Part shown: positions 1 to 64,000 of the stretch, one piece after another | How the letters are laid out: each line of letters opens with the position of its first letter | Numbering within the stretch: the first letter of the stretch is position 1 | Assembly (NCBI RefSeq): GCF_946404925.1 | Contig: NZ_CAMJFM010000005.1 | Location: 44,885 to 108,884 of the forward strand | Reading direction: 5' to 3' | Source of the DNA: an uncultured Prevotella sp. | GTDB lineage: Bacteria; Bacteroidota; Bacteroidia; Bacteroidales; Bacteroidaceae | DNA: 64,000 nucleotides | Notes under the pieces: model-generated | Told to the model about the DNA's origin: nothing | Database searches by the model: none | The model's input: only the letters and a program-made list of their open reading frames with translations | Program-made: the position numbers and the translations under genes

Positions 1-2975
1 TTGCTGATCTCAGATTTTATATAAGATGTAGTGGTTGTGTAATAACCACATCCGAAGAGTCCTACATATTCGTTTCCTGTAAGTCTGAGATTCTTGATGG
101 TGACACCATTACCATCGAAACGGCTTGTGAATTTGGTGTTATTGCTCGTTGACTTACCGATAGGCTCGAAGTCGGTGATGCCATCGAAGTCGAAGACATC
201 ATTCTCTTTCGCTACCTTAAACCATGTGTTTCTGGTCCAAGCCGTACCAACATTCACAGCCTTCGCCAGCGTCACCATATCCTGCACATTATATATTAGG
301 TATGGATTCTCCTTGCTGGCTGGTTGTGTCGGGTCGGCAAGCTTTAATGCCGTCTCGCAGGTGGCTTCTACGTTCGTGGGATAGTTCTGTACTTCGAATG
401 TCCACGACTTATCCAGCTCTTCCTTGCTGCGAACCAGGTTCTGTACATCGCCATTTGCATCCTTGTAGCTCACCGTCACTGAGGTCACCTCATAGCCAGG
501 ATCAGGTGTGCCGGCGATGGTGAAGGTCTTCGTATAGAGGTCGTAGTTCCATGTCAGGGTCTTGCCAGTATGTCCAGGATTAACTGTGGCGAACAGTCCT
601 CCTGTGGCAGACATGATGTATGCATTATCTGCCAGGTTAACACCAAACCCATATCCTGTAAGTTCTTTGGCCCCTTGCTTTGCAGTAATAGCCTGACCAT
701 TATAGTAGTTGCCTGTGCCACTACAAGTGTTGACTGAGCCAACAATCGCTCCAACGGCACCGGCAGTGGCAGTGATACTGATGGTCTCATCCTTGCCCAG
801 TGCCATTCCAACTGTGTTGTTGTTCATCTCAACTTTGCCGTTTCCGTAGCCAGCATGGCCCATCAAACCACCTACATCGGTATAACCACTGACGTTGGCA
901 TTGCTTGAACAGTCTGAAATGGTTCCTGAGAGCATATAACCGATCAGACCGCCCACTTCCGTAGCGGTGCCTGATGCCGCAACTGGTGCCCCATCGTTAT
1001 GGCAGTTGGAAATGGTGATGCCTTCGGCGTAGCCGGCAAGCGAACCTAAATAGTTGCCGCTGCTGGCGAATGAGGAACTCTTGTCAATACGGATGTTCTC
1101 TATCGTGTGCGTCCAGCCGCCACTTGCATAGCCGAACACACCTGTATAGGTAGTGCCCGAGAGGTTCAGATTCTTAATCGTCACACCGTTGCCGTCGAAA
1201 CTGCTGGTGAACTTGTTCGTGGATGTTCCGATGGGTTCGAATTCTGTAATTCCGTCGAAGTCGAAGATTTCGTTTGCCGTAGCTATTTTAATCCAAGTGT
1301 TCTTCGTCCAATCCTCACCGGCATTCACAGCCTTCGATAATATAACCATGTCATCCACATTGTTTATAATATATGGATTATCCTTGCTGGCCGCCTGCGT
1401 CGGATCGGCAGGACGGATAGAGTATTTCTGTTGACCGTTGTAAGTGGTAAAATTACCACCCAGCCATTTGAAACCGTCGTCTTTGTCTTCGACTAAGGTG
1501 CTGAGGTCGACACCATTGCCTGTCATCAACGTACCACTTGTGATAACGTTAAAGATGTTCTGGTTGATGATGGGATATACGCCTGAAGCAGGTGAGGTGT
1601 TTACGATTGTTACGGTTCCGCTGGCCATAGCCGTACAGCCCTTGAACATGTCGGTGGTGTTGTATGTGTCTGCCTGACCAATAAAGAAATTATCACCGAT
1701 GGTCAGGTCATTCAGACTGCTGCAGTCTGCGAACATCTCCTTCGTGGAGCTACATCTTCCTAAATTGAGGAAACGGGCATCAACGGTCGTCAGTTTCGTA
1801 AATCCGCTGAACCAGCCTTCACAACTTGTAATAGGAACGTTCTTAAACGACTCGTCAAAGGCCACCGTTGTCACACTGCCATTCGTGGCTGTACTCCAGG
1901 CGGCTGTCAGGTCCCAGACCTGTCCTGTCGTCGGCTTCTCGCCATTTATGAAGGTCAGTATGGTGCCGTCGCTACTCAGTGATACGTAGGGCTCATCGGT
2001 GGAGTTGAATTTCGTAAACGTACCGCTGCAGTAATAGACGTTGCCCATATTATCGCGCGTCACACTATAATCAAGCAGGTCTATAGGCTCCGTCATCAGT
2101 GTACCGCTTGTGAAGCAGCTGAAGATATACTGCTCGATAACTGGCGGCGTCGTACCCTTCACGATCAGCGTACCATTCGCCAAGCCATCACATCCCTTAA
2201 ACATGTCGGATGCATCGAAAAAATTCTCTGGAACATAGAAGTTGCTACCTATAGTCAAGCTCGTCAGGCTGCTACAACCAGCAAACATCTCTTGCGTTGA
2301 TGTGAAATTACGCATGTTCAGGTTATCTATTCCTGAGATGGATGTTAATTTGCTAAATCCATTGAACATGCGTGCGCCTCCCTGACTCATCTGCATCCTT
2401 CCAACATTATACATGCTTGGCTCAATAACCACTGATTCTACATTGTTTTGACAATCAGCTACAAATTGTGCAGTTTCATCATCCTGATGGTTACCCATTT
2501 GCTCTTGCTGGTAACTGGCATATGAAACCATACGAGCCTGCTGGCTTAGTTGTTGGAAATTCTCAGGTTCTACACCCTGGAGGGTAAGCGTCTTGAGATC
2601 TTTACTTAGAATAACAACCGGTTGCAGCATAATCTGTTCGCCAGAAACCTCCACATAGTTTAATGCGTAATCAAATGTAGGCATCACAAAGGTATATTGG
2701 TGTTCTTCACCTTCAACCTTTGATGTGCTAATAGGTTCGTATAGATTGTTAAGCTCTCCACTAACTTTGTACACTTTTAGCTTGAAATTACTAGCTCCCG
2801 TACTCTCTGTAATGGTTACAATATCTCCAGGTTTGGCATATTCTGGTGTCCAGCTGTAGAGATGAAACATTGATCCACCATCGACTTTGTAATAACCTTC
2901 TGGTATTTGAATTTGAGCCCACGTGACTGAAATAAACGTTGTCAAAACGGAAAATAGTAATAGTAGTCTTTTCAT
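1..2975 (-). CDS. Secreted BspA-like / DUF285-type repeat surface protein with two long GLUG-like modules (3' end truncated by window edge)
   Basis: Minus-strand reading from ATG at 2975: MKRLLLLFSVLTTFISVTWAQ signal peptide; repeats such as TSTQEMFAGCSSLTSLTIG and SSTKEMFADCSSLNDLTIG; modules containing FDGNGVTIKNL. Absent from the ORF track because there is no stop inside the window. Confidence 0.85.
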   Translation of the reverse strand, partial: MKRLLLLFSVLTTFISVTWAQIQIPEGYYKVDGGSMFHLYSWTPEYAKPGDIVTITESTGASNFKLKVYKVSGELNNLYEPISTSKVEGEEHQYTFVMPTFDYALNYVEVSGEQIMLQPVVILSKDLKTLTLQGVEPENFQQLSQQARMVSYASYQQEQMGNHQDDETAQFVADCQNNVESVVIEPSMYNVGRMQMSQGGARMFNGFSKLTSISGIDNLNMRNFTSTQEMFAGCSSLTSLTIGSNFYVPENFFDASDMFKGCDGLANGTLIVKGTTPPVIEQYIFSCFTSGTLMTEPIDLLDYSVTRDNMGNVYYCSGTFTKFNSTDEPYVSLSSDGTILTFINGEKPTTGQVWDLTAAWSTATNGSVTTVAFDESFKNVPITSCEGWFSGFTKLTTVDARFLNLGRCSSTKEMFADCSSLNDLTIGDNFFIGQADTYNTTDMFKGCTAMASGTVTIVNTSPASGVYPIINQNIFNVITSGTLMTGNGVDLSTLVEDKDDGFKWLGGNFTTYNGQQKYSIRPADPTQAASKDNPYIINNVDDMVILSKAVNAGEDWTKNTWIKIATANEIFDFDGITEFEPIGTSTNKFTSSFDGNGVTIKNLNLSGTTYTGVFGYASGGWTHTIENIRIDKSSSFASSGNYLGSLAGYAEGITISNCHNDGAPVAASGTATEVGGLIGYMLSGTISDCSSNANVSGYTDVGGLMGHAGYGNGKVEMNNNTVGMALGKDETISITATAGAVGAIVGSVNTCSGTGNYYNGQAITAKQGAKELTGYGFGVNLADNAYIMSATGGLFATVNPGHTGKTLTWNYDLYTKTFTIAGTPDPGYEVTSVTVSYKDANGDVQNLVRSKEELDKSWTFEVQNYPTNVEATCETALKLADPTQPASKENPYLIYNVQDMVTLAKAVNVGTAWTRNTWFKVAKENDVFDFDGITDFEPIGKSTSNNTKFTSRFDGNGVTIKNLRLTGNEYVGLFGCGYYTTTTSYIKSEIS

Positions 2976-3016
2976 AAAGTTATATTATAGTTTGATTTTT
3001 GGGCAAATATAAAGAA

Positions 3017-3063
3017 AAAATGCGAGATGTTTACTATTATATAGTAAAAACACCTCGCATTTT
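3017..3063 (-). terminator. Intrinsic terminator downstream of topB
   Basis: aaaatgcgag ... ctcgcatttt stem followed by a T-rich tract on the minus strand. Confidence 0.75.
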
Positions 3064-3097
3064 ATGTTTTATTATGAAATAGCCTTGAAATATATCT

Positions 3098-5035
3098 CTA
3101 CTTCTTTGTGGATTTTACTTTTTTCAGCTCGGCATCGGTTAGGACGGTGACGCGGCGATTGCTTGGGTCGGCTATCACCTCATTCACTATCTCAGTTACC
3201 TGCTGCTTCAGCTCGTCGATAAACTGCTGTGGGTCGTATTTTTGGTGCTCTATGTCGCGGAGCTTTTTCTCCCAGATACCTGTGAGCTCACAACTCTTCA
3301 ACAGCTCCTCGCGTATCAGGTCAATCAGTTCGATACCTGTAGGAGTAGCTATCAGTCGCTTGCGTTCGCGCTTGATGTAGTGGCGCTTAAACAGCGTCTC
3401 GATGATGCCAGCACGACTTGATGGGCGACCTATGCCGTTCTCCTTCATAGCCGCACGTAGCGTCTCATCCTCAACAAACTTACCTGCTGTTTCCATCGCA
3501 CGAAGCAGCGAGGCCTCATTATAATAAGGTGGGGGAGTAGTCCACTTCTCAGTCAGCGTTGGCTTGTGCTCACCACTTTCGCCCTTCACGAAAGTTGGTA
3601 GCGTGCGCTCCTCGTCTTTCTCAGAGGTGAGAGGTGAGGGGTTAGAGGTGAGAGATATGTCTTCTTCTTCCTCTTTCTGCTTATCTTTGCCCTGAACCAC
3701 GCGCCAACCCGGATCAAGTATTTCCTTACCAGTAACCTTAAATTCTACGACTTCATCTGCAGCAGAGTTTTCTCTAGCTTCTAGCTTCTCACCTCTCACC
3801 TCTCCTAAAACAGTTGTTGTCGAAAACTTACAATCGGGCAGGAACACGGCGATAAAACGACGGGCCACCAAGTCGAACACCTTCTGCTCGGCATCGTTCA
3901 GGTTCTGTGGTATCACACCCGTAGGGATGATGGCGTGGTGATCGGTCACCTTCGATGTATCGAACACGCGTTTGCTCTTCTTCAGTGCCTTGCCGCCTAT
4001 GGGCTTGATGAGTTCAGCATAAGGTGCCACACCAGCAAACTTGGTCTGATATAGTCCGTTCAGCGTCTGCGGACATTTGGGGTAGATGTCATCACTCAGA
4101 TACTGCGTGTCAACACGAGGGTAGGTGGTGTACTTCTTCTCGTAGAGACTCTGAATCAGGTTCAGCGTCATCTCGGCCGAGTAGCCGTATTTGCGGTTGC
4201 AGTCTACCTGCAGCGATGTCAGGTCGTACAGCTGTGGTGGCTGCTCCTTACCCTCTTTCTTCTCCACCTTGGTCACCGTGAATGGCTTGCCCTCGATGGT
4301 CTCGAACGCCTTTTCGCCTTCCTCTTTCGAGGTAAACTTACCCTTGGTGGCGGTAAAGGTGGTGTCGCGATATACCGTGGCCAGCACCCAGTAGGGCTCT
4401 GGCTTAAAGTTCTCAATTTCCTTCTGGCGATTCACAATGAGCGCCAGGGTTGGCGTCTGTACACGTCCTATTGATAACACTTGGCGGTTCTGTCCGTATT
4501 TCAGCGTGTAGAGTCGTGTGGCGTTCATGCCTAACAGCCAGTCGCCAATAGCGCGACTCAATCCCGCCAGATACAGCGGCTGGTAATCCTGCTGATCCTT
4601 GAGTTGGGCAAATCCTTCGCGAATGGCCTCGTCTGTCATCGACGATATCCACAATCGCTTCACCGGACAAGTGGCCTGAGCCTTCTGCATCACCCATCGC
4701 TGTATCAGTTCTCCCTCTTGTCCCGCGTCACCGCAGTTCACGATGCTATCGGCCTTTTGCATCAGGCCCTCAATAATCTTAAACTGCTTCTCAATGCCCT
4801 TATCGTTAATCAGTTTGATGCCAAATCGTGGTGGAATCATAGGCAACTGGGTTAGCGCCCATGGTTTCCATGCTTGAGTATAATCGCCGGGCTCCTTCAG
4901 CGTACACAGATGTCCGAAGGTCCACGTCACTTGGTATCCGTTGCCCTCCATATATCCATCGTGCGAGCTGTTAGCCCCTAAGATTCTTGCTATATCCCGA
5001 GCCACACTCGGTTTCTCTGCTATACAGACTATCAT
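3098..5035 (-). CDS. topB: DNA topoisomerase III (TopB-type)
   Basis: MIVCIAEKPSVARDIARILGA, GDAGQEGELIQRW, SIGRVQTPTLALIV, TYPRVDTQYLS, ENGIGRPSSRAGIIETLFKRHYI motifs. Confidence 0.95.
   Translation of the reverse strand: MIVCIAEKPSVARDIARILGANSSHDGYMEGNGYQVTWTFGHLCTLKEPGDYTQAWKPWALTQLPMIPPRFGIKLINDKGIEKQFKIIEGLMQKADSIVNCGDAGQEGELIQRWVMQKAQATCPVKRLWISSMTDEAIREGFAQLKDQQDYQPLYLAGLSRAIGDWLLGMNATRLYTLKYGQNRQVLSIGRVQTPTLALIVNRQKEIENFKPEPYWVLATVYRDTTFTATKGKFTSKEEGEKAFETIEGKPFTVTKVEKKEGKEQPPQLYDLTSLQVDCNRKYGYSAEMTLNLIQSLYEKKYTTYPRVDTQYLSDDIYPKCPQTLNGLYQTKFAGVAPYAELIKPIGGKALKKSKRVFDTSKVTDHHAIIPTGVIPQNLNDAEQKVFDLVARRFIAVFLPDCKFSTTTVLGEVRGEKLEARENSAADEVVEFKVTGKEILDPGWRVVQGKDKQKEEEEDISLTSNPSPLTSEKDEERTLPTFVKGESGEHKPTLTEKWTTPPPYYNEASLLRAMETAGKFVEDETLRAAMKENGIGRPSSRAGIIETLFKRHYIKRERKRLIATPTGIELIDLIREELLKSCELTGIWEKKLRDIEHQKYDPQQFIDELKQQVTEIVNEVIADPSNRRVTVLTDAELKKVKSTKK
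3623..3657. repeat. In-frame heptamer repeat array inside topB (array 1)
   Basis: agaggtg agaggtg aggggtt agaggtg agagata on + strand. Confidence 0.75.
3771..3806. repeat. In-frame heptamer repeat array inside topB (array 2, opposite orientation)
   Basis: ctctagc ttctagc ttctcac ctctcac ctctcct; reverse complement shares 23 bp agaggtgagaggtgagaagctag with the 38984 array. Confidence 0.75.
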
Positions 5036-5139
5036 TTTCTTTTTTATTTTGGATGCAAAAGTACTAAATTCCCACCAATTATTAAACTTTTCGGCGCTTT
5101 TTTCGTCATAAATTGTAGAATAAACCCTATTTTTGTATA

Positions 5140-6456
5140 ATGAAGAAACTATTTATTGTCACTATTCTCATGGCCATGTCGATGTCGATGCGTGCCGAGA
5201 GTCGTAATGTTTTTGTAGAGTTGGGCTATCATCACGCCCAGGTCGAAGCTAAGTTGCATCAGGTTTTCAACGAGGTGTTCCGCGGCCCCAATAAGGTCTA
5301 CTTCGAGGTAGGCGATTCTATGGGCTACGTGAGCGATATCAAGAATCACGATGCCCGTACCGAGGGCATGTCGTATGGCATGATGATAGCCGTGCAGTTT
5401 GGCGAGAAGGATATCTTCGACCGCTTGTGGCGCTGGAGCAAGAAGTATATGCAGCACCAGAGTGGCAATCGCGAGGGCTACTTTGCGTGGAGTTGTAAGA
5501 CCGATGGCACCCATAATGCCGAGGGTGCAGCCAGCGATGGTGAGCTGTATTTTATCACCGCCCTTATCTTTGCCAGCAACCTCTGGGGTAATGATACTGG
5601 TATCAACTATAAGGCCGAGGCCCAGCACATTCTTAACTGCATCCAGCCCAAGGAGTACACCCCCGAGCCACGTCAGGGCGGTTTCCCCGGCTTCGGTCCC
5701 CAGCAGCAGGGCCCTCAGAAGATGTACCTCATCGACCCTACCACCAATCTGATTACCTTTACCCCTGATGGTTTCGGTCAGCGATATACCGACCCTTCTT
5801 ACCACATCCCAGCTTTCTACGAGGTTTGGGCTAAATGGGCCGATGATGGTCGTGCCGACTATTGGCTCAAGTGTGCCCAGGCTTCGCGCGAGTTCCTGCA
5901 CAAAGCCATCAACCCCAAGACAGGATTGAATGCCGATATGTGTCAGTATGATGGTTCTGAGATGCAGATGCCCCGTTTCCCTGGTATGCCACAGCGCCCT
6001 CAGGGAGCCAAGCCACGCCGCAATGGTAGCAACAATTTCCGCTACGACTCATGGCGCGTGCCTATGAACATCACCCTCGACTACGAGTGGAGTGGGGCCG
6101 ATGCCCAATGGCAGAAGCAGTATGGCGAAACCATCCAGAACTTCTTCTACGCCAAGGGTGTAGATAAGTTTGTCGATCAGTATCGCCCCGATGGCTCATT
6201 GCCCGAGGAGGATGAGATTCTGCCCGCAGGTGGTTTCCGCAAGTTGCGCCACAGCATCGGCTTGGTAAGTACCGTTGCCGCCGCCTCCGTTCTCTGCGAT
6301 CATGCCAAGAAGAAGGAGTTTGTTGATGCCTTCTGGAATGCCAAGCACGAGCCCTTCGACGATGGCTACTTTGATGCCTACTACGACGGTCTGCTGCGAC
6401 TCTTCGCATTCATGCACCTCAGCGGACATTACCGTGTAATCGAACCACAGAAATAA
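5140..6456 (+). CDS. Glycoside hydrolase family 8 (xylanase / exo-oligoxylanase-like), secreted
   Basis: Signal peptide; RTEGMSYGMMIAVQ, ASDGELYFITALIFA, LDYEWSGAD motifs typical of GH8. Confidence 0.85.
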   Translation: MKKLFIVTILMAMSMSMRAESRNVFVELGYHHAQVEAKLHQVFNEVFRGPNKVYFEVGDSMGYVSDIKNHDARTEGMSYGMMIAVQFGEKDIFDRLWRWSKKYMQHQSGNREGYFAWSCKTDGTHNAEGAASDGELYFITALIFASNLWGNDTGINYKAEAQHILNCIQPKEYTPEPRQGGFPGFGPQQQGPQKMYLIDPTTNLITFTPDGFGQRYTDPSYHIPAFYEVWAKWADDGRADYWLKCAQASREFLHKAINPKTGLNADMCQYDGSEMQMPRFPGMPQRPQGAKPRRNGSNNFRYDSWRVPMNITLDYEWSGADAQWQKQYGETIQNFFYAKGVDKFVDQYRPDGSLPEEDEILPAGGFRKLRHSIGLVSTVAAASVLCDHAKKKEFVDAFWNAKHEPFDDGYFDAYYDGLLRLFAFMHLSGHYRVIEPQK

Positions 6457-6473
6457 ATTCATTATTTTTAGGT

Positions 6474-6556
6474 ATTGCTTATATTCTAATTATATTATAC
6501 CTTTGCACCCGCAAAACTGCTCAGGATAATATTAATATAATTAGAATATAAGTAAT
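6474..6556. repeat. 24-bp inverted repeat (23/24 match) flanking a 35-bp spacer that carries the -7 box
   Basis: Left arm 6474-6497 attgcttatattctaattatatta; right arm 6533-6556 taatataattagaatataagtaat; perfect over 20 bp (6478-6497 / 6533-6552). Confidence 0.95.
6475..6505 (+). promoter_or_regulatory. Bacteroidales-type promoter (-33 TTG, -7 TACCTTTG) for the TonB-receptor operon
   Basis: TTG at 6475-6477, TACCTTTG at 6498-6505, 20-bp spacing. Confidence 0.75.
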
Positions 6557-8717
6557 GTATAGATTCAACGCAAAACACTCGCTGTGCGCTCTGGCTCTCG
6601 TTGCCTTCTGCAATCAGGCCCAGGCACAGCAGGATCTTCACGATTCAATCGATTTAAAAGAGGTAAAAGTTGTGGGCAAGTCAAAGGCTCGCCGTATGCA
6701 GGAGCAGGCCTACGCCATCTCAGTAGTCGATCTGGCCAAGCAGTATGTGTCAGCCACTCCGCTCAACAAGGTTCTCAACACCGTTACCTCAGTAAAGATA
6801 CGTGAGGAGGGCGGACTGGGATCCAACTACAGCCTGTCAATGAACGGTTTCTCAGGCAATCAGGTAAAGTTCTTCATCGATGGCATCCCCATGGATAACT
6901 TCGGCTCGTCGTTCAACCTTGCCAATATCTCAGCCAACATGGCTGATCGCATAGAGGTTTACAAGGGCGTGCTGCCAGTATATCTTGGTTCCGATGCCCT
7001 TGGCGGAGCAGTAAACATCGTTACCCGCCGCAATGCCAACTATCTTGATGCCACCTATTCAGTAGGCTCATATAACACCCATCGTGCCGCTTTCAATGGT
7101 GTCTATACCTCAAAGGGCGGTTTCACACTGCGTGCCAACGCCTTTGCCAACTATTCCGATAACGATTACAAGGTCTATGCACCTATCGTTGACCTTGCCA
7201 CCAATAAGCAGTTGGGCGAGGACTGGGTACGCCGTTTCAACGATGGCTACCGCTCTTTCGGCATCAAGCTCGAAACAGGTGTTGTAGCTAAGTCGTGGGC
7301 CGACTATCTGCTGCTTGGTGTCATTGCCTCGGCCGATAAGCGCAACGTGCAGACAGGTGCCACAATGGATGCCGTCTATGGTGGTGTTAAGAACAACAGC
7401 TGGTCGGTTATACCTACTATTAGGTATAAGAAGGACGACCTCCTGCTGTCTGGTCTCTCACTCTCGCTCTATGGCACTTACAGCATGGTGAACACCCACA
7501 ATGTCGATACCCTGGCACGTCGTTACAACTGGCTTGGTCAGAGTTTTCCCAGTACGTCGGCTGGCGAGGCCTACCTCACCGATGCTACCATCAGCGAGCG
7601 CCAGTGGCAGGTAAATGCCAACCTAAACTACGTCATCACCGATCATCACTCAGTTACGCTCAACAATGTGTTCTCGGCTCTCCGTCGCAAGAGCGATGAC
7701 AAGATGTATCCCGACTACGAGATGAACAATGTTCCCCAGCAGCTCACCAAGAATATCACTGGTCTGGGCTATCAGATTCGCTACAGCCGTTGGAACGCCA
7801 ACGTGTTCGGTAAGATGTACCGCCTGTATAGCTCAACCAATAAGCTTATGGACCAGTTTACTGATAATCAGCGCTGGGAGAAGCTTTCTGAGCGCAAGCA
7901 CAACTATGGCTATGGTGCTGCTGCCACCTATTATATCCTGCCTTCGCTGCAGGCCAAGGCATCGTTCGAGCATGCCTACCGTATGCCTGAGGCTGTAGAG
8001 ATGTTTGGCGACGGACTTATTCAGAAGAGCAACCCCGACCTTCGTCCTGAGAGCAGCGACAACCTCAACATCGGACTTCTGTTCGACCAGACCTTCAGCG
8101 CTCACCGCTTACAGGCTGAGGTAAATTACATCCACCGCGACACTAAGGACTTCATCCTGCGTGGTGTAAGCCTCTCAAGCAATCCAACTACAAGCTACGA
8201 AAATATCGGACGTGTAAAGACCCGTGGTGTTGAGGCTTCGCTGGGCTATTCATATCGCGATGCCCTCCACGTAAGCGGCAATCTTACCTATCAGAACATC
8301 AAGGACGACCAACAATACCAGACCACCGAGAATACCTTCGTTGGCGATGGCATCATCGAGAATATTACCTATGGTCAACGCCTGCCTAATATCCCTTACC
8401 TGTTTATGAATGGTCATGCCGACTATCAGTTCTTTAACTTCGGTGCTAAGGGCAATACCCTCTCTTTGAACTACGATCTGCAGTATGTTCACGATTATTA
8501 CCTCTCGTTCACAGGTCTGGGTGCCAAGGCCACTAAGAAGGTCATCCCTGAGCAGCTGTCGCACAATGTTTCTGTAGGCTACAGCCTTTGCGATGGTCGC
8601 TACAGCGTAGTGCTCGAGTGCACCGATATCACCAACGCCAAGCTCTACGACAACTATCGTCTGCAGAAGCCAGGTCGTTCGTTCTCGCTCAAGTTCCGTT
8701 ATTATCTCAGCAAGTAA
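6555..8717 (+). CDS. TonB-dependent outer-membrane receptor (XusA-like, siderophore type)
   Basis: Signal peptide; plug domain VKVVGKSKAR..., GIPMDNFGSSFNLANISANMADRIEVYKGVLPVYLGSDALGGAVNIVT; C-terminal beta strand ending SLKFRYYLSK. Confidence 0.93.
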   Translation: MYRFNAKHSLCALALVAFCNQAQAQQDLHDSIDLKEVKVVGKSKARRMQEQAYAISVVDLAKQYVSATPLNKVLNTVTSVKIREEGGLGSNYSLSMNGFSGNQVKFFIDGIPMDNFGSSFNLANISANMADRIEVYKGVLPVYLGSDALGGAVNIVTRRNANYLDATYSVGSYNTHRAAFNGVYTSKGGFTLRANAFANYSDNDYKVYAPIVDLATNKQLGEDWVRRFNDGYRSFGIKLETGVVAKSWADYLLLGVIASADKRNVQTGATMDAVYGGVKNNSWSVIPTIRYKKDDLLLSGLSLSLYGTYSMVNTHNVDTLARRYNWLGQSFPSTSAGEAYLTDATISERQWQVNANLNYVITDHHSVTLNNVFSALRRKSDDKMYPDYEMNNVPQQLTKNITGLGYQIRYSRWNANVFGKMYRLYSSTNKLMDQFTDNQRWEKLSERKHNYGYGAAATYYILPSLQAKASFEHAYRMPEAVEMFGDGLIQKSNPDLRPESSDNLNIGLLFDQTFSAHRLQAEVNYIHRDTKDFILRGVSLSSNPTTSYENIGRVKTRGVEASLGYSYRDALHVSGNLTYQNIKDDQQYQTTENTFVGDGIIENITYGQRLPNIPYLFMNGHADYQFFNFGAKGNTLSLNYDLQYVHDYYLSFTGLGAKATKKVIPEQLSHNVSVGYSLCDGRYSVVLECTDITNAKLYDNYRLQKPGRSFSLKFRYYLSK

Positions 8718-8747
8718 TCCATACGTTTTTAATACAATATATAAGAA

Positions 8748-9962
8748 ATGAAAAATATTTATCTCAATATAATGCTCCTAATGGCTGCAGTAGCCTTCAC
8801 ATCGTGCGACGATAACCTCTCTGACGAGCAGGAGCAGCCTGGTGCCCCCTACGTCCTCAGTCTGGGCGTAACCTCAAACGGCAACACCACCTACTACGTT
8901 GTTTCTACTGCCGACCTCATGTCGGGCACCATCAATGCCGTGGGTAAGGGCATCGAGCAGACAGGCTATCACGACTACCAGCAGGGCAGTAATTCAGTGT
9001 TCTGTATCGGAGGCATGGGAGTTACCAACGCCACAGCCGTTGTTCGTGGTGCCGATGGTCTGCTTAAGGAGCAGGGAGAGTTTGTTTTCGACAGCTCGCT
9101 CGATGGTCTCTGTCAGGTTGATGCCAACACAATGGTTGGTCTCGAGCTGCCAGCCACCAAGCAGAGCGGTCAGCAGCTCACCTTTTATACCGTCGATGCC
9201 AATAGCGCTGCCATTCTCGGCAAGAACACCACGGTAAGTGTCGATTCCATCAGCACCCTCGACTGGCCCAGCATCACTGGCATGCAGTATAGCGGTGGCA
9301 ACCTCTACGTAACCTACACCCCAATGAACCCCCTCACCTTCGAGACAGCCTATACCGACACCTGCTTTGTGGCAGTATATAGCTATCCCGATATGCAGTT
9401 CGTTACGCTCATGAAGAGCTCTCAGATGGGCCCTGGTGGTTCTTGGAACGCCTTCAACGGCATGGTTAAGGACGAGTCAGATAACATCTATGTAATGTCA
9501 AACTCAGCCCTCTCTAACGGCTATTCTCAGAGCACCAAGCACGCTGCCTTCCTCCGTATCAACAAGGGTGCAACCCAGTTCGATGCCGACTACTATTTCG
9601 ACTTCGAGGCAGCCACAGGTGGACTCAAGCCCGCCCACATCACCTATATCGGAGACGGCAAAGTGTTTGCTGAGGTCAGCACCCTTAATCCTCAGACAGC
9701 TGCCGATCGTTGGGGCGATAAGAGTCTTAAATGCTGCATCATCGACCTTGTAAACAAGATAGTTACCGACGTCGAGGGTATCCCCGTTCATAATGGCAAT
9801 GGCGGTCGTCGTTTCGCCTGTCTCGTTGATGGTAGCAGTGTCTATCTGCCAGTCTCTACTGCCGATGGCCTCTATATTTATCGTACCGATGTAGCCACAG
9901 CCCGTGCTCAGCGTGGTGCCCGTATCTCGGCCACCTTCATCGGTGGATTCTTCAAATTGTAA
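8748..9962 (+). CDS. DUF4374 surface lipoprotein (XusB-like)
   Basis: Lipobox AAVAFTSCDDN; YVLSLGVTSNGNTTYYVVSTADLMSGTINAVGKGIEQTGYHDYQQ typical of DUF4374; 30 bp downstream of the receptor. Confidence 0.85.
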   Translation: MKNIYLNIMLLMAAVAFTSCDDNLSDEQEQPGAPYVLSLGVTSNGNTTYYVVSTADLMSGTINAVGKGIEQTGYHDYQQGSNSVFCIGGMGVTNATAVVRGADGLLKEQGEFVFDSSLDGLCQVDANTMVGLELPATKQSGQQLTFYTVDANSAAILGKNTTVSVDSISTLDWPSITGMQYSGGNLYVTYTPMNPLTFETAYTDTCFVAVYSYPDMQFVTLMKSSQMGPGGSWNAFNGMVKDESDNIYVMSNSALSNGYSQSTKHAAFLRINKGATQFDADYYFDFEAATGGLKPAHITYIGDGKVFAEVSTLNPQTAADRWGDKSLKCCIIDLVNKIVTDVEGIPVHNGNGGRRFACLVDGSSVYLPVSTADGLYIYRTDVATARAQRGARISATFIGGFFKL

Positions 9963-9982
9963 AAAAATACTTTGACTTATCC

Positions 9983-10013
9983 TTTGTTTATAGCGTATTT
10001 TTGTGTACCTTTG
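9983..10013 (+). promoter_or_regulatory. Promoter for EamA transporter
   Basis: TTTG (9983-9986), 19-bp spacer, TACCTTTG (10006-10013). Confidence 0.7.
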
Positions 10014-10045
10014 CACCCCGAATACTGAATATAGACAAAAATTAA

Positions 10046-10942
10046 ATGAAAAGTCATCGCTTTCTTTATCATATAGTAGCGCTCCTGGTGGCATCCATCT
10101 GGGGCTCTACTTTTATTTTCACTAAGCTGCTGTTGCTTGGAGGCATGACCGCAGCCCAGATTTTTGTGCTCCGTTTTGCCATAGCCTACGTGCTGCTGTT
10201 GGCCTATTCGCTCTATAAGGGCGGCAGGTTGTTTGCCTGCTCTTGGCGACATGAGTTGCTCATGGCCATGCTTGGTGTTGTTGGCGGTTCGCTCTATTTC
10301 CTTACCGAGAACAACGCCATGAACTACACTACCACTACCAACACCTCCATCATCGTTAGCCTCTGTCCGCTGTTTGCCTCCGCCCTCATAGGCATTGTCT
10401 ATAAGTCGCAGCGCTTGAATCGCATTCAGACCATTGGTACGCTGATGGCTGCGGCTGGCATGGCGGTTGTGGTTTTGAACGGACATTTTGTGCTCCACCT
10501 GTCGCCTCTTGGCGATTGCCTCGCCTTTATGGCGTGCCTCTGCTGGGCGTTCTACAGTCTGCTAATGATTCCCGCAGGCAAGCGTTACAACACTGTTTTC
10601 ATCACCCGCAAGGTGTTCTTCTACGGCCTTGTCTCCATGATACCTTATTTCATGGTCTATCCTGGCCTTGGGGTCGACATTGTTCTCAGTCAACCCAAGC
10701 TTCTTGCCAACCTTCTGTTCCTGGGTTGCGTGGCCTCTATGGGCTGCTTCCTCGCTTGGAACTGGGTGCTCAAGAAGCTTGGCGCCGTCATCGTCACCAA
10801 CTACGTCTATTTCAACCCCGTAGTCACCGTCATCTTCGCTTGGGCCATCCTCAGCGAGCAGATTACCCTCTACTTCGTTCTCGGCACCGCCCTCATCCTG
10901 GTTGGTATGTATCTGGCGGATAAACGTAATAGCAATCAGTAA
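10046..10942 (+). CDS. EamA/DMT family transporter
   Basis: 10 hydrophobic segments; ASIWGSTFIFTKLLL and repeated EamA motifs. Confidence 0.92.
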   Translation: MKSHRFLYHIVALLVASIWGSTFIFTKLLLLGGMTAAQIFVLRFAIAYVLLLAYSLYKGGRLFACSWRHELLMAMLGVVGGSLYFLTENNAMNYTTTTNTSIIVSLCPLFASALIGIVYKSQRLNRIQTIGTLMAAAGMAVVVLNGHFVLHLSPLGDCLAFMACLCWAFYSLLMIPAGKRYNTVFITRKVFFYGLVSMIPYFMVYPGLGVDIVLSQPKLLANLLFLGCVASMGCFLAWNWVLKKLGAVIVTNYVYFNPVVTVIFAWAILSEQITLYFVLGTALILVGMYLADKRNSNQ

Positions 10943-10957
10943 AAACGATATCTCAAT

Positions 10958-10989
10958 GGCAGCAAAATGGCTAGTTTTGCTGTCTTTTT
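10958..10989 (+). terminator. Intrinsic terminator after EamA gene
   Basis: ggcagcaaaa...ttttgctgtc followed by ttttt. Confidence 0.75.
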
Positions 10990-11032
10990 GTATTTTTAGC
11001 GTAAAAAGTTGCGGTGCGTGGGTATTTTTTTG

Positions 11033-11040
11033 TATCTTTG
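11033..11040 (+). promoter_or_regulatory. -7 box TATCTTTG immediately upstream of the DUF2207 gene
   Basis: TATCTTTG at 11033-11040, ATG at 11050. Confidence 0.65.
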
Positions 11041-11049
11041 CACGCTGGA

Positions 11050-12687
11050 ATGAGACCTAAACTTTTAATAACTATATTACTGCTTGCGGCCATCAATGTG
11101 TTTGGCTATCCGCAGTTGCACGATCTGGATATACGGGTGGTGCTGAGTAGAAATGGTGATGCGCGCATTACGGAAACGCGACAGATGACCATCGATAGCG
11201 AGGGAACAGAGTGCTATATCGGTTTGGCTAACCTTGGCCCCAGCGTGGTGAAGGATCTGGAGGTGACCGACGAGACGGGCGCTAAATTCCTGAACGTAGA
11301 TTGGGACATCAACGAGAGTCGCAGTTGGAAAACACTGAAATGCGGCATAGTAAAGACCTCTAAGGGCTACGAGATATGCTGGGGCCTTGGCGACAGCGGC
11401 GAGCGAACGTATACGACCACCTATACGCTGACGAGCATGGTGTATCGCTATGCCGACGGTGTGGACGGCATGCGCCACGTGTTCCTCGACCAAGAGGTAT
11501 CGCCCAAGCCTGGGCACGCCAAGGTGACTATCGTAGGCGAGGATACAACGATGGTGTTCAATCCGGATAGCTGCGGCATCTGGGGATTCAGATTCCATGG
11601 CGACTTGTGGTTTGAGAATGGCGCCATGGTGGCTGAAACCACCGAGGCCATGAGCCGCGATGCTGCGATATACTTTATGGCGCGATTCCAGTCAGGGCTG
11701 TTTGAACCTACCAACTGGGAAGACGACAGCTTTGAAAACAAGATGAACGAAGCCTTCCAGGGGAGCGACTATGATGCCGACGAGGTGGATTGGAGCGACC
11801 CTGAGACCATACTGGGCGTGATCGTGGTGATGTTTACCTTTATAGCGCCAATCATAGGCGCCATCTGGGCTGCTATCTACAAGTGGCGTGCACGTCGCCG
11901 CATTAACAAGGACCTGTTGTGGTATCGCGACATACCGCTGGACGGCAATCTGCAGGAGGCTAACAACATGCTGAACGCCTATAAATGGGGTAATGCCGAC
12001 TACAACAATCTGCTATCAGCTTGCATACTGAAGCTGATAGACATGGGCGCCATCAAGATAGAGACACACCCCAACATGAAGGGCAAGTTGGAGCCTAACT
12101 TCACGATTTACGCTCTGCCAAACAAGGACAAACAACCAGCACTGATACGCCAGATGTACAACATATTCCTGCAAGCTGCGGGTGGCGACAAGGTGCTGGA
12201 ACCTAAGGAACTGAAGCAGTATATGAGGAGCAGCTTCAACTCGAAGATAACGGATGCGTTCGTGAGCGCGCTGCATACACAGACCTCGATATCGAAATTC
12301 AAGAATCGCGAGGACGAGGTGCGACAGGTGTTCGGATTGAAGAAATACCTGAAGGAGTTTACGCTGATGGACGAACGAGGCGTGGACGAGGTGAAGCTGT
12401 GGAAGGACTATATGATCTACGCCACGCTGTTTGGCATAGCCGATCAGGTGATACGCGACATGAAGAAGATAAACCCAGAATACTTTAATATGGACCAGGT
12501 GGCCGGACAGATGGCCAACGACATCACGCTGCCCACCATCTATTCGGTGATGCATAGCGGCACGGCACGTGCGGCTGCAAACAAGGCAGCACGCGAGAGC
12601 AGAGCCCGTGGCGGAGGCGGACACTCGTCGTTCCACGGCGGTGGAGGTGGATTCCACGGTGGTGGCGGCGGAGGAGGCGTTCGCTGA
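11050..12687 (+). CDS. DUF2207 membrane protein with Gly/His-rich C-terminus
   Basis: MRPKLLITILLLAAINVFG signal; DLDIRVVLSRNGDARITETRQM; tail HSSFHGGGGGFHGGGGGGGVR. The upstream Met of the ORF track (11014) lies in the promoter. Confidence 0.85.
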   Translation: MRPKLLITILLLAAINVFGYPQLHDLDIRVVLSRNGDARITETRQMTIDSEGTECYIGLANLGPSVVKDLEVTDETGAKFLNVDWDINESRSWKTLKCGIVKTSKGYEICWGLGDSGERTYTTTYTLTSMVYRYADGVDGMRHVFLDQEVSPKPGHAKVTIVGEDTTMVFNPDSCGIWGFRFHGDLWFENGAMVAETTEAMSRDAAIYFMARFQSGLFEPTNWEDDSFENKMNEAFQGSDYDADEVDWSDPETILGVIVVMFTFIAPIIGAIWAAIYKWRARRRINKDLLWYRDIPLDGNLQEANNMLNAYKWGNADYNNLLSACILKLIDMGAIKIETHPNMKGKLEPNFTIYALPNKDKQPALIRQMYNIFLQAAGGDKVLEPKELKQYMRSSFNSKITDAFVSALHTQTSISKFKNREDEVRQVFGLKKYLKEFTLMDERGVDEVKLWKDYMIYATLFGIADQVIRDMKKINPEYFNMDQVAGQMANDITLPTIYSVMHSGTARAAANKAARESRARGGGGHSSFHGGGGGFHGGGGGGGVR

Positions 12688-12746
12688 TTTGAGATTTGAG
12701 GTTTGAGATTTGAGGTTTGAGATTTGAGGTTTGAGATTTGAGATAT
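12685..12746. repeat. Heptamer tandem repeat array (gagattt/gaggttt)n
   Basis: gagattt gaggttt gagattt gaggttt gagattt gaggttt gagattt gagatat; spans exactly from the TGA stop to the next ATG. Confidence 0.97.
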
Positions 12747-12954
12747 GAAACTAAAGGTCAACCGGTGTGTAGTAGATATTTTTGAGGGAGCGGAGGTGAG
12801 GCATGCCTTGCTGACGTATCTGGCGCGGAGACGCATGAGCGTGAAGCTGCTGGACCAGCTGGAGGTGACCGACGCGTGGGGACACGAGATAGACCAAGGG
12901 GCCCCGGTGAGTGAGCATAGAGAAATAAGAATAAAATTTAAAGATAGAAAATGA
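12745..12954 (+). CDS. Small conserved-looking protein (69 aa), possibly beta-grasp/ThiS-like
   Basis: MKLKVNRCVVDIFEGAEVRHALLTYLA...PVSEHREIRIKFKDRK; overlaps start of downstream gene. Confidence 0.6.
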   Translation: MKLKVNRCVVDIFEGAEVRHALLTYLARRRMSVKLLDQLEVTDAWGHEIDQGAPVSEHREIRIKFKDRK

Positions 12955-14372
12955 GAAAGATAGTACTTTCGGCCTTGGCTGCGATGATGGCCTTGGCTGT
13001 ATCGGCCCAAGAGCGCCGCGAGCTCCACATACTGAGTGCTAACGATATTCATGCGGCCATCGAGAATATGCCGCGATTGGGCTACGTGGCCGACTCGCTT
13101 CGCGCCCTGTATCCCGACCTGCTGATTCTATCAGGAGGCGACAACCGTTCGGGCGACCCCGTGAACGATATGTTTGAGATACCCGCTTACCCCATGGTGG
13201 CGCTGATGAACCAGATAGGTTTTCAGGCTACGGTAGTGGGCAATCACGAATTTGACTCGAACCAGGACGGATTGGCACGCCTGATAGACCTGGGCGCATT
13301 TGCCACCCTGTGTGCCAACATGGAGCCCGACGCCAAGTGGAACATGCACGTAAAGCCCTACAAGTACTTTGATTGTGGCGGCATCAAGGTGGGCGTGCTG
13401 GGTATTACGGCCCTGGGATCGCTGGGTACACCCGAGAGCCACCCCACACGTGTGAGCGAGATCAAGTTTATGGACCCGCTGGAGACCATCAAGAAATATG
13501 AGTTTATGCGCAAGGAGTGCGACGTGATGCTGCTGCTTTCGCACCTGGGCTACGAGACGGATGTGAAGTTCTCGAAGGAGTTACCCTGGATAGACATCAT
13601 CGTGGGCGGACATAGCCACACCCAGCTGGAGGGCGGCGAGATGCACAACGGCATACTCATCACCCAGAACATGAAGAGCTTGCCCTATGCCACACACTCT
13701 ACATTGGTGCTCGAGGGCAACAAGATAGTAGAGAAGAAGGCCGAGAAAATAGCCATAGCCGGCGTGAAGCGCGAGAACAAGGTGCTGCAGGAGCTGGTGC
13801 GCTACTTCTCGGAGAATCCTGCTTTTAAGCGCGTGTTGGCCGTGGCCGAGACACCATTCTCTACCCGCGAGGAATTAGGCAACATGGTGGTAGATGCCTA
13901 CCGCACCGAGGGCAAGGCCGACGTGAGTTTCCAGAATGCTGGTGGCGTGCGCATGGACTACGTGCCAGCTGGCGAGATGACCGTGGGCGACGTGCTGAAG
14001 ATGGACCCATTCCAGAACGCACTGGTAGAGGCTAACATCACGGGTAAGGAACTGGCCGAGATGCTGATATCGTGCTACGAACACGACAAGCACCGCTTCC
14101 CATACGTGAGCGGATTTAAGTGCGATGTGACCTTCGATCCTGCTACCAATCAGATCAAGAAGCTGGTGCTGCTGGACGATAACGGCAAGAAGCTGAACCT
14201 GAAGAAGACCTACCGACTGGTGGCCAACAGCTATGCCGTGGCCGTAAGCCCCACCAACCGCAAGGATCAGGGCCGCAACCTCACCATGACATCGCCTGAG
14301 ACCATCAAGAACTACCTGGAGCATCAGGGCAAGGTGAGCTACCAGGGCACAAGCAGAGTGAACATCAAATAA
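12951..14372 (+). CDS. Secreted 5'-nucleotidase / metallophosphatase (UshA-like), copy 1
   Basis: ILSANDIHAAIENMPRLGY, LILSGGDNRSGDP, VVGNHEFD, VDIIVGGHSHTQL; 5'-nucleotidase C domain VSFQNAGGVRMD. Confidence 0.92.
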   Translation: MRKIVLSALAAMMALAVSAQERRELHILSANDIHAAIENMPRLGYVADSLRALYPDLLILSGGDNRSGDPVNDMFEIPAYPMVALMNQIGFQATVVGNHEFDSNQDGLARLIDLGAFATLCANMEPDAKWNMHVKPYKYFDCGGIKVGVLGITALGSLGTPESHPTRVSEIKFMDPLETIKKYEFMRKECDVMLLLSHLGYETDVKFSKELPWIDIIVGGHSHTQLEGGEMHNGILITQNMKSLPYATHSTLVLEGNKIVEKKAEKIAIAGVKRENKVLQELVRYFSENPAFKRVLAVAETPFSTREELGNMVVDAYRTEGKADVSFQNAGGVRMDYVPAGEMTVGDVLKMDPFQNALVEANITGKELAEMLISCYEHDKHRFPYVSGFKCDVTFDPATNQIKKLVLLDDNGKKLNLKKTYRLVANSYAVAVSPTNRKDQGRNLTMTSPETIKNYLEHQGKVSYQGTSRVNIK

Positions 14373-14394
14373 AACGGAATAATCAACTCAATCT

Positions 14395-15816
14395 ATGAAG
14401 AAATCTATTATCGCATTGGCGCTGATGCTGACAAGTGTATCGGCATCGGCTGGAGAGCAGAAGGAACTGCACATTCTGAGTACTAACGATATGCACGCAG
14501 CCATAGAGTGCATGCCCCGACTGGGATTCGTGGCCGACTCGCTACGCGCACTCTATCCCGACCTGCTGATACTCTCGGCGGGCGACAACCGATCGGGCGA
14601 GCCGCTGAACGATATGTACGAGATACCGGCATACCCCATGGTGGCGCTGATGAACATCGTAGGCTTCCACGCCACAACGCTTGGCAACCACGAGTTTGAC
14701 TCGGGTCAGGAGGGCTTGGCCAAGCTGATAGACATGAGCACATTCCCCACGCTGTGTGCCAACGTGCATCCCGCATCGAAGTGGAACATGCACGTAAAGC
14801 CCTACCAGCTGTACGATTGCGGCGGGCTGACCGTGGGTGTGATAGGTGCCGTGGCATTGAGTCCATTAGGCATACCCGAGAGTCACCCCAACAATACTAC
14901 CGACATGAAGTTTGATGCCCCGCTGGAGGCCATACAGGAGTACCGCTGGCTACGCGAGAAGTGCGATGTGGTGGTGCTGTTGTCGCACCTGGGTTACGAG
15001 AGCGATGTAGAGGTGTCGAAGAGCTTGCCTTGGGTTGACATCATCGTGGGCGGACATAGTCACACCCAGCTGAAGGGCGGCGAGGTGCATAATGGCATTT
15101 TTATCACCCAGAACACCAACCGACTGAAGCGCGCTACCCATTCGACCATCGTGGTAGAAGACGGTAAGGTGGTGAAGCGTATGGCCGAGAATATCGAGAT
15201 AAAAGGCGGCAAGAACGAGAACAAGGTGATAGCCGAGCTGGTGCGCTACTTCTCGGAGAATCCTGCCTTCCACCGCGTGCTGGCCCAGGTGGAGACCCCA
15301 TTTGAGACCTACGAGGAATTAGGCTGCCTGATGTGCGACGCCTATAAGACCGAGGGTAAGGCCGACCTGAGTTTCCAGAATGCGGGTGGTGTGCGCTACG
15401 ACACCCACGCCACGGGCGGTTTCACCGTATCGGATGTGCTACGACTGGACCCATTCCAGAACGAGGCCGTAGAGTTGCAGCTGACCGGAAAGGAGCTGAT
15501 GGACATGATGATAAAGTGCTACGACAACGATAACAAGATATTCCCCTACGTGGGCGGCATGACGGCCGAATACACTCTGGACCCCGCCACCAAGCAGATC
15601 AAGAAGCTGGTGCTGACGGGCGAGGACGGCAAGAAACTGAACCCCAAGAAGACCTATAAGGTGATGACCAATAGCTACACCACCGCCATCAGCCCCACCA
15701 ATCGCAAGGATCCCGGCACGGGCATCGGCAAGATTACCGCCCAGCTCATCATGGATTATCTGGAGCATCAGGGCCACGTGAGCTATCAGGGAGTGAAGAG
15801 ATTAAGCGAAAAATGA
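14395..15816 (+). CDS. Secreted 5'-nucleotidase / metallophosphatase, copy 2 (tandem paralog)
   Basis: Same motifs and same length (473 aa) as copy 1: LSTNDMHAAIECMPRLGF, LGNHEFDSG, VDIIVGGHSHTQLKGGE. Confidence 0.92.
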   Translation: MKKSIIALALMLTSVSASAGEQKELHILSTNDMHAAIECMPRLGFVADSLRALYPDLLILSAGDNRSGEPLNDMYEIPAYPMVALMNIVGFHATTLGNHEFDSGQEGLAKLIDMSTFPTLCANVHPASKWNMHVKPYQLYDCGGLTVGVIGAVALSPLGIPESHPNNTTDMKFDAPLEAIQEYRWLREKCDVVVLLSHLGYESDVEVSKSLPWVDIIVGGHSHTQLKGGEVHNGIFITQNTNRLKRATHSTIVVEDGKVVKRMAENIEIKGGKNENKVIAELVRYFSENPAFHRVLAQVETPFETYEELGCLMCDAYKTEGKADLSFQNAGGVRYDTHATGGFTVSDVLRLDPFQNEAVELQLTGKELMDMMIKCYDNDNKIFPYVGGMTAEYTLDPATKQIKKLVLTGEDGKKLNPKKTYKVMTNSYTTAISPTNRKDPGTGIGKITAQLIMDYLEHQGHVSYQGVKRLSEK

Positions 15817-15857
15817 TATATTTTTTATAAATAGGTGTTAGATTAACAAAAAAAGTG

Positions 15858-15865
15858 TATCTTTG
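15858..15865 (+). promoter_or_regulatory. -7 box TATCTTTG for the TMEM43 operon
   Basis: gtgtatctttgcaccc, 65 bp upstream of ATG. Confidence 0.65.
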
Positions 15866-15929
15866 CACCCGAATGAAACTAAAATTATTAAATAAACAAT
15901 CAAAACATCAATTTAAATCTTAAGACATT

Positions 15930-17342
15930 ATGGCTTACAAAGAAGTAACAACAACGGGTTACGGAACCCGAGTAGGTAACTCGTTTAAGGCGATTGGTAG
16001 TGGCATCGTGCTGTTCCTTGCTGGTACAGCATTGCTGTGGTGGAACGAAGGTCGCGCCGTGAAAACTGAAAAAATGCTCGATGAGGCCGGAAGCGCCTAT
16101 GTCGAGATGGAAAATCCTAACAAGAAGGATGCATCGCTGGAGGGCGAGCTGATTTGCGGTACTGCATTGGCAACTACCGAAGACTCTCTGATTGACAATG
16201 AGTTTGGCATTGGTGCCAAGGCCATCGCGTTGACACGTAAGGTGGAGTACTACCAGTGGGTAGAGCACGTGAAGGAGACCAAGAAAGACAAGCTTGGCGG
16301 TTCAGAAGAAGTGACACGCGAATATACATACAGCAAGAGCTGGGTAAGCAGCCCAGTACAGTCGAGCGAGTTCAAGGATCCCGCTTATCAGAACAAGAAC
16401 ATGGTGCTGACCACCGTTGAGGATGCCGAGCAGTATGCCGAGAACGTATCGTGGGGTGCCTACAAGCTGAACGAGAGCTTGATTCACAGCATCCGCTCGA
16501 ACGAGGCACTCGACTTGGCTATCGCCGAGGATATGCTGAAGCAGTTCGACAAGAACACCCAGGCCGCTTACGAGCGCTTCTACGGTGTGCAGAAGAACAA
16601 TCAGCCTACACCTAACACCCAGCAGCCAGCTGCCATCCCCGATTCAATCAAGGCTCAGTTGCCCGATTCTACCAAGGCTAAGCTCGACTCGCTGCAGGCC
16701 GTCAACGACAGCATTAACAAGGCTATGGAGGCTGCCCAGAACAAGAAGGATCTGGAGTATGTACACGTGGCTAACAACATCCTGTACTTCGGCCGTGTGC
16801 CCGGAAGTCCTGAGGTGGGTGATGTTCGCGTAACATTCGAGAAGGTGGTTCCAGCCAAGGTTACCGTAATGGCCGTGGTTGATGGCGACACCTTCAAGCC
16901 ATTCAAGGCTAAGAACGGTAAGCGTTTCCAGACCTTGGTAATGGGTAAGAAGAGTGGCGACGAGATCATCGAGGCCGAGAAAGAGGCTAACAATATGTTC
17001 CTGTGGATTCTGCGTATCGTAGGTATCATGATGGTTGTAGGCGGTCTGAAGGGTATCTTCGGATTCCTGGAGACCATCCTCAAGGTGGTTCCATTCATCG
17101 CTGGTATCTTCGGATGGGGTGTTGGCATCGTATGCACCGTGGTTGGTGTTGTATGGAGTCTCATCGTCATCGCTATCGCATGGCTGTTCTATCGCCCATT
17201 GCTGGGCATCACTCTGTTGGTACTTGCCGCATTCCTCATCTGGGTATTCGCATTCAAGGGCAAGGATAAGCTGAAGGAGCTGGCCGCCAAGGCTAAGGCC
17301 AAGGGTGCCGAGCCAGCAACAGTACCAGAATCAGCAGAGTAA
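15930..17342 (+). CDS. TMEM43 (DUF1625) family membrane protein
   Basis: GTRVGNSFKAIGSGIVLFLAGTALLWWNEGRAVKTEKMLDEA; four C-terminal TM segments. Confidence 0.9.
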   Translation: MAYKEVTTTGYGTRVGNSFKAIGSGIVLFLAGTALLWWNEGRAVKTEKMLDEAGSAYVEMENPNKKDASLEGELICGTALATTEDSLIDNEFGIGAKAIALTRKVEYYQWVEHVKETKKDKLGGSEEVTREYTYSKSWVSSPVQSSEFKDPAYQNKNMVLTTVEDAEQYAENVSWGAYKLNESLIHSIRSNEALDLAIAEDMLKQFDKNTQAAYERFYGVQKNNQPTPNTQQPAAIPDSIKAQLPDSTKAKLDSLQAVNDSINKAMEAAQNKKDLEYVHVANNILYFGRVPGSPEVGDVRVTFEKVVPAKVTVMAVVDGDTFKPFKAKNGKRFQTLVMGKKSGDEIIEAEKEANNMFLWILRIVGIMMVVGGLKGIFGFLETILKVVPFIAGIFGWGVGIVCTVVGVVWSLIVIAIAWLFYRPLLGITLLVLAAFLIWVFAFKGKDKLKELAAKAKAKGAEPATVPESAE

Positions 17343-17349
17343 ACCCGAT

Positions 17350-18699
17350 ATGAAGAAAACTCTTTTCCTGACAATAGCTTTGTGCCTGTGCGCCGTATTT
17401 GGCGTGCGGGCACAGGTTGTGAAAAACGGCACCAAGTGGTGGGACGGCAAGGCGCTCTATACAGCCACCGTCGACAAGGAAGGTGACGTGGTGATGAACG
17501 GCATTACCCAGGCCGATGGCAACAAGAAGTTCTGCCTATCGAAAGCCGATGCCGCTGGATTGTATTATCTCACTAAAGATAACCCCGATGCCGTGATGCC
17601 CGTAAATGGCAACATGGGTAGCAAGGTGATGTTGGTGCGCGAGGGTAGTAACACCTTCCTCCGCATACTGAACCGCAAAAGGGAGGTGACCCATCAGTTG
17701 GAGCTCACCACCAAGACGCTGGCCGAACTACGCCCGCTGGAGGATGAGCGCAACTTTGCTGAAGGCCCTGAGTATAATCAGGACTTGAAGGAACTTGTGG
17801 ATGGCGACTATATGGCAGGTGGCTTGGCCGATGACGGCCGCGGTCCCGAAGAGATTGACGGCGTGGCCACATGGACCGTGAACACCGCCCGCGAGTTTAT
17901 CAACGCGCTGGGTAGCGATCGCACCATCGTATTGGCCGAAGACGCCCACATCAATCTCTCGGATATATTGGAGATCCAGAAGGCGTTTGAGGGTTACGCT
18001 GACCGCCGTTGGGGTATGCAGGCTAGTGATTTGGTCGGCTCGAAATCGCTGATTGTAAGCGAGCCTGAGACCGATGGACAACAGCTGGCCTTAGTCAATA
18101 TGTCGAACCTGAAGATTAAGGGCACACGCAACTCGAGCATCGAGGTTAATCCGCGTTATGCCTTCTGTCTCAGGTTTGTGAATTGTGCCAATTGCTCGGT
18201 CGAGAACCTCACCATCGGACACACCGTGGGTGGTTTCTGTTCAGGAGGTGTGATTGGCGTAGAGCAGTCGAGCGTTATTGTGAAGGATTGCGACCTGTAT
18301 GGTTGCGGTACTTACGGACTTGATCTCCGCGATACCTATGGCTTCCAGCTCATCAACTCTACCGTGCACGATTGCACCTATGGCATCATGCAGATGAACA
18401 ACTGCACCCTGACATCGTTTGAGCGTTGCGACTTCTTCAACAATCGCGAGTACGGCTTGATAGAAGGTTGGGGCAACAACGGCGTGAAGTTCGACGATTG
18501 CCGTTTCTTCGCCAACTGGGGCGATTCGCAGCTCTTCTTCTTCGACTCGGTATTCTCGCTGATTAACTGTAAGATTTATCACCCCAAGCAGAATCTGGGT
18601 ACGATGGACAAGAGTGTAAACCGTGGTTCGAAGTTTATCGACAACCCGCTTGACACCAGTATAACCAGTCGTGGCGTAGGTCCCGACCAAAACAAGTAA
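17350..18699 (+). CDS. Secreted right-handed parallel beta-helix protein
   Basis: Signal peptide from Met at 17350; repeats CSVENLTIGHT, SSVIVKDCDLYGCGTYGLDLRD, NSTVHDCTYGIMQMNNC. Confidence 0.8.
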   Translation: MKKTLFLTIALCLCAVFGVRAQVVKNGTKWWDGKALYTATVDKEGDVVMNGITQADGNKKFCLSKADAAGLYYLTKDNPDAVMPVNGNMGSKVMLVREGSNTFLRILNRKREVTHQLELTTKTLAELRPLEDERNFAEGPEYNQDLKELVDGDYMAGGLADDGRGPEEIDGVATWTVNTAREFINALGSDRTIVLAEDAHINLSDILEIQKAFEGYADRRWGMQASDLVGSKSLIVSEPETDGQQLALVNMSNLKIKGTRNSSIEVNPRYAFCLRFVNCANCSVENLTIGHTVGGFCSGGVIGVEQSSVIVKDCDLYGCGTYGLDLRDTYGFQLINSTVHDCTYGIMQMNNCTLTSFERCDFFNNREYGLIEGWGNNGVKFDDCRFFANWGDSQLFFFDSVFSLINCKIYHPKQNLGTMDKSVNRGSKFIDNPLDTSITSRGVGPDQNK

Positions 18700-18701
18700 G
18701 T

Positions 18702-19934
18702 ATGAAGAAACTATTGATCATAGCAATATGCGCCGTAGGCATGATGATGGCTTGCACCAATAATGGCAAGACCGGTGCCGGCGATGGCGTTGACAGCGAC
18801 TCGGTGGCTATCGACTCGATGGCGCTGGTGGAGGAGATTGATACCACCCCCAAGCCCATTTTTGTCTATATCCACAACCCCAAGGACATCATGCTGCTCT
18901 ACGACTCTGAGGACTCGCTGGAGCAAGACTTCCGCCGCAATCGCGCCTTGTACACCAAACTCATCAACGGTGAGAATAAGTGCCTGGGCGTGACGTGTAT
19001 TGGCGAGCAGTTGTACGATCCCGATGGCGACCCAGCCACACGCGGCCAGATTCATGGTCGTGAGGATATACCCGCCGCTGGACTTCAGTTTGCATTTACC
19101 GACCAGAAGTTCAATGCGCGCAACATGGGCGGCATGTATGTAGTGGTGGCCGATGAGTATCTGGCATCTCGCAAACTCATAGATATGGGCCATATAGACG
19201 ATAACCGCCCTTTGCCAAAGGATGTTGTTAAGAAGCTGGAGGCCGAGTATAAGATGAAGACCAGCCGCTCGATACTCTCAAAGAAGGGCAACAAGTACAG
19301 CTACGGCATACTGCAGTTTGCGGGCAAATACAGAACCGTGAAGGAGGGTGGCGAGAAGTACGACAAGTGCTTGGCGCTCGAGGTGATTACCGATGGCGAC
19401 AAGGTGTACTCGGTGCCCGTTGAGGGTTACATCATCGATGGTCAGCCCACGTGGCATGCCGATGATGATGGCGAGTATTACAACAGCGACGTCACCCTGT
19501 TCGAGGGTCCCGATAGCACGCTTGAGGCTACCTTCATCAAGTGGGCTCCCGAGAGTTGTACCACGGGTATGTTCTACGTTCGCGATGGCAAGATGACGCG
19601 CCAGATTTACGTGGTCTACCAAGCGCTGAATGATGAAGACGAGCCCCTGTGGCGTAAGGACATCGCCCAGATGACCAAGCTCTACGAGGCTTTCTCGGCT
19701 CAGAACAAGAAGTATAAGTTCTGCAAGTATCGCTGGATTGACATCGACGACGACAACAAGACGGAGATGTGGCTGCGAGCTGAAGACGATAAGCATGGCG
19801 CCCTGTTTACCAAGGTGGGCGGCAAGTGGAAGCTGATAGCCGTAGAGGATGGCGCCGGTAATACACTCGACGAGTTGCTGCCAGAGGGAATCTCCATCTG
19901 GTGGAGAGATTTTGACGAAAAACAAAAGAAATAA
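18702..19934 (+). CDS. Lipoprotein of unknown function
   Basis: MKKLLIIAICAVGMMMACTNNGKTGAGDG lipobox; 2 bp after previous stop. Confidence 0.75.
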   Translation: MKKLLIIAICAVGMMMACTNNGKTGAGDGVDSDSVAIDSMALVEEIDTTPKPIFVYIHNPKDIMLLYDSEDSLEQDFRRNRALYTKLINGENKCLGVTCIGEQLYDPDGDPATRGQIHGREDIPAAGLQFAFTDQKFNARNMGGMYVVVADEYLASRKLIDMGHIDDNRPLPKDVVKKLEAEYKMKTSRSILSKKGNKYSYGILQFAGKYRTVKEGGEKYDKCLALEVITDGDKVYSVPVEGYIIDGQPTWHADDDGEYYNSDVTLFEGPDSTLEATFIKWAPESCTTGMFYVRDGKMTRQIYVVYQALNDEDEPLWRKDIAQMTKLYEAFSAQNKKYKFCKYRWIDIDDDNKTEMWLRAEDDKHGALFTKVGGKWKLIAVEDGAGNTLDELLPEGISIWWRDFDEKQKK

Positions 19935-19940
19935 ACAGAT

Positions 19941-20972
19941 ATGGATTTTAAGGAATTTACATCGAAGTTTTTAAAAGGTTGCGGATGCTTGAGCGTTGGT
20001 ACTTTTCTGCTGGTGATTATCATCGGTATCTTTGCGCCCGATCCAAGCGATGAGGAAGTAGAGAAGTTGAAGAAAGAGCTGAACGAGCGAGTTGAGAGCG
20101 AGAAAACCCAGCAAGACTCGGTAGTAGTAAACGATGTGCTGGAGGGCGACCCCTATCAGGAGCTCGACGACCTGATCGGATTGGGTAGTGTGAAGGAAGA
20201 GGTGCGCTCGCTGGCTAACTTCGTAAGACTGCAGAAGGAGCGCGAGGCCAAGGGATTGAAGACCGCCAAGGTGTCATACCATCTGGTGTTTTACGGATCG
20301 CCTGGTACCGGTAAGACCACCGTGGCCCGTATCGTGGGCCGCATCTATAAGGATCTGGGCGTGCTCAAGAGAGGTCACACCGTAGAGACCGACCGTGCCG
20401 GACTCTGTGGTCAGTATGTAGGTCAGACCGGTCCTAAGACCGACTCGGTCATCGCCAAGGCGCTCGATGGCGTGCTGTTTATCGACGAGGCCTACTCGCT
20501 GGTTCCCGAGGCTGGTGCAGGCAACGACTACGGTCAGGAGGCCATCTCTACCATCCTGAAGCGTATGGAGGACTATCGCGACCGACTCGTAGTGATTGTG
20601 GCTGGTTATAAGGGCGAGATGCAGCGATTCATCGACTCTAACCCCGGACTCCAGTCGCGCTTTAATCGCTACATCGATTTCCCCGACTACTCGGGCGGCG
20701 AGCTTAGCGACATCTTCAAGATGTATATGAAGAAGAATCAGTACACCCTCTCTGCCGAGGCTGAGAAGTATCTGAAGGAGCGTTTCGAATATGCTGTGGC
20801 CCATAAGGACCGCAACTTTGGTAACGCCCGTTACGCCCGCAACGTGTTCGAGAAGAGTATTCAGGCTCAGGCCAACCGCTTGGCTAACGAGAAGAATCTG
20901 GATAAGGATAAATTGACCGAACTCACCGTCGACGACCTGAAGGGTGGATTCTCATCGCGCTCTAATATATAA
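19941..20972 (+). CDS. Membrane-anchored AAA+ ATPase, CbbX/SpoVK-like
   Basis: N-terminal TM; DDLIGLGSVKEEV; Walker A GSPGTGKTT; Walker B VLFIDEAYSL; SRFNRYIDFPDYS. Confidence 0.92.
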   Translation: MDFKEFTSKFLKGCGCLSVGTFLLVIIIGIFAPDPSDEEVEKLKKELNERVESEKTQQDSVVVNDVLEGDPYQELDDLIGLGSVKEEVRSLANFVRLQKEREAKGLKTAKVSYHLVFYGSPGTGKTTVARIVGRIYKDLGVLKRGHTVETDRAGLCGQYVGQTGPKTDSVIAKALDGVLFIDEAYSLVPEAGAGNDYGQEAISTILKRMEDYRDRLVVIVAGYKGEMQRFIDSNPGLQSRFNRYIDFPDYSGGELSDIFKMYMKKNQYTLSAEAEKYLKERFEYAVAHKDRNFGNARYARNVFEKSIQAQANRLANEKNLDKDKLTELTVDDLKGGFSSRSNI

Positions 20973-20988
20973 TAAATAGGTGTAGCCG

Positions 20989-21957
20989 ATGAGCAAGAGG
21001 ATGATAACGATATTAGGGCCAACGGCTTCGGGCAAAACGCCCGTAGCCGCCCATTTGGCCGCCCAGATCGGTGGAGAAATCATCTCCGCCGACTCGCGCC
21101 AAGTATATCGCCGCATGGACTTGGGAACAGGAAAAGACTTGGCCGATTATAGATTAAATATTAAAAATGAAACATTCTTGGACAAGCCAAGCGGCAAAGC
21201 CGAGCGAAATATTCGTTATCATCTTATTGACATTTGCGAACCTGGAACAAAATATAATCTGTTTCAGTATCAGCAGGACTTTTTCGATGCCTATCAAGAC
21301 ATACAGAGTAGGGGAGCAGTACCCATTCTGTGTGGCGGAACGGGCCTTTATATCGAGGCCGTGCTCAAGGGCTACAAGCTCTCGCCCGTGCCTCAGAACC
21401 AAGCACTCCGTGATAGCTTAGAGGGCAAGTCGCTCCCTGAGCTCACCAAGATGCTTGAAGACCTCAAGGCCAAGACGGGCACGAATATGCACAACACCAC
21501 CGATGTTGACTCGTGCCAACGCGCCATCCGCGCCATCGAGATCGAGACGTATAATCTCGAAAACCCCGTGCCGCGTCGCGAGTTGCCGCCCGTCGATTCG
21601 CTCATCATCGGTATCGACATCGACCGCGAGTTGCGTCGTGAAAAAATCACCCGCCGCCTCAAGGCCCGACTTGACGAGGGAATGGTCGACGAAGTGCGCC
21701 ATTTGCTCGACGAAGGCATCGCGCCCGAAGACCTGATTTACTACGGATTAGAGTATAAATTCTTGACAGAATACATTACCGGACAGCTCACTTACGACGA
21801 GATGTTCAGTCGCCTCGAAATAGCCATTCATCAGTTTGCCAAGCGCCAGATGACGTGGTTCCGCGGCATGGAGCGCCGTGGCTTCACCATCCATTGGATT
21901 GACGCCACCCTACCCATGGAGGCGAAGATAAATGAAATCTTAAAGCTCTATGTTTAA
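20989..21957 (+). CDS. miaA: tRNA dimethylallyltransferase
   Basis: ITILGPTASGKT, EIISADSRQVYRRMDLGTGK, YHLIDICEPG, PILCGGTGLYIEAVL, KRQMTWFRG. Confidence 0.94.
   Translation: MSKRMITILGPTASGKTPVAAHLAAQIGGEIISADSRQVYRRMDLGTGKDLADYRLNIKNETFLDKPSGKAERNIRYHLIDICEPGTKYNLFQYQQDFFDAYQDIQSRGAVPILCGGTGLYIEAVLKGYKLSPVPQNQALRDSLEGKSLPELTKMLEDLKAKTGTNMHNTTDVDSCQRAIRAIEIETYNLENPVPRRELPPVDSLIIGIDIDRELRREKITRRLKARLDEGMVDEVRHLLDEGIAPEDLIYYGLEYKFLTEYITGQLTYDEMFSRLEIAIHQFAKRQMTWFRGMERRGFTIHWIDATLPMEAKINEILKLYV
21145..21215. repeat. In-frame heptamer/hairpin insertion inside miaA
   Basis: gattata gattaaa tattaaa aatgaaa cattctt followed by ttggacaagccaa and gcggcaaagccg mini-hairpins; encodes YRLNIKNETFLDKPSGKAER between GKDLAD and YHLIDI. 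Confidence 0.6.
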
Positions 21958-21978
21958 TGTTTAATGTTTAATATATAC
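21951..21978. repeat. Heptamer tandem repeat array (tgtttaa)3
   Basis: tgtttaa tgtttaa tgtttaa tatatac; the first unit contains the miaA stop codon. Confidence 0.9.
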
Positions 21979-21980
21979 CG

Positions 21981-22919
21981 ATGGCAGTAGAATCAACAAG
22001 ATGGGGCATACTTTATTGCCCAAAGACAGGATTCCTCTACAACCCGCAGAAGCGTTGGGAGAAGATTCAGAAGGTGCTCGACGAGCGCCATGTGCTTTAC
22101 GACTTTGTGCAGAGCGAAACCGCCGATAGTGTGGAGCGACTCGTCAAGATGATGATAACGAATGGCTACAAGACCATCGTCATCGTGGGAGGCGACTCGG
22201 CCCTTAACGATGCCGTTAACTGCCTGATGATGGAAGAGAAAGCCATTCGCGAAGAAATAGCCCTGGGCGTTATCCCCAATGGTGTGCTCAACGACTTCGC
22301 CAAGTTCTGGGATTTCGATGGCGACGAGATCGAACAGACCATCGATTGGCTCATGCAGCGCCGCATCCGTAAAATCGATTTGGGCTGCATTCGCTATACC
22401 AACAAGAAGGGCGACAAATGCCATCGTTATTTCTTGAATTGTATTAACATTGGCCTCACCGCCGACATCATGAATCTGCGCCGCCAGACGCGCCGTCTTT
22501 TCGGCTCTCACACCCTGGCTTTCATCGTGTCGGTATTCGTCATGCTGTTCCACCGCATGGAGTATAAGATGAAGCTCAAAATCAATAGCGACGTCATCGA
22601 TCGCAAGGTGATGACGGTGTGCATTGGTTCGGGCCCCGGCTACGGCCAAACCCCTAATGCAGTGCCTTATAACGGCATGCTCGACGTATCGGTGGTGTAT
22701 CACCCCGAGGTGGTTCAGCTCATCGAGGGCTTGTGGCTGTTGGTGGCCGGCCGCTTCCTCAATCACCGTAGTGTGCACCCCTATCGCACCAAGGAGGTCG
22801 AGGTGGAATATGCCAAGAAAGCCATCGTAGGTATCGACGGCCGACTGATGAAAACACCCGTGGGTAGCTACAAGATAAATGTAGAACAAGAGGTTGTAAA
22901 TTTTTTGATACCAAGTTGA
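21981..22919 (+). CDS. Diacylglycerol/lipid kinase family protein (YegS/DAGK-like)
   Basis: TIVIVGGDSALNDAVN, LGVIPNGVLNDFAKFW, FLNCINIGLTADIM, GYGQTPNAVPYNGMLDV. Confidence 0.88.
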   Translation: MAVESTRWGILYCPKTGFLYNPQKRWEKIQKVLDERHVLYDFVQSETADSVERLVKMMITNGYKTIVIVGGDSALNDAVNCLMMEEKAIREEIALGVIPNGVLNDFAKFWDFDGDEIEQTIDWLMQRRIRKIDLGCIRYTNKKGDKCHRYFLNCINIGLTADIMNLRRQTRRLFGSHTLAFIVSVFVMLFHRMEYKMKLKINSDVIDRKVMTVCIGSGPGYGQTPNAVPYNGMLDVSVVYHPEVVQLIEGLWLLVAGRFLNHRSVHPYRTKEVEVEYAKKAIVGIDGRLMKTPVGSYKINVEQEVVNFLIPS

Positions 22920-22925
22920 TAAAAT

Positions 22926-22956
22926 GGGGCTCGCAATTGTTGCGGGCCTCTTCTTT
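22926..22956 (+). terminator. Intrinsic terminator
   Basis: ggggctcgcaa ttg ttgcgggcctc then ttctttt. Confidence 0.7.
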
Positions 22957-23015
22957 TAATTACCAATAAATGTTAAATATCCTTTGCAAAACCTTGTTTT
23001 ATGCGGATTTTTTCC

Positions 23016-23023
23016 TACCTTTG
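23016..23023 (+). promoter_or_regulatory. -7 box TACCTTTG of glycogen cluster
   Basis: ttttttcctacctttggaaa. Confidence 0.55.
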
Positions 23024-23073
23024 GAAAATCAAAACTAATATTCACTAATAATAAATACCTTTAGACAGGAACT

Positions 23074-25023
23074 ATGAGCTATCTACGATTAGAGAAAGCC
23101 GTGATGACTAACCTGCAGGACAGTCTCCGCCGTGAGTTCCTCCGAACCAACCGTTCGGGCGCATATAGCAGCTCTACACTTGTAGACTGCAACACGCGTA
23201 AGTACCACGGATTACTGGTAGTTCCCGTACCCGAGCTCGACGATGAGAACCATGTGCTCTTGTCATCGCTCGATTGTACGGTTATCCAGCACGGAGCCGA
23301 GTTCAACCTCGGTCTGCACAAGTATCAGGGCAACAATTTCAGTCCTAACGGACACAAGTACATTCGTGAGTACGATGCCACCGAAGTGCCTACTACTACT
23401 TATCGTGTTGGTGGTGTTATTTTAAAGAAGGAGATAGTCTTCCAGCACTACGAAGACCGCATCCTGATTCGTTATACATTGGTCGATGCCCACTCAGCCA
23501 CCACGCTGCGTTTCCGTCCGTTCCTGGCCTTCCGTTCGGTTCGCCAGTTCACCCACGAGAACTCTACGGCAAGTCGCGAGTACTCTGAGGTCGACAATGG
23601 CATCAAGACCTGTATGTATGCCGGCTACCCCGATCTCTACATGCAGTTCTCCAAGAAAAACGAGTTCATCTTCATGCCCGACTGGTATCGCGGCATAGAG
23701 TATCCCAAGGAGCAGGAGCGTGGTTATGCCTCTAACGAGGACCTCTACGTGCCCGGCTATTTCGAGATGCCTATCAAGAAGGGCGAGAGCATTATCTTTG
23801 CCGCTTCTACCTCGCAGACCAAGACTTCGGGCCTCAAGAAACTCTTCGACGAGGAGGTGGCCGACCGCGTGCCACGCGATAACTTCTACCATTGTCTGGT
23901 TACCGCCGCCCACCAGTTCCACCGCAAGGAGCGCAACAAGGACCGCTACCTCATGGCGGGCTATCCTTGGTTCAAGTGCCGCGCCCGCGACACGTTTATC
24001 GCCCTGCCCGGATTGACACTTGCCATTGGCGAGATCGATTACTTCGAGAAGGTGATGCAGACCAGCGAGCGCGCCCTGCGCGAGTTTATGGCCGGCAAAC
24101 CCAGCTCGGGCAAGATCTACGAGATTGAGCAGCCCGATGTGCCCCTGTGGGCCGTATGGGCCATGCAGCAGTACGCCAAGGAGGTGGGCCGCGACAAGTG
24201 CTACGAGATGTACGGCAAGCTGCTGCAGGATATTATCAAGTATATCCTGGACGGCAAGCATCCTAACCTGCGTCTTGATGACAACGGACTGCTATATAGC
24301 AATGGTCGCGACAAGGCTGTGACCTGGATGAACTCTACGGCCAACGGCAAACCAGTAGTGCCACGTTCGGGCTACATCGTAGAGTTTAATGCCCTGTGGT
24401 ACAATGCCCTGAAGTTCAGCGCCCTCATGGCCAGCGAGAAGGGCGATGTAAAGGGCGCCGCCACCATCGAGACACTCGCCGCCCAGGTTAAGGACTCGTT
24501 TGTTGAGACATTCGTCAACGAGTACGGCTATCTGCTCGACTATGTCGATGGTACCATGATGGATTGGAGCGTTCGCCCAAACATGATATTTGCTGTAGCA
24601 TTCGACTACTCGCCGCTCTCTCAGCAGCAGATGAAGAGTGTGGTTGATATATGTACACGCGAGTTGCTCACACCAAAGGGACTCCGCTCGCTCTCACCAA
24701 AGAGTGGCGGTTATAACCCTATCTATGTGGGGCCGCAGACTCAGCGCGATTACGCCTACCATCAGGGCACCGCATGGCCTTGGTTGGGCGGATTCTATAT
24801 GGAGGCATGCCTCAAGCTCTACAAGCGTTCGCGCCTCAGTTTCATCGAGCGCCAGCTGGTGGGCTATGAAGACGAGATGGACTATCACGCTATCGGCACC
24901 ATCTCTGAGCTATTCGATGGTAACCCGCCATTCCACGGTCGTGGAGCCATGTCGTTTGCTATGAACGTGGCCGAGATTCTGCGCACGCTTAAGTTGATGG
25001 AAAAGTATTCATATCAAAAGTAA
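23074..25023 (+). CDS. Glycogen debranching enzyme (amylo-alpha-1,6-glucosidase family)
   Basis: EFLRTNRSGAYSSSTLVDCNTRKYHGLLV; AGYPWFKCRARDTFIALPGLTL; RDYAYHQGTAWPWL. Confidence 0.92.
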   Translation: MSYLRLEKAVMTNLQDSLRREFLRTNRSGAYSSSTLVDCNTRKYHGLLVVPVPELDDENHVLLSSLDCTVIQHGAEFNLGLHKYQGNNFSPNGHKYIREYDATEVPTTTYRVGGVILKKEIVFQHYEDRILIRYTLVDAHSATTLRFRPFLAFRSVRQFTHENSTASREYSEVDNGIKTCMYAGYPDLYMQFSKKNEFIFMPDWYRGIEYPKEQERGYASNEDLYVPGYFEMPIKKGESIIFAASTSQTKTSGLKKLFDEEVADRVPRDNFYHCLVTAAHQFHRKERNKDRYLMAGYPWFKCRARDTFIALPGLTLAIGEIDYFEKVMQTSERALREFMAGKPSSGKIYEIEQPDVPLWAVWAMQQYAKEVGRDKCYEMYGKLLQDIIKYILDGKHPNLRLDDNGLLYSNGRDKAVTWMNSTANGKPVVPRSGYIVEFNALWYNALKFSALMASEKGDVKGAATIETLAAQVKDSFVETFVNEYGYLLDYVDGTMMDWSVRPNMIFAVAFDYSPLSQQQMKSVVDICTRELLTPKGLRSLSPKSGGYNPIYVGPQTQRDYAYHQGTAWPWLGGFYMEACLKLYKRSRLSFIERQLVGYEDEMDYHAIGTISELFDGNPPFHGRGAMSFAMNVAEILRTLKLMEKYSYQK

Positions 25024-25035
25024 GGAGGGCCAGCT

Positions 25036-26307
25036 ATGAAAGTATTAATGTTTGGATGGGAGTATCCTCCTCACGTATTCGGCGGTCTTGCCACTGCCAA
25101 CTATGGTATCTCTGAGGGCCTCAAGGCTCAGGGCGATATCGAGACGGTGCTTTGCTTGCCTCACCCCTTTGGCGATGAGAGTCAGCATGCGTGCCGCATT
25201 GTGGCTATGAATGCAGTACCTATTGCCTATCGCGATGTAAGCTACGACTATGTTAAGCAGCGTGTGGGCAACATCATGGATCCTGATTACTATTTCAAGC
25301 TCCGTGAGCATATCTATGCCGACTTCAACTATATGAACGTTAACGACCTCGGTGCCATGGAGTTTGCGGGTGGTTATCCCGGCAATCTGCACGAGGAGAT
25401 TAATAATTACTCTATCATTGCAGGTCAGGTGGCCCGTGCCGAGGAGTTCGACATCATCCACGCCCACGATTGGCTCACCTTCCCCGCTGGCATCCACGCC
25501 AAGCAGGTTAGCGGCAAGCCTCTGTGCATCCATGTACACGCCACCGACTTCGACCGCTCGCGTGGTAAAGTTAACCCCACCGTTTACTCTATCGAGAAGA
25601 ACGGTATGGATTGGGCCGATTGCATCATGTGTGTATCCGAGTTGACCCGCCAGACGGTCATCAACCAGTATCATCAGGATCCACGCAAGTGCTTCACCGT
25701 CCACAATGCCGTTTATCCCCTGCCACAGGAGTATCAAGACATTCCTCGCCCCGACCATACGGGCAAGGAGAAGGTGGTTACCTTCCTGGGTCGTATCACC
25801 ATGCAGAAGGGTCCCGAGTACTTTGTCGAGGCCGCTACCATGGTGCTCCACCGCACCCGCAATGTTCGCTTCTGTATGGCAGGTTCGGGCGATATGATGG
25901 ACGCCATGATCCAGCTGGCTGCCGAGCGTGGCATTGCTGATAGGTTCCACTTCCCGGGCTTTATGCGCGGCAAGCAGGTTTACGAGTGCCTCAAGGCCAG
26001 CGATGTATATGTTATGCCTTCAGTGAGCGAGCCGTTCGGTATCTCGCCCCTCGAGGCCATGCAGTGTGGCACGCCGTCCATCATCTCTAAGCAGAGTGGT
26101 TGCGCCGAGATTCTCGACAACTGTATCAAGGTTGATTATTGGGACATCCACGCTCTGGCCGATGCCATCTACTCTATCTGTCACAACGAGTCGCTCTTCA
26201 ACTACCTCAAGGACGAGGGCAAGCGCGAGGTCGACCAGATTACATGGGAGAAGGTGGGCGCCTGGATCCGCACACTCTACCGCCGCACTCTGGGATGGGA
26301 AGATTAA
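25036..26307 (+). CDS. GT4-type glycosyltransferase (glycogen synthase-like)
   Basis: MFGWEYPPHVFGGLATANYG; IIHAHDWLTFPAG; VVTFLGRITMQKGPEYFVEAA; VMPSVSEPFGISPLEAMQCGTPSI. Confidence 0.92.
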   Translation: MKVLMFGWEYPPHVFGGLATANYGISEGLKAQGDIETVLCLPHPFGDESQHACRIVAMNAVPIAYRDVSYDYVKQRVGNIMDPDYYFKLREHIYADFNYMNVNDLGAMEFAGGYPGNLHEEINNYSIIAGQVARAEEFDIIHAHDWLTFPAGIHAKQVSGKPLCIHVHATDFDRSRGKVNPTVYSIEKNGMDWADCIMCVSELTRQTVINQYHQDPRKCFTVHNAVYPLPQEYQDIPRPDHTGKEKVVTFLGRITMQKGPEYFVEAATMVLHRTRNVRFCMAGSGDMMDAMIQLAAERGIADRFHFPGFMRGKQVYECLKASDVYVMPSVSEPFGISPLEAMQCGTPSIISKQSGCAEILDNCIKVDYWDIHALADAIYSICHNESLFNYLKDEGKREVDQITWEKVGAWIRTLYRRTLGWED

Positions 26308-26329
26308 ACATTAAACATTAAAGATTAAA
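26302..26329. repeat. Heptamer tandem repeat array ([g/c]attaaa)4
   Basis: gattaaa cattaaa cattaaa gattaaa; TAA stop of the upstream gene lies in unit 1. Confidence 0.92.
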
Positions 26330-26335
26330 AGCATT

Positions 26336-27715
26336 ATGAAAACAATTTGTTTATATTTCGAGATACATCAGATTATTCATCTGAAGCGTTATCGTTTCTT
26401 CGATATCGGTACCGATCATTATTACTACGATGACTACGAGAACGAGCGTAGCATCACCGATATCGCCGAGCGCAGCTACATGCCTGCACTCAATGCCCTG
26501 CACGACATGATCCTCGAGCATGGCAAGTCGTTCAAGGTGGCCTTCAGCCTTTCGGGCACGGGCATCGAGCAGTTGGAGATGCACGCCCCACAGGTGCTGG
26601 AGAAGCTCCAGGCCATGAACGAGACCGGTTGCGTAGAGTTCCTGGCCGAGCCTTATAGCCACGGCCTCTCATCATTGGCCAATCCCGATAGCTTTGCTGT
26701 CGACGTGAAGAAGCAGTGCGCCAAGATCGAAGAGCTGTTTGGCAAGAAACCCACCGTACTCCGCAACTCATCGCTCATCTATAGCGACGACATCGGTGCT
26801 CAGGTAGCCTCTATGGGTTTCAAGGGCATGCTTACCGAGGGTGCCAAGCACGTGCTCGGTTGGAAGTCGCCTCACTATGTATATCATTGCAATCAGGCAC
26901 CTAACCTCAAGCTCCTGTTGCGCGACATCGAACTCTCTGACGATATCTCTCTGCGCTTCAACAACTCCGAGTGGGATGGCTATCCACTCTTTGCCGATGG
27001 CTATATCGATCGCATCGCCCACTTCCCCGAGGAGGAGCAGATCATCAACATCTTCATGGAGCTCTCAGCCCTGGGCATTGCTCAGCCATTGTCAAGCAAT
27101 ATCCTCGACTTCCTCAAGGCGCTGCCCGCTCAGGCCAAGGCCAAGGGTATCACCTTCTCTACACCTACCGAGATATGCAAGGCCTGCAAGAGCGTTTCTC
27201 AGCTCGACGTGCCCGACACCCTCTCGTGGGTCGACGAGGAGCGCGACTGCTCATGCTGGCTGGGTAACGCCATGCAGCGCGAGGCCTTCTCTAAGCTCTA
27301 TTCGGTAGCCGATCGCGTGCGCATCGCCAACGATCCTCGCATCAATCAGGACTGGGATTATCTGCAGGCCTCTAACAACTTCCGCTTCATGACCACCAAG
27401 CCCTCTAACGTAGGTCTCGATCGTGGCATCTATAGCGGTCCGTTCGATGCCTTCACCAACTATATGAACATCTTGGGCGACTTCATCAATCGTGTCAATG
27501 CACTCTATCCGCTCGACATCGACAACGACGAGCTCGAAGGCCTGCTCACCACCATCAAGAACCAGGGCGACGAGATCGAGATGAAGGATAAGGAGATTAC
27601 CCGCCTCAAGGCTAAGATCGAGAAGATGGAGGGTAAGGAGAAGAAGCCAAAGGCTGCTGCTAAGCCCAAGGCCGAGAAGAAGCCCGCAGCAAAGAAAGCC
27701 GAGGCAAAGAAATGA
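26336..27715 (+). CDS. Glycoside hydrolase family 57 (alpha-amylase-like) with Lys/Ala-rich tail
   Basis: ICLYFEIHQIIHLKRYRFFDIGTDHYYYDD; FLAEPYSHGLSSL; tail KKPKAAAKPKAEKKPAAKKAEAKK. Confidence 0.9.
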   Translation: MKTICLYFEIHQIIHLKRYRFFDIGTDHYYYDDYENERSITDIAERSYMPALNALHDMILEHGKSFKVAFSLSGTGIEQLEMHAPQVLEKLQAMNETGCVEFLAEPYSHGLSSLANPDSFAVDVKKQCAKIEELFGKKPTVLRNSSLIYSDDIGAQVASMGFKGMLTEGAKHVLGWKSPHYVYHCNQAPNLKLLLRDIELSDDISLRFNNSEWDGYPLFADGYIDRIAHFPEEEQIINIFMELSALGIAQPLSSNILDFLKALPAQAKAKGITFSTPTEICKACKSVSQLDVPDTLSWVDEERDCSCWLGNAMQREAFSKLYSVADRVRIANDPRINQDWDYLQASNNFRFMTTKPSNVGLDRGIYSGPFDAFTNYMNILGDFINRVNALYPLDIDNDELEGLLTTIKNQGDEIEMKDKEITRLKAKIEKMEGKEKKPKAAAKPKAEKKPAAKKAEAKK

Positions 27716-28248
27716 AGCGTTTTCTTTGCGTAGCCGCTGTGGCAGCTCTGCTGGTTAGCTGCGGCGGCAAAAAGCAACCTCATGCCGAGGTAACCCAGGG
27801 TGGTGTTTTCGCTCCCGAGGTTCCGGCAGATACAGTACAGGCCGAGCCCCTCACCGGGCAGGCCTATACTATTGATATCCCCGCCGATTGGCGTGCAGGT
27901 TCTAATGGCATGATGGGCTCATCGTGCATGCTCCACTTGCGCCGAGCCCCTTACACCGAGGCCTACCTCACCACCGCCCCTCAGCTCAAGCCCGAGGCCT
28001 ATGCTGAGCAGCAGGTCAAGGAGGGTGCCAAGCATCGTCCCGATGTCGAGGTCTATGGTCGAGTGTTCTCCGTCTACGATCGCACCGATAGCCATTCCAA
28101 CATCATCCTCTCGGTGTCAACCCCGCTCGATGGTGGCGTATTTATCATGACGCTCAAGGCCGGCCCCCAGCGCTTGCCGATGGAGGAGACTCACGCCGCC
28201 ATGTACGACAACATGAAGACGCTACTCGAACGTATCGTATTTCGTTAA
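27712..28248 (+). CDS. Small lipoprotein of unknown function
   Basis: MKRFLCVAAVAALLVSCGGKK lipobox; overlaps GH57 stop (ATGA). Confidence 0.75.
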   Translation: MKRFLCVAAVAALLVSCGGKKQPHAEVTQGGVFAPEVPADTVQAEPLTGQAYTIDIPADWRAGSNGMMGSSCMLHLRRAPYTEAYLTTAPQLKPEAYAEQQVKEGAKHRPDVEVYGRVFSVYDRTDSHSNIILSVSTPLDGGVFIMTLKAGPQRLPMEETHAAMYDNMKTLLERIVFR

Positions 28249-28289
28249 TATAATAATAGGTGGGCATCTTGCTCACCTATTATTTTTAT
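28164..28289 (+). repeat. Direct repeat copy A (3' end of lipoprotein gene + terminator)
   Basis: Shares cacgccgccatgtacgacaacatgaagacgctactcgaacgtatcgtatttcgttaatataataataggtgggca with 33592-33720. Confidence 0.97.
28252..28284. terminator. Bidirectional terminator, copy A
   Basis: aataataggtgggca tct tgctcacctattatt. Confidence 0.85.
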
Positions 28290-28291
28290 TT

Positions 28292-29827
28292 CTATTGCGG
28301 CTCGGTTTGAGGAATGGGCAGTTCGAAGTTTAGTCCACTCGGGCAGAACATGTTGGGCCACTGTTTGTTCAGTCTTAGCCAGCGGCTCCATCCTGTAGCG
28401 CGGTCGAATGCCAGTTGCTCATAAGTGTCGGCCAGTGTCGAGCCCCATTCTCCTAGTTCACCTACTACTTCAGCGCTATAGTAGTTCGGGTCGTCTGTTG
28501 GCGTGAGTATTAAATCATACTGCTCACCATTGTCGGCATATACTATTGCCCCGATGGGAACTGGAATACCGGTCTCTTCGTTGTCACTCCAATCGATAAC
28601 GGTGTAAGCTCCTTCGGCGCCAAGCAGCACACCATAGTCCACCATATATTCGTGAACAGTCAGGTAGTGGCTGAAGTACTGCGCTACTATGCAGTTGTTG
28701 AAGGCTTCCCTCATCCGGTTGTAGAAATTTTCGTCATATACCTCGGGTAGCGCGAGTATAATCGAGCGCATATATTTGATGGCATCATAGACGGGCTCAT
28801 TTATCTGCACTTTGATGGCGCTGGCTGTACAGTAGTCGATGGCTTCACGCTGGGCATCAGTGCCGTTAGTGTAGGTGTCACACAGACGGTCGGTAAACTC
28901 GCGCAGCACTTCGCCCAGGTGCGGTATACTGGCGGTGCGTGTCACGGTCATGTCGGTATAGAATGGTGAGTCGTCATCTGGTTCCAAGCCCTCATCCCAA
29001 CTTTCCACACAGGCTTTGCAGTATGCGTCGAGTGCCTGCTCAATATCTACCGAAGGCTGGCCGAGCAGTTGCGGAATCATGCGATAGGCACCATCTATAG
29101 AAGGCTTAGAGTAGGTTGGGGCTATCACGTAGTCGCACAGATCGTGCAGTTCGAATTGGTACTCCAGATTGTTCATCATGCAGGCGTCCATAAAGATGGT
29201 CTCAAAGTGAACATTGGCGGTTGTCAGAGCCCTGCGGAAGCTTTTCGCTGTGAAGTGCTTGTCGTCGTGTCCATCGTCAAATAACATGCCTCGCGTGTTG
29301 GCAGTATTGTTGTCAGGTAAATCCATGTACGGTATATAGCCGCCACCGTGGTCGTGTACTATCAGCATGTATTTCTTGGCAGGATATTTTTTTACGGCCC
29401 ATTTTATGAAGTTGGCCAACGAGTCGGGGTTAGTGATGTCGGCATTATCAGCACCATAGATTGGGGCGGAAGTCTGCTCTTCAAACATTTTTGTGGGGTC
29501 GATGGCCCAGCGAATGGTTTTGCTGCCATAGGCCTTTCGTGTCTCGTCATCGAATACGTCTTGTTCTTCCAAGTTTTCAGTTGTCGAGAATTTGTAATTC
29601 ACCACCACGTTCACCCGATTATATACATCGGCATCAGCATTGTAGAAGTCTTTAATCTTCGATAGATAAAATCCTTCCCTGTTTCCACCTCCGTGTCCGT
29701 AGTAAAGTATAGTGTACTCGTCAGTAGGAGTCACAGGTATGTCAGCATTATCAACTGTACACGATGTTAGCAGCAAAATGCTGCAAAAGGTTGTTGCAAT
29801 GGTCGTCGTATACTTTTTCTTCATCAT
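28292..29827 (-). CDS. Clostripain-related (C11) cysteine peptidase, lipoprotein
   Basis: ILLLTSCTVDN lipobox; YTILYYGHGGGNREGF; LIVHDHGGGY (His) and IFMDACMMNN (Cys). Start set to 29827 because a -7 box overlaps the upstream Met. Confidence 0.9.
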   Translation of the reverse strand: MMKKKYTTTIATTFCSILLLTSCTVDNADIPVTPTDEYTILYYGHGGGNREGFYLSKIKDFYNADADVYNRVNVVVNYKFSTTENLEEQDVFDDETRKAYGSKTIRWAIDPTKMFEEQTSAPIYGADNADITNPDSLANFIKWAVKKYPAKKYMLIVHDHGGGYIPYMDLPDNNTANTRGMLFDDGHDDKHFTAKSFRRALTTANVHFETIFMDACMMNNLEYQFELHDLCDYVIAPTYSKPSIDGAYRMIPQLLGQPSVDIEQALDAYCKACVESWDEGLEPDDDSPFYTDMTVTRTASIPHLGEVLREFTDRLCDTYTNGTDAQREAIDYCTASAIKVQINEPVYDAIKYMRSIILALPEVYDENFYNRMREAFNNCIVAQYFSHYLTVHEYMVDYGVLLGAEGAYTVIDWSDNEETGIPVPIGAIVYADNGEQYDLILTPTDDPNYYSAEVVGELGEWGSTLADTYEQLAFDRATGWSRWLRLNKQWPNMFCPSGLNFELPIPQTEPQ

Positions 29828-29936
29828 ATTCTGTTTTAAGTTAATTTTAAATAGATTCGTAAAACTCCGCAAAGATACAAACTATCCTTAAAAGTTCCAA
29901 GCGTTTGTGCAAAAAATATTAAACTTATCCAAAATC

Positions 29937-29971
29937 CCCCTCAAGCTAACACTCACTGTAGGCTTGAGGGG
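29937..29971. repeat. Inverted repeat (cccctcaagc ... gcttgagggg)
   Basis: Perfect 10-bp arms at 29937-29946 and 29962-29971. Confidence 0.85.
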
Positions 29972-30060
29972 AGGGGCTTAATCGCAGTTATAAGATACGA
30001 AGTATTTCGATAACTTCCAAGTATTTTAGTAAATTTGTTTTGTTATTCAAATATAATATG

Positions 30061-30068
30061 TATCTTTG
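30061..30068 (+). promoter_or_regulatory. -7 box TATCTTTG
   Basis: aatatgtatctttgcgcc, upstream of 30123 ORF. Confidence 0.6.
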
Positions 30069-30122
30069 CGCCATAAAAACAACTATAAAATGGCAACATA
30101 AACCTATATTTATATATTCATA

Positions 30123-30704
30123 ATGAAAGTTTTTATCGTATATTGTCACCCGTCAGAGGATTCGTTTACAAGAAATGTACGCGACTCATTTATCAAAGGA
30201 ATTGTTGATTCTGGAAATGAATACGTAATATCTGATTTGTATAAGATGAATTTCAGAACAGATATGTCTGAAAAAGAATATCTCAGAGATTCTAACTATA
30301 GTACAGAACCAGGTTTGGAAAGCGATGTTCTTGCAGAACAAGAAAAGATAAACTCTGCAGATGCTATTGCCTTTATCTATCCCGTTTTCTGGACGGAAGC
30401 CCCAGCCAAGCTTGTTGGATGGTTCGACCGCGTATGGTCGTATGGATTTGCTTATGGCAACAAAACAATGAAGGTTCTCGACAAAGCCATTATTCTCTGT
30501 ACTGCAGGAAAGAATACTGAATATTTGGAGGAGCTTGGACTTCTTGGAAGTATGAAGAAAGTAATGCTTGGCGATAGACTTTATAATCGTGTAAAAGAGT
30601 CAGATTTCGTTGTTTTTGGAGGTATGTCTAAAGCACTTGAATCTAGACATACAAACTGGGACAAGTATCTCGAAATAGCATATAGAAAAGGCTACACATT
30701 ATAA
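30123..30704 (+). CDS. NAD(P)H oxidoreductase, flavodoxin-like fold (MdaB/KefF-type)
   Basis: MKVFIVYCHPSEDSFTRNVRDSF; IAFIYPVFWTEAPAKLVGWFDRVWSYGFAYG. Confidence 0.9.
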   Translation: MKVFIVYCHPSEDSFTRNVRDSFIKGIVDSGNEYVISDLYKMNFRTDMSEKEYLRDSNYSTEPGLESDVLAEQEKINSADAIAFIYPVFWTEAPAKLVGWFDRVWSYGFAYGNKTMKVLDKAIILCTAGKNTEYLEELGLLGSMKKVMLGDRLYNRVKESDFVVFGGMSKALESRHTNWDKYLEIAYRKGYTL

Positions 30705-30886
30705 TTGATTACATACCAAGCACTTGGCGAATAAGCAGGTTCTCATCATATTACCACAAAATGCTGCAAATTCAGTATCTTTGCAGAGTATTATGCAATT
30801 TTTTTTAGAACTTTTCGGTTGTTTACTCATCGAATAGCTTCTTCTGCAAGTGCGAGCACATATTTGTTGTATCAACCGCTATCATA

Positions 30887-31444
30887 TTATACAATCTCTA
30901 TCTTATAAGTTGCTAATAGTCCTTCCACGCCATAACGAGAGAATTTGGCATGGGTTAGGCGATTTTCATTGGGATTGATGACATAACCATGAGCAGTGGT
31001 GAAGTCAGCATATTCCAGATTGCAACGAGTAAACTCTGCCATTCGCAGTTCACATCCGTTAAACACGGCTTTCTTCAGGATGCAGTCTGCAAAGTTCGAC
31101 TCCTCCAACAAACAACCTTCGAAACGGGTGCCAATCAAACTTAAACCTTGGAACGATGCATATTGCAACTGACAATCCTTGAAGCCAGCTCGAAAGGTAA
31201 ACCGATTGGCATCGCTGAAATTAATACCCGTCATCTTACAGCCTTCGAAGCGAACACCGTTCCATGATGTTTTATGGCTCTTGCACAAACTGAGGTTGCA
31301 TGCCGTAAACACACAGTCTTCAAACAGTACATCGCCGAACACGACCTCAGTGAAATCGCAGTGGTCAAAGGTCACTCCGATATATTCCTGTTCCAGCTTC
31401 TCACTTCTGAAATCTATATCTTTTATCAAATCTTTCATCTTCAT
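30887..31444 (-). CDS. Pentapeptide-repeat protein (Qnr/McbG-like)
   Basis: Repeated A(D/N)LXX/F-type units: FEDCVFTACNLS, FEGCLLEESNFADCILKKAVFNGCELRMAEFTRCNLEYADF. Confidence 0.88.
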   Translation of the reverse strand: MKMKDLIKDIDFRSEKLEQEYIGVTFDHCDFTEVVFGDVLFEDCVFTACNLSLCKSHKTSWNGVRFEGCKMTGINFSDANRFTFRAGFKDCQLQYASFQGLSLIGTRFEGCLLEESNFADCILKKAVFNGCELRMAEFTRCNLEYADFTTAHGYVINPNENRLTHAKFSRYGVEGLLATYKIEIV

Positions 31445-31524
31445 ATCTGGGCAAAGATAGTAAAAATATAGCAGACTGAGAAGTATTTTGCCAAATATTC
31501 AGTTATTTTTAGAATTTAATTTCG

Positions 31525-31532
31525 TACCTTTG
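31525..31532 (+). promoter_or_regulatory. -7 box TACCTTTG upstream of crcB
   Basis: tttcgtacctttgcatcc. Confidence 0.6.
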
Positions 31533-31552
31533 CATCCACAAAAGAAAGAATA

Positions 31553-31918
31553 ATGATACGAAATCTGTTATTAGTAGCACTTGGAGGAGCAGTAGGTTCT
31601 GTGTTGCGCTATCTGCTTTCCGGCATAAACACCTCATTCCCTTGGGGAACTTTCGCCGTCAACATCCTTGGTTCCATGCTTATCGGACTCTTAGTCGGTC
31701 TGGTTAGCAAAGGCGTACTATCTCCAGAGATGAAGCTATTGATGGTAACAGGTTTCTGTGGCGGTTTCACCACATTCAGCACGTTTGCCAACGAATCATT
31801 TGGGATGATGAAAGCTGGCGATGTTCTGCAGATGGCACTTTACGTTGGTGTTAGCGTTGTCATCGGTATCTTGGCCGTATGGGGTGGAATGGCGCTTTCA
31901 AATAATAGTTATGAATAA
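31553..31918 (+). CDS. crcB: Fluoride efflux transporter CrcB
   Basis: LLVALGGAVGSVLRYLLSG; FPWGTFAVNILGSMLIGLL; GFCGGFTTFSTFANE. Confidence 0.95.
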   Translation: MIRNLLLVALGGAVGSVLRYLLSGINTSFPWGTFAVNILGSMLIGLLVGLVSKGVLSPEMKLLMVTGFCGGFTTFSTFANESFGMMKAGDVLQMALYVGVSVVIGILAVWGGMALSNNSYE

Positions 31919-32600
31919 GCTATTTAAGCTGAATCTAAGAGATATAGGAGGTAAGTGCGGCATTCCAAAGGGATTGCTTTTGCGTAGCGGAAAGCTGAGC
32001 ATCTTTACAGAGGAAGAATGCGCAGCCTTTTGCCGTAAGTATGACATCAAGTGCGTTATCGACCTACGTACGCCCATCGAATCAGCCGAATTCCCCGACC
32101 CATTGCCAGATGGTGTAGAGTATCTGCAAATCCCGCTTCTGAAAGATGCTGCAGTTGGCATTACGCACGAAACAGGTTCTGATGCTATGACCATCATCCG
32201 CAATCTCCGCAAACACCCTGAGAAACTAAAAGAAATGGTGCCCGATTTCAAGGTACTATACAAAGATATAGTTACTGATGAATATTCTCGTGCCAACCTC
32301 GACAAAGCAGTAGCAGTAATGCGTCAGAATGCCGAGAAAGGTATTTGCACCCTCTGTCATTGTACGGCAGGAAAGGACCGTACAGGCATAGCTAGTATGG
32401 CATTGCTGAAATCATATGGCGTGAGCGATGAGGAAATCATCAAGGATTTTATGCGTACAAATCGTAATGCTTTCTGGCCTACCATCAAGAAATGCTTCGG
32501 CGTATGGTTGCTTACAAGAAACTGGGATTTGGTTAAAACCGGCTATAAATGCTTTATGGCCGATAGGGAGCTGATCGAAATAGCAATAGCAAATTATTAA
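31911..32600 (+). CDS. Tyrosine-protein phosphatase (DSP/PTP-like)
   Basis: FKLNLRDIGG; CVIDLRTPIE; catalytic CHCTAGKDRTGIASM; start internal to the tracked ORF and overlapping crcB stop. Confidence 0.9.
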   Translation: MNKLFKLNLRDIGGKCGIPKGLLLRSGKLSIFTEEECAAFCRKYDIKCVIDLRTPIESAEFPDPLPDGVEYLQIPLLKDAAVGITHETGSDAMTIIRNLRKHPEKLKEMVPDFKVLYKDIVTDEYSRANLDKAVAVMRQNAEKGICTLCHCTAGKDRTGIASMALLKSYGVSDEEIIKDFMRTNRNAFWPTIKKCFGVWLLTRNWDLVKTGYKCFMADRELIEIAIANY

Positions 32601-32602
32601 GG

Positions 32603-32658
32603 GGCTGCCGCCCCGCCGCGCGGCATCCCCTGCCTGAATAGCGAAAAAAAATCGCTAT
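32603..32658. repeat. GC-rich double hairpin after phosphatase gene
   Basis: ggggctgccg-ccccgccgcg-cggcatcccc, then aatagcga-aaaaaa-tcgctattttg. Confidence 0.7.
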
Positions 32659-32730
32659 TTTGTTGTATGTATGTGAATTTTTTGTATATTTGCAACCAAG
32701 ATTATTGTAACAATTTTATTTATTACCAGT

Positions 32731-33543
32731 ATGACTAAGAAACTATTTTATTTTGTGATTGCAGCAGCACTTATTTGCAGTGCAAGTGTGTTCACATCGT
32801 GTACAAATGATGATAACCCCGTATCTGAGCCCGACTTGGGTGTGGCCGAGAAGATTATAGGAAAGTGGATGTTGGCAGAAAGAGATGGTGAACCTGCGCT
32901 CACCAACGATAAAGATGTTTTCACTTTTCTGTCTGCCACTAAGGCAAACAATAGTACATCGCGAGTTGATTACAATGAGACCGTGCCCAAGTGGTATGCA
33001 AAAGAGGAATGCGACATGACAATTGATGGAAACACCGTCACCCTATTATCCCATTCATCCAATTTAGATAAAGTATTCACACTGAATATCAAATCTATCG
33101 ATGATAATAATATGTCGTGTAACTTCAAAATTGTTATTATGAACGATGGCAAAGTCCGTAACACGGAAGAGGACACTAGAATTTATAGACGTGTCACCGC
33201 CGACTATAGCGCCGCCATCCTTGGCACTTGGGAGGGGCATGTCACAAGCGAGCAGGACACCTACGGCGACGGATTGCTGCATCGTTGGGAATACAAGGCA
33301 GATGGTACCTATGTATATTATATAAAGGATGGCGACAACTGGGTGCCCAGTGCCAATACGCTGAACGAGTACTTCGTGGTCGGCAATCTGCTCTGCAGCC
33401 GCTGGATTAATGCCGGAACAGAGTTGCGCGAATGGTGGGAGATTGAATCCATCGAGGACGGCGTGATGAAGTGGAAGGCCCTGCGTCAGAAAGAAGATGG
33501 CACCACCTTCACCTCTACCTTCGAAATGACGAAAGTAAATTAG
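32731..33543 (+). CDS. Secreted lipocalin-like domain protein (lipoprotein)
   Basis: AAALICSASVFTSCTNDD lipobox; IIGKWMLAERDGEPA and AILGTWEGHVTSEQD repeats. Confidence 0.75.
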   Translation: MTKKLFYFVIAAALICSASVFTSCTNDDNPVSEPDLGVAEKIIGKWMLAERDGEPALTNDKDVFTFLSATKANNSTSRVDYNETVPKWYAKEECDMTIDGNTVTLLSHSSNLDKVFTLNIKSIDDNNMSCNFKIVIMNDGKVRNTEEDTRIYRRVTADYSAAILGTWEGHVTSEQDTYGDGLLHRWEYKADGTYVYYIKDGDNWVPSANTLNEYFVVGNLLCSRWINAGTELREWWEIESIEDGVMKWKALRQKEDGTTFTSTFEMTKVN

Positions 33544-33553
33544 TAAAAAAATA

Positions 33554-33584
33554 AAGGCCTGCCGCGATGACAGGTCTTTTTCTT
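33554..33584 (+). terminator. Intrinsic terminator
   Basis: aaggcctg ... caggtctt + tttt. Confidence 0.7.
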
Positions 33585-33591
33585 TGTCCAT

Positions 33592-33720
33592 CCCCCTGCG
33601 CCTCCCGATGGAGGAGACCCACGCCGCCATGTACGACAACATGAAGACGCTACTCGAACGTATCGTATTTCGTTAATATAATAATAGGTGGGCAGCAGGC
33701 CCACCTATTATTTTCTTTAT
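33592..33720 (+). pseudogene. Direct repeat copy B: orphan 3' fragment of the 27712-28248 lipoprotein gene plus its terminator
   Basis: Encodes PLRLPMEETHAAMYDNMKTLLERIVFR* (cf. PQRLPMEETHAAMYDNMKTLLERIVFR* in the full gene) with no start or upstream gene body. Confidence 0.93.
33679..33712. terminator. Bidirectional terminator, copy B
   Basis: aataataggtgggc agcag gcccacctattatt. Confidence 0.85.
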
Positions 33721-33956
33721 TTCTTAATCAGCGATGCTATCCACAGTATAGCCACCGCACCAATGATGGCCGTGCCAAGCTGTCCTAACACGCCGCCCCA
33801 CTGTATGCCAAGCTGACTAAACAGCCAACCGCCCAGTGCGCCACCAAATAGTCCTAACACCAGATTCATGATAAAGCCGAACCCGCCCCCTTTCATCAAC
33901 TTACCAGCACAAAAGCCAGCCAAACATCCGATAATAATCGAACCTATAATTCCCAT
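33717..33956 (-). CDS. GlsB/YeaQ/YmgE family (transglycosylase-associated) membrane protein
   Basis: MGIIGSIIIGCLAGFCAGKLMKGGGFGFIMNLVLGLFGGALGGWLF. Confidence 0.93.
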   Translation of the reverse strand: MGIIGSIIIGCLAGFCAGKLMKGGGFGFIMNLVLGLFGGALGGWLFSQLGIQWGGVLGQLGTAIIGAVAILWIASLIKK

Positions 33957-34209
33957 AGTCTTTCTATTTTTAATTAGTTATTGATTAATCTGGGGACAAA
34001 GGTACGAAATTTTTGCTAACTCAAGTGTTTTTTCTCGTTTTTTTCTTCACCTTCGAACGTGCGCTCTATCCTATTTAGTTTATATATGTATCATTTTTCA
34101 TCATCATATTTGTACTTTAAACTTATGTATTATGTTTTTGTGTTGGTAGTAATTTGTAAGATACTTTTACTTGTATTTCGTTGCTGCCGTTCGAACTTCG
34201 TTTTTGCGG

Positions 34210-34263
34210 CCACACGTGGAAGTTTTTCCTAGTGCACGTGAGAAATATTTTTCCTACGTGTGG
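34210..34263. repeat. CACGTG-containing imperfect repeats with terminal inverted arms
   Basis: ccacacgtggaagtttttccta / gtgcacgtgagaaatatttttccta / cgtgtggga; arms ccacacgt ... acgtgtgg. Confidence 0.7.
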
Positions 34264-34382
34264 GAGCTCTATTCCGTTCTTATTTTGACAGTGCAAAGGT
34301 ACAACTTTTTTCTGAGATTACAAAATATTTATGTAAGTATTTTTTCAAAAACGAATAATTTTTTTTAGATATACTAGGTGTT

Positions 34383-34552
34383 GGATACAGAATACAGAAT
34401 ACAGTTTTATTGTGTGAGGGTAAAATGCGGCTTAAAATATTATTATATTATATATATTATAATACATATAATATAATAATATTTAATAGTATTGTTTTCT
34501 TCTTAGTGTGTATTAGCTCGCTAAATAAACTGTATTCTGTATTTCTGTATCC
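34383..34552. repeat. MITE-like unit: inverted (aatacag)n heptamer arrays flanking a 19-bp AT palindrome
   Basis: Left ggatacagaatacagaatacagttt (34383-34407); right aaactgtattctgtatttctgtatcc (34527-34552); inner perfect IR 34435-34453 / 34466-34484. Confidence 0.85.
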
Positions 34553-34612
34553 AATTAGCTTTTTTCTTTACAAAATTATTTATTATTATTTTGTACTTTG
34601 GATTTTTTTTCG

Positions 34613-34620
34613 TATCTTTG
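34613..34620 (+). promoter_or_regulatory. -7 box TATCTTTG for the Cache sensor gene
   Basis: tcgtatctttgcactc. Confidence 0.65.
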
Positions 34621-34652
34621 CACTCAGAAATATAAGGTGGTTTTTGTAAGAT

Positions 34653-35711
34653 ATGAAAGGACGGAACAGATCGGTTGCTGCAAAGATGGCGGTGAGGCTG
34701 CTGATATGGGCAGTGGGTATCACGCTGTGCATGGGGGTGGTGTCGTATTACCACACGCTGAAGGACATTAAGCACCAGTATGCTGAGAACTGCCACATGC
34801 GTATGCTGATAAACTATGAGTACGCAAGACGCGTGCTGTCGGACGTGTATGTGCAGGTGACTAACAACGTGTACTACATAGAGAACACGCTGGACAAGAC
34901 GGAGAGTCACATCGACGCGATGGCGCGAATCGTTGGCACGGGAAACCGAGTGACCAGCTGCGGCATGAACTTCATTAAGAGTTACTATCCTGAGAAGGGC
35001 GAAAAATACTGCCCCTTTGCATGGCGAAACCCCAATAACCCCAACGAGATACTGACGGAGATAAAGGGCGACAAGCACTTCGACTACCTGAACACGAAAT
35101 GGTTTAAGAGCGTGATAGAGGGCGACACCTGCTTGTGGAGCGAGCCCTTCTACGACGGCTACGACAACACCACGGAGCTGGCTGCCTATATGGTGCCCAT
35201 ACACGACAAAACGGGCCGGCCGGTGGCGGTGCTGGGTGCCGACGTGTCGCTGGAATGGCTGACCAGCAAGATGGCCGAGACGGATAGTGCCTACAACGCC
35301 CACGCACCACAGGCGGTGAAGATGATGGGACTGAAGGCGCAGAGCTTTATCATAAACTACGACGGCACGTTTATTACCCACCAGGAGAGCGAACAGCGAC
35401 TGGAGGGCGTGTTCTATAACTACGTGCTGGGCGACAAGTTAGGCCAGCAAACCAAGCTGGAAAAGAAGATGAAGGCGGGACTGCTGAGCGAGAACGAGGC
35501 CAACGAGAGCTACAAGTTTAACGGCGAGAGGTGCTACTTCTTCTACACACCACTGAAGTATACCCACTGGATGATGGTGACGGTGGTGCCTTGCCAGACG
35601 ATAGACATGATAGGCGTGATGTATGCGCTGAGGATTATGGCATTCGGCATGATAGCCATGCTGATTCTGGTGGCTGTGGCGTATGTAACAATGAGAAAAA
35701 GAAGATATTAA
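34653..35711 (+). CDS. dCache-type sensor membrane protein without recognisable output domain
   Basis: N- and C-terminal TM helices flanking LWSEPFYDGYDNTTELAAYMVPIHDKTGRPVAVLGADVSLEWL; ends 9 residues after TM2. Confidence 0.8.
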   Translation: MKGRNRSVAAKMAVRLLIWAVGITLCMGVVSYYHTLKDIKHQYAENCHMRMLINYEYARRVLSDVYVQVTNNVYYIENTLDKTESHIDAMARIVGTGNRVTSCGMNFIKSYYPEKGEKYCPFAWRNPNNPNEILTEIKGDKHFDYLNTKWFKSVIEGDTCLWSEPFYDGYDNTTELAAYMVPIHDKTGRPVAVLGADVSLEWLTSKMAETDSAYNAHAPQAVKMMGLKAQSFIINYDGTFITHQESEQRLEGVFYNYVLGDKLGQQTKLEKKMKAGLLSENEANESYKFNGERCYFFYTPLKYTHWMMVTVVPCQTIDMIGVMYALRIMAFGMIAMLILVAVAYVTMRKRRY

Positions 35712-35717
35712 GGATAT

Positions 35718-36470
35718 ATGAAACTGATAAGTTGGAATGTGAACGGCCTGAGGGCCTGTGAGGGAAAGGGATTTAGTGAGGCGTTCCGCGAGCTGGATGC
35801 CGACTTCTTCTGTCTGCAGGAAACGAAGATGCAGGCAGGGCAGCTGGACCTGCAGTTTCCAGGCTACGAGAGCTACTGGAACTATGCCGAGAAGAAGGGC
35901 TACAGCGGCACGGCCATCTACACCAAGCACAAGCCGCTGAGCGTGACGTACGGCATAGGCAAGGACGAGCACGACCACGAGGGCCGCGTCATCACTCTGG
36001 AGATGGCGGACTTCTACCTGGTGTGCTGCTACACGCCAAACTCGCAGGACGGGCTGAAGCGACTGGACTATCGCATGACGTGGGAAGACGACTTCCGCGC
36101 CTATCTGCAGCGACTGGACCAGAAGAAGCCGGTGATACTGTGCGGCGACCTGAACGTGGCCCACGAGGAGATAGACCTGAAGAACCCCAAGACCAACCGC
36201 ATGAACGCGGGATTTACCGACCAGGAGCGCGAGAAGTTCAGCACGCTGCTGGCCGCAGGGTTTACCGACTCATTCCGCTATAAATATCCGGAACAGGTGA
36301 CCTACTCGTGGTGGAGCTACCGATTCCAAGCCCGCCAGAAGAACGCAGGGTGGCGTATAGACTACTTTGTAATCAGCAATAGGCTGAGGGAGAAGATGGA
36401 TGATGCCCGTATACATACAGAAATACTGGGCAGCGATCACTGCCCAGTAGAGTTAAAATTAAATTTTTAG
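35718..36470 (+). CDS. xth: Exodeoxyribonuclease III
   Basis: MKLISWNVNGLRACEGKGF; FFCLQETKMQ; PVILCGDLNVAHEEIDLKNPK; RIDYFVIS; GSDHCPVEL. Confidence 0.95.
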   Translation: MKLISWNVNGLRACEGKGFSEAFRELDADFFCLQETKMQAGQLDLQFPGYESYWNYAEKKGYSGTAIYTKHKPLSVTYGIGKDEHDHEGRVITLEMADFYLVCCYTPNSQDGLKRLDYRMTWEDDFRAYLQRLDQKKPVILCGDLNVAHEEIDLKNPKTNRMNAGFTDQEREKFSTLLAAGFTDSFRYKYPEQVTYSWWSYRFQARQKNAGWRIDYFVISNRLREKMDDARIHTEILGSDHCPVELKLNF

Positions 36471-36482
36471 CATAATTTATTT

Positions 36483-37109
36483 TTAGAGGCCGAGACCTTT
36501 CTTCAGCTTATCGGCGCCCTGGTCGATGGCATCGTTAGCCTTCTTCTTGGCGTCTTCCTTAGCTGCGTTAGCAGCATCCTCGGCGGCCTTCTTGGTGTTA
36601 TCTACGGCATCCTGACCAGCCTTCTTGGCTCCCTCAACAGCTGCATTGGCTGCATCAACAGTCTGATCGACAGCGGCCTGACCTGCCTCCTGAACACCAC
36701 CTACTGCGGCGCTAACGGTGTTGACAAATGTCTCGGCTGGAGTCTCGGCGATGGCTGAAACAGCAGCTGAAACAGCAGCGTTATCGCCAGCAAAGGCCTT
36801 GATCTGCTCGGCATTGGCCTTGAGGAACTCCTGTACCTTGGCTACATACTCCTTAGCCAGCTCGGGGTTGGTGGTGAGGAACTCCTTAACCTTCTCCTGT
36901 ACGGTGGCCAGAACCTCCTGGAGCTTGGTGGCATCCTTGGCCTCAATCTGCTCAGAGAGGGCGGCGGTAATCTCGGTCACTGCCTCGTCTACGTTAGCAG
37001 CATCTACACTAACACTGTCGGTTACCTCGGCTGGAGCCTGAGTCTTGTTACCACAAGATGCGAAACCAATGGCTAAGCAAGCCACTACTGCGAAAAGAAT
37101 TTTTTTCAT
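36483..37109 (-). CDS. Alanine-rich helical lipoprotein (LEA-like repeats)
   Basis: MKKILFAVVACLAIGFASCGNK lipobox; AANAAVEGAKKAGQDAVDNTKKAAEDAANAAKEDAKKKAND. Confidence 0.75.
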   Translation of the reverse strand: MKKILFAVVACLAIGFASCGNKTQAPAEVTDSVSVDAANVDEAVTEITAALSEQIEAKDATKLQEVLATVQEKVKEFLTTNPELAKEYVAKVQEFLKANAEQIKAFAGDNAAVSAAVSAIAETPAETFVNTVSAAVGGVQEAGQAAVDQTVDAANAAVEGAKKAGQDAVDNTKKAAEDAANAAKEDAKKKANDAIDQGADKLKKGLGL

Positions 37110-37268
37110 AATGCTTTGATTTTTAAGTAAAACAATAAATTTGACTTGATATTTGGCAACAAAAATACATTTTTTTGCAATACAATGGCGCAAAAGTTGC
37201 TGAAAATTTATTTTTTTTATACTTTTGCACGCGTTTTTTCAAGATAACAAGGTAATAATAATAGAAGA

Positions 37269-38969
37269 ATGATGACAACATTTGCATTCAAGCCGAAACT
37301 ACTGTCGACACTTCGACATTACAACAAACAACAATTTACCACCGACCTGCTGGCCGGTATCATCGTGGGTATCGTGGCGCTGCCATTGGCCATCGCCTTC
37401 GGTATCGCATCGGGCGTAACCCCCGAGAAGGGTATCATCACCGCCATCGTAGCTGGTCTGATAGTATCGCTGCTGGGCGGATCGAAGGTGCAGATAGGCG
37501 GACCTACAGGTGCGTTTATCATTATCATCTACGGCATTATACAGCAGTACGGATTTGAGGGACTGACCATAGCCACGCTGATGGCGGGTGTATTCCTGAT
37601 TATGTTTGGTGTGCTGCACCTGGGCACCATCATCAAGTATATACCTTACCCCATAGTGGTGGGTTTTACCAGCGGTATTGCGCTGACCATCTTTACTACT
37701 CAGATCAAGGACCTGTTCGGACTGACGATGGAGAGCGTGCCCAGCGACTTTATTGAGAAGTGGATAGCCTACATCAGCGACTTTGGCACCATAGACTGGT
37801 GGAGTGCCGGCGTGGGCATAGGCTCGGTGGCCGTGATAGCCGCATGGCCTATGGTGGCTAAATATAATAATGTATTGAAGAAACTGCCCGGAAGCCTGAT
37901 AGCCATCATTGTGATGACCGTGGCCGTGCTGCTGCTGAAGCAGTATGCGGGCGTGGATAGCGTTGAGACCATCGGCGACAGATTCAGCATTTCGAACCAG
38001 CTGCCCGAGGCCGAGATGCCATCGATATCGTGGAACGTGATAAAGGGTTTGGTGTCGCCAGCTATCACTATCGCCATTCTTGGTGCTATAGAATCTTTGC
38101 TTTCGGCCACGGTGGCTGATGGTGTGATTGGCGATCGCCATGACTCTAACACCGAGCTGATAGCTCAGGGTGTGGCAAACCTGGCCAGCCCCATCTTTGG
38201 CGGTATACCTGCTACAGGTGCCATCGCACGTACGATGACCAACATCAACAATGGCGGACGCACCCCTGTGGCCGGTATTGTGCATGCTGCCGTGCTGCTG
38301 ATGATATTCCTATTCCTGATGCCGCTGGCCCAGTATATTCCTATGGCTTGCTTGGCCGGTGTGCTGGTGATTGTGAGCTACAACATGAGCGGATGGCGCT
38401 CGTTTGCATCGATCATGAAGAACCCCAAGAGCGATGTAATCGTGCTGTGCGTGACCTTCCTGCTGACCGTGATCTTCGACCTGACCATCGCCATCGAGGT
38501 AGGCTTGATTTGCGCTTGCTTGCTGTTTATGCGCCGTATGGCCGAGACTACCGATGTGAAGGTAATCAGCGACGAGATTGACCCCGAGGAGGAGCAGAGC
38601 GACTTCCAGATGGGCAACCTGGAGCACCTGACCATACCTGAGGGCGTAGAGGTGTACGAGATTAACGGTCCTTACTTCTTCGGAGCCGGTAACAAGTTTG
38701 AAGACCTGATGGCTACCATGGGTCACAAGCGTCCGAAGGTGAGAATCATCCGTATGCGTAAGGTGCCATTTGTTGACTCAACGGGTATCCACAACCTGAC
38801 TAACCTCTGCCTGATGAGTCAGAAGGAGGGTATACAGGTAGTGCTGTCGGGTGTTAATCCTAAGGTGCAGGCTGTGCTGCATAAGGCCGGATTCGACCAG
38901 ATGCTGGGCGAGGAGAATATCTGCTCGCATATCAATCTCGCGTTAGCGAGAGCAAAACAGTTGGCGTAA
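37269..38969 (+). CDS. SulP family anion transporter with STAS domain
   Basis: TTDLLAGIIVGIVALPLAIAFGIASG; VQIGGPTGAFI; STAS VPFVDSTGIHNL. Confidence 0.94.
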   Translation: MMTTFAFKPKLLSTLRHYNKQQFTTDLLAGIIVGIVALPLAIAFGIASGVTPEKGIITAIVAGLIVSLLGGSKVQIGGPTGAFIIIIYGIIQQYGFEGLTIATLMAGVFLIMFGVLHLGTIIKYIPYPIVVGFTSGIALTIFTTQIKDLFGLTMESVPSDFIEKWIAYISDFGTIDWWSAGVGIGSVAVIAAWPMVAKYNNVLKKLPGSLIAIIVMTVAVLLLKQYAGVDSVETIGDRFSISNQLPEAEMPSISWNVIKGLVSPAITIAILGAIESLLSATVADGVIGDRHDSNTELIAQGVANLASPIFGGIPATGAIARTMTNINNGGRTPVAGIVHAAVLLMIFLFLMPLAQYIPMACLAGVLVIVSYNMSGWRSFASIMKNPKSDVIVLCVTFLLTVIFDLTIAIEVGLICACLLFMRRMAETTDVKVISDEIDPEEEQSDFQMGNLEHLTIPEGVEVYEINGPYFFGAGNKFEDLMATMGHKRPKVRIIRMRKVPFVDSTGIHNLTNLCLMSQKEGIQVVLSGVNPKVQAVLHKAGFDQMLGEENICSHINLALARAKQLA

Positions 38970-38984
38970 GGCCAACTGTTTTTA
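38954..38984 (+). terminator. Intrinsic terminator overlapping the sulP stop codon
   Basis: aaaacagttggc gtaag gccaactgttttt; TAA stop (38967-38969) is in the loop. Confidence 0.85.
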
Positions 38985-39018
38985 GAGGTGAGAGGTGAGA
39001 AGCTAGCTTCTAGCTTCT
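38984..39018. repeat. Heptamer repeat array with palindromic centre
   Basis: agaggtg agaggtg agaagct agcttct agcttct; contains the TAG stop of the minus-strand MBL gene. Confidence 0.85.
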
Positions 39019-39659
39019 GCAAAATACGGATTGTATTTTGCTTCGTCGCTGATGTTGGTTTGGGGGCCGTGGCCGCAGAGAACCTTGGTGTCGGCGGGGA
39101 GTTGAGCTAAAACTTTGCTTAGGCTGTTGAGCATCTGCTCGTAGCTGCCGCGCTCAAAATCGGTGCGGCCTATGCTCATGCGGAACAGGGTGTCGCCCGT
39201 AAAGGCTATCTTCTCTTCAGCGCAATAGAAGGTAACACCACCCGGGGTGTGGCCCGGGGTGCGGAGTATCTGCAGCTGATGGGTGCCAAAACGAATCACC
39301 TCGTCGGGGGCGAAGAAATGGTCGGGTTCGGGATACTGCCAACGCAGCTTGACACCCGCCATGGCCTCGAACTGACCAGAGAGGTCGGTGATGAGCCACT
39401 CGTCCTCGGCAGCTATCTCGGGTTTCAATCCCCAAGTGTCGAACACGGTGTTGATGCCGAAGTTATGGTCGAAGTGACCATGGGTGGCCAAGAGGTGTAC
39501 TGGCTTGAGACCGTTGTCGTTGATATAGTTGACAAGTGCATCGCGCTCGGCATCGTAGTAGGCGCCGCAATCGATGATGACACACTCCTGGGTGTCGTCG
39601 CTCACCACGTAGGTGTTCTCCTGCAGGAGATTGAAACAGAAAGTCTTGATGTTAAGCAT
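39003..39659 (-). CDS. MBL-fold metallo-hydrolase (glyoxalase II-like)
   Basis: LLATHGHFDHNFG; LRTPGHTPGGVTFY; AFTGDTLFRMSIGRTDFERG. Confidence 0.92.
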   Translation of the reverse strand: MLNIKTFCFNLLQENTYVVSDDTQECVIIDCGAYYDAERDALVNYINDNGLKPVHLLATHGHFDHNFGINTVFDTWGLKPEIAAEDEWLITDLSGQFEAMAGVKLRWQYPEPDHFFAPDEVIRFGTHQLQILRTPGHTPGGVTFYCAEEKIAFTGDTLFRMSIGRTDFERGSYEQMLNSLSKVLAQLPADTKVLCGHGPQTNISDEAKYNPYFAEARS

Positions 39660-40285
39660 TACAGGGGGAGATAGATGACATACTTTTCCTTGAACCACTC
39701 CTCGCTGAAGAACTGCGAAATCTCGGTGGTTTCTACAATCTTGTGATAAGGCTGAAGCTCGGCCGTGAGGTTGCCGCCCTTGAGGCAGAGCACACCGTTA
39801 GGCAGGGCATTTTGCGAGGTCTTAGAGATGTTCTTGCGCATGAGCTTGACCAGATCGGGCAGGGGCATGACGGCACGGCTCACAATGAAGTCGTACTTAT
39901 CCTTCTCGTCCTCGCCACGCAGATGGGTGGGGGCGCAATTCTTAAGGCCGATGGCATCGCACACCTCCTGAGCCACACGAATCTTCTTGCCCGTGCCGTC
40001 GATGAGCTTGAACTGACACTCGGGGAAGAGGATAGAGAGGGGCACACCGGGGAATCCGCCACCCGTGCCGAAGTCGAGAATACGCGTGCCCGGGCGGAAG
40101 TTGATGATCTTGGCGATGGCCAGTGAGTGGAGCACGTGGTGCTGGTAGAGCTGGTCGATATCCTTGCGCGAAATGACGTTGATCTTAGTGTTCCAGTCGC
40201 GATAGAGCTCGCCAAGGGCGGCAAACTGCTGCAGCTGGACGTCAGAAAGATGGGGGAAGTATTTGTAAACTATCTCTGCGTTCAT
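39659..40285 (-). CDS. rsmG: 16S rRNA (guanine-N7) methyltransferase RsmG
   Basis: WNTKINVISRKDIDQLYQHHVLHSLAI; RILDFGTGGGFPGVPLSILFPE; FIVSRAVMPLPDLVK. Confidence 0.95.
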   Translation of the reverse strand: MNAEIVYKYFPHLSDVQLQQFAALGELYRDWNTKINVISRKDIDQLYQHHVLHSLAIAKIINFRPGTRILDFGTGGGFPGVPLSILFPECQFKLIDGTGKKIRVAQEVCDAIGLKNCAPTHLRGEDEKDKYDFIVSRAVMPLPDLVKLMRKNISKTSQNALPNGVLCLKGGNLTAELQPYHKIVETTEISQFFSEEWFKEKYVIYLPL

Positions 40286-41091
40286 TGTAGTGACTTTAAG
40301 AATTTGGGTTTGATAAATCGTTTCATCTGGGCGTAGGTAAGTACCAGCTGAATGGTGCCCAGTTCGAGTGAGGCAATCTCAGATGGATTGAAGATAAACG
40401 TGATGGTATTATCGCCCACAATATAGTTCTGTGGTACGTACATGTCGACCGTTTGCAGATAGCCCTTCTCCTTGAGTGCCTCGATGCTGCCCACCTCCTC
40501 GCGCTCCATAAGCGCCTTGAGCAGAATGGGTACAAGCTGGGTCTCGTAGCCATCAACAAAGATGTCGCTCGTCTTGATGTAATCGCCCGTAGTGCTGTAG
40601 AAGTTGATGGGCTGCAGCTGGTGGATGCTGTGGGCGTGGCCCTCGCTATAGTCGACGGTGGCCAGATAGACCAGCGTGTTGCGAGACGTCTCCTCGGTAG
40701 TGGTGTTGATGATGTAGTGGAACTCGTACCACGAGCGCTTGGTGGTGTCGGCACGATCCTCGTTATAAAGCGGCAGCATGTGGGCGCGATAAGACGAACA
40801 GTACTCCTCGACATACTGATCCATGGCGCCCTGAAGGCCCACACCCTCCTGATTGAAAAGACGGTATACCACCTCGGCATTTATCTTCTGACCCACCTCG
40901 CCGCTCTCCTTGGTGGCGCAAGCCATCTTGAGGCTTACGCTGCATTGGGGCGAGAGCTGCTCGTTGGAAAGTTTCACCGACTTTTCGGCCTCGAGCATCT
41001 CGAAGGTGAGCTTGCTCTCGTTGTCGTCGCGGCAACCCGTGAGGATGGCCACAAACATCACGAGAAACGTAAAATAAAGTCTATTTGACAT
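40282..41091 (-). CDS. DUF3298/RsiV-like lipoprotein
   Basis: FVAILTGCRDD lipobox; ATVDYSEGHAHSIHQLQPINFYSTTGDYIKTSDIF. Confidence 0.8.
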   Translation of the reverse strand: MSNRLYFTFLVMFVAILTGCRDDNESKLTFEMLEAEKSVKLSNEQLSPQCSVSLKMACATKESGEVGQKINAEVVYRLFNQEGVGLQGAMDQYVEEYCSSYRAHMLPLYNEDRADTTKRSWYEFHYIINTTTEETSRNTLVYLATVDYSEGHAHSIHQLQPINFYSTTGDYIKTSDIFVDGYETQLVPILLKALMEREEVGSIEALKEKGYLQTVDMYVPQNYIVGDNTITFIFNPSEIASLELGTIQLVLTYAQMKRFIKPKFLKSLQ

Positions 41092-41163
41092 ATAATTTGC
41101 ACTAATTTTTGCGCAAAATTACACTAAATTCCCGAAAATAGCAAATATCTCGCAAAAAAATAC

Positions 41164-41171
41164 TAATTTTG
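41164..41171 (+). promoter_or_regulatory. -7 box TAATTTTG for MFS gene
   Basis: tactaattttgcaccc in the divergent intergenic region. Confidence 0.55.
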
Positions 41172-41203
41172 CACCCGAATTAATGTCAAACTATTAAAAT
41201 TGA

Positions 41204-42379
41204 ATGAATTCTCAGAGTACGCCCGTACATATTAGATTGTGGCATAAGGACTTCTGGCTGATGGCAATAGCCAACTTTCTGCTTGCTATGACGGTGTATA
41301 TGCTGGTGCCCACCATGCCCCAATGGCTGATAGAATCACAACAGTTGAGCATGGTTTATGCCGGTATCGCCATGGCTGCCTTCGGCGTGGGGTTGTTTGC
41401 ATTAGGCGCATTCACATCATATCTGGTTCAGCACTACCGCCGAAACCTGGTGTGCATATATGCCGTGCTGATAGAGGCACTGATTATAGGAGCGCTATAT
41501 TATATCGACGGACTACACATGCGTGTGAACGATCCTGCGATTATCATCGTGCACAGACTGGCCCAGGGTGCTGCCTTCGGACTAGCACAGATGGTGCTTA
41601 CCAGCACGCTGATTATAGACACCAGCGAATCGTTCCAGCGCACCGAGGCTAACCACTCGGCCGCTTGGTTCTCGCGCTTTGCACTATCGATGGGACCTAT
41701 GGCTGGATTGCTGATAGGCCGCCTAATGGGATTTCACTACGTGCTGCTGGCCACCATCGTTTGCGCCGTGGCTGTAGCCGTGCTGGTGCTAACAGTAAAC
41801 TTCCCCTTCCGTGCGCCTCAGGATGATATACCAACGGTGAGTTTGGACCGATTCTTCCTGCCTCACGGATTCCCATTGTTTGTTAATCTGCAGCTGATAA
41901 CGCTGGCTGTGGGCATCATCCTATCGGTGGTGCTGGATGAGCACTTCTACTCGATGATGATGATGGGATTTGCTGCTGCCATCCTATCGCAGCGATTTGT
42001 GTTTAAGGATGCCGAACTGAAGAGCGAGGTGGTGACGGGGCTGATACTGATAGCCGCCGCACTACTGATGATGATAACCCGCAATCTGCCCATCGTGATG
42101 ATAGCCGCACCGCTGTTTATAGGCATGGGCACCGGACTGATAGGATCGCGATTCCTGCTGTTCTTCATCAAGCTGAGTCGCCACTGCCAGAGAGGCACAT
42201 CGCAGAGCACATTCCTACTGGGATGGGAGAGTGGTATAGCATGGGGTGTGGGCTTAGGCATAGCCGTGTTCCAAGGCGACACCACGTCGGCACTCATCAC
42301 GGCATTGGCGCTATCGATACTGGCCTTAGTGATGTATCAATTTACCCACAAGTGGTTTACCAATAATAAAAACAGATAA
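41204..42379 (+). CDS. MFS transporter
   Basis: 12-TM pattern; LLAMTVYMLVPTMPQWLI; HRLAQGAAFGLAQM. Confidence 0.9.
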   Translation: MNSQSTPVHIRLWHKDFWLMAIANFLLAMTVYMLVPTMPQWLIESQQLSMVYAGIAMAAFGVGLFALGAFTSYLVQHYRRNLVCIYAVLIEALIIGALYYIDGLHMRVNDPAIIIVHRLAQGAAFGLAQMVLTSTLIIDTSESFQRTEANHSAAWFSRFALSMGPMAGLLIGRLMGFHYVLLATIVCAVAVAVLVLTVNFPFRAPQDDIPTVSLDRFFLPHGFPLFVNLQLITLAVGIILSVVLDEHFYSMMMMGFAAAILSQRFVFKDAELKSEVVTGLILIAAALLMMITRNLPIVMIAAPLFIGMGTGLIGSRFLLFFIKLSRHCQRGTSQSTFLLGWESGIAWGVGLGIAVFQGDTTSALITALALSILALVMYQFTHKWFTNNKNR

Positions 42380-42401
42380 ATAACAATTAAAACTTAAAAC
42401 T

Positions 42402-43184
42402 ATGGAAACGAATTTGCGCAAAATGGTACACGACATCATTAAGACCCCAAAGGTTAGTACGGGGTCGCGCATCTATGGCGGCGTGATGCTGATAGCTATC
42501 ATCATAGGTGTGTATCCCTTGATGTTCCGTCATTACAATAGCGTGTTCTGGTGGATGGACCTGATATCGGGTCTCCTCTTCATCATCGACTATATACTGA
42601 GATGGTGGACCGCCAAATACGAATCGAAATACAAGGATTGGCGCGCCTACGTGGTGTATCCGTTTACACCCATGGCCATTATCGACCTGCTGTCAATCCT
42701 GCCTGTATTCAATCTGCTATCGCCTACGTTCAAGGTGGTTCGTGTGTCGCGACTACTCAAGCTGCTGCGTATATTCAAGGTAATAAGATACTTTGAGCCG
42801 CTGATGATTATCGTGGCCGTGATACGTCGCCAAAGCAAGATACTATGGACGGTGGCATCGCTGGCATTGTTCTATATTTTCATTACCGCCCTCATCATGT
42901 TTAATGCCGAGGAGCTGATAAACCCGGCTACGGGACAACCCCTGTTCCGCGACTTCTTTGATGCCTTCTATTGGGCCGCATGTACGCTAACCACCGTGGG
43001 ATATGGCGACCTGTATCCTATATCGAACACCGGACGCGTGATCAGTATCCTATCATCGATTGTGGGTATCGCCATCATCGCCCTGCCCTCGGGTATCATT
43101 ACCGCGGGCTATATGGAAGAGCTGAAACACCGTAGAGAACTTGTGGAGCGCGAAGAGAACGGCCCGTTAGCCTCGGCAGAGTGA
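42402..43184 (+). CDS. Voltage-gated-like ion (K+) channel
   Basis: S4-like KVVRVSRLLKLLRIFKVIRYF; selectivity filter TLTTVGYGDLYP. Confidence 0.93.
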   Translation: METNLRKMVHDIIKTPKVSTGSRIYGGVMLIAIIIGVYPLMFRHYNSVFWWMDLISGLLFIIDYILRWWTAKYESKYKDWRAYVVYPFTPMAIIDLLSILPVFNLLSPTFKVVRVSRLLKLLRIFKVIRYFEPLMIIVAVIRRQSKILWTVASLALFYIFITALIMFNAEELINPATGQPLFRDFFDAFYWAACTLTTVGYGDLYPISNTGRVISILSSIVGIAIIALPSGIITAGYMEELKHRRELVEREENGPLASAE

Positions 43185-45800
43185 GGCAAACGGACATGTT
43201 TCGCACCGCTTACGATCGTCGGTAGGCGTGAACGATAGTTGGGGATTGAATATCTCGGCCAACAGATTCTGGAACAAGCTTATAAACTCATCAGAATACG
43301 TAGCTATATCGGCTACGGGCTCACGGCCTATGCCTAAGGTGGGGTCGTAATCCTTGCCGCCCGCATGCTGGATGAACATGAGGCATGGCGACACGCTATC
43401 GGACGACTTTGATCGCACAATGTGGGCGTAGAGGAACGTCTGAAGGAAGTAGTCGCTATGATCCTTGATGGCCTCGGACGTGAAGATGGAGGCAACATCG
43501 GGCAGAGGCTTGATGTGGCGCGAACCGGTCTTGTAATCGATGATGCGGATGTGGTCTTCGCCCGTTTCGGGATTGTAGATGCTATCCAGACGGTCGATGA
43601 TGCCACCCACCTTCATGCCGCCAATCTCGGTGTACACCCACTTTTCGAGGTCGATGATGCGGAAAGGCGTGAAGCGGCGGTCGACCTCGAGCAGCAATCG
43701 GATGTACTTGATGATGACCTCGCGATTGATGAGCTGCAAGCCATCGAGAGGGGGCAACGGGCGCGAGGGGTCGGTAATCTTGAAAAACTCCTGCTTGATG
43801 GCCTCGTCGACGGCACGCTCGATGGTGACCTCCTCTTTGAGCAACTCGTCGAGCATGGTCGACGTGATGGTGTTGGAGATGAACGGCGTGTAGATGACTT
43901 GGGCGGCCTTGTGGAAGATGTTACCGAACAAGCGGTTATCGATCATGTCATCGTCGGCGCTATCGGGCTCGGCTATCTCGCACACGTAGCGGTAAAAAAA
44001 TCGCAGCTGGCAACGCAGATAGGTGTTGACGGCTGTAGGGCTGATGCCGCCCTCTTTATTAGAAAAGTGCTTCTGCATGTGGGCGATGACCTCGGGCGTT
44101 TTCTGGATAGTCTTGGGCGCGTGGAGCTGGGGCGTCTGGCCCGCCTTGAGCGTGAGGAACGTGATAGGTATCTTGTTCTCGACCATCAACTGGAGCATAA
44201 AGCGCGACATCTCGGCCGTCTTGCCATCGCTGGTAGCGTTGTTATAGAGTATGGTGACATCGGATGCGCGTTGCAGCAAGCGATGGAAATAATGCTGATA
44301 GATGGCCACCTTGTAGTCGACGGTGGTCAAGCCGTAAGCCTTGCGGAGGGCGTAGGGGATGAACGAGGTGTCGTTGACGCCGCGCGGCATGTTGCCCTCG
44401 TTGCACGAAAGCAGCAACACGTGGTCGAAGTCGAGGTTACGCGTTTCGAGCACACCCATCACCTGAATACCCTCGGCGGGTTCGCCGTGGAAGGGGATAG
44501 AGGTTGACGTAATGAGCTGACCGATAAGGCGTTGCAGCGTGATGATATCGACCTTGAGCACGCCGCTATCAACCAATCCGCTCAATCTATTAAGTAAGGT
44601 GTACATGCGGAAGAGACTCTCGGTGTCGAGTGGCGAATCGATGATGGGGCTCTTTGACGTGGCGATGGTCTGGGTGATGTTGATGAGCCAATGGAGCAAG
44701 GGCTGAATCTCGGTATGGCGCTCGTTGGCAAAATCCTGTGGCATGATGCTGGCATACGGGTGGCGCTTGATGCTCTCAACCCATCGGCGGGTGAACATCT
44801 GCTTGCGGAGCGAGTAGCCGTGAACCTGCATATTAATGAGGGTGTTGACGAGCGAGGCAATCGACGTCTGGCTGAGTGGATAGCCCGTGGTGATGTTGAC
44901 CTTGTCTACATGTTCGGGCAAGCAATGGATGACGGTTTGCAGCAATCCCTCGTTGCAAAGCACGATGGCGGTGCGGCGCCCGGCTTGGATGCGCTCGGGG
45001 GTGAGCCACTCGCTGATGTATCGGGCTTGGATGTTCTCGGTGGGTGCCGAGATGTAGTTGATATGCTGCGGTGGAACCTCGTCGGTGTCTTGATAGAAAA
45101 GCGCCTTGCCTTGACGCTCAAGACGGCGGAAGAGTGTTTGCTCTACTTGCTGCAAGAGGTTGAAGCCGATGAACACATAGGTGTCGTACTCGAACTCGAT
45201 GCTCTCGTCGGTAGCCACTTGGCGATAGAGTGCACCCTCGTAAGCTAACTGTTTTTCGGCGAGTTGGGCGTTGTACTGATGATAAATCTCGCCAATATGA
45301 CTCCACAAACGGAGGAAGCGCTCCTTGAGTTCGGAGTTATGCTCATCGCTGAAATTACTGAAGAATCGCTTGATCATCTCGCGTTGTTCGGGCGTGAGAT
45401 ACGAGGTGTCGTCGAGCTCGTGGATGTCGCGCAGATTGGCCAACACCTTATCGGCGGGCGCCATATTCTTGTCGAGGTCGTCGAAATCGGAGAGCAAAAG
45501 CTGGCCCCATCCGTAGAAGTGGTCGAGCGTCTCGTCGATGCCCGTGCAAGCGGTGAACACGCGGTGGAGTTCGCACACCAGGAGGATGGGATCGGCCACC
45601 TGTAGCGACGAGTGGCTACGGAACAAATCGCTGATGGTGATATACGACGGGCTCCAGATGGGCTTGCCGGCCAATCGGGCCAAGTGCTCGTTGAGGAACA
45701 ACGAGGCACGCTTGTTAGGAAACACCACCGCTACGCGCGAGAGGTTGGTGCCATATCGGGAGAGCAGATCTTCGGCTACATGTTCAAGGAAACTCTTCAT
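43167..45800 (-). CDS. AddB-like PD-(D/E)XK nuclease
   Basis: VVFPNKRASLFLNEHL; GVLETRNLDFDHVLLLSCNEGNMPRG; GGIIDRLDSI..IIDYKTGS; C-terminal CETCPFASLCRG. Confidence 0.88.
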   Translation of the reverse strand: MKSFLEHVAEDLLSRYGTNLSRVAVVFPNKRASLFLNEHLARLAGKPIWSPSYITISDLFRSHSSLQVADPILLVCELHRVFTACTGIDETLDHFYGWGQLLLSDFDDLDKNMAPADKVLANLRDIHELDDTSYLTPEQREMIKRFFSNFSDEHNSELKERFLRLWSHIGEIYHQYNAQLAEKQLAYEGALYRQVATDESIEFEYDTYVFIGFNLLQQVEQTLFRRLERQGKALFYQDTDEVPPQHINYISAPTENIQARYISEWLTPERIQAGRRTAIVLCNEGLLQTVIHCLPEHVDKVNITTGYPLSQTSIASLVNTLINMQVHGYSLRKQMFTRRWVESIKRHPYASIMPQDFANERHTEIQPLLHWLINITQTIATSKSPIIDSPLDTESLFRMYTLLNRLSGLVDSGVLKVDIITLQRLIGQLITSTSIPFHGEPAEGIQVMGVLETRNLDFDHVLLLSCNEGNMPRGVNDTSFIPYALRKAYGLTTVDYKVAIYQHYFHRLLQRASDVTILYNNATSDGKTAEMSRFMLQLMVENKIPITFLTLKAGQTPQLHAPKTIQKTPEVIAHMQKHFSNKEGGISPTAVNTYLRCQLRFFYRYVCEIAEPDSADDDMIDNRLFGNIFHKAAQVIYTPFISNTITSTMLDELLKEEVTIERAVDEAIKQEFFKITDPSRPLPPLDGLQLINREVIIKYIRLLLEVDRRFTPFRIIDLEKWVYTEIGGMKVGGIIDRLDSIYNPETGEDHIRIIDYKTGSRHIKPLPDVASIFTSEAIKDHSDYFLQTFLYAHIVRSKSSDSVSPCLMFIQHAGGKDYDPTLGIGREPVADIATYSDEFISLFQNLLAEIFNPQLSFTPTDDRKRCETCPFASLCRG

Positions 45801-48800
45801 ACTTCTTCAATTTTGTTGCTGTAAACATACCACAGATAACCCTTGATGTTCTGGTGACCCATAGACGCGAGCAGGTCCATATAATGGCGCACCTGAGTGT
45901 GGTATTCGGGGTCGGGGTGGCCGAACTTGAAGTCGACCACAATCCACTCGTTGCCATCGGTCATCACGCGGTCGGGGCGATGCTCGCGCACGTCGCCATC
46001 CTCGACAGAGAGAATGGTACACTCGTTGAAGAGCGTCCATCGGGGCGAGAACCACGAGGCTACGCGTGGGTCGGCGAGGCGCTTGCGGAGCATGGAGGTG
46101 ATGCGGTCGGCGGTCATCTCCTCGTCGTAGAGGATACCCTCGAACTGCAATCGCTGAAGGGCCTCGGGGATGTCTTTCTCGGTCTGGATGGTAGAGAAAA
46201 TCTCGTGGAGCACGCTACCAGCCTGGATATATCGGCGTTGCTGGTCGATATCTTCGCCCTCGATGAAATCGCGGCTGCGATTACTCTGGCGGAAGTTGAC
46301 CTTGCTATCGTAAGTGTGGATGGAAACGCCGATGGCCTCGGACTTCTGGAGGAAGGGATTAAGGCTCGCCTTGTCAGAATCGGTGGCCAATCTGCGTTGG
46401 CTATCGGCATAAGCGCCATACTCGAAGACGATGGGCGATTGATCGTCCTCCATGCCCTCTAATAGCGACTCGGGAATAGATTCAGCCACAAGCGGCAAAC
46501 ACAACTCGATGAGGGCCGAACGCGAATTGCCGCCCCCGCGCTTACCTATGACATAGAGGCTATCGGCCGCACGGGTAAAGGCCACGTAGAGCAGATTGAG
46601 GTTGTCGACGGTGTTCTGCAGATGTTCGTGTAGGAAATCCTGCTCGTAGATGGTGCCTATCATAGACTTCTGACTATAGTCGATGGGCACGATGGGCAGA
46701 TCGTTGAACGGGGCCTCCTTGGGTTGGCACCAGATGATGTTGTCGGTAGACTTCTCTAAGGTCCAATCGCAGAAGGGGATGATGACGTGGTCGAACTCAA
46801 GACCCTTAGACTTGTGGATGGAGATGAGTCGGATGCCATTGGTCTCGTCGCTCTGGATGGTCTTCTTGCTGAGGGTTTCGTCCCACTCGGCAAGGAACGA
46901 CTGGATATCGGTAGTGTTCTCGTTGACGTAGTTGGCCAATTGGTCGTAGAAGGCGCAAAGATAGGCGCCCTGCCCCTCAAGACGATGCAGCTCGAAGATA
47001 GAGTAAATCCTCTCGGCAAGCTCGTAGAGCGGCAAGGTGAGCAACTCGTCGAAATGGGCGATATAGGCCTCGGGCAGATAAGCGTCGAGATCGTTGCCCG
47101 CTATCATATATTGATCGTCGGTGAGCTCCTTGCCCTGAACGGTGCACAACCAAGTTTTGACGATGGCCGCCTTGGTGAGTTGGTCGTCGGGGTGGAGCAA
47201 GAGGTGGAGGGCCTGAATCATCAAGCAAACGGCGCTTGAAGCATCGAGGCGGAAGGCCTCATCGCTCACGATGCTGACCTCTGGCAGATGCTCGAGGAAG
47301 TATTGGGCGATGAGCGGAATGTGGAAGTTATATCGCACAAGGATGGCGATGTCCTTCTGACTAATGCCCGCATTGATAAGTTCGCTGACATGATTGACGG
47401 TATGCTCCAGAACGGTTTCCTGATATTCATCGTTAGGTAGCAGCTCGATAACCACTCGGCCTTCGTCTTTTCTGCCATCGGGCACTTTCTGCTCTACATC
47501 GGCGTAGGCTTTGGCGAGTTGTTCGCGCTCGGCACACTCCAACTCTTCGAGGGCTTGGTATTCTACCTGGGCCGCGTGACGGAAGAAGGTGTTATTGAAA
47601 TCGATGACGTGGCGGGTGGAGCGGTAGTTGGTGGAGAGCGACTTGATTTCCATCAGCATAGCATCAAACTGATGCTCGATGCCATTGAGCAATCGCCAAT
47701 CGCCCGAACGCCAACGGTAGATGCTTTGTTTCACGTCGCCCACAATCAGATTGCTGCCATCCTCATGGCTCATCGTTTCGGCAAGTAGCACCTTGAAGTT
47801 CTGCCACTGGATGGTAGAGGTGTCCTGGAACTCGTCGATCATGACGTGTTGTAGTTGGGTACCAATCTTCTCAAAGATGAATGGCGAATCGCTACCATCG
47901 ATGAGCGAATGGAGCAGCTGCTGGGTATCGCTCAATAGGAACCGGTTCTCGGTCTCGTTGAGCTCGCGCACCTTCTTCTCGATGCTACTTAGCAATCGGA
48001 GCTGATTGAGGTGGCGGAGTGTGAGATGGGCCGATTGGTAGATTCTCCATTGCGTTTTGCGCTCGTCGACCGCAAAGCGTAGTATCTCTAAAAGCGTGCT
48101 CTCGACCAATTGCTGGATGTGATCGCGTTGCGGGTGAGTCTTGGCAAACCAGTTTTTAGAATCCTCAAGACATTTTGCTACCGTTTGATTCTCGATAGAG
48201 GGGTCGAAAACACAATTGGTAAGTTTTAAGAAGAAGCTGGCTATGCCGCGTCTTTTCTGGGCGAAATCGTCGATGGTGAGTCCTTCGGCCTCTATCGTCT
48301 CGAAGAAACTCTCGCCAATGGTCTTCATCCTGTCCTCGGCCGCTTTGCGCAAATCGCGGAGACAAGTGGTGTAGTTCTCAAAAAATCCCGCCTCGCTCAT
48401 CTTCTGTTCGAGCGTGAGGCTCACCTCTTTATAATAGTCCTTGAAAATGTTCTGACCGAACTTCTTGATCTGGGCTATCACGTTCCACGATTTATCGTCG
48501 GAGATGTTCTCCATGATATACTTCAATATCCATTGGAGCATCACATCGGTGGTGGTGAGGTCTTCGATAAGCTGATCGACCGCCAACTCCTCGACTTGGT
48601 AATCGTTGAGTCCGATGCGGAGGTTTGTGGTGAGGTCGAGCTCGCGGGCCATATTGCGGAGCACACTCTGGAAGAATGTGTCGATGGTTTCAACGCGGAA
48701 ATAGTTGTAGTTATGTGTGAGATTGTTGAGTGCCAAGCCCGCACGCTCGCTGATAACATTAGGTGCGAGGCCCGTTTTCTCTTGAATGTGCGATAGATAG

Positions 48801-49024
48801 CCATCCGACTCGGGTAGCTGTTTCCAGATGCCATAGAGCTGACTGAGAATACGCATCTTCATCTCCTCGGTAGCCTTATTAGTAAAGGTTACGGCCAAGA
48901 TGTTGCGATAGCTCTGAGGATTCTCTACGAGCAATCGGATATACTCGGTGGCAAGTGTGAAAGTCTTTCCGCTTCCAGCACTGGCCTTATATACGGTGAG
49001 TGGTTTGATAGATTCGTTTACCAT
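45797..49024 (-). CDS. UvrD-family helicase / AddA-like
   Basis: VYKASAGSGKTFTLATEYI; IMIDEFQDTSTIQW motif; IVGDVKQSIYRWRSGD; ISIHKSKGLEFDHVIIPF; YVAFTRA; nuclease VVDFKFG. Confidence 0.93.
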   Translation of the reverse strand: MVNESIKPLTVYKASAGSGKTFTLATEYIRLLVENPQSYRNILAVTFTNKATEEMKMRILSQLYGIWKQLPESDGYLSHIQEKTGLAPNVISERAGLALNNLTHNYNYFRVETIDTFFQSVLRNMARELDLTTNLRIGLNDYQVEELAVDQLIEDLTTTDVMLQWILKYIMENISDDKSWNVIAQIKKFGQNIFKDYYKEVSLTLEQKMSEAGFFENYTTCLRDLRKAAEDRMKTIGESFFETIEAEGLTIDDFAQKRRGIASFFLKLTNCVFDPSIENQTVAKCLEDSKNWFAKTHPQRDHIQQLVESTLLEILRFAVDERKTQWRIYQSAHLTLRHLNQLRLLSSIEKKVRELNETENRFLLSDTQQLLHSLIDGSDSPFIFEKIGTQLQHVMIDEFQDTSTIQWQNFKVLLAETMSHEDGSNLIVGDVKQSIYRWRSGDWRLLNGIEHQFDAMLMEIKSLSTNYRSTRHVIDFNNTFFRHAAQVEYQALEELECAEREQLAKAYADVEQKVPDGRKDEGRVVIELLPNDEYQETVLEHTVNHVSELINAGISQKDIAILVRYNFHIPLIAQYFLEHLPEVSIVSDEAFRLDASSAVCLMIQALHLLLHPDDQLTKAAIVKTWLCTVQGKELTDDQYMIAGNDLDAYLPEAYIAHFDELLTLPLYELAERIYSIFELHRLEGQGAYLCAFYDQLANYVNENTTDIQSFLAEWDETLSKKTIQSDETNGIRLISIHKSKGLEFDHVIIPFCDWTLEKSTDNIIWCQPKEAPFNDLPIVPIDYSQKSMIGTIYEQDFLHEHLQNTVDNLNLLYVAFTRAADSLYVIGKRGGGNSRSALIELCLPLVAESIPESLLEGMEDDQSPIVFEYGAYADSQRRLATDSDKASLNPFLQKSEAIGVSIHTYDSKVNFRQSNRSRDFIEGEDIDQQRRYIQAGSVLHEIFSTIQTEKDIPEALQRLQFEGILYDEEMTADRITSMLRKRLADPRVASWFSPRWTLFNECTILSVEDGDVREHRPDRVMTDGNEWIVVDFKFGHPDPEYHTQVRHYMDLLASMGHQNIKGYLWYVYSNKIEEV

Positions 49025-51054
49025 CTTCTGAAAAGTTCAAATTCAACTTCAACGCCGATTCGGTCGAAACGAGCGTTCTTGAAACTTGCAAAGGCACCAA
49101 CGGAGATATAGCGGTTGGTGAAGCCATAGCCCAACTCGAAATAGGGGCGTGAGCGCTCGAGCAATACACCGCTGAGGTAGAAACGCTCCTTCTCGATATA
49201 CTTGCCCAAATACGGAATCCACGTGGCCGCCAGCATGGGCGACTCGTAAGAGATGTTACCACGCAAGTAGTAATCAGACTCGTTGTAGACACGGCTTCTA
49301 AGCAGCTGGAAGTTGCCGCTCCAGTCATCGTCCCATCCCTCGGGAAGGTTCTCATCGCGGAAGTTGGCAAAGTCTACAAAAAGGTTGTCCTTCTTGTTGG
49401 TATACAATCCGCCACCTGCACGCAGATTCAGGACTCTGAGTCCTGGAATCTTCTTCTTCCATTGCGCATCAACCTCCCATCGCTCGTACTCCAAGTCGGA
49501 TTTGCAAACGCCTTTGATGCCGCGCTCGTAGTCGATAGAAATGAGTGGGCCGCGATTGAGCCAAGGTAGGAACTTGAACCCGATCATGGGCGCAAAACTC
49601 CGGTATTCAGCGGGCATGCCGTATTGGAGCATCAGATTCTTATTGATGGCCGTACGGCGGTGATAGATTAAGCCGGCCTCGACATCGAACCAATCGAACA
49701 GCATGATGTTGTTGCTCACGCTGAGATAATGGTCGCGGAACCTATCCATATCGGTATTCTCGAAGTTGATGGTGTCCTGATGTGCCTCGTTGATAATATC
49801 CATCACGCTCGAGTTGCTGATGCGGTTGCCATTACCCCATATAACCTCGGCATAGCCGTTACGCTTAGGGTTATACGTCATACGGAGTGGGGCCGTGAAA
49901 TAGAACTGACGGTCCTTGAAGGTATAACCGAAAGTGGGATTGAACGTGAGATAGCGATAGGTTGAGAAGGTGTATCGCGAGCGGAAGCGCATCTTGTATC
50001 GCACACCTCGGTCGTGGCTATAACTCAGATAAAGCGGATTGATGATGGGCGACATCGAGAACGATGCCTCTTCGGATTCGGCGCTGATGGGGGTTACAAG
50101 GTTATCGCCAATGGTATCCCAGAAGATTTTCTTCCAGAGCTTCTGCTTCTTGGGCGTGGTGTCTTGAGCCTGAACCAAGGAGTCTTGGTGGCGATTGATA
50201 TCGTAAGCCTCGTAAATCTGCTTGTCGGTTTCGGAGAGTGGGATAGGGCGCACTTGGTCCATCAACTCTCTGCTCGATGTGGTGGTGATGGAATCGGGAA
50301 GTGATTGATTGCAATGATAATTGGCATCGAAGAGTACCGAAATCCTATTGCCCACAAACCTGAAAGCGGCCGCGGTGGTACAACGGGATGGCATGATAGA
50401 TCGGCCGCCCTCCTTGCCTTGTAAAATCTCGGTGCGGAAGGTAACCATATCGTACTCGCCATTTAATACGGTGCGGATGATGCGGCCCGTTTCGGTCTCG
50501 ACAATAGCATAGCCGTTAAGCAGCTGGGTGTTGTAGTTCTTGGGATGGAAATCGAGTCGGGTGTTTCCATCGTTCTGAAGTTTCTGCGTGTAACGGTAGT
50601 ATCGGCGATTGCACTTGTTGAAAGGCGAAAGCATGTGGCCATCGTAAAGCGCAATATCGTAGATGTTGGGCGTCATGTAGTCGAGTAGGGTAGGCATGGC
50701 TCTACGATTGCCCCTGATGGTGCCCGAAAGCACTTGGTTGGTGATGTCGTAGTCGTGCGCGTTCTTGAACAACACCTTGCTATACGACTCGCGGATGTAG
50801 TCTCTTGGATCCTTGGCCATCACGTACATCGACGGGATGAGCCAAAGGAGAGAGTTACGCTTGTCGACATGATAGCGGAACTTGGCATACACCTGATCTT
50901 CGAGACTATCGATGGCCGATGAGTTAGCTTGTTGATAATCGTAGATACGACCTAGTATCAGCGAGTCTCTCTTGTTGGCCGCTGACATACTGATGGTCAT
51001 GCCCGAAAGCATGAAGGTCAGTAGTAATTTGGTGAATAGTTGATCGTATCTCAA
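49018..51054 (-). CDS. DUF5686-type outer-membrane protein
   Basis: Signal peptide; beta-barrel alternation; YRYTQKL...LDFHPKNYNTQLLNGYAIVETETGRI; ends VEFELFRRW. Confidence 0.75.
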   Translation of the reverse strand: MRYDQLFTKLLLTFMLSGMTISMSAANKRDSLILGRIYDYQQANSSAIDSLEDQVYAKFRYHVDKRNSLLWLIPSMYVMAKDPRDYIRESYSKVLFKNAHDYDITNQVLSGTIRGNRRAMPTLLDYMTPNIYDIALYDGHMLSPFNKCNRRYYRYTQKLQNDGNTRLDFHPKNYNTQLLNGYAIVETETGRIIRTVLNGEYDMVTFRTEILQGKEGGRSIMPSRCTTAAAFRFVGNRISVLFDANYHCNQSLPDSITTTSSRELMDQVRPIPLSETDKQIYEAYDINRHQDSLVQAQDTTPKKQKLWKKIFWDTIGDNLVTPISAESEEASFSMSPIINPLYLSYSHDRGVRYKMRFRSRYTFSTYRYLTFNPTFGYTFKDRQFYFTAPLRMTYNPKRNGYAEVIWGNGNRISNSSVMDIINEAHQDTINFENTDMDRFRDHYLSVSNNIMLFDWFDVEAGLIYHRRTAINKNLMLQYGMPAEYRSFAPMIGFKFLPWLNRGPLISIDYERGIKGVCKSDLEYERWEVDAQWKKKIPGLRVLNLRAGGGLYTNKKDNLFVDFANFRDENLPEGWDDDWSGNFQLLRSRVYNESDYYLRGNISYESPMLAATWIPYLGKYIEKERFYLSGVLLERSRPYFELGYGFTNRYISVGAFASFKNARFDRIGVEVEFELFRRW

Positions 51055-51064
51055 GTTATCTTTT

Positions 51065-53860
51065 TTATGCTAATTTCTCTTTCAGGTACTTGCCCGTTAG
51101 GCTTTCCTTGCATGCCGCGACGTCCTCGGGTGTTCCCGCTACGACTAAGCTTCCGCCTTTATCGCCACCGTCGGGACCAAGGTCTATCACGTGGTCGGCA
51201 CATTTTATCACCTCCATATTGTGCTCGATAATCAGGATGGAGTGGCCTCGTGCTATCAACGCATCGAAGGCTTTAAGCAACCTTTGGATATCGTGGAAAT
51301 GAAGACCCGTGGTGGGCTCGTCGAAGATGAAGAGCGTGGGCTCTTGCTTCTCTTGTCCGATGAAGTAGGCCAATTTTACTCGTTGGTTCTCACCACCAGA
51401 AAGTGATGACGAGTTCTGTCCGAGTTTGATGTATCCTAAACCCACATCTTCGAGCGTCTTGAGGCGCTTTACAATCGTGGCTTCATTGTGTTCCTTAAAG
51501 AAATCGATAGCCTCGGTGATTGTCATGTTCAGGATGTCGTCGACATTCTTTCCGTGGAAGTTTACATCGAGAATCTCTTTCTTGAATCGGTGACCATGAC
51601 ACGCCTCGCACTCCAACACCAAGTCGGCCATAAACTGCATCTCGACGGTGATGACACCAGCACCCTTACACTCCTCGCATCGTCCGCCATCGGCATTAAA
51701 CGAGAAGTATTGTGGGGTGAATCCCATCTGCTTGGAGAGTGGTTGCTCGGCATAGAGTTCGCGGATGGCATCGTAGGCCTTGACGTAAGTGGCGGGGTTA
51801 GAGCGGGTGCTCTTGCCAATAGGATTCTGGTCTACAAACTCAATATGCTTGATGGCATCCATATCGCCCTCAAGTCCGAGATACTCACCTGGAGCATCGC
51901 AAGCCTCACCAATACGGCGACGCATAGCAGGGTAGAGAATGCCCTTTATCAGACTCGACTTTCCAGAGCCAGAAACACCTGTAACTACGGTCATCACGTT
52001 AAGAGGAATCTTGACGTCGATGCCTTTAAGGTTGTTCATACGGGCTCCCTTGATGTTGATGAATCTGTTCCAAGGGCGGCGAGATGCTGGTACGGGAATC
52101 TCCTCCTGATGGAGCAGATATTTCACCGTATAGCTCTTGGGCCACTTCTTGAGCGAGGTTTTGTTCACCTCTTTGGCATCGCCATCGAACACCACTTCGC
52201 CACCAAGTCGTCCAGCATCAGGACCGATATCAATCAAGTGGTCGGCCGCACGCATAATCTCTTCGTCGTGCTCAACCACTACAACGGTATTGCCTAATGA
52301 TTGGAGCTCTTTCAACACATGAATCAAGCGGTCGGTATCTCTTGAGTGGAGACCGATACTTGGCTCATCGAGGATATACAACGAACCAACCAGCGAACTA
52401 CCTAACGATGTGCAGAGGTTGATACGCTGACTCTCACCACCAGAAAGGGAGTTGGAAAGGCGGTTAAGCGTAAGATATCCGAGACCTACATCAAGCAGGA
52501 ATTGGAGTCGGCTCTTGATTTCAGTAAGTAGGCGTTTGCCTATTTCTGCATCGTGCTCATCGAGTTCTAATCGCTCAAACCACTCCTTAACCTTGATGAT
52601 TGGCATCTGTACAAGGTCGGTGATACTACGTCCACCAATCTTGACGTAATCAGCCTCTGGCTTCAAACGTGTACCGTGGCATTTGGGACAATTAGTTTTG
52701 CCCCTATAGCGAGCCAGCATCACACGATATTGAATCTTATACTGGTTCTCGCGCACCATATCGAAGAAGGTATCGATACATGGTCTCTCCTTATTCCCCT
52801 TGTCAGATGGGAGTCCGTGCCACAACCAGTCTTTATGCTTCTGGCTCAGATTCATGTATGGTTCGAAGATGGGAAAATCGTCTTTGGCCGCATTACGGCA
52901 GAACCAATCTTTCCATTCCTTCATCCTCTCGCCGTGCCAACATACCACACAACCATCGTAAACGGATAGAGTGGTGTTGGGGATAACCAACTTCTCGTCG
53001 ATACCGATAATGCGTCCGAAGCCTTGGCATTTAGGACAAGCTCCTACGGGCGAGTTGAACGAGAACATCTGGTCGGTAGGTTCCTCGAATGTCATACCAT
53101 CGGCCTCGAACTTCATCGAGAAATCGTAGAAGATGGTTGGCGGGAAGAGCAATCTCAACTCACCATGCCCCTCGTAGAAAGCAGTTTCTGCTGAGTCTAC
53201 AAGGCGGGCGATGACATCCTTGGTATCATCGACACTCATGCGGTCGATAACAAGATAAATCTCCTCGTTGTCGAACTTACCTCCAGCCAAGTAATCATCA
53301 ATTCTCTGGAAATCGTTATTGACGTAGATACGAGCATAACCCTCCAACTGATAGGTCTTCAGCTGTTGTTCCATCGTGCGGCCTTCGTGCAGATGGATAG
53401 GTGACATCACCACGAAACGGGTTCCTTTTGAGAACTCAAGCATCTTCTGCACAACATCCTCGGTGGAGTGCTTCTTGACCTCGCATCCGCTAATGGGCGA
53501 ATAGGTGTGACCTATGCGGGCGAAGAGCAATCGGAGATACTCGTAAATCTCGGTGCTGGTGCCTACGGTGCTTCGTGGATTACGTGATATGACCTTCTGC
53601 TCGATGGCTATTGCTGGTGGGATGCCGCGAATGAAATCACACTCGGGTTTGTTCATCCTACCAAGGAATTGACGGGCATAACTCGACAAACTCTCTACAT
53701 AACGGCGTTGGCCTTCGGCATACAGAGTGTCGAAGGCCAAAGAAGATTTGCCGGAGCCACTGACTCCGGCAATTACTACGAATTGGTTACGGGGAATCTT
53801 GACATCAATGTTCTTTAAATTATTGACTCTTGCCCCTTTTATCTCTATTGAATCATTCAT
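51065..53860 (-). CDS. uvrA: Excinuclease ABC subunit A
   Basis: IKGARVNNLKNIDVKIPRNQFVVIAGVSGSGKSSLAFDTLYAEGQRRYVESLSSYARQFL; two ABC signatures SLSGGE; CPKC / CEEC zinc motifs. Confidence 0.95.
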   Translation of the reverse strand: MNDSIEIKGARVNNLKNIDVKIPRNQFVVIAGVSGSGKSSLAFDTLYAEGQRRYVESLSSYARQFLGRMNKPECDFIRGIPPAIAIEQKVISRNPRSTVGTSTEIYEYLRLLFARIGHTYSPISGCEVKKHSTEDVVQKMLEFSKGTRFVVMSPIHLHEGRTMEQQLKTYQLEGYARIYVNNDFQRIDDYLAGGKFDNEEIYLVIDRMSVDDTKDVIARLVDSAETAFYEGHGELRLLFPPTIFYDFSMKFEADGMTFEEPTDQMFSFNSPVGACPKCQGFGRIIGIDEKLVIPNTTLSVYDGCVVCWHGERMKEWKDWFCRNAAKDDFPIFEPYMNLSQKHKDWLWHGLPSDKGNKERPCIDTFFDMVRENQYKIQYRVMLARYRGKTNCPKCHGTRLKPEADYVKIGGRSITDLVQMPIIKVKEWFERLELDEHDAEIGKRLLTEIKSRLQFLLDVGLGYLTLNRLSNSLSGGESQRINLCTSLGSSLVGSLYILDEPSIGLHSRDTDRLIHVLKELQSLGNTVVVVEHDEEIMRAADHLIDIGPDAGRLGGEVVFDGDAKEVNKTSLKKWPKSYTVKYLLHQEEIPVPASRRPWNRFINIKGARMNNLKGIDVKIPLNVMTVVTGVSGSGKSSLIKGILYPAMRRRIGEACDAPGEYLGLEGDMDAIKHIEFVDQNPIGKSTRSNPATYVKAYDAIRELYAEQPLSKQMGFTPQYFSFNADGGRCEECKGAGVITVEMQFMADLVLECEACHGHRFKKEILDVNFHGKNVDDILNMTITEAIDFFKEHNEATIVKRLKTLEDVGLGYIKLGQNSSSLSGGENQRVKLAYFIGQEKQEPTLFIFDEPTTGLHFHDIQRLLKAFDALIARGHSILIIEHNMEVIKCADHVIDLGPDGGDKGGSLVVAGTPEDVAACKESLTGKYLKEKLA

Positions 53861-53863
53861 TCA

Positions 53864-55303
53864 TTATAAAATACTCTTTACGGCCTCGAGCATACCAACG
53901 CTCTTGATGAGGTCGAGATCCTGCTTCACCATGTCGTTCAGACCAGGAATCTTATTCAGGTCCTCCTGCCAGATGAACTCGGCTCCCAGAACACCATCGG
54001 CCACCTTCTGTGTATCGCCGGTAGCCCAGAGCTCCTTCAGCAGATCCATAATCTTCTGGTCGTCGTTTGGCACAATCTCTACGCCATCCTCGCGCTTACC
54101 ACCCTTATAATAGGTGATGATAGCAGCCAGACCGAATACAAGACCCTTTGGAAGTTCGCCCTTGCGCTCCAGATATGTCTTCACACCGGGGAGGTCGCGA
54201 GCCTGGAACTTGGGGAATGAGTTCAGCATGATGCTGGTTACCTGGTGGTCAACGTATGGGTTGTCGAAACGCTCCAGCACGTCGCTGGCAAACTTCTCAA
54301 GTTCGTCCATTGGAAGGTCGAGTGTCTGCATCAGCTCTTCGAACTGTACCTTGTGGATATACTTACCGATAACCTCATGATTGCAAGCATCGCGAACGAT
54401 GTTAACACCACTCAGGAATGCTACTGGGCTCAATACGGTGTGAGGGCCATTGAGCAGGGTTACCTTACGCTTGTGGTATGGCTCCTCTGATGGTACGAAG
54501 AGTACGTGCAATCCAGCCTTATCAGCGGGGAACTCCTGGGCAACCTCTTTTGGTGCCTCGATAACCCACAGGTGGAAATTCTCGGCCTGAACAACTAAGT
54601 TGTCGCGGTAGCAGATCTTCTCCTGAATCTCTTTGATCTCATTGCGTGGGAATCCTGGAACGATACGGTCTACGAGGGTAGCGTATACACCACAAGCCTC
54701 TTCGAACCACTTCTTGAAGTCGTCGCCAAGGTTCCACAGCTCGATATATTTGTAAATACAATCTTTCAAAACGTGACCATTCAGGAAGATCAACTCGCAT
54801 GGGAAGATGATGAGTCCCTTGGTCTTGTCGCCATTAAAAGTCTGATAGCGACGATACAACAGCTGAACCAGCTTGCCTGGATAGCTGCTTGCTGGAGCAT
54901 CCTCCAGTTTGCATGATGGGTCGAATGCGATACCGGCCTCGGTTGTGTTAGAGATAACGAAACGAATCTCTGGCTGATCGGCCAATGCCATAAAGGCTGC
55001 ATTCTGTGTGTAAGGATTAAGCGCACGGCTAATCACATCGATACGCTCGAGGGTGTTTACGGGCTTGCCGTTCTCACGACCCTGCAAGTTTACGTGATAC
55101 AGACAGTCTTGAGCGTTCAACCAGTCTACCATACCTTTCTCGATAGGTTGTACTACAACTACCGAACCGTTAAAGTCGGTCTTCTGGTCCATGTTCCAGA
55201 TAATCCAATCAACAAATGCGCGGAGGAAGTTGCCTTCGCCAAACTGAATCACCTTCTCAGGCATTACGCTCTTTGGAGCAAACTGTTTGTTTAGTGGTTT
55301 CAT
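53864..55303 (-). CDS. uxaB: Tagaturonate reductase (altronate oxidoreductase family)
   Basis: VIQFGEGNFLRAFVDWIIWNMD; FVISNTTEAGI; KGLIIFPCELI..NG; DRIVPGFPR. Confidence 0.9.
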   Translation of the reverse strand: MKPLNKQFAPKSVMPEKVIQFGEGNFLRAFVDWIIWNMDQKTDFNGSVVVVQPIEKGMVDWLNAQDCLYHVNLQGRENGKPVNTLERIDVISRALNPYTQNAAFMALADQPEIRFVISNTTEAGIAFDPSCKLEDAPASSYPGKLVQLLYRRYQTFNGDKTKGLIIFPCELIFLNGHVLKDCIYKYIELWNLGDDFKKWFEEACGVYATLVDRIVPGFPRNEIKEIQEKICYRDNLVVQAENFHLWVIEAPKEVAQEFPADKAGLHVLFVPSEEPYHKRKVTLLNGPHTVLSPVAFLSGVNIVRDACNHEVIGKYIHKVQFEELMQTLDLPMDELEKFASDVLERFDNPYVDHQVTSIMLNSFPKFQARDLPGVKTYLERKGELPKGLVFGLAAIITYYKGGKREDGVEIVPNDDQKIMDLLKELWATGDTQKVADGVLGAEFIWQEDLNKIPGLNDMVKQDLDLIKSVGMLEAVKSIL

Positions 55304-55426
55304 TTTTAATATTGTTTTAATTGTTACTATTTTGTTTCCGAATTGCGATTGCAAAGATAGACCATTTTTGCGAAACCTCCAAATTTATAGAAACTAAAAA
55401 CTTAAAAAACAACGGAAACCTTTACG

Positions 55427-56020
55427 CTATATTTTGTTGATATCTACGTACCCATGCATCACGGCATAGATGGTAAGAGCTGATACACTTTTCATGCCCA
55501 ATTTGTCCATGATGTTCTTACGATGGGTAATAACTGTAGCCAAGCCAATATTAAGTTTATCGGCTATCTCCTTATTAATATATCCTTGAACAATCAGCGA
55601 CATCACCTCGATTTCTCTATCCGTGAGTATCTTCTTATTCAGTATCTCGGGCATAGGGGGCAGATTCTCGCCCTTGCCGTGAGCATGTTGTTCAAGCATC
55701 AATAGCGAACGTACTAATTCCTTCTCTGGAACATTTACGCAGAGGCACTTGAAATCGGATAGTTGCGACATCGTGTCGAGCGAGAGCGTTAGGACGATTG
55801 TCTTACGTTTACGCTCAGTGAAGAACTGCATGTCTTCAAGCACGATGGCCATCGCTGTGAAATAGTGGAAATAACTCTCGGGATCGTTTGCTTGTAGTTC
55901 AGATAACGATCCGTATGTGTCAACCGTTAAGATGGGCATGACATTTTGCAGGATAGCCTTCAACCCCAACGCCGAGAGGGTATTGGGGTCGATGATAGCT
56001 ATCTTGGGTCTATTGTTCAT
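55427..56020 (-). CDS. LuxR/NarL-type response regulator with degenerate receiver
   Basis: HTH LTDREIEVMSLIVQGYINKEIADKLNIGLATVITHRKNIMDKLG; receiver lacks the usual phospho-acceptor context and conserved Lys. Confidence 0.85.
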   Translation of the reverse strand: MNNRPKIAIIDPNTLSALGLKAILQNVMPILTVDTYGSLSELQANDPESYFHYFTAMAIVLEDMQFFTERKRKTIVLTLSLDTMSQLSDFKCLCVNVPEKELVRSLLMLEQHAHGKGENLPPMPEILNKKILTDREIEVMSLIVQGYINKEIADKLNIGLATVITHRKNIMDKLGMKSVSALTIYAVMHGYVDINKI

Positions 56021-57174
56021 GATAAGAATCCTAATAATGCTCCTGCTGCTACAGCCGATCCGATGACACCAGCCACGTTTGGACCCATAGCGTGCATCAG
56101 CAGGAAGTTATGACGGTCGTATTCCAGACCTAAGTTGTTTGATATACGTGCTGCCATTGGAACTGCACTCACTCCAGCGTTACCAATCAGTGGGTTTAGT
56201 TTCTTGCTTTCAGGCAGGAACAGATTCATCAGTTTTACAAAACATACGCCCGATGCTGTGGCAATCATAAAGGCCATGGCACCAAGAGCGAAGATCTTGA
56301 TGGTGTTGAATGTAAGGAACTCGCTGGCTTGGGTAGAGCAACCTACGGTCAAACCAAGCAGCATCACCACAATATCATTCAGTGCAGCACCAGCGGTCTT
56401 GGCCAAACGGGTGGTCTTGCCACTCTCCTTCAGCAGGTTACCAAAGAACAGCATTCCCAATAAGGGCAGACCTGAAGGCACGATGAATGTGGTAAGCAGC
56501 AATCCGATGATTGGGAACAGAATACGCTCCGTCTGCGATACCTCGCGTCCTGGTTTCATCTTAATAACGCGCTCCTTCTTGGTGGTGAGCAATCGCATGA
56601 TGAATGGCTGAATCACTGGAACCAAGGCCATATAAGAGTAGGCACATACGGCGATGGCACCCATCAGGTTGGGCGAAAGTTTAGAACTCAGGAAGATAGC
56701 TGTAGGACCATCGGCACCACCAATGATGGCGATACCAGCAGCTTGTGATGGCTCGAATCCCATAGCAAGTGCAACCATATAGGCTCCAAAGATACCGAAC
56801 TGGGCCGAAGCTCCGATCAACATCAGCTTGGGGTTAGCAAGCAGAGCTGTAAAGTCGGTCATAGCGCCAATGCCAAGGAAGATAAGTGGAGGATACCAAC
56901 CTTGACGAACACCCTGATAGAAGATGTTTAATACCGAGTTGTCCTCATATAGTCCAATCTCCAATCCTGCGTCAGCACGGAAGGGGATATTGCCAAGAAT
57001 GATGCCCAATCCGATGGGGACGAGCAAGAGTGGCTCAAAGTCTTTCTTGATGGCAAGCCAGATAAAGAAGGCTCCCACCGCTATCATGATAAGATTTCCT
57101 ACCGTAGCATTGGCAAAGGCCGTGTAGGTAAGAAACTCATGAAAGTTCTGTATGATAAACTGTCCTAAATCCAT
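56017..57174 (-). CDS. Na+-transporting decarboxylase beta subunit (OadB/MmdB)
   Basis: PLIFLGIGAMTDFTALLANPKLMLIGASAQFGIF; AAGIAIIGGADGPTAIF; NAGVSAVPMAARI. Confidence 0.94.
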   Translation of the reverse strand: MDLGQFIIQNFHEFLTYTAFANATVGNLIMIAVGAFFIWLAIKKDFEPLLLVPIGLGIILGNIPFRADAGLEIGLYEDNSVLNIFYQGVRQGWYPPLIFLGIGAMTDFTALLANPKLMLIGASAQFGIFGAYMVALAMGFEPSQAAGIAIIGGADGPTAIFLSSKLSPNLMGAIAVCAYSYMALVPVIQPFIMRLLTTKKERVIKMKPGREVSQTERILFPIIGLLLTTFIVPSGLPLLGMLFFGNLLKESGKTTRLAKTAGAALNDIVVMLLGLTVGCSTQASEFLTFNTIKIFALGAMAFMIATASGVCFVKLMNLFLPESKKLNPLIGNAGVSAVPMAARISNNLGLEYDRHNFLLMHAMGPNVAGVIGSAVAAGALLGFLS

Positions 57175-57201
57175 AGTAAACTCTTAATTCTAAAATCTTA
57201 A

Positions 57202-57654
57202 TTATCCTATGGTCATCATGACAGTTCCTTCCATTACGCTTTCACCTGGCTTAACGGTGATAGAGGTAACGGTACCTGAGAATTCAGATTCGATGTTGTT
57301 CTGCATCTTCATGGCTTCGAGCACCAGAACCACATCGCCCTGCTTAACGGTGTCACCAACATTCACCTTCAGGTCGATAATAGTTCCAGGAAGTGGAGCC
57401 TTAACGGGCGAACCAGTTCCAGCAGCCATAGGCTTATCAGCAGCGGGTGCTGCAGCTGGAGCAACAGTTGGACGAGCCACCGTCTTTGGAGCCTCTACGT
57501 GAACCTTCTTCAGTGTACTTGTGGGGTTGATGGGCTGCTTGAGCTCAACATCGAAACGCACGCCGTTAACAATGACTTTGGCTACGTTTCCCTCTACTTC
57601 TTCTATCTCTACGTCGTAATCTACGCCTTGTACTTTATATTGATACTTATTCAT
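57202..57654 (-). CDS. Biotin carrier protein of Na+-pumping decarboxylase
   Basis: KAPLPGTIIDLKVNVGDTVKQGDVVLVLEAMKMQNNIES. Confidence 0.93.
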   Translation of the reverse strand: MNKYQYKVQGVDYDVEIEEVEGNVAKVIVNGVRFDVELKQPINPTSTLKKVHVEAPKTVARPTVAPAAAPAADKPMAAGTGSPVKAPLPGTIIDLKVNVGDTVKQGDVVLVLEAMKMQNNIESEFSGTVTSITVKPGESVMEGTVMMTIG

Positions 57655-57671
57655 AGTCTAATAAATTGAAA

Positions 57672-58697
57672 TTAACGAATCACTGGGGTTGTAGGAATCT
57701 TAGGAGCATTGTGCGATGTTGGGATGACGGGCTTAGAGAAGTGCGTCATCTGGTTCGACTCATCTGCCCATCCTGTATCTTTCGATTTGATGGTGATGAC
57801 ACCGCTTTCTACATCGTGTACATCGTCCTGATACTGCTTGAGTGCCATAGAGATAACGGCGATGTAAACCTCCTTGTCGATACCCTTGGTCTTCAGACCA
57901 TCCTGCAGGATGTTTCCTGTAGCGTGTGCCAAGTCGTGAGTCACCTCAACGGTCTTGGTGATAGGCTTGATTGGTTGGGTGTTAACCACCTTCTTAGCCG
58001 TCTCGATGTTACGCATAATGAGTCCGAATACCCAGAAGAAAATGAATAGTACAGCCAGACAGAAGAATACGATACCCATAGCCAGCAGGGTGATACCGAA
58101 TCCGTGTGGATCCTCACGCTTCAGCTTGGCATCCTTGGTCTCATCGGTCTTGATGAAGTTCTCGATACCAGGTGTAACATTTTCTGCTGATTTTACAGCC
58201 CATGTGTTGGCGGTCTGACGAGCATAACTCTGGTCGGCTGCCAAAGCAGGGATGGTTACTGAATCGATTAATTCAGTGGCGTTACCATTGAAGAATCCCA
58301 GCCAGAGTGGCTCCGACATGGGGACGTTGAGAGACAGATGCAACTTACTCTGTGCAGGGTTAGAGTTGCAAAAGAAGATCAGGTGCTGGCGTCCACCTAT
58401 CTGCGTACGAGTATCTCCGCTTGGGATAACGCTCATGCGTTTGATACGTTCTGGAACGCTCATCTTTGGATCGAGAACGGACTTGTCTGTAGTAAAATAC
58501 ATACCACGCACGTTGTAAGTTGTGAACGAGGTGTTCTCCAACTCAATCCATGCGTGGTTCTGTCCGTAATCATCCTGAATGCTGGCGGTATTGTTGGTCA
58601 GCACCTCGTTAATGCGAATGTTCTTGGCTCCTTGTGCCATCATCGCCGTGGCGCTTACCAGCAATAGTCCGCTGAGCAGGATTTTGGTTCTTTTCAT
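57672..58697 (-). CDS. OadG-type gamma subunit fused to N-terminal lamin-tail-like domain
   Basis: Signal peptide; IRINEVLTNNTASIQDDYGQNHAWIELENTS (LTD-like); TM GFGITLLAMGIVFFCLAVLFIFFWVFGL (OadG). Confidence 0.8.
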   Translation of the reverse strand: MKRTKILLSGLLLVSATAMMAQGAKNIRINEVLTNNTASIQDDYGQNHAWIELENTSFTTYNVRGMYFTTDKSVLDPKMSVPERIKRMSVIPSGDTRTQIGGRQHLIFFCNSNPAQSKLHLSLNVPMSEPLWLGFFNGNATELIDSVTIPALAADQSYARQTANTWAVKSAENVTPGIENFIKTDETKDAKLKREDPHGFGITLLAMGIVFFCLAVLFIFFWVFGLIMRNIETAKKVVNTQPIKPITKTVEVTHDLAHATGNILQDGLKTKGIDKEVYIAVISMALKQYQDDVHDVESGVITIKSKDTGWADESNQMTHFSKPVIPTSHNAPKIPTTPVIR

Positions 58698-58744
58698 TTG
58701 TTTTGTTGGTGTATTATTAAATAAGATTCATTTTCTTATTTTTG

Positions 58745-60436
58745 TCATCCGCAGAAGAACAGCACAACTATCTGAGCTGTAAAGATTCTGAGGAACATAG
58801 CCAAAGGATATACCGTAGAATATCCCAAGGCGGGAGCCTCCTTCGAGCAGATGCTGTTAGCATAAGCCAATGCGGGGGGATCGGTATAGGTACCAGCTAA
58901 CATACCAGCCAAGGTGAAGTAGTTGAAACCGAATTTAAGACGTGCGATAGGACCTACAATCAGGATTGGGATAATGGTGATGAGGAAACCTGTGAGCACA
59001 TAGAGCAATCCATCGCCCTGAACCACAGTCTCAAAGAATCCAGCTCCTGCCTTGATACCTACTGATGCCAAGAAGAGCACAAGTCCTATTTCGCGAAGCA
59101 TCATATTGGCTGATGTGGTGGTGTAGGTTACCAGATGTATCTTATAACCATAGCGACCAATCAGAATGGCGATAATCAGCGGACCACCAGCCAGACCCAA
59201 TTTTACTGGTACTGGCATACCAGGAATAGCTACTGGGAACATACCGAAGATGAGTCCGATGAAAATACCAACGAAGATGGTGGCGATGTTTGGCGCATCC
59301 AGACGACGGATAGAGTTACCCATCTTGCCAGCTACGTTGTCAACTGCATCCTCTGGACCAACCACCATGATGCGGTCGCCCACCTGCAGAGGCAGGGTAG
59401 GAGATGCGAAGATGTCCATACCGTGACGTGTTACGCGGGTTACGTTAACACCATAAACACTCGAGAAGTGGAGCGAAGCCAACGTCTTACCATTTACCTT
59501 AGGATTGGTAATCACAATGCGCTTTGAAACCATTGGCTGATCCTGCTGCTCAAAGTCGATGTCGAGCTTTGGTCCGATAAAGGCGGTGATAGCCTCCTGG
59601 TCGGCCTCGGCGCATACGATGAGCATCTGGTCGCCAACGTGGAAGATGGTATCGCGGTTAGGGATAAACAGCTCGCCCTCGTGAACCAGACGAGAAACTA
59701 CGAAGTCGCGATTCATAAAGTCGTGAACCTGCAGCAGAGTCTTTCCCTCCAAGTATTTGTTGGTTACCTCAAGGTGCATCTTGTAAGGCTTCTTGTTGGC
59801 GTTGGTCTCATCGAGAGCTTCCAGTTGCTTCTCTTCGTGATCCAGCTTAACCTTACATATATACCTTACTAATATAATAGCGCCAATGATGCCAAGCACA
59901 CCAAGTGGGTAGGCACAAGCATAGGCCGATGCAATCTGTGGAGCGTTGCTGCCGAATACTGTAGAAAGAGCTTCGTTGGCAGCACCAAGTCCAGGGGTAT
60001 TAGTTACGGCACCATACAGTGTACCAACCATCATAGGCAGGTTGGATGGGTTGCTGGTGTCGAAGAAGATGTAGTAGCAACCAAACATCACAAGGATGTT
60101 AAGCACGATGGCGGTTGCTGCCATTGCATTTAGTTTGATTCCCTGTGTACCAAAGCTCTCAAAGAATCCAGGACCCACCTGAAGACCAATCATAAACACA
60201 AAGAGGATCAGTCCGAAATCCTGTACAAACGTAAGAATGGGTGTGGGAGCGGTAAATCCGATGTGTCCAGCCAGAATACCTGCAAACAATACAAAGGTTA
60301 CACCCAAAGAAACACCAAAAAACTTAATTTTACCTAAGTAAACACCAATCGCTATCACAATAGCGTAGAGCAACGCGATATGCGCCACTGAGTCAGTTGT
60401 CGTAAAAAGGTCTTTTAACCACTGAAATGATTCCAT
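58745..60436 (-). CDS. AspT/YidE-YbjL family transporter with two TrkA-C domains
   Basis: Two sets of TM segments flanking [36 protein letters not shown] and [25 protein letters not shown]. Confidence 0.9.
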
Positions 60437-60598
60437 AAATTACTCTAATAATACCTATTCTTTATAATATCTCAAATTTCGAGTGCAAAGTTACTTAAAA
60501 ATTGCCCATTTTTATCATTTTTGTGCATCAAATTTTGAATAAATAGTGATTTTTTATTTCTTTCACACTTTAAAACGCTTTTTTGTCCCAAAAAGTTG

Positions 60599-60606
60599 TA
60601 TCTTTG
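60599..60606 (+). promoter_or_regulatory. -7 box TATCTTTG upstream of mutA
   Basis: aaagttgtatctttgtcacc. Confidence 0.6.
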
Positions 60607-60663
60607 TCACCTGTTAGTATAAACTTAAAACATAACTTATATAATATTAAACGTTACAAATCT

Positions 60664-62526
60664 ATGGCAAACAAAGAAAAACTCTTTACCGAGTTCACGG
60701 CGCCAACCAAACAAGAGTGGTTGGACAAGATTGAGGTCGACCTGAAAGGTGCCGACTTCCAGAAGCGCTTGGTATGGAGAACAAACGAGGGCTTTAATGT
60801 GCAGCCCTTCTATCGCCGCGAAGACTTGGCGAACCTAAAAACACCTGATGCTCTCCCTGGAGAGTTCCCATTCGTACGTGGAAACAAGAAGGATTCTAAC
60901 GAATGGTACATCCGCCAGAACATTGTAGTCGATGATCCAAAAGAGGCCAACAAGAAGGCACTCGATATCCTGAACAAGGGTATCGACTCTCTTGGCTTCA
61001 AGGTTCCAGGAAAACTGGTATCTATGGAAACTATCGAGACGCTGCTTGATAATATCTATTGCGAATGTGTGGAGGTTAACTTCACCACTTGCCAGCGTCA
61101 TTCGCTCGAGTTGGCTGAAATCCTGAAGACCTATTGGCAGAAGAAGGGCTACGACAAGGAGAAGATTGTTGGCTCTATCGAGTGGGACCCCATGAAGAAG
61201 ATGGTGCTCAAGGGCAAGGATGTTTCACCTGTACTCGCATTTGGTCCTAAGTTGGCCGAGTCGCTCAAGGAGTATCCAAACTTCCGCGGAATCGCCGTTC
61301 ATAGCGATGCACTCAACAATGCTGGTGCTTATATCGTTCAGGAGTTGGGTTATGCTCTGGCTTGGGGTAATGAGTATCTGCAGCAGTTGGTTGATGCTGG
61401 TGTCGATGTAGACCTGGCTGCCAAGAGCATCAAGTTCAATATGGGCGTTAGCGAGAACTACTTTATGGAGATTGCTAAGTTCCGTGCTGCACGTTTGCTT
61501 TGGGCTCAGATTGTGAAGCAGTACGAGCCAAAGTGCGATTGCGCTTGCAAGATGATAATCAATGCCACCACCTCTACTTATAATCAGACGTTGTTTGATA
61601 GCTATGTAAACCTGCTCCGTTCGCAGACTGAGGCTATGAGTGCTGCTCTGGGTAGTGTTCATTCGATGGTGGTTACGCCATTCGATGCACCTTACGAGGA
61701 GACTACCGATTTCTCTGAGCGTATCGCTCGCAACCAGCAGTTGATTATCAAGGAAGAGAGCCACTTCGATCGTATCGTCGATCCAGGTGCTGGCTCTTAT
61801 TATATCGAGCACTTGACTGATGCTTTGGCTCAGGAGGCTTGGAAGATATTCCTGAAGGTTGAGGATGAGGGTGGATTCCTGGCTGCTATCAAGGCTGGAA
61901 CCATTCAGGACGATATCAATGCTACCAACGTGAAGCGTCATGGCGATGCTGCCAAGCGCAAGGAGTTCTTGTTGGGCACCAACCAGTTCCCTAACTTCAC
62001 AGAGAAGAGCGAGGGCAAGCGTGCTTACAAGCAGAATTGCGGTTGTGGTGGTGTTCACCATCAGGGCGATGAGACCGTAGCCTTCAAGGCTATCGAGAGC
62101 ACCCGTCTGGCTGCTGATTTCGAGGATCTCCGCATCCATACTGAGGAGAAGAAGGTTCCTGTGGCATTCATGTTGACTATTGGTAATCTGGCTATGCGTC
62201 AGGCTCGCGCCCAGTTCTCTTGTAACTTCCTGGCTTGTGCTGGATACAAGGTGATTGACAACCTGGGATTCAAGACCGTTGAGGAGGGTGTTGATGCTGC
62301 GCTCGAGGCTAAAGCCGATATCGTAGTAATCTGCTCTAGCGACGATGAGTATGCTGAGTACGCTATCCCTGCATTTAAGTACTTGAATGGTCGCGCTATG
62401 TTCGTAGTAGCTGGTGCTCCTGCATGCATGGAGGATCTGAAGGCTGCTGGCATCGAGAACTTTGTTCACGTAAAGTGCAACGTGCTTGAGACTTTGAAAG
62501 AATATAATCAGAAACTTGGTATCTAA
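60664..62526 (+). CDS. mutA: Methylmalonyl-CoA mutase small subunit
   Basis: KQEWLDKIEVDLKGADFQKRLVWRTNEGFNVQPFYRREDL; start at ATG 60664, downstream of the promoter. Confidence 0.93.
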   Translation: MANKEKLFTEFTAPTKQEWLDKIEVDLKGADFQKRLVWRTNEGFNVQPFYRREDLANLKTPDALPGEFPFVRGNKKDSNEWYIRQNIVVDDPKEANKKALDILNKGIDSLGFKVPGKLVSMETIETLLDNIYCECVEVNFTTCQRHSLELAEILKTYWQKKGYDKEKIVGSIEWDPMKKMVLKGKDVSPVLAFGPKLAESLKEYPNFRGIAVHSDALNNAGAYIVQELGYALAWGNEYLQQLVDAGVDVDLAAKSIKFNMGVSENYFMEIAKFRAARLLWAQIVKQYEPKCDCACKMIINATTSTYNQTLFDSYVNLLRSQTEAMSAALGSVHSMVVTPFDAPYEETTDFSERIARNQQLIIKEESHFDRIVDPGAGSYYIEHLTDALAQEAWKIFLKVEDEGGFLAAIKAGTIQDDINATNVKRHGDAAKRKEFLLGTNQFPNFTEKSEGKRAYKQNCGCGGVHHQGDETVAFKAIESTRLAADFEDLRIHTEEKKVPVAFMLTIGNLAMRQARAQFSCNFLACAGYKVIDNLGFKTVEEGVDAALEAKADIVVICSSDDEYAEYAIPAFKYLNGRAMFVVAGAPACMEDLKAAGIENFVHVKCNVLETLKEYNQKLGI

Positions 62527-62541
62527 CACCCTCCCCGTACT

Positions 62542-62561
62542 CCCCTCCTTGGAAGGAGGGG
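62542..62561. repeat. Short perfect inverted repeat in mutA-mutB junction
   Basis: cccctcctt gg aaggagggg. Confidence 0.85.
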
Positions 62562-62586
62562 CTAGGGGTGGTTAAAATTAAAAGCT

Positions 62587-64000
62587 ATGCGTAAACAGTT
62601 TAAAGATATTGATATCTATGCAGGCATCAAGGCTCAAGATGGTGCCAAGTGGATTAGCGACAATAAGATTGAGGCTAACTGGAAGACCCCAGAGCACATT
62701 GAGGTACGCCCAGTTTATACAAAGGAAGACCTCGAAGGTATGGAGCACCTCGACTTTACAGCTGGTATTCCTCCTTATCTGCGTGGTCCTTACTCTATGA
62801 TGTACCCCTTCAAGCCTTGGACCATCCGTCAGTATGCCGGATTCTCTACCGCTGAAGAGTCAAACGCTTTCTATCGCCGTAACCTGGCTTCTGGTCAGAA
62901 GGGACTTTCTGTAGCCTTCGACCTTCCTACACACCGTGGTTACGACCCCGATAACGCTCGTGTTGTGGGCGATGTGGGTAAGGCTGGTGTATCAATCTGT
63001 AACGAGGAGAACATGAAGGTGCTCTTCTCTGGTATCCCCTTGAACAAGATGTCTGTGTCTATGACCATGAACGGTGCCGTGTTGCCTATCCTGGCATTCT
63101 ACATCGTAGCTGGTCTGGAGCAGGGTGCTCAGCTCGAGGAGATGGCAGGTACCATCCAGAACGATATCCTCAAGGAGTTTATGGTGCGTAATACCTATAT
63201 CTACCCACCTGCATTCTCTATGAAGATTATCGCTGATATCTTCGAGTATACCTCACAGAAGATGCCAAAGTTCAACTCAATCTCTATCTCTGGCTACCAC
63301 ATGCAGGAGGCTGGAGCTACTGCTGATATCGAGTTGGCTTACACATTGGCCGATGGTATGGACTACCTGCGTACAGGTGTGAATGCTGGTATCGATGTGG
63401 ATGCTTTCGCTCCTCGACTTTCGTTCTTCTGGGCTATTGGTATGAACCACTTCATGGAGATTGCTAAGATGCGTGCTGGTCGTCTGCTTTGGGCTAAGAT
63501 TGTGAAGAGCTTTGGCGCTAAGAATCCTAAGTCGCTGGCACTGCGTACTCACTCTCAGACCTCTGGTTGGTCGCTCACAGAGCAGGACCCCTTCAACAAC
63601 GTAGGTCGTACATGTATCGAGGCTATGGCTGCTGTGCTGGGTCACACTCAGTCGCTCCACACTAACGCCCTCGATGAGGCTATCGCTCTGCCTACCGACT
63701 TCTCTGCTCGTATCGCTCGTAACACCCAGATCTACATTCAGAATGAGACCAAGGTGTGCAAGCAGATCGACCCATGGGCTGGTAGCTACTACGTTGAGAC
63801 CCTGACTAACGAGCTGGTACACAAGGCTTGGGAGCATATTCAGGAGATTGAGAAGCTGGGCGGTATGGCTAAGGCTATCGAGACGGGTCTGCCAAAGATG
63901 CGTATCGAGGAGGCTGCAGCACGTACTCAGGCTCGTATCGACTCTGGTCAGCAGACCATCGTTGGTATCAACAAGTATCGTTTGGAGCACGAGGATCCTA
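62587..64000 (+). CDS. mutB: Methylmalonyl-CoA mutase large subunit (3' end beyond window)
   Basis: [13 protein letters not shown]...[62 protein letters not shown]; absent from the ORF track because it has no in-window stop. Confidence 0.96.

Follow-up and report, generated by a model that had tools for sequence, protein, structure and literature searches.

Why should the promoter of an outer-membrane receptor operon be enclosed by a long inverted repeat, the second arm of which runs into the start codon? The locus that raises this question lies in a 64000 nt stretch of DNA (the window) from an uncultured rumen Prevotella sp. of the Xylanibacter/Prevotella ruminicola group, the closest orthologues of the receptor having 92–94% identity at the protein level. 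The arms (6474–6497 and 6533–6556) are each 24 nt long, complementary at 23 of 24 positions with a perfect inner 20 bp, and separated by a spacer of 35 nt. The promoter is placed as the first-pass annotation had described it, with the −33 TTG within the left arm, the −7 element TACCTTTG opening the spacer and the right arm ending at the AT of the start codon (ATG at 6555); no earlier start is possible, since the reading frame has a stop two codons 5′ of this ATG. As the sole DNA mismatch of the arms, G6477 against T6553, is a G·U pair in coding-strand RNA, the RNA helix comprises all 24 pairs. The features discussed here are collected in Table 1.

Table 1. Features of the receptor operon and its upstream region (positions in the window)
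Feature	Position	Strand	Basis
GH8 family glycoside hydrolase, co-oriented upstream neighbour	5140..6456	+	Protein matches
Conserved element TTCATTATTTTTAGGTATTG overlapping the −33 element; candidate regulator operator, distinct from the repeat	6458..6477	+	Orthologue comparison
Left arm, 5′ strand of the helix; spans the −33 to −7 gap	6474..6497	+	Sequence, folding, covariation
−33 element TTG	6475..6477	+	Sequence; invariant in 8/8 clade sequences; consensus from PMC7366714
−7 element TACCTTTG, Bacteroidota housekeeping sigma factor	6498..6505	+	TACCTTTGCACCCG invariant in 8/8 clade sequences
Predicted 5′ UTR of own-promoter mRNA, weakly structured	6511..6554	+	Start inferred approx. 6 nt past TTTG
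Right arm, 3′ strand of the helix; final 22 nt of the 5′ UTR plus AU of AUG	6533..6556	+	Sequence, folding, covariation
TonB-dependent receptor, siderophore-receptor-like (XusA-like)	6555..8717	+	Protein matches
DUF4374 protein, in the same family as the siderophore-binding lipoprotein XusB	8748..9962	+	Protein matches; PMC13142918

The inverted repeat is real and not a product of chance: no repeat with at least 23 of 24 matches and a loop of up to 100 nt was present in 928 kb of block-shuffled sequence, and shuffling the surrounding 250 nt (6400–6649) 2000 times likewise gave none with at least 23 of 24 matches. In 464 kb of real sequence from the same genome, 400 kb of which was sampled as stretches, we found two further repeats of that grade (L187 and L200), both of which have the look of ordinary hairpins between genes, with one resembling a terminator. 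The arms are AT-rich and near-identical, with an 11 bp direct repeat (TTATATTCTAA-TTATATT) inside them. We rejected the idea that the arm is a dispersed repeat, since its exact sequence has a single match in the genome, at 6474–6556 itself; an arm pair with two mismatches occurs on contig C34, near a coding sequence that by eye resembles an excinuclease gene. A DNA search with the 83 bp segment matched mostly the promoter core, and the only Rfam match was to a miRNA model, well short of its cut-off at 22 against 67 bits, a generic hairpin match. Elsewhere in the window, a long imperfect inverted repeat with GAGAGGTGAG-type units lies at 3623–3804 within a minus-strand topoisomerase-like gene.

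Judged by gene order, a TonB-dependent receptor followed by a DUF4374 lipoprotein, the operon is a putative XusAB-type siderophore (iron-scavenging) operon, the siderophore-binding lipoprotein XusB being a member of the DUF4374 family (PMC13142918). A PepSY/XusC gene is absent directly 3′ of the DUF4374 gene, where an EamA gene comes next. In Bacteroides thetaiotaomicron, iron limitation raises expression of the xusABC operon (BT2063–2065) 489- to 676-fold (PMC10434189), so leaky expression would matter. The stop codon of the GH8 gene is 18 nt 5′ of the −33 TTG; no terminator-like site was found on the plus strand within 5000–10100, and the interval from the GH8 gene to the repeat in the source genome has no terminator. 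More distant homologues of the receptor (36–38% identity; L028–L032, L037 and L038) are preceded by leaders that contain motifs resembling those of a cobalamin riboswitch (GCCACTG...GGGAAGGC...GCCAGGAAACCTGCC), which suggests that they are B12-type receptors, and these were excluded from the covariation set because their leader differs. In the Pedobacter and Mucilaginibacter orthologues (L092 and L112), GC-rich hairpins lie between promoter and ATG.

The left arm would be contained solely in mRNA started upstream of the operon's own promoter, and the geometry of the repeat therefore predicts two classes of mRNA with opposite accessibility of the start site. RNA beginning at 6457 was predicted to form the complete helix (−34.6 kcal/mol, z of −4.3 against shuffles), and RNA beginning at 6511 to have almost no structure, no better than its shuffles. 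When the 5′ end was stepped downstream, the mean unpaired probability near the AUG was 0.09–0.17 while the left arm was present (0.09–0.14 for 5′ ends up to 6470) and approx. 0.55 for 5′ ends from 6495 on, and a left arm scrambled without change of composition left the start region open (unpaired 0.47 ± 0.09). The helix, with a duplex energy of −25, spans nucleotides −22 to +2 of the receptor gene. Translation in Prevotella bryantii involves no functional Shine–Dalgarno contact, and structures at the start site with energies of −5.2 and −11.1 kcal/mol left 0.12 and 0.007 of the protein respectively, i.e. an 8- to 140-fold cut, in a species where a hairpin of −9 kcal/mol located 20 nt upstream was harmless (PMC3155529). 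Given the extent and energy of the helix at this locus, a strong translational block would be expected in mRNA that carries both arms.

We then asked whether relatives keep the pairing. An alignment of eight ruminicola-group genomes showed that the −33 element, TACCTTTGCACCCG and the upstream TTTTTAGGTATTG blocks are conserved, whereas the 20 nt that separate −33 from −7 vary, as do the nucleotides preceding the ATG. Although both arm sequences change, arm-to-arm pairing is kept in seven of the eight genomes, the source included, and in each of these the helix is near the start codon or overlaps it. RNAalifold recovered the helix unaided from the eight clade sequences, with 14 pairs and 83% of cells paired; seven of the 14 pairs had changed on both sides, in 15 such cells. 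Column pair 13/86, for example, is U-A in four sequences and C-G in three, pair 16/83 is U-A or A-U, and pair 18/81 is evenly split, four sequences having A-U and four U-A. The helix scored 0.388 for covariation, compared with 0.205 ± 0.037 for shuffles, none of 500 of which reached it, and with at most 0.125 for slid registers. In a duplex test, the windows of which were chosen after the repeat had already been seen, native left/right combinations paired better than swapped ones (permutation P of 5e-5 with 15 sequences, and of 8e-4 when the set was nine distant representatives).

The pairing also has a strand preference. The coding-strand duplex is stronger than that of the minus strand in six of the eight clade sequences, and the retained non-Watson–Crick pairs are mostly coding-strand G·U; in L050 all three DNA mismatches are of this kind, with duplex energies of −23.0 kcal/mol (coding) and −10.1 kcal/mol (minus). 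Within the ruminicola group, the helix is kept via compensatory change. Support for a conserved helix beyond this group is weak: partial complementarity was seen in L152, L149 and L150 and no pairing in L151, L153, L154 and L155, and the short mRNA of L149 and L150 showed no predicted gain of start-site accessibility. Among 74 promoter–start units (−33 TTG plus −7) in the 464 kb of own-genome sequence, the repeat locus was the sole outlier (z of about −7 to −8, the others around 0), and eight of the nine strongest of 178 units in 1.5 Mb of loci were the operon or its orthologues. Start-site pairing as a general Prevotella property was rejected, the mean z being near 0 over 74–219 control units.

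The best explanation, and one that we consider probable, is that the repeat acts as a translational insulator sensitive to read-through. RNA polymerase arriving from the GH8 gene, with no terminator on its way, would produce mRNA carrying both arms; these would pair into a 24 bp helix over the receptor start region and block a ribosome that works independently of Shine–Dalgarno contacts. mRNA from the operon's own promoter would begin 3′ of the left arm, at approx. 6511, form no helix and be translated, and the siderophore-type receptor would be made only upon firing of this promoter, which is probably iron-controlled. The first-pass annotation had put forward three models, an invertible promoter, an insulator that folds read-through mRNA and a long operator for an iron-type regulator; the second is well supported by the coding-strand covariation and by the predicted openness of the own-promoter mRNA, and the first and, as far as the arms are concerned, the third are not supported, as set out below.

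Modelled in this way, the arrangement equals that of phage T4 gene e, T4 I-TevI and Bacillus subtilis sigG, for which the mechanism is already known: the long RNA is predicted to hold a stable helix and the short RNA an open start, and the 5′ strand lies upstream of the presumed own start site with the 3′ strand over the start region. The T4 genes e (lysozyme), soc, 49 and I-TevI have start-site hairpins in long early transcripts, and that of gene e cuts translation approx. 100-fold (PMC3014915). As would be the case here, long transcripts of these genes started upstream sequester the start, whereas own-promoter mRNA lacks the 5′ strand and is translated, and the own promoter likewise sits in the DNA that encodes the 5′ strand of the hairpin (PMC3014915). 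The T4 cases differ in that they serve phage temporal control at Shine–Dalgarno starts, whereas the present one is a chromosomal nutrient operon of a non-Shine–Dalgarno bacterium, known from sequence. The spoIIG-sigG region of B. subtilis is closer in being chromosomal, with 20 or more complementary base pairs around a promoter and a helix only in read-through mRNA (PMC5942855). It belongs, however, to another phylum, concerns a developmental sigma factor and has no sequence relation to our locus. In IS10/Tn10, an inverted repeat in transcripts that enter from outside reportedly folds so as to cover the start of the transposase gene (Davis, Simons and Kleckner, 1985), but there the repeat is part of a transposon end, whereas here no mobile element is involved. 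Among the open-licence papers searched, we found no comparable case from the Bacteroidota.

The proposed insulator makes a testable case of how a non-Shine–Dalgarno bacterium could silence a strongly inducible iron-uptake operon beside a terminator-less neighbour. As a speculation to which we give only a small chance, start-occluding helices that straddle promoters could serve generally for insulation in Bacteroidota, where start sites lack Shine–Dalgarno sequences and are very sensitive to structure. At uptake operons under tight control they could be traded off against terminators, and some of the promoter-associated repeats that are listed in their hundreds as candidate invertons could be RNA insulators.

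If the helix insulates, the placement of terminators is of interest. A terminator-like hairpin lies just 5′ of the promoter in five relatives (L050, L051, L052, L053 and L057); the source genome, L049 and L065 have none, and all three keep the helix. The sole clade genome that has lost the pairing, L052, carries a long terminator-like hairpin. As L050 and L053 combine strong pairing with a terminator, the two are no simple mutual replacement. The distribution fits insulation, eight related genomes being too few for a claim. L049 and L065 also have an extra gene between GH8 and receptor, the TAG stop codon of which lies inside TTTTTAGGTATTG, 3 nt before the −33 TTG.

These relatives also bear on an unlikely alternative, that the helix in GH8–receptor read-through mRNA is an RNase III site at which the two mRNAs are separated, with start occlusion secondary. 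A helix of 24 bp is a plausible RNase III substrate, and identical covariation would arise. Cutting would not, however, require the helix to be near or on the start codon, where all seven genomes that keep it have it, and the helix is retained in genomes whose two genes are already set apart by a terminator. RNase III processing may take place beside or instead of occlusion, and cutting of the helix could free the start rather than block it, a counterpoint to insulation.

Equally improbable in our view is a double operator, with a dimeric regulator bound to each arm, or looping both, and so closing the promoter. The left arm does occupy the usual position of a repressor, between −33 and −7, and arms that are AT-rich, near-identical and contain a direct repeat would suit such a protein, but the orthologues keep arm-to-arm complementarity and not arm sequence, and it is because the pairing is conserved whereas the sequence is not that an operator in the arms is unsupported. 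The retained coding-strand G·U pairs are tolerated in RNA and not favoured by a DNA palindrome, the exact arm occurs at one locus only, and the block that is conserved is 6458–6477 rather than the arms.

An inverton, in which a recombinase flips the 35 bp spacer and turns the receptor on or off, is very unlikely. The locus shares with Bacteroidales invertons an inverted repeat flanking a promoter, with a perfect 20 bp core, a promoter element within the spacer and a surface receptor gene downstream; invertible promoters are common in this order, and tyrosine recombinases are found elsewhere in the draft genome. There is nevertheless no sign of inversion: in the related genomes, which the first-pass annotation had proposed to compare for inverted alleles, the spacer (TACCTTTGCACCCG...) points the same way in every orthologue. 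The arms diverge between species, are mismatched as DNA in L050, L049 and L053, and are unique to one locus of the genome. No recombinase is nearby (none of four integrase-family matches is on contig C5), and a serine recombinase or resolvase was not found in the draft genome. In addition, the spacer is very short, and with arms 59 bp apart from centre to centre recombination would demand very tight looping of the DNA. An inverted repeat at a Bacteroidales promoter need not be a DNA switch, and no sequencing reads are required to tell inverton and RNA insulator apart when coding-strand covariation among relatives is used; scans for candidate invertons take in every repeat of this kind, with 569 promoter-associated ones in B. 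thetaiotaomicron (PMC10994844). Least credible of all is a functionless AT-rich accident perfected by template-switch correction of a quasi-palindrome, which could account for the perfection of the arms in the source genome (the three left-arm differences between the window and L050 could be one such event) but not for the covariation, given the double changes that arose independently on the branch of L051, L053 and L057, the advantage of native over swapped pairs and the uniqueness of the locus among the 74 units.

The conserved element TTCATTATTTTTAGGTATTG, which is separate from the proposed insulator, is by comparison of orthologues a candidate iron or redox regulator site. In several Bacteroidales orthologues it forms part of an imperfect palindrome (AATACCTA..TAGGTATT or AATCACTA..TAGGTATT; upstream regions of L055, L056, L058 and L061), and in L175 a similar element lies 5′ of a gene that, judged by eye, resembles those for hemerythrin/iron-sulfur-repair proteins.

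Follow-up and report, generated by a model that had tools for sequence, protein, structure and literature searches.

Tandem heptanucleotide arrays in Prevotella appear to be simple-sequence repeats that spread within a genome, turn over at individual sites and are kept where reading frames tolerate them, a reading to which we give a probability of roughly 0.6. The type example lies in the window, by which we mean the whole 64,000-nucleotide stretch of DNA analysed here, taken from a 3.0-Mb draft genome in 82 contigs (G000, the source genome) with rumen Prevotella and Xylanibacter ruminicola as its named relatives. Direct reading gives a (TTTGAGR)x8 array on the + strand (12688-12743), between the gene for a DUF2207 membrane protein of 557 aa (11014-12687, + strand; PF20990, E 2.7e-20; PF09972, E 6e-6) and the gene for a 69-aa protein (12745-12954, + strand). 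The eight 7-bp units and the 14-bp period reported in the preliminary description are both present: R reads A,G,A,G,A,G,A,A, an A/G alternation that gives a 14-bp period (100% matches across 12688-12742) and is broken by the last unit. The accompanying claim, that the array exactly fills the space from stop to start and begins in the stop codon itself, holds in its main part, as the array starts right after the TGA (12685-12687, + strand) and ends one base before the ATG (12745), but the TGA is not an array unit; orthologs stop at the same position. Judged by its conservation (54-78% identity in 10 named relatives), the 69-aa reading frame is a real gene. Its neighbor in the window is a 5'-nucleotidase/metallophosphatase gene (12951-14372, + strand), whose ATG overlaps the TGA of the small gene as ATGA. 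Having neither a palindrome nor terminal inverted repeats, the array is not of the REP/MITE type, and an inverted-pair scan found no inverted partner for it; a minority of other arrays do form inverted pairs.

The further 7-bp arrays that had been placed at 21951, 26302, 38984, 34384/34530 and in topB all proved real on re-reading. At the miaA->dagK (diacylglycerol-kinase) junction, a period-7 array of ATTAAAC on the - strand (21950-21972) supplies the miaA stop, and at the GT4->GH57 junction an ATTAAAS array (26303-26329, + strand) supplies that of GT4. An array had also been described as lying inside miaA; the one at 21950-21972 overlaps the miaA stop instead of sitting deep within the gene. 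At a convergent junction (38984-39018), an AGAGGTG array is succeeded by an AAGCTAG array in the opposite orientation. Two arrays lie in-frame within topB, a - strand gene: AGAGGTG (3623-3654) in one length-variable loop and AGAGGTG plus AAGCTAG (3773-3804) in a second. Both loops vary in length across 29 relatives, and the topB of relative L109 shows the same peptide motif as the array-encoded loop here. Stop-free arrays stand at gene starts elsewhere in the source genome (C4:87091-87120 and C2:134354-134387), and by direct reading of the sequence the arrays near C2:134354 and C4:87091 likely encode the hydrophobic part of putative signal peptides.

The preliminary description proposed a genome-wide family of period-7 repeats with several unit sequences, and our scans bear this out. 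Across 2.19 Mb of the source genome and its relatives, a sample made up in part of stretches chosen around arrays, we counted 237 period-7 arrays against 4, 51 and 42 for periods 6, 8 and 9. In 664 kb of the source genome taken largely without regard to repeats, there were 16, 0 and 4 runs of at least 12 matches for periods 7, 6 and 8, and 28, 0 and 11 scored arrays (score >= 12). Arbitrary stretches from 20 other genera of the family gave 1.13, 0 and 0.28 arrays per 100 kb for the same periods, an order like that in the source genome at a lower density. Dinucleotide shuffles of 43.7 kb of intergenic DNA from the source genome yielded 0.0 period-7 arrays, compared with 6 observed. Within this strict intergenic subset periods 7, 8 and 9 are equal, with 6 arrays each, so the period-7 excess there holds against chance and against period 6 but does not extend to period 8.

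Every genome has its own small set of multiplied units. The main families in the source genome are ATTAAAS, TTTGAGR, AATTRTC and AGAGGTG, along with minor ones, and pairs of arrays with identical units number 127, against 11 expected from letter-shuffled units. A similar excess is seen in four other genomes, which, like part of the source genome, were sampled around TTTGAGR arrays for this comparison. ATTAAAS x3 occurs at 102 places in the source genome and at 0-27 in 29 congeners; GTAAAAAR x3 occurs at 56 places in G330 and at none in nine of 30 genomes; AATGAAG is found at 46 places in G258 and is missing from most other genomes. These are counts of match places, with overlapping matches counted repeatedly, and not of arrays; reversed-pattern controls were almost all 0. 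TTTGAGR x3 is absent from 12 congeners, while 13 further genomes of the family have it, for a total of 14 of 201 genomes and 7 of 30 genera. We considered whether the arrays travel as a mobile element with common flanks, but the flanks of TTTGAGR and ATTAAAS arrays in the source genome are unrelated by eye, save for one paralogous pair (C27/C47). An assembly artefact was also rejected: the one-contig, 99% complete genome G316 has arrays as well (AATGAAG, 6 sites).

Arrays are concentrated between genes, and especially between co-directional ones, as had been predicted. Their density is 1.06 per kb in co-directional gaps, 0.56 in convergent gaps, 0.36 in divergent gaps and 0.038 inside genes, so that arrays are 10-28 times denser outside genes than within them; the gene calls behind these figures are longest open reading frames without a trained gene finder, with approximate starts and small genes missed. 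In an unbiased sample of the source genome, 11 of 32 arrays fell in co-directional gaps, where 1.0 was expected. Counted per junction, the types differ little (0.12, 0.09 and 0.08 arrays for co-directional, convergent and divergent). Co-directional gaps hold 108 of the arrays; 33 of these come within 10 nt of the stop as well as the start, 27 of the stop alone and 15 of the start alone. When co-directional gaps measure 15-60 nt, about 18% of them in the source genome and 12% in the relatives contain a 7- or 8-mer array. About a third of all arrays (76/237) lie within genes. Run on these scans, the test that the preliminary description had set for itself, of an excess of period 7 over periods 6 and 8 and a preference for gene junctions, leaves the array idea standing.

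At a fixed junction, the arrays change quickly. We compared 32 GT4->GH57 loci (window 26303) in which GT4 is 95-99% identical, and found arrays in 21 of them (13 7-mer, 9 8-mer) with 14 unit types, an occupancy to be set against the 12-18% of short co-directional gaps generally. Most of these gaps measure 28-45 nt, and their mRNA strand usually has almost no C, whatever the unit. The DUF2207 junction holds TTTGAGR here, ATTAAAS in L145 and L147, and AATTGAK in L146, and the array is absent from this junction in L138, L139, L141 and L142. The close pairs L240/L244 and L140/L142 have the same arrays, which argues that arrays are not assembly noise. At miaA->dagK, the genes overlap without an array in L138-L140 and in many other loci, whereas elsewhere in the well-supported clade of L138-L140 between one and six ATGTTTA units are interposed and supply the miaA stop. 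In the tree, the empty-site relatives L138-L140 nest inside this clade, a topology that fits either one array gain followed by a later loss or several gains. Other repeats occur at the same sites: a GC-rich hairpin (CTTGGCAGAGCCAAG..., CTTGCCTTGCAAG...) splits the heptamer array at the DUF2207 junction (L147:5931-5960; L140), and in L233, L252 and L253 inverted repeats (CCCCTCCC / GGGAGGGG) bracket the GT4->GH57 junction, where other species have heptamer arrays.

Some arrays belong to larger arrangements. In the window, an ATACAGA array (34385-34404, + strand) is the left arm of an inverted pair about an AT-only palindrome, with the right arm at 34530-34550. We observed elements of this kind, about 140-200 bp long with inverted arms of 2-3 tandem 7- or 8-mers around an AT-rich and often palindromic centre, at window 34385-34550, at C4:64923-65065 and C21:29044-29182 in the source genome, and at L140:3081-3267, L148:811-978, L184:3705-3905, L139:2346-2537 and L201:7013-7174. 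Their arm units include ATACAGA (in the window), ACAGTGCT, CCGCACG, ATATCAG and others, and no partner gene is shared among ten neighbors of the AT-palindrome elements. Inverted heptamer-array pairs, one at each end of a longer intergenic gap, occur in L239 and L256 (both GT4->GH57) and at L088:3164-3294, and are able to form long hairpins; G258 has several inverted pairs about 100-160 bp apart. Inverted pairing is not a general design, with 14 inverted and 26 direct period-7 pairs. Arrays of the period-9 unit AATCCGTGT, 26 bp each, are found at four places in the source genome (C1:57483, C1:157678, C2:22266 and C4:48665) and at others too, and arrays of the related AATCCGTAT form inverted pairs at C4:63989/64049 and C21:38395/38438.

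We infer that a few 7-mer, less often 8-mer, units are multiplied at many unlinked places in each genome, and that single arrays would gain and lose copies, probably through replication slippage. Since one unit stands at dozens of unlinked places, slippage alone is insufficient, and we assume a copying step without a known agent. The array at a given junction would often be exchanged for one of another unit. Selection would then remove arrays that break reading frames, since most units contain stops and repeats of 7 or 8 bp throw the frame out of register. Arrays would persist in co-directional gaps, where they would end up spanning the whole distance between stop and start and often provide the stop codon, and those in genes would persist only at tolerant places (loops, probably signal peptides) and in the orientation that keeps the frame open. 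With mutation and selection as the simplest account, exact stop-to-start filling in compact strings of genes needs no spacer function.

The preliminary description suggested instead that the arrays could act as universal translation-stop spacers. On this reading they are selected because a stop-bearing repeat of period 7 or 8, set between co-directional genes, halts ribosomes that have strayed or shifted, whichever frame they are in. Its arithmetic is sound, as a 7- or 8-bp unit containing a stop closes all frames within three units, and several counts favor it. We considered arrays at co-directional junctions lying at most 7 nt behind a stop that is not itself an array unit, and 20 of these carry stops on the sense strand only, as opposed to 5 on the antisense strand only (binomial p about 0.004), a bias that exceeds what a pure tolerance filter predicts. 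About 42 arrays, roughly half of those directly behind a stop, supply the gene's stop as a unit of their own; units with stops on both strands are found in both orientations at junctions; and of 87 period-7 arrays behind a stop, all but 3 have a unit with a stop on at least one strand. The bias over all arrays is partly mechanical, however, in that a sense-stop array arising in a gene's tail becomes its new end. An excess of G over C on the sense strand also accompanies the stops, with skewed both-stop arrays dividing 19:9, and strand effects tied to transcription could be an alternative source of the bias behind independent stops. Away from stops the preference vanishes, since arrays near an ATG and more than 40 nt from a stop divide 10:10. 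A seeming antisense excess at 41-150 nt behind stops (19:10) disappeared in the same ATG-anchored count, and is probably due to the right arms of inverted pairs together with arrays that lie where the next gene begins. The spacer idea is further weakened by the share of arrays within genes, where the frame must stay open and the orientation of stop-bearing units is fixed accordingly, and by the many like junctions without an array, including overlapping-gene junctions at which the same gene pairs manage without one. We therefore consider a selected stop spacer unlikely as the general explanation. Under the tolerance account the arrays may still bring a weak secondary benefit, given the favored sense-stop orientation directly behind stops: they could serve as back-up stops, or as C-poor leaders for initiation without a Shine-Dalgarno sequence.

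Somewhat less probable again is that the arrays are primarily leaders or regulatory elements, either C-poor, AT-rich unstructured leaders that dispense with a Shine-Dalgarno sequence or sites for an RNA-binding protein. Arrays often adjoin an ATG, the GT4->GH57 leaders are nearly C-free in most species regardless of unit, and Bacteroidetes translation depends on mRNA structure and on an A at -3 (PMC6847099). However, the variety of units at that single junction fits poorly with a sequence-specific binder, the DUF2207 array of the window folds somewhat better than its own shuffles (z -2.05) rather than worse, and arrays are found within genes and at convergent ends as well. The occupancy of GT4->GH57 far above the average could mean a positive role of some kind at that junction, a point that counts against frame tolerance as the whole account.

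Doubtful, and a shade below the leader reading, is a dedicated trans-acting agent that places, exchanges and multiplies genome-specific 7-8-mers at stop/start boundaries, for example a reverse transcriptase or a transposase-like or template-switching activity, by which the spacers would be renewed as a set. A phase-variation switch, with the number of copies controlling how the downstream gene is spaced or expressed, is highly improbable: copy number does range from 1 to 6 between species at miaA->dagK (one genome per species), but the neighboring genes are housekeeping or metabolic (miaA, DUF2207, GT4, GH57) and not surface antigens.

If spread and turnover under frame tolerance are correct, the DNA separating co-directional genes would, in this major genus of gut and rumen, be among the fastest-changing parts of the genome, with one short repeat swapped for another while the flanking protein remains 95-99% identical. 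Such spacers should then not be readily taken for conserved regulatory sites. The arrays would also give rise to new stop codons, C-termini and protein loops, and the origin and spread of heptamers, by polymerase slippage or by copying between places, would become testable through strain comparison at named junctions.

Heptamer arrays as such are already known; what seems undescribed is the turnover of units at gene junctions. The literature searched, which included few subscription journals, had no mention of units being exchanged at a fixed junction or of Prevotella genomes having unit sets of their own; such an absence is weak evidence. The short tandemly repeated repetitive (STRR) sequences of heterocystous cyanobacteria are degenerate heptanucleotides in tandem at many places of a genome. 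The Prevotella arrays are likewise degenerate heptanucleotide tandems dispersed over one genome, a likeness in general description.

The arrays also answer to the description of heptanucleotide long simple sequence repeats (LSSRs; Mrazek et al. 2007, as given in MacGregor 2015; PMC4060949), being tandem repeats of a unit of 5-11 nt, longer than chance, with heptamers the commonest length and mostly intergenic (roughly two thirds of those counted here are outside genes). We found no account in those sources of units peculiar to a genome, of arrays filling the gap from stop to start, of their orientation or of the exchange of units at one junction. The preliminary description knew of no formal account for Bacteroidales, which holds in a narrow sense only: Huang and Mrazek 2014 (PMC4060949) tabulated heptamer over-representation for Bacteroidetes (median 7n3 category 0.75), and MacGregor 2015 (PMC4679880) reported TAACTGA arrays in five Bacteroidetes together with the argument from stops in three frames, proposing a role as sites for an RNA-binding protein.

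The TAACTGA repeats, found in Beggiatoaceae, Cyanobacteria and those five Bacteroidetes (PMC4679880), resemble ours in being intergenic heptamer arrays that overlap stops or directly precede starts, with three-frame stops and an orientation that follows the gene. In Prevotella this orientation, which closes all three frames of the mRNA strand, is seen for arrays adjoining a stop codon and not for arrays away from stops. The TAACTGA system uses one unit, and related heptamers are seldom repeated there, whereas none of the main Prevotella units is TAACTGA (TTTGAGR, ATTAAAS, AATTRTC, AGAGGTG and others), each genome has several units that differ by species, 8-mers occur and many arrays lie in genes. 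Alongside these may be set the GGGAATC and GGGGAYT repeats that Rehm et al. 2015 (PMC4692102) described in Xanthomonas and Nostoc, which are genome-specific heptamers, about 90% intergenic, mostly between co-directional genes and different in length among relatives. Those repeats are rich in G, form quadruplexes and mostly stay at the same junctions, while the Prevotella arrays are mostly AT-rich, lack G-tracts and have their units exchanged.
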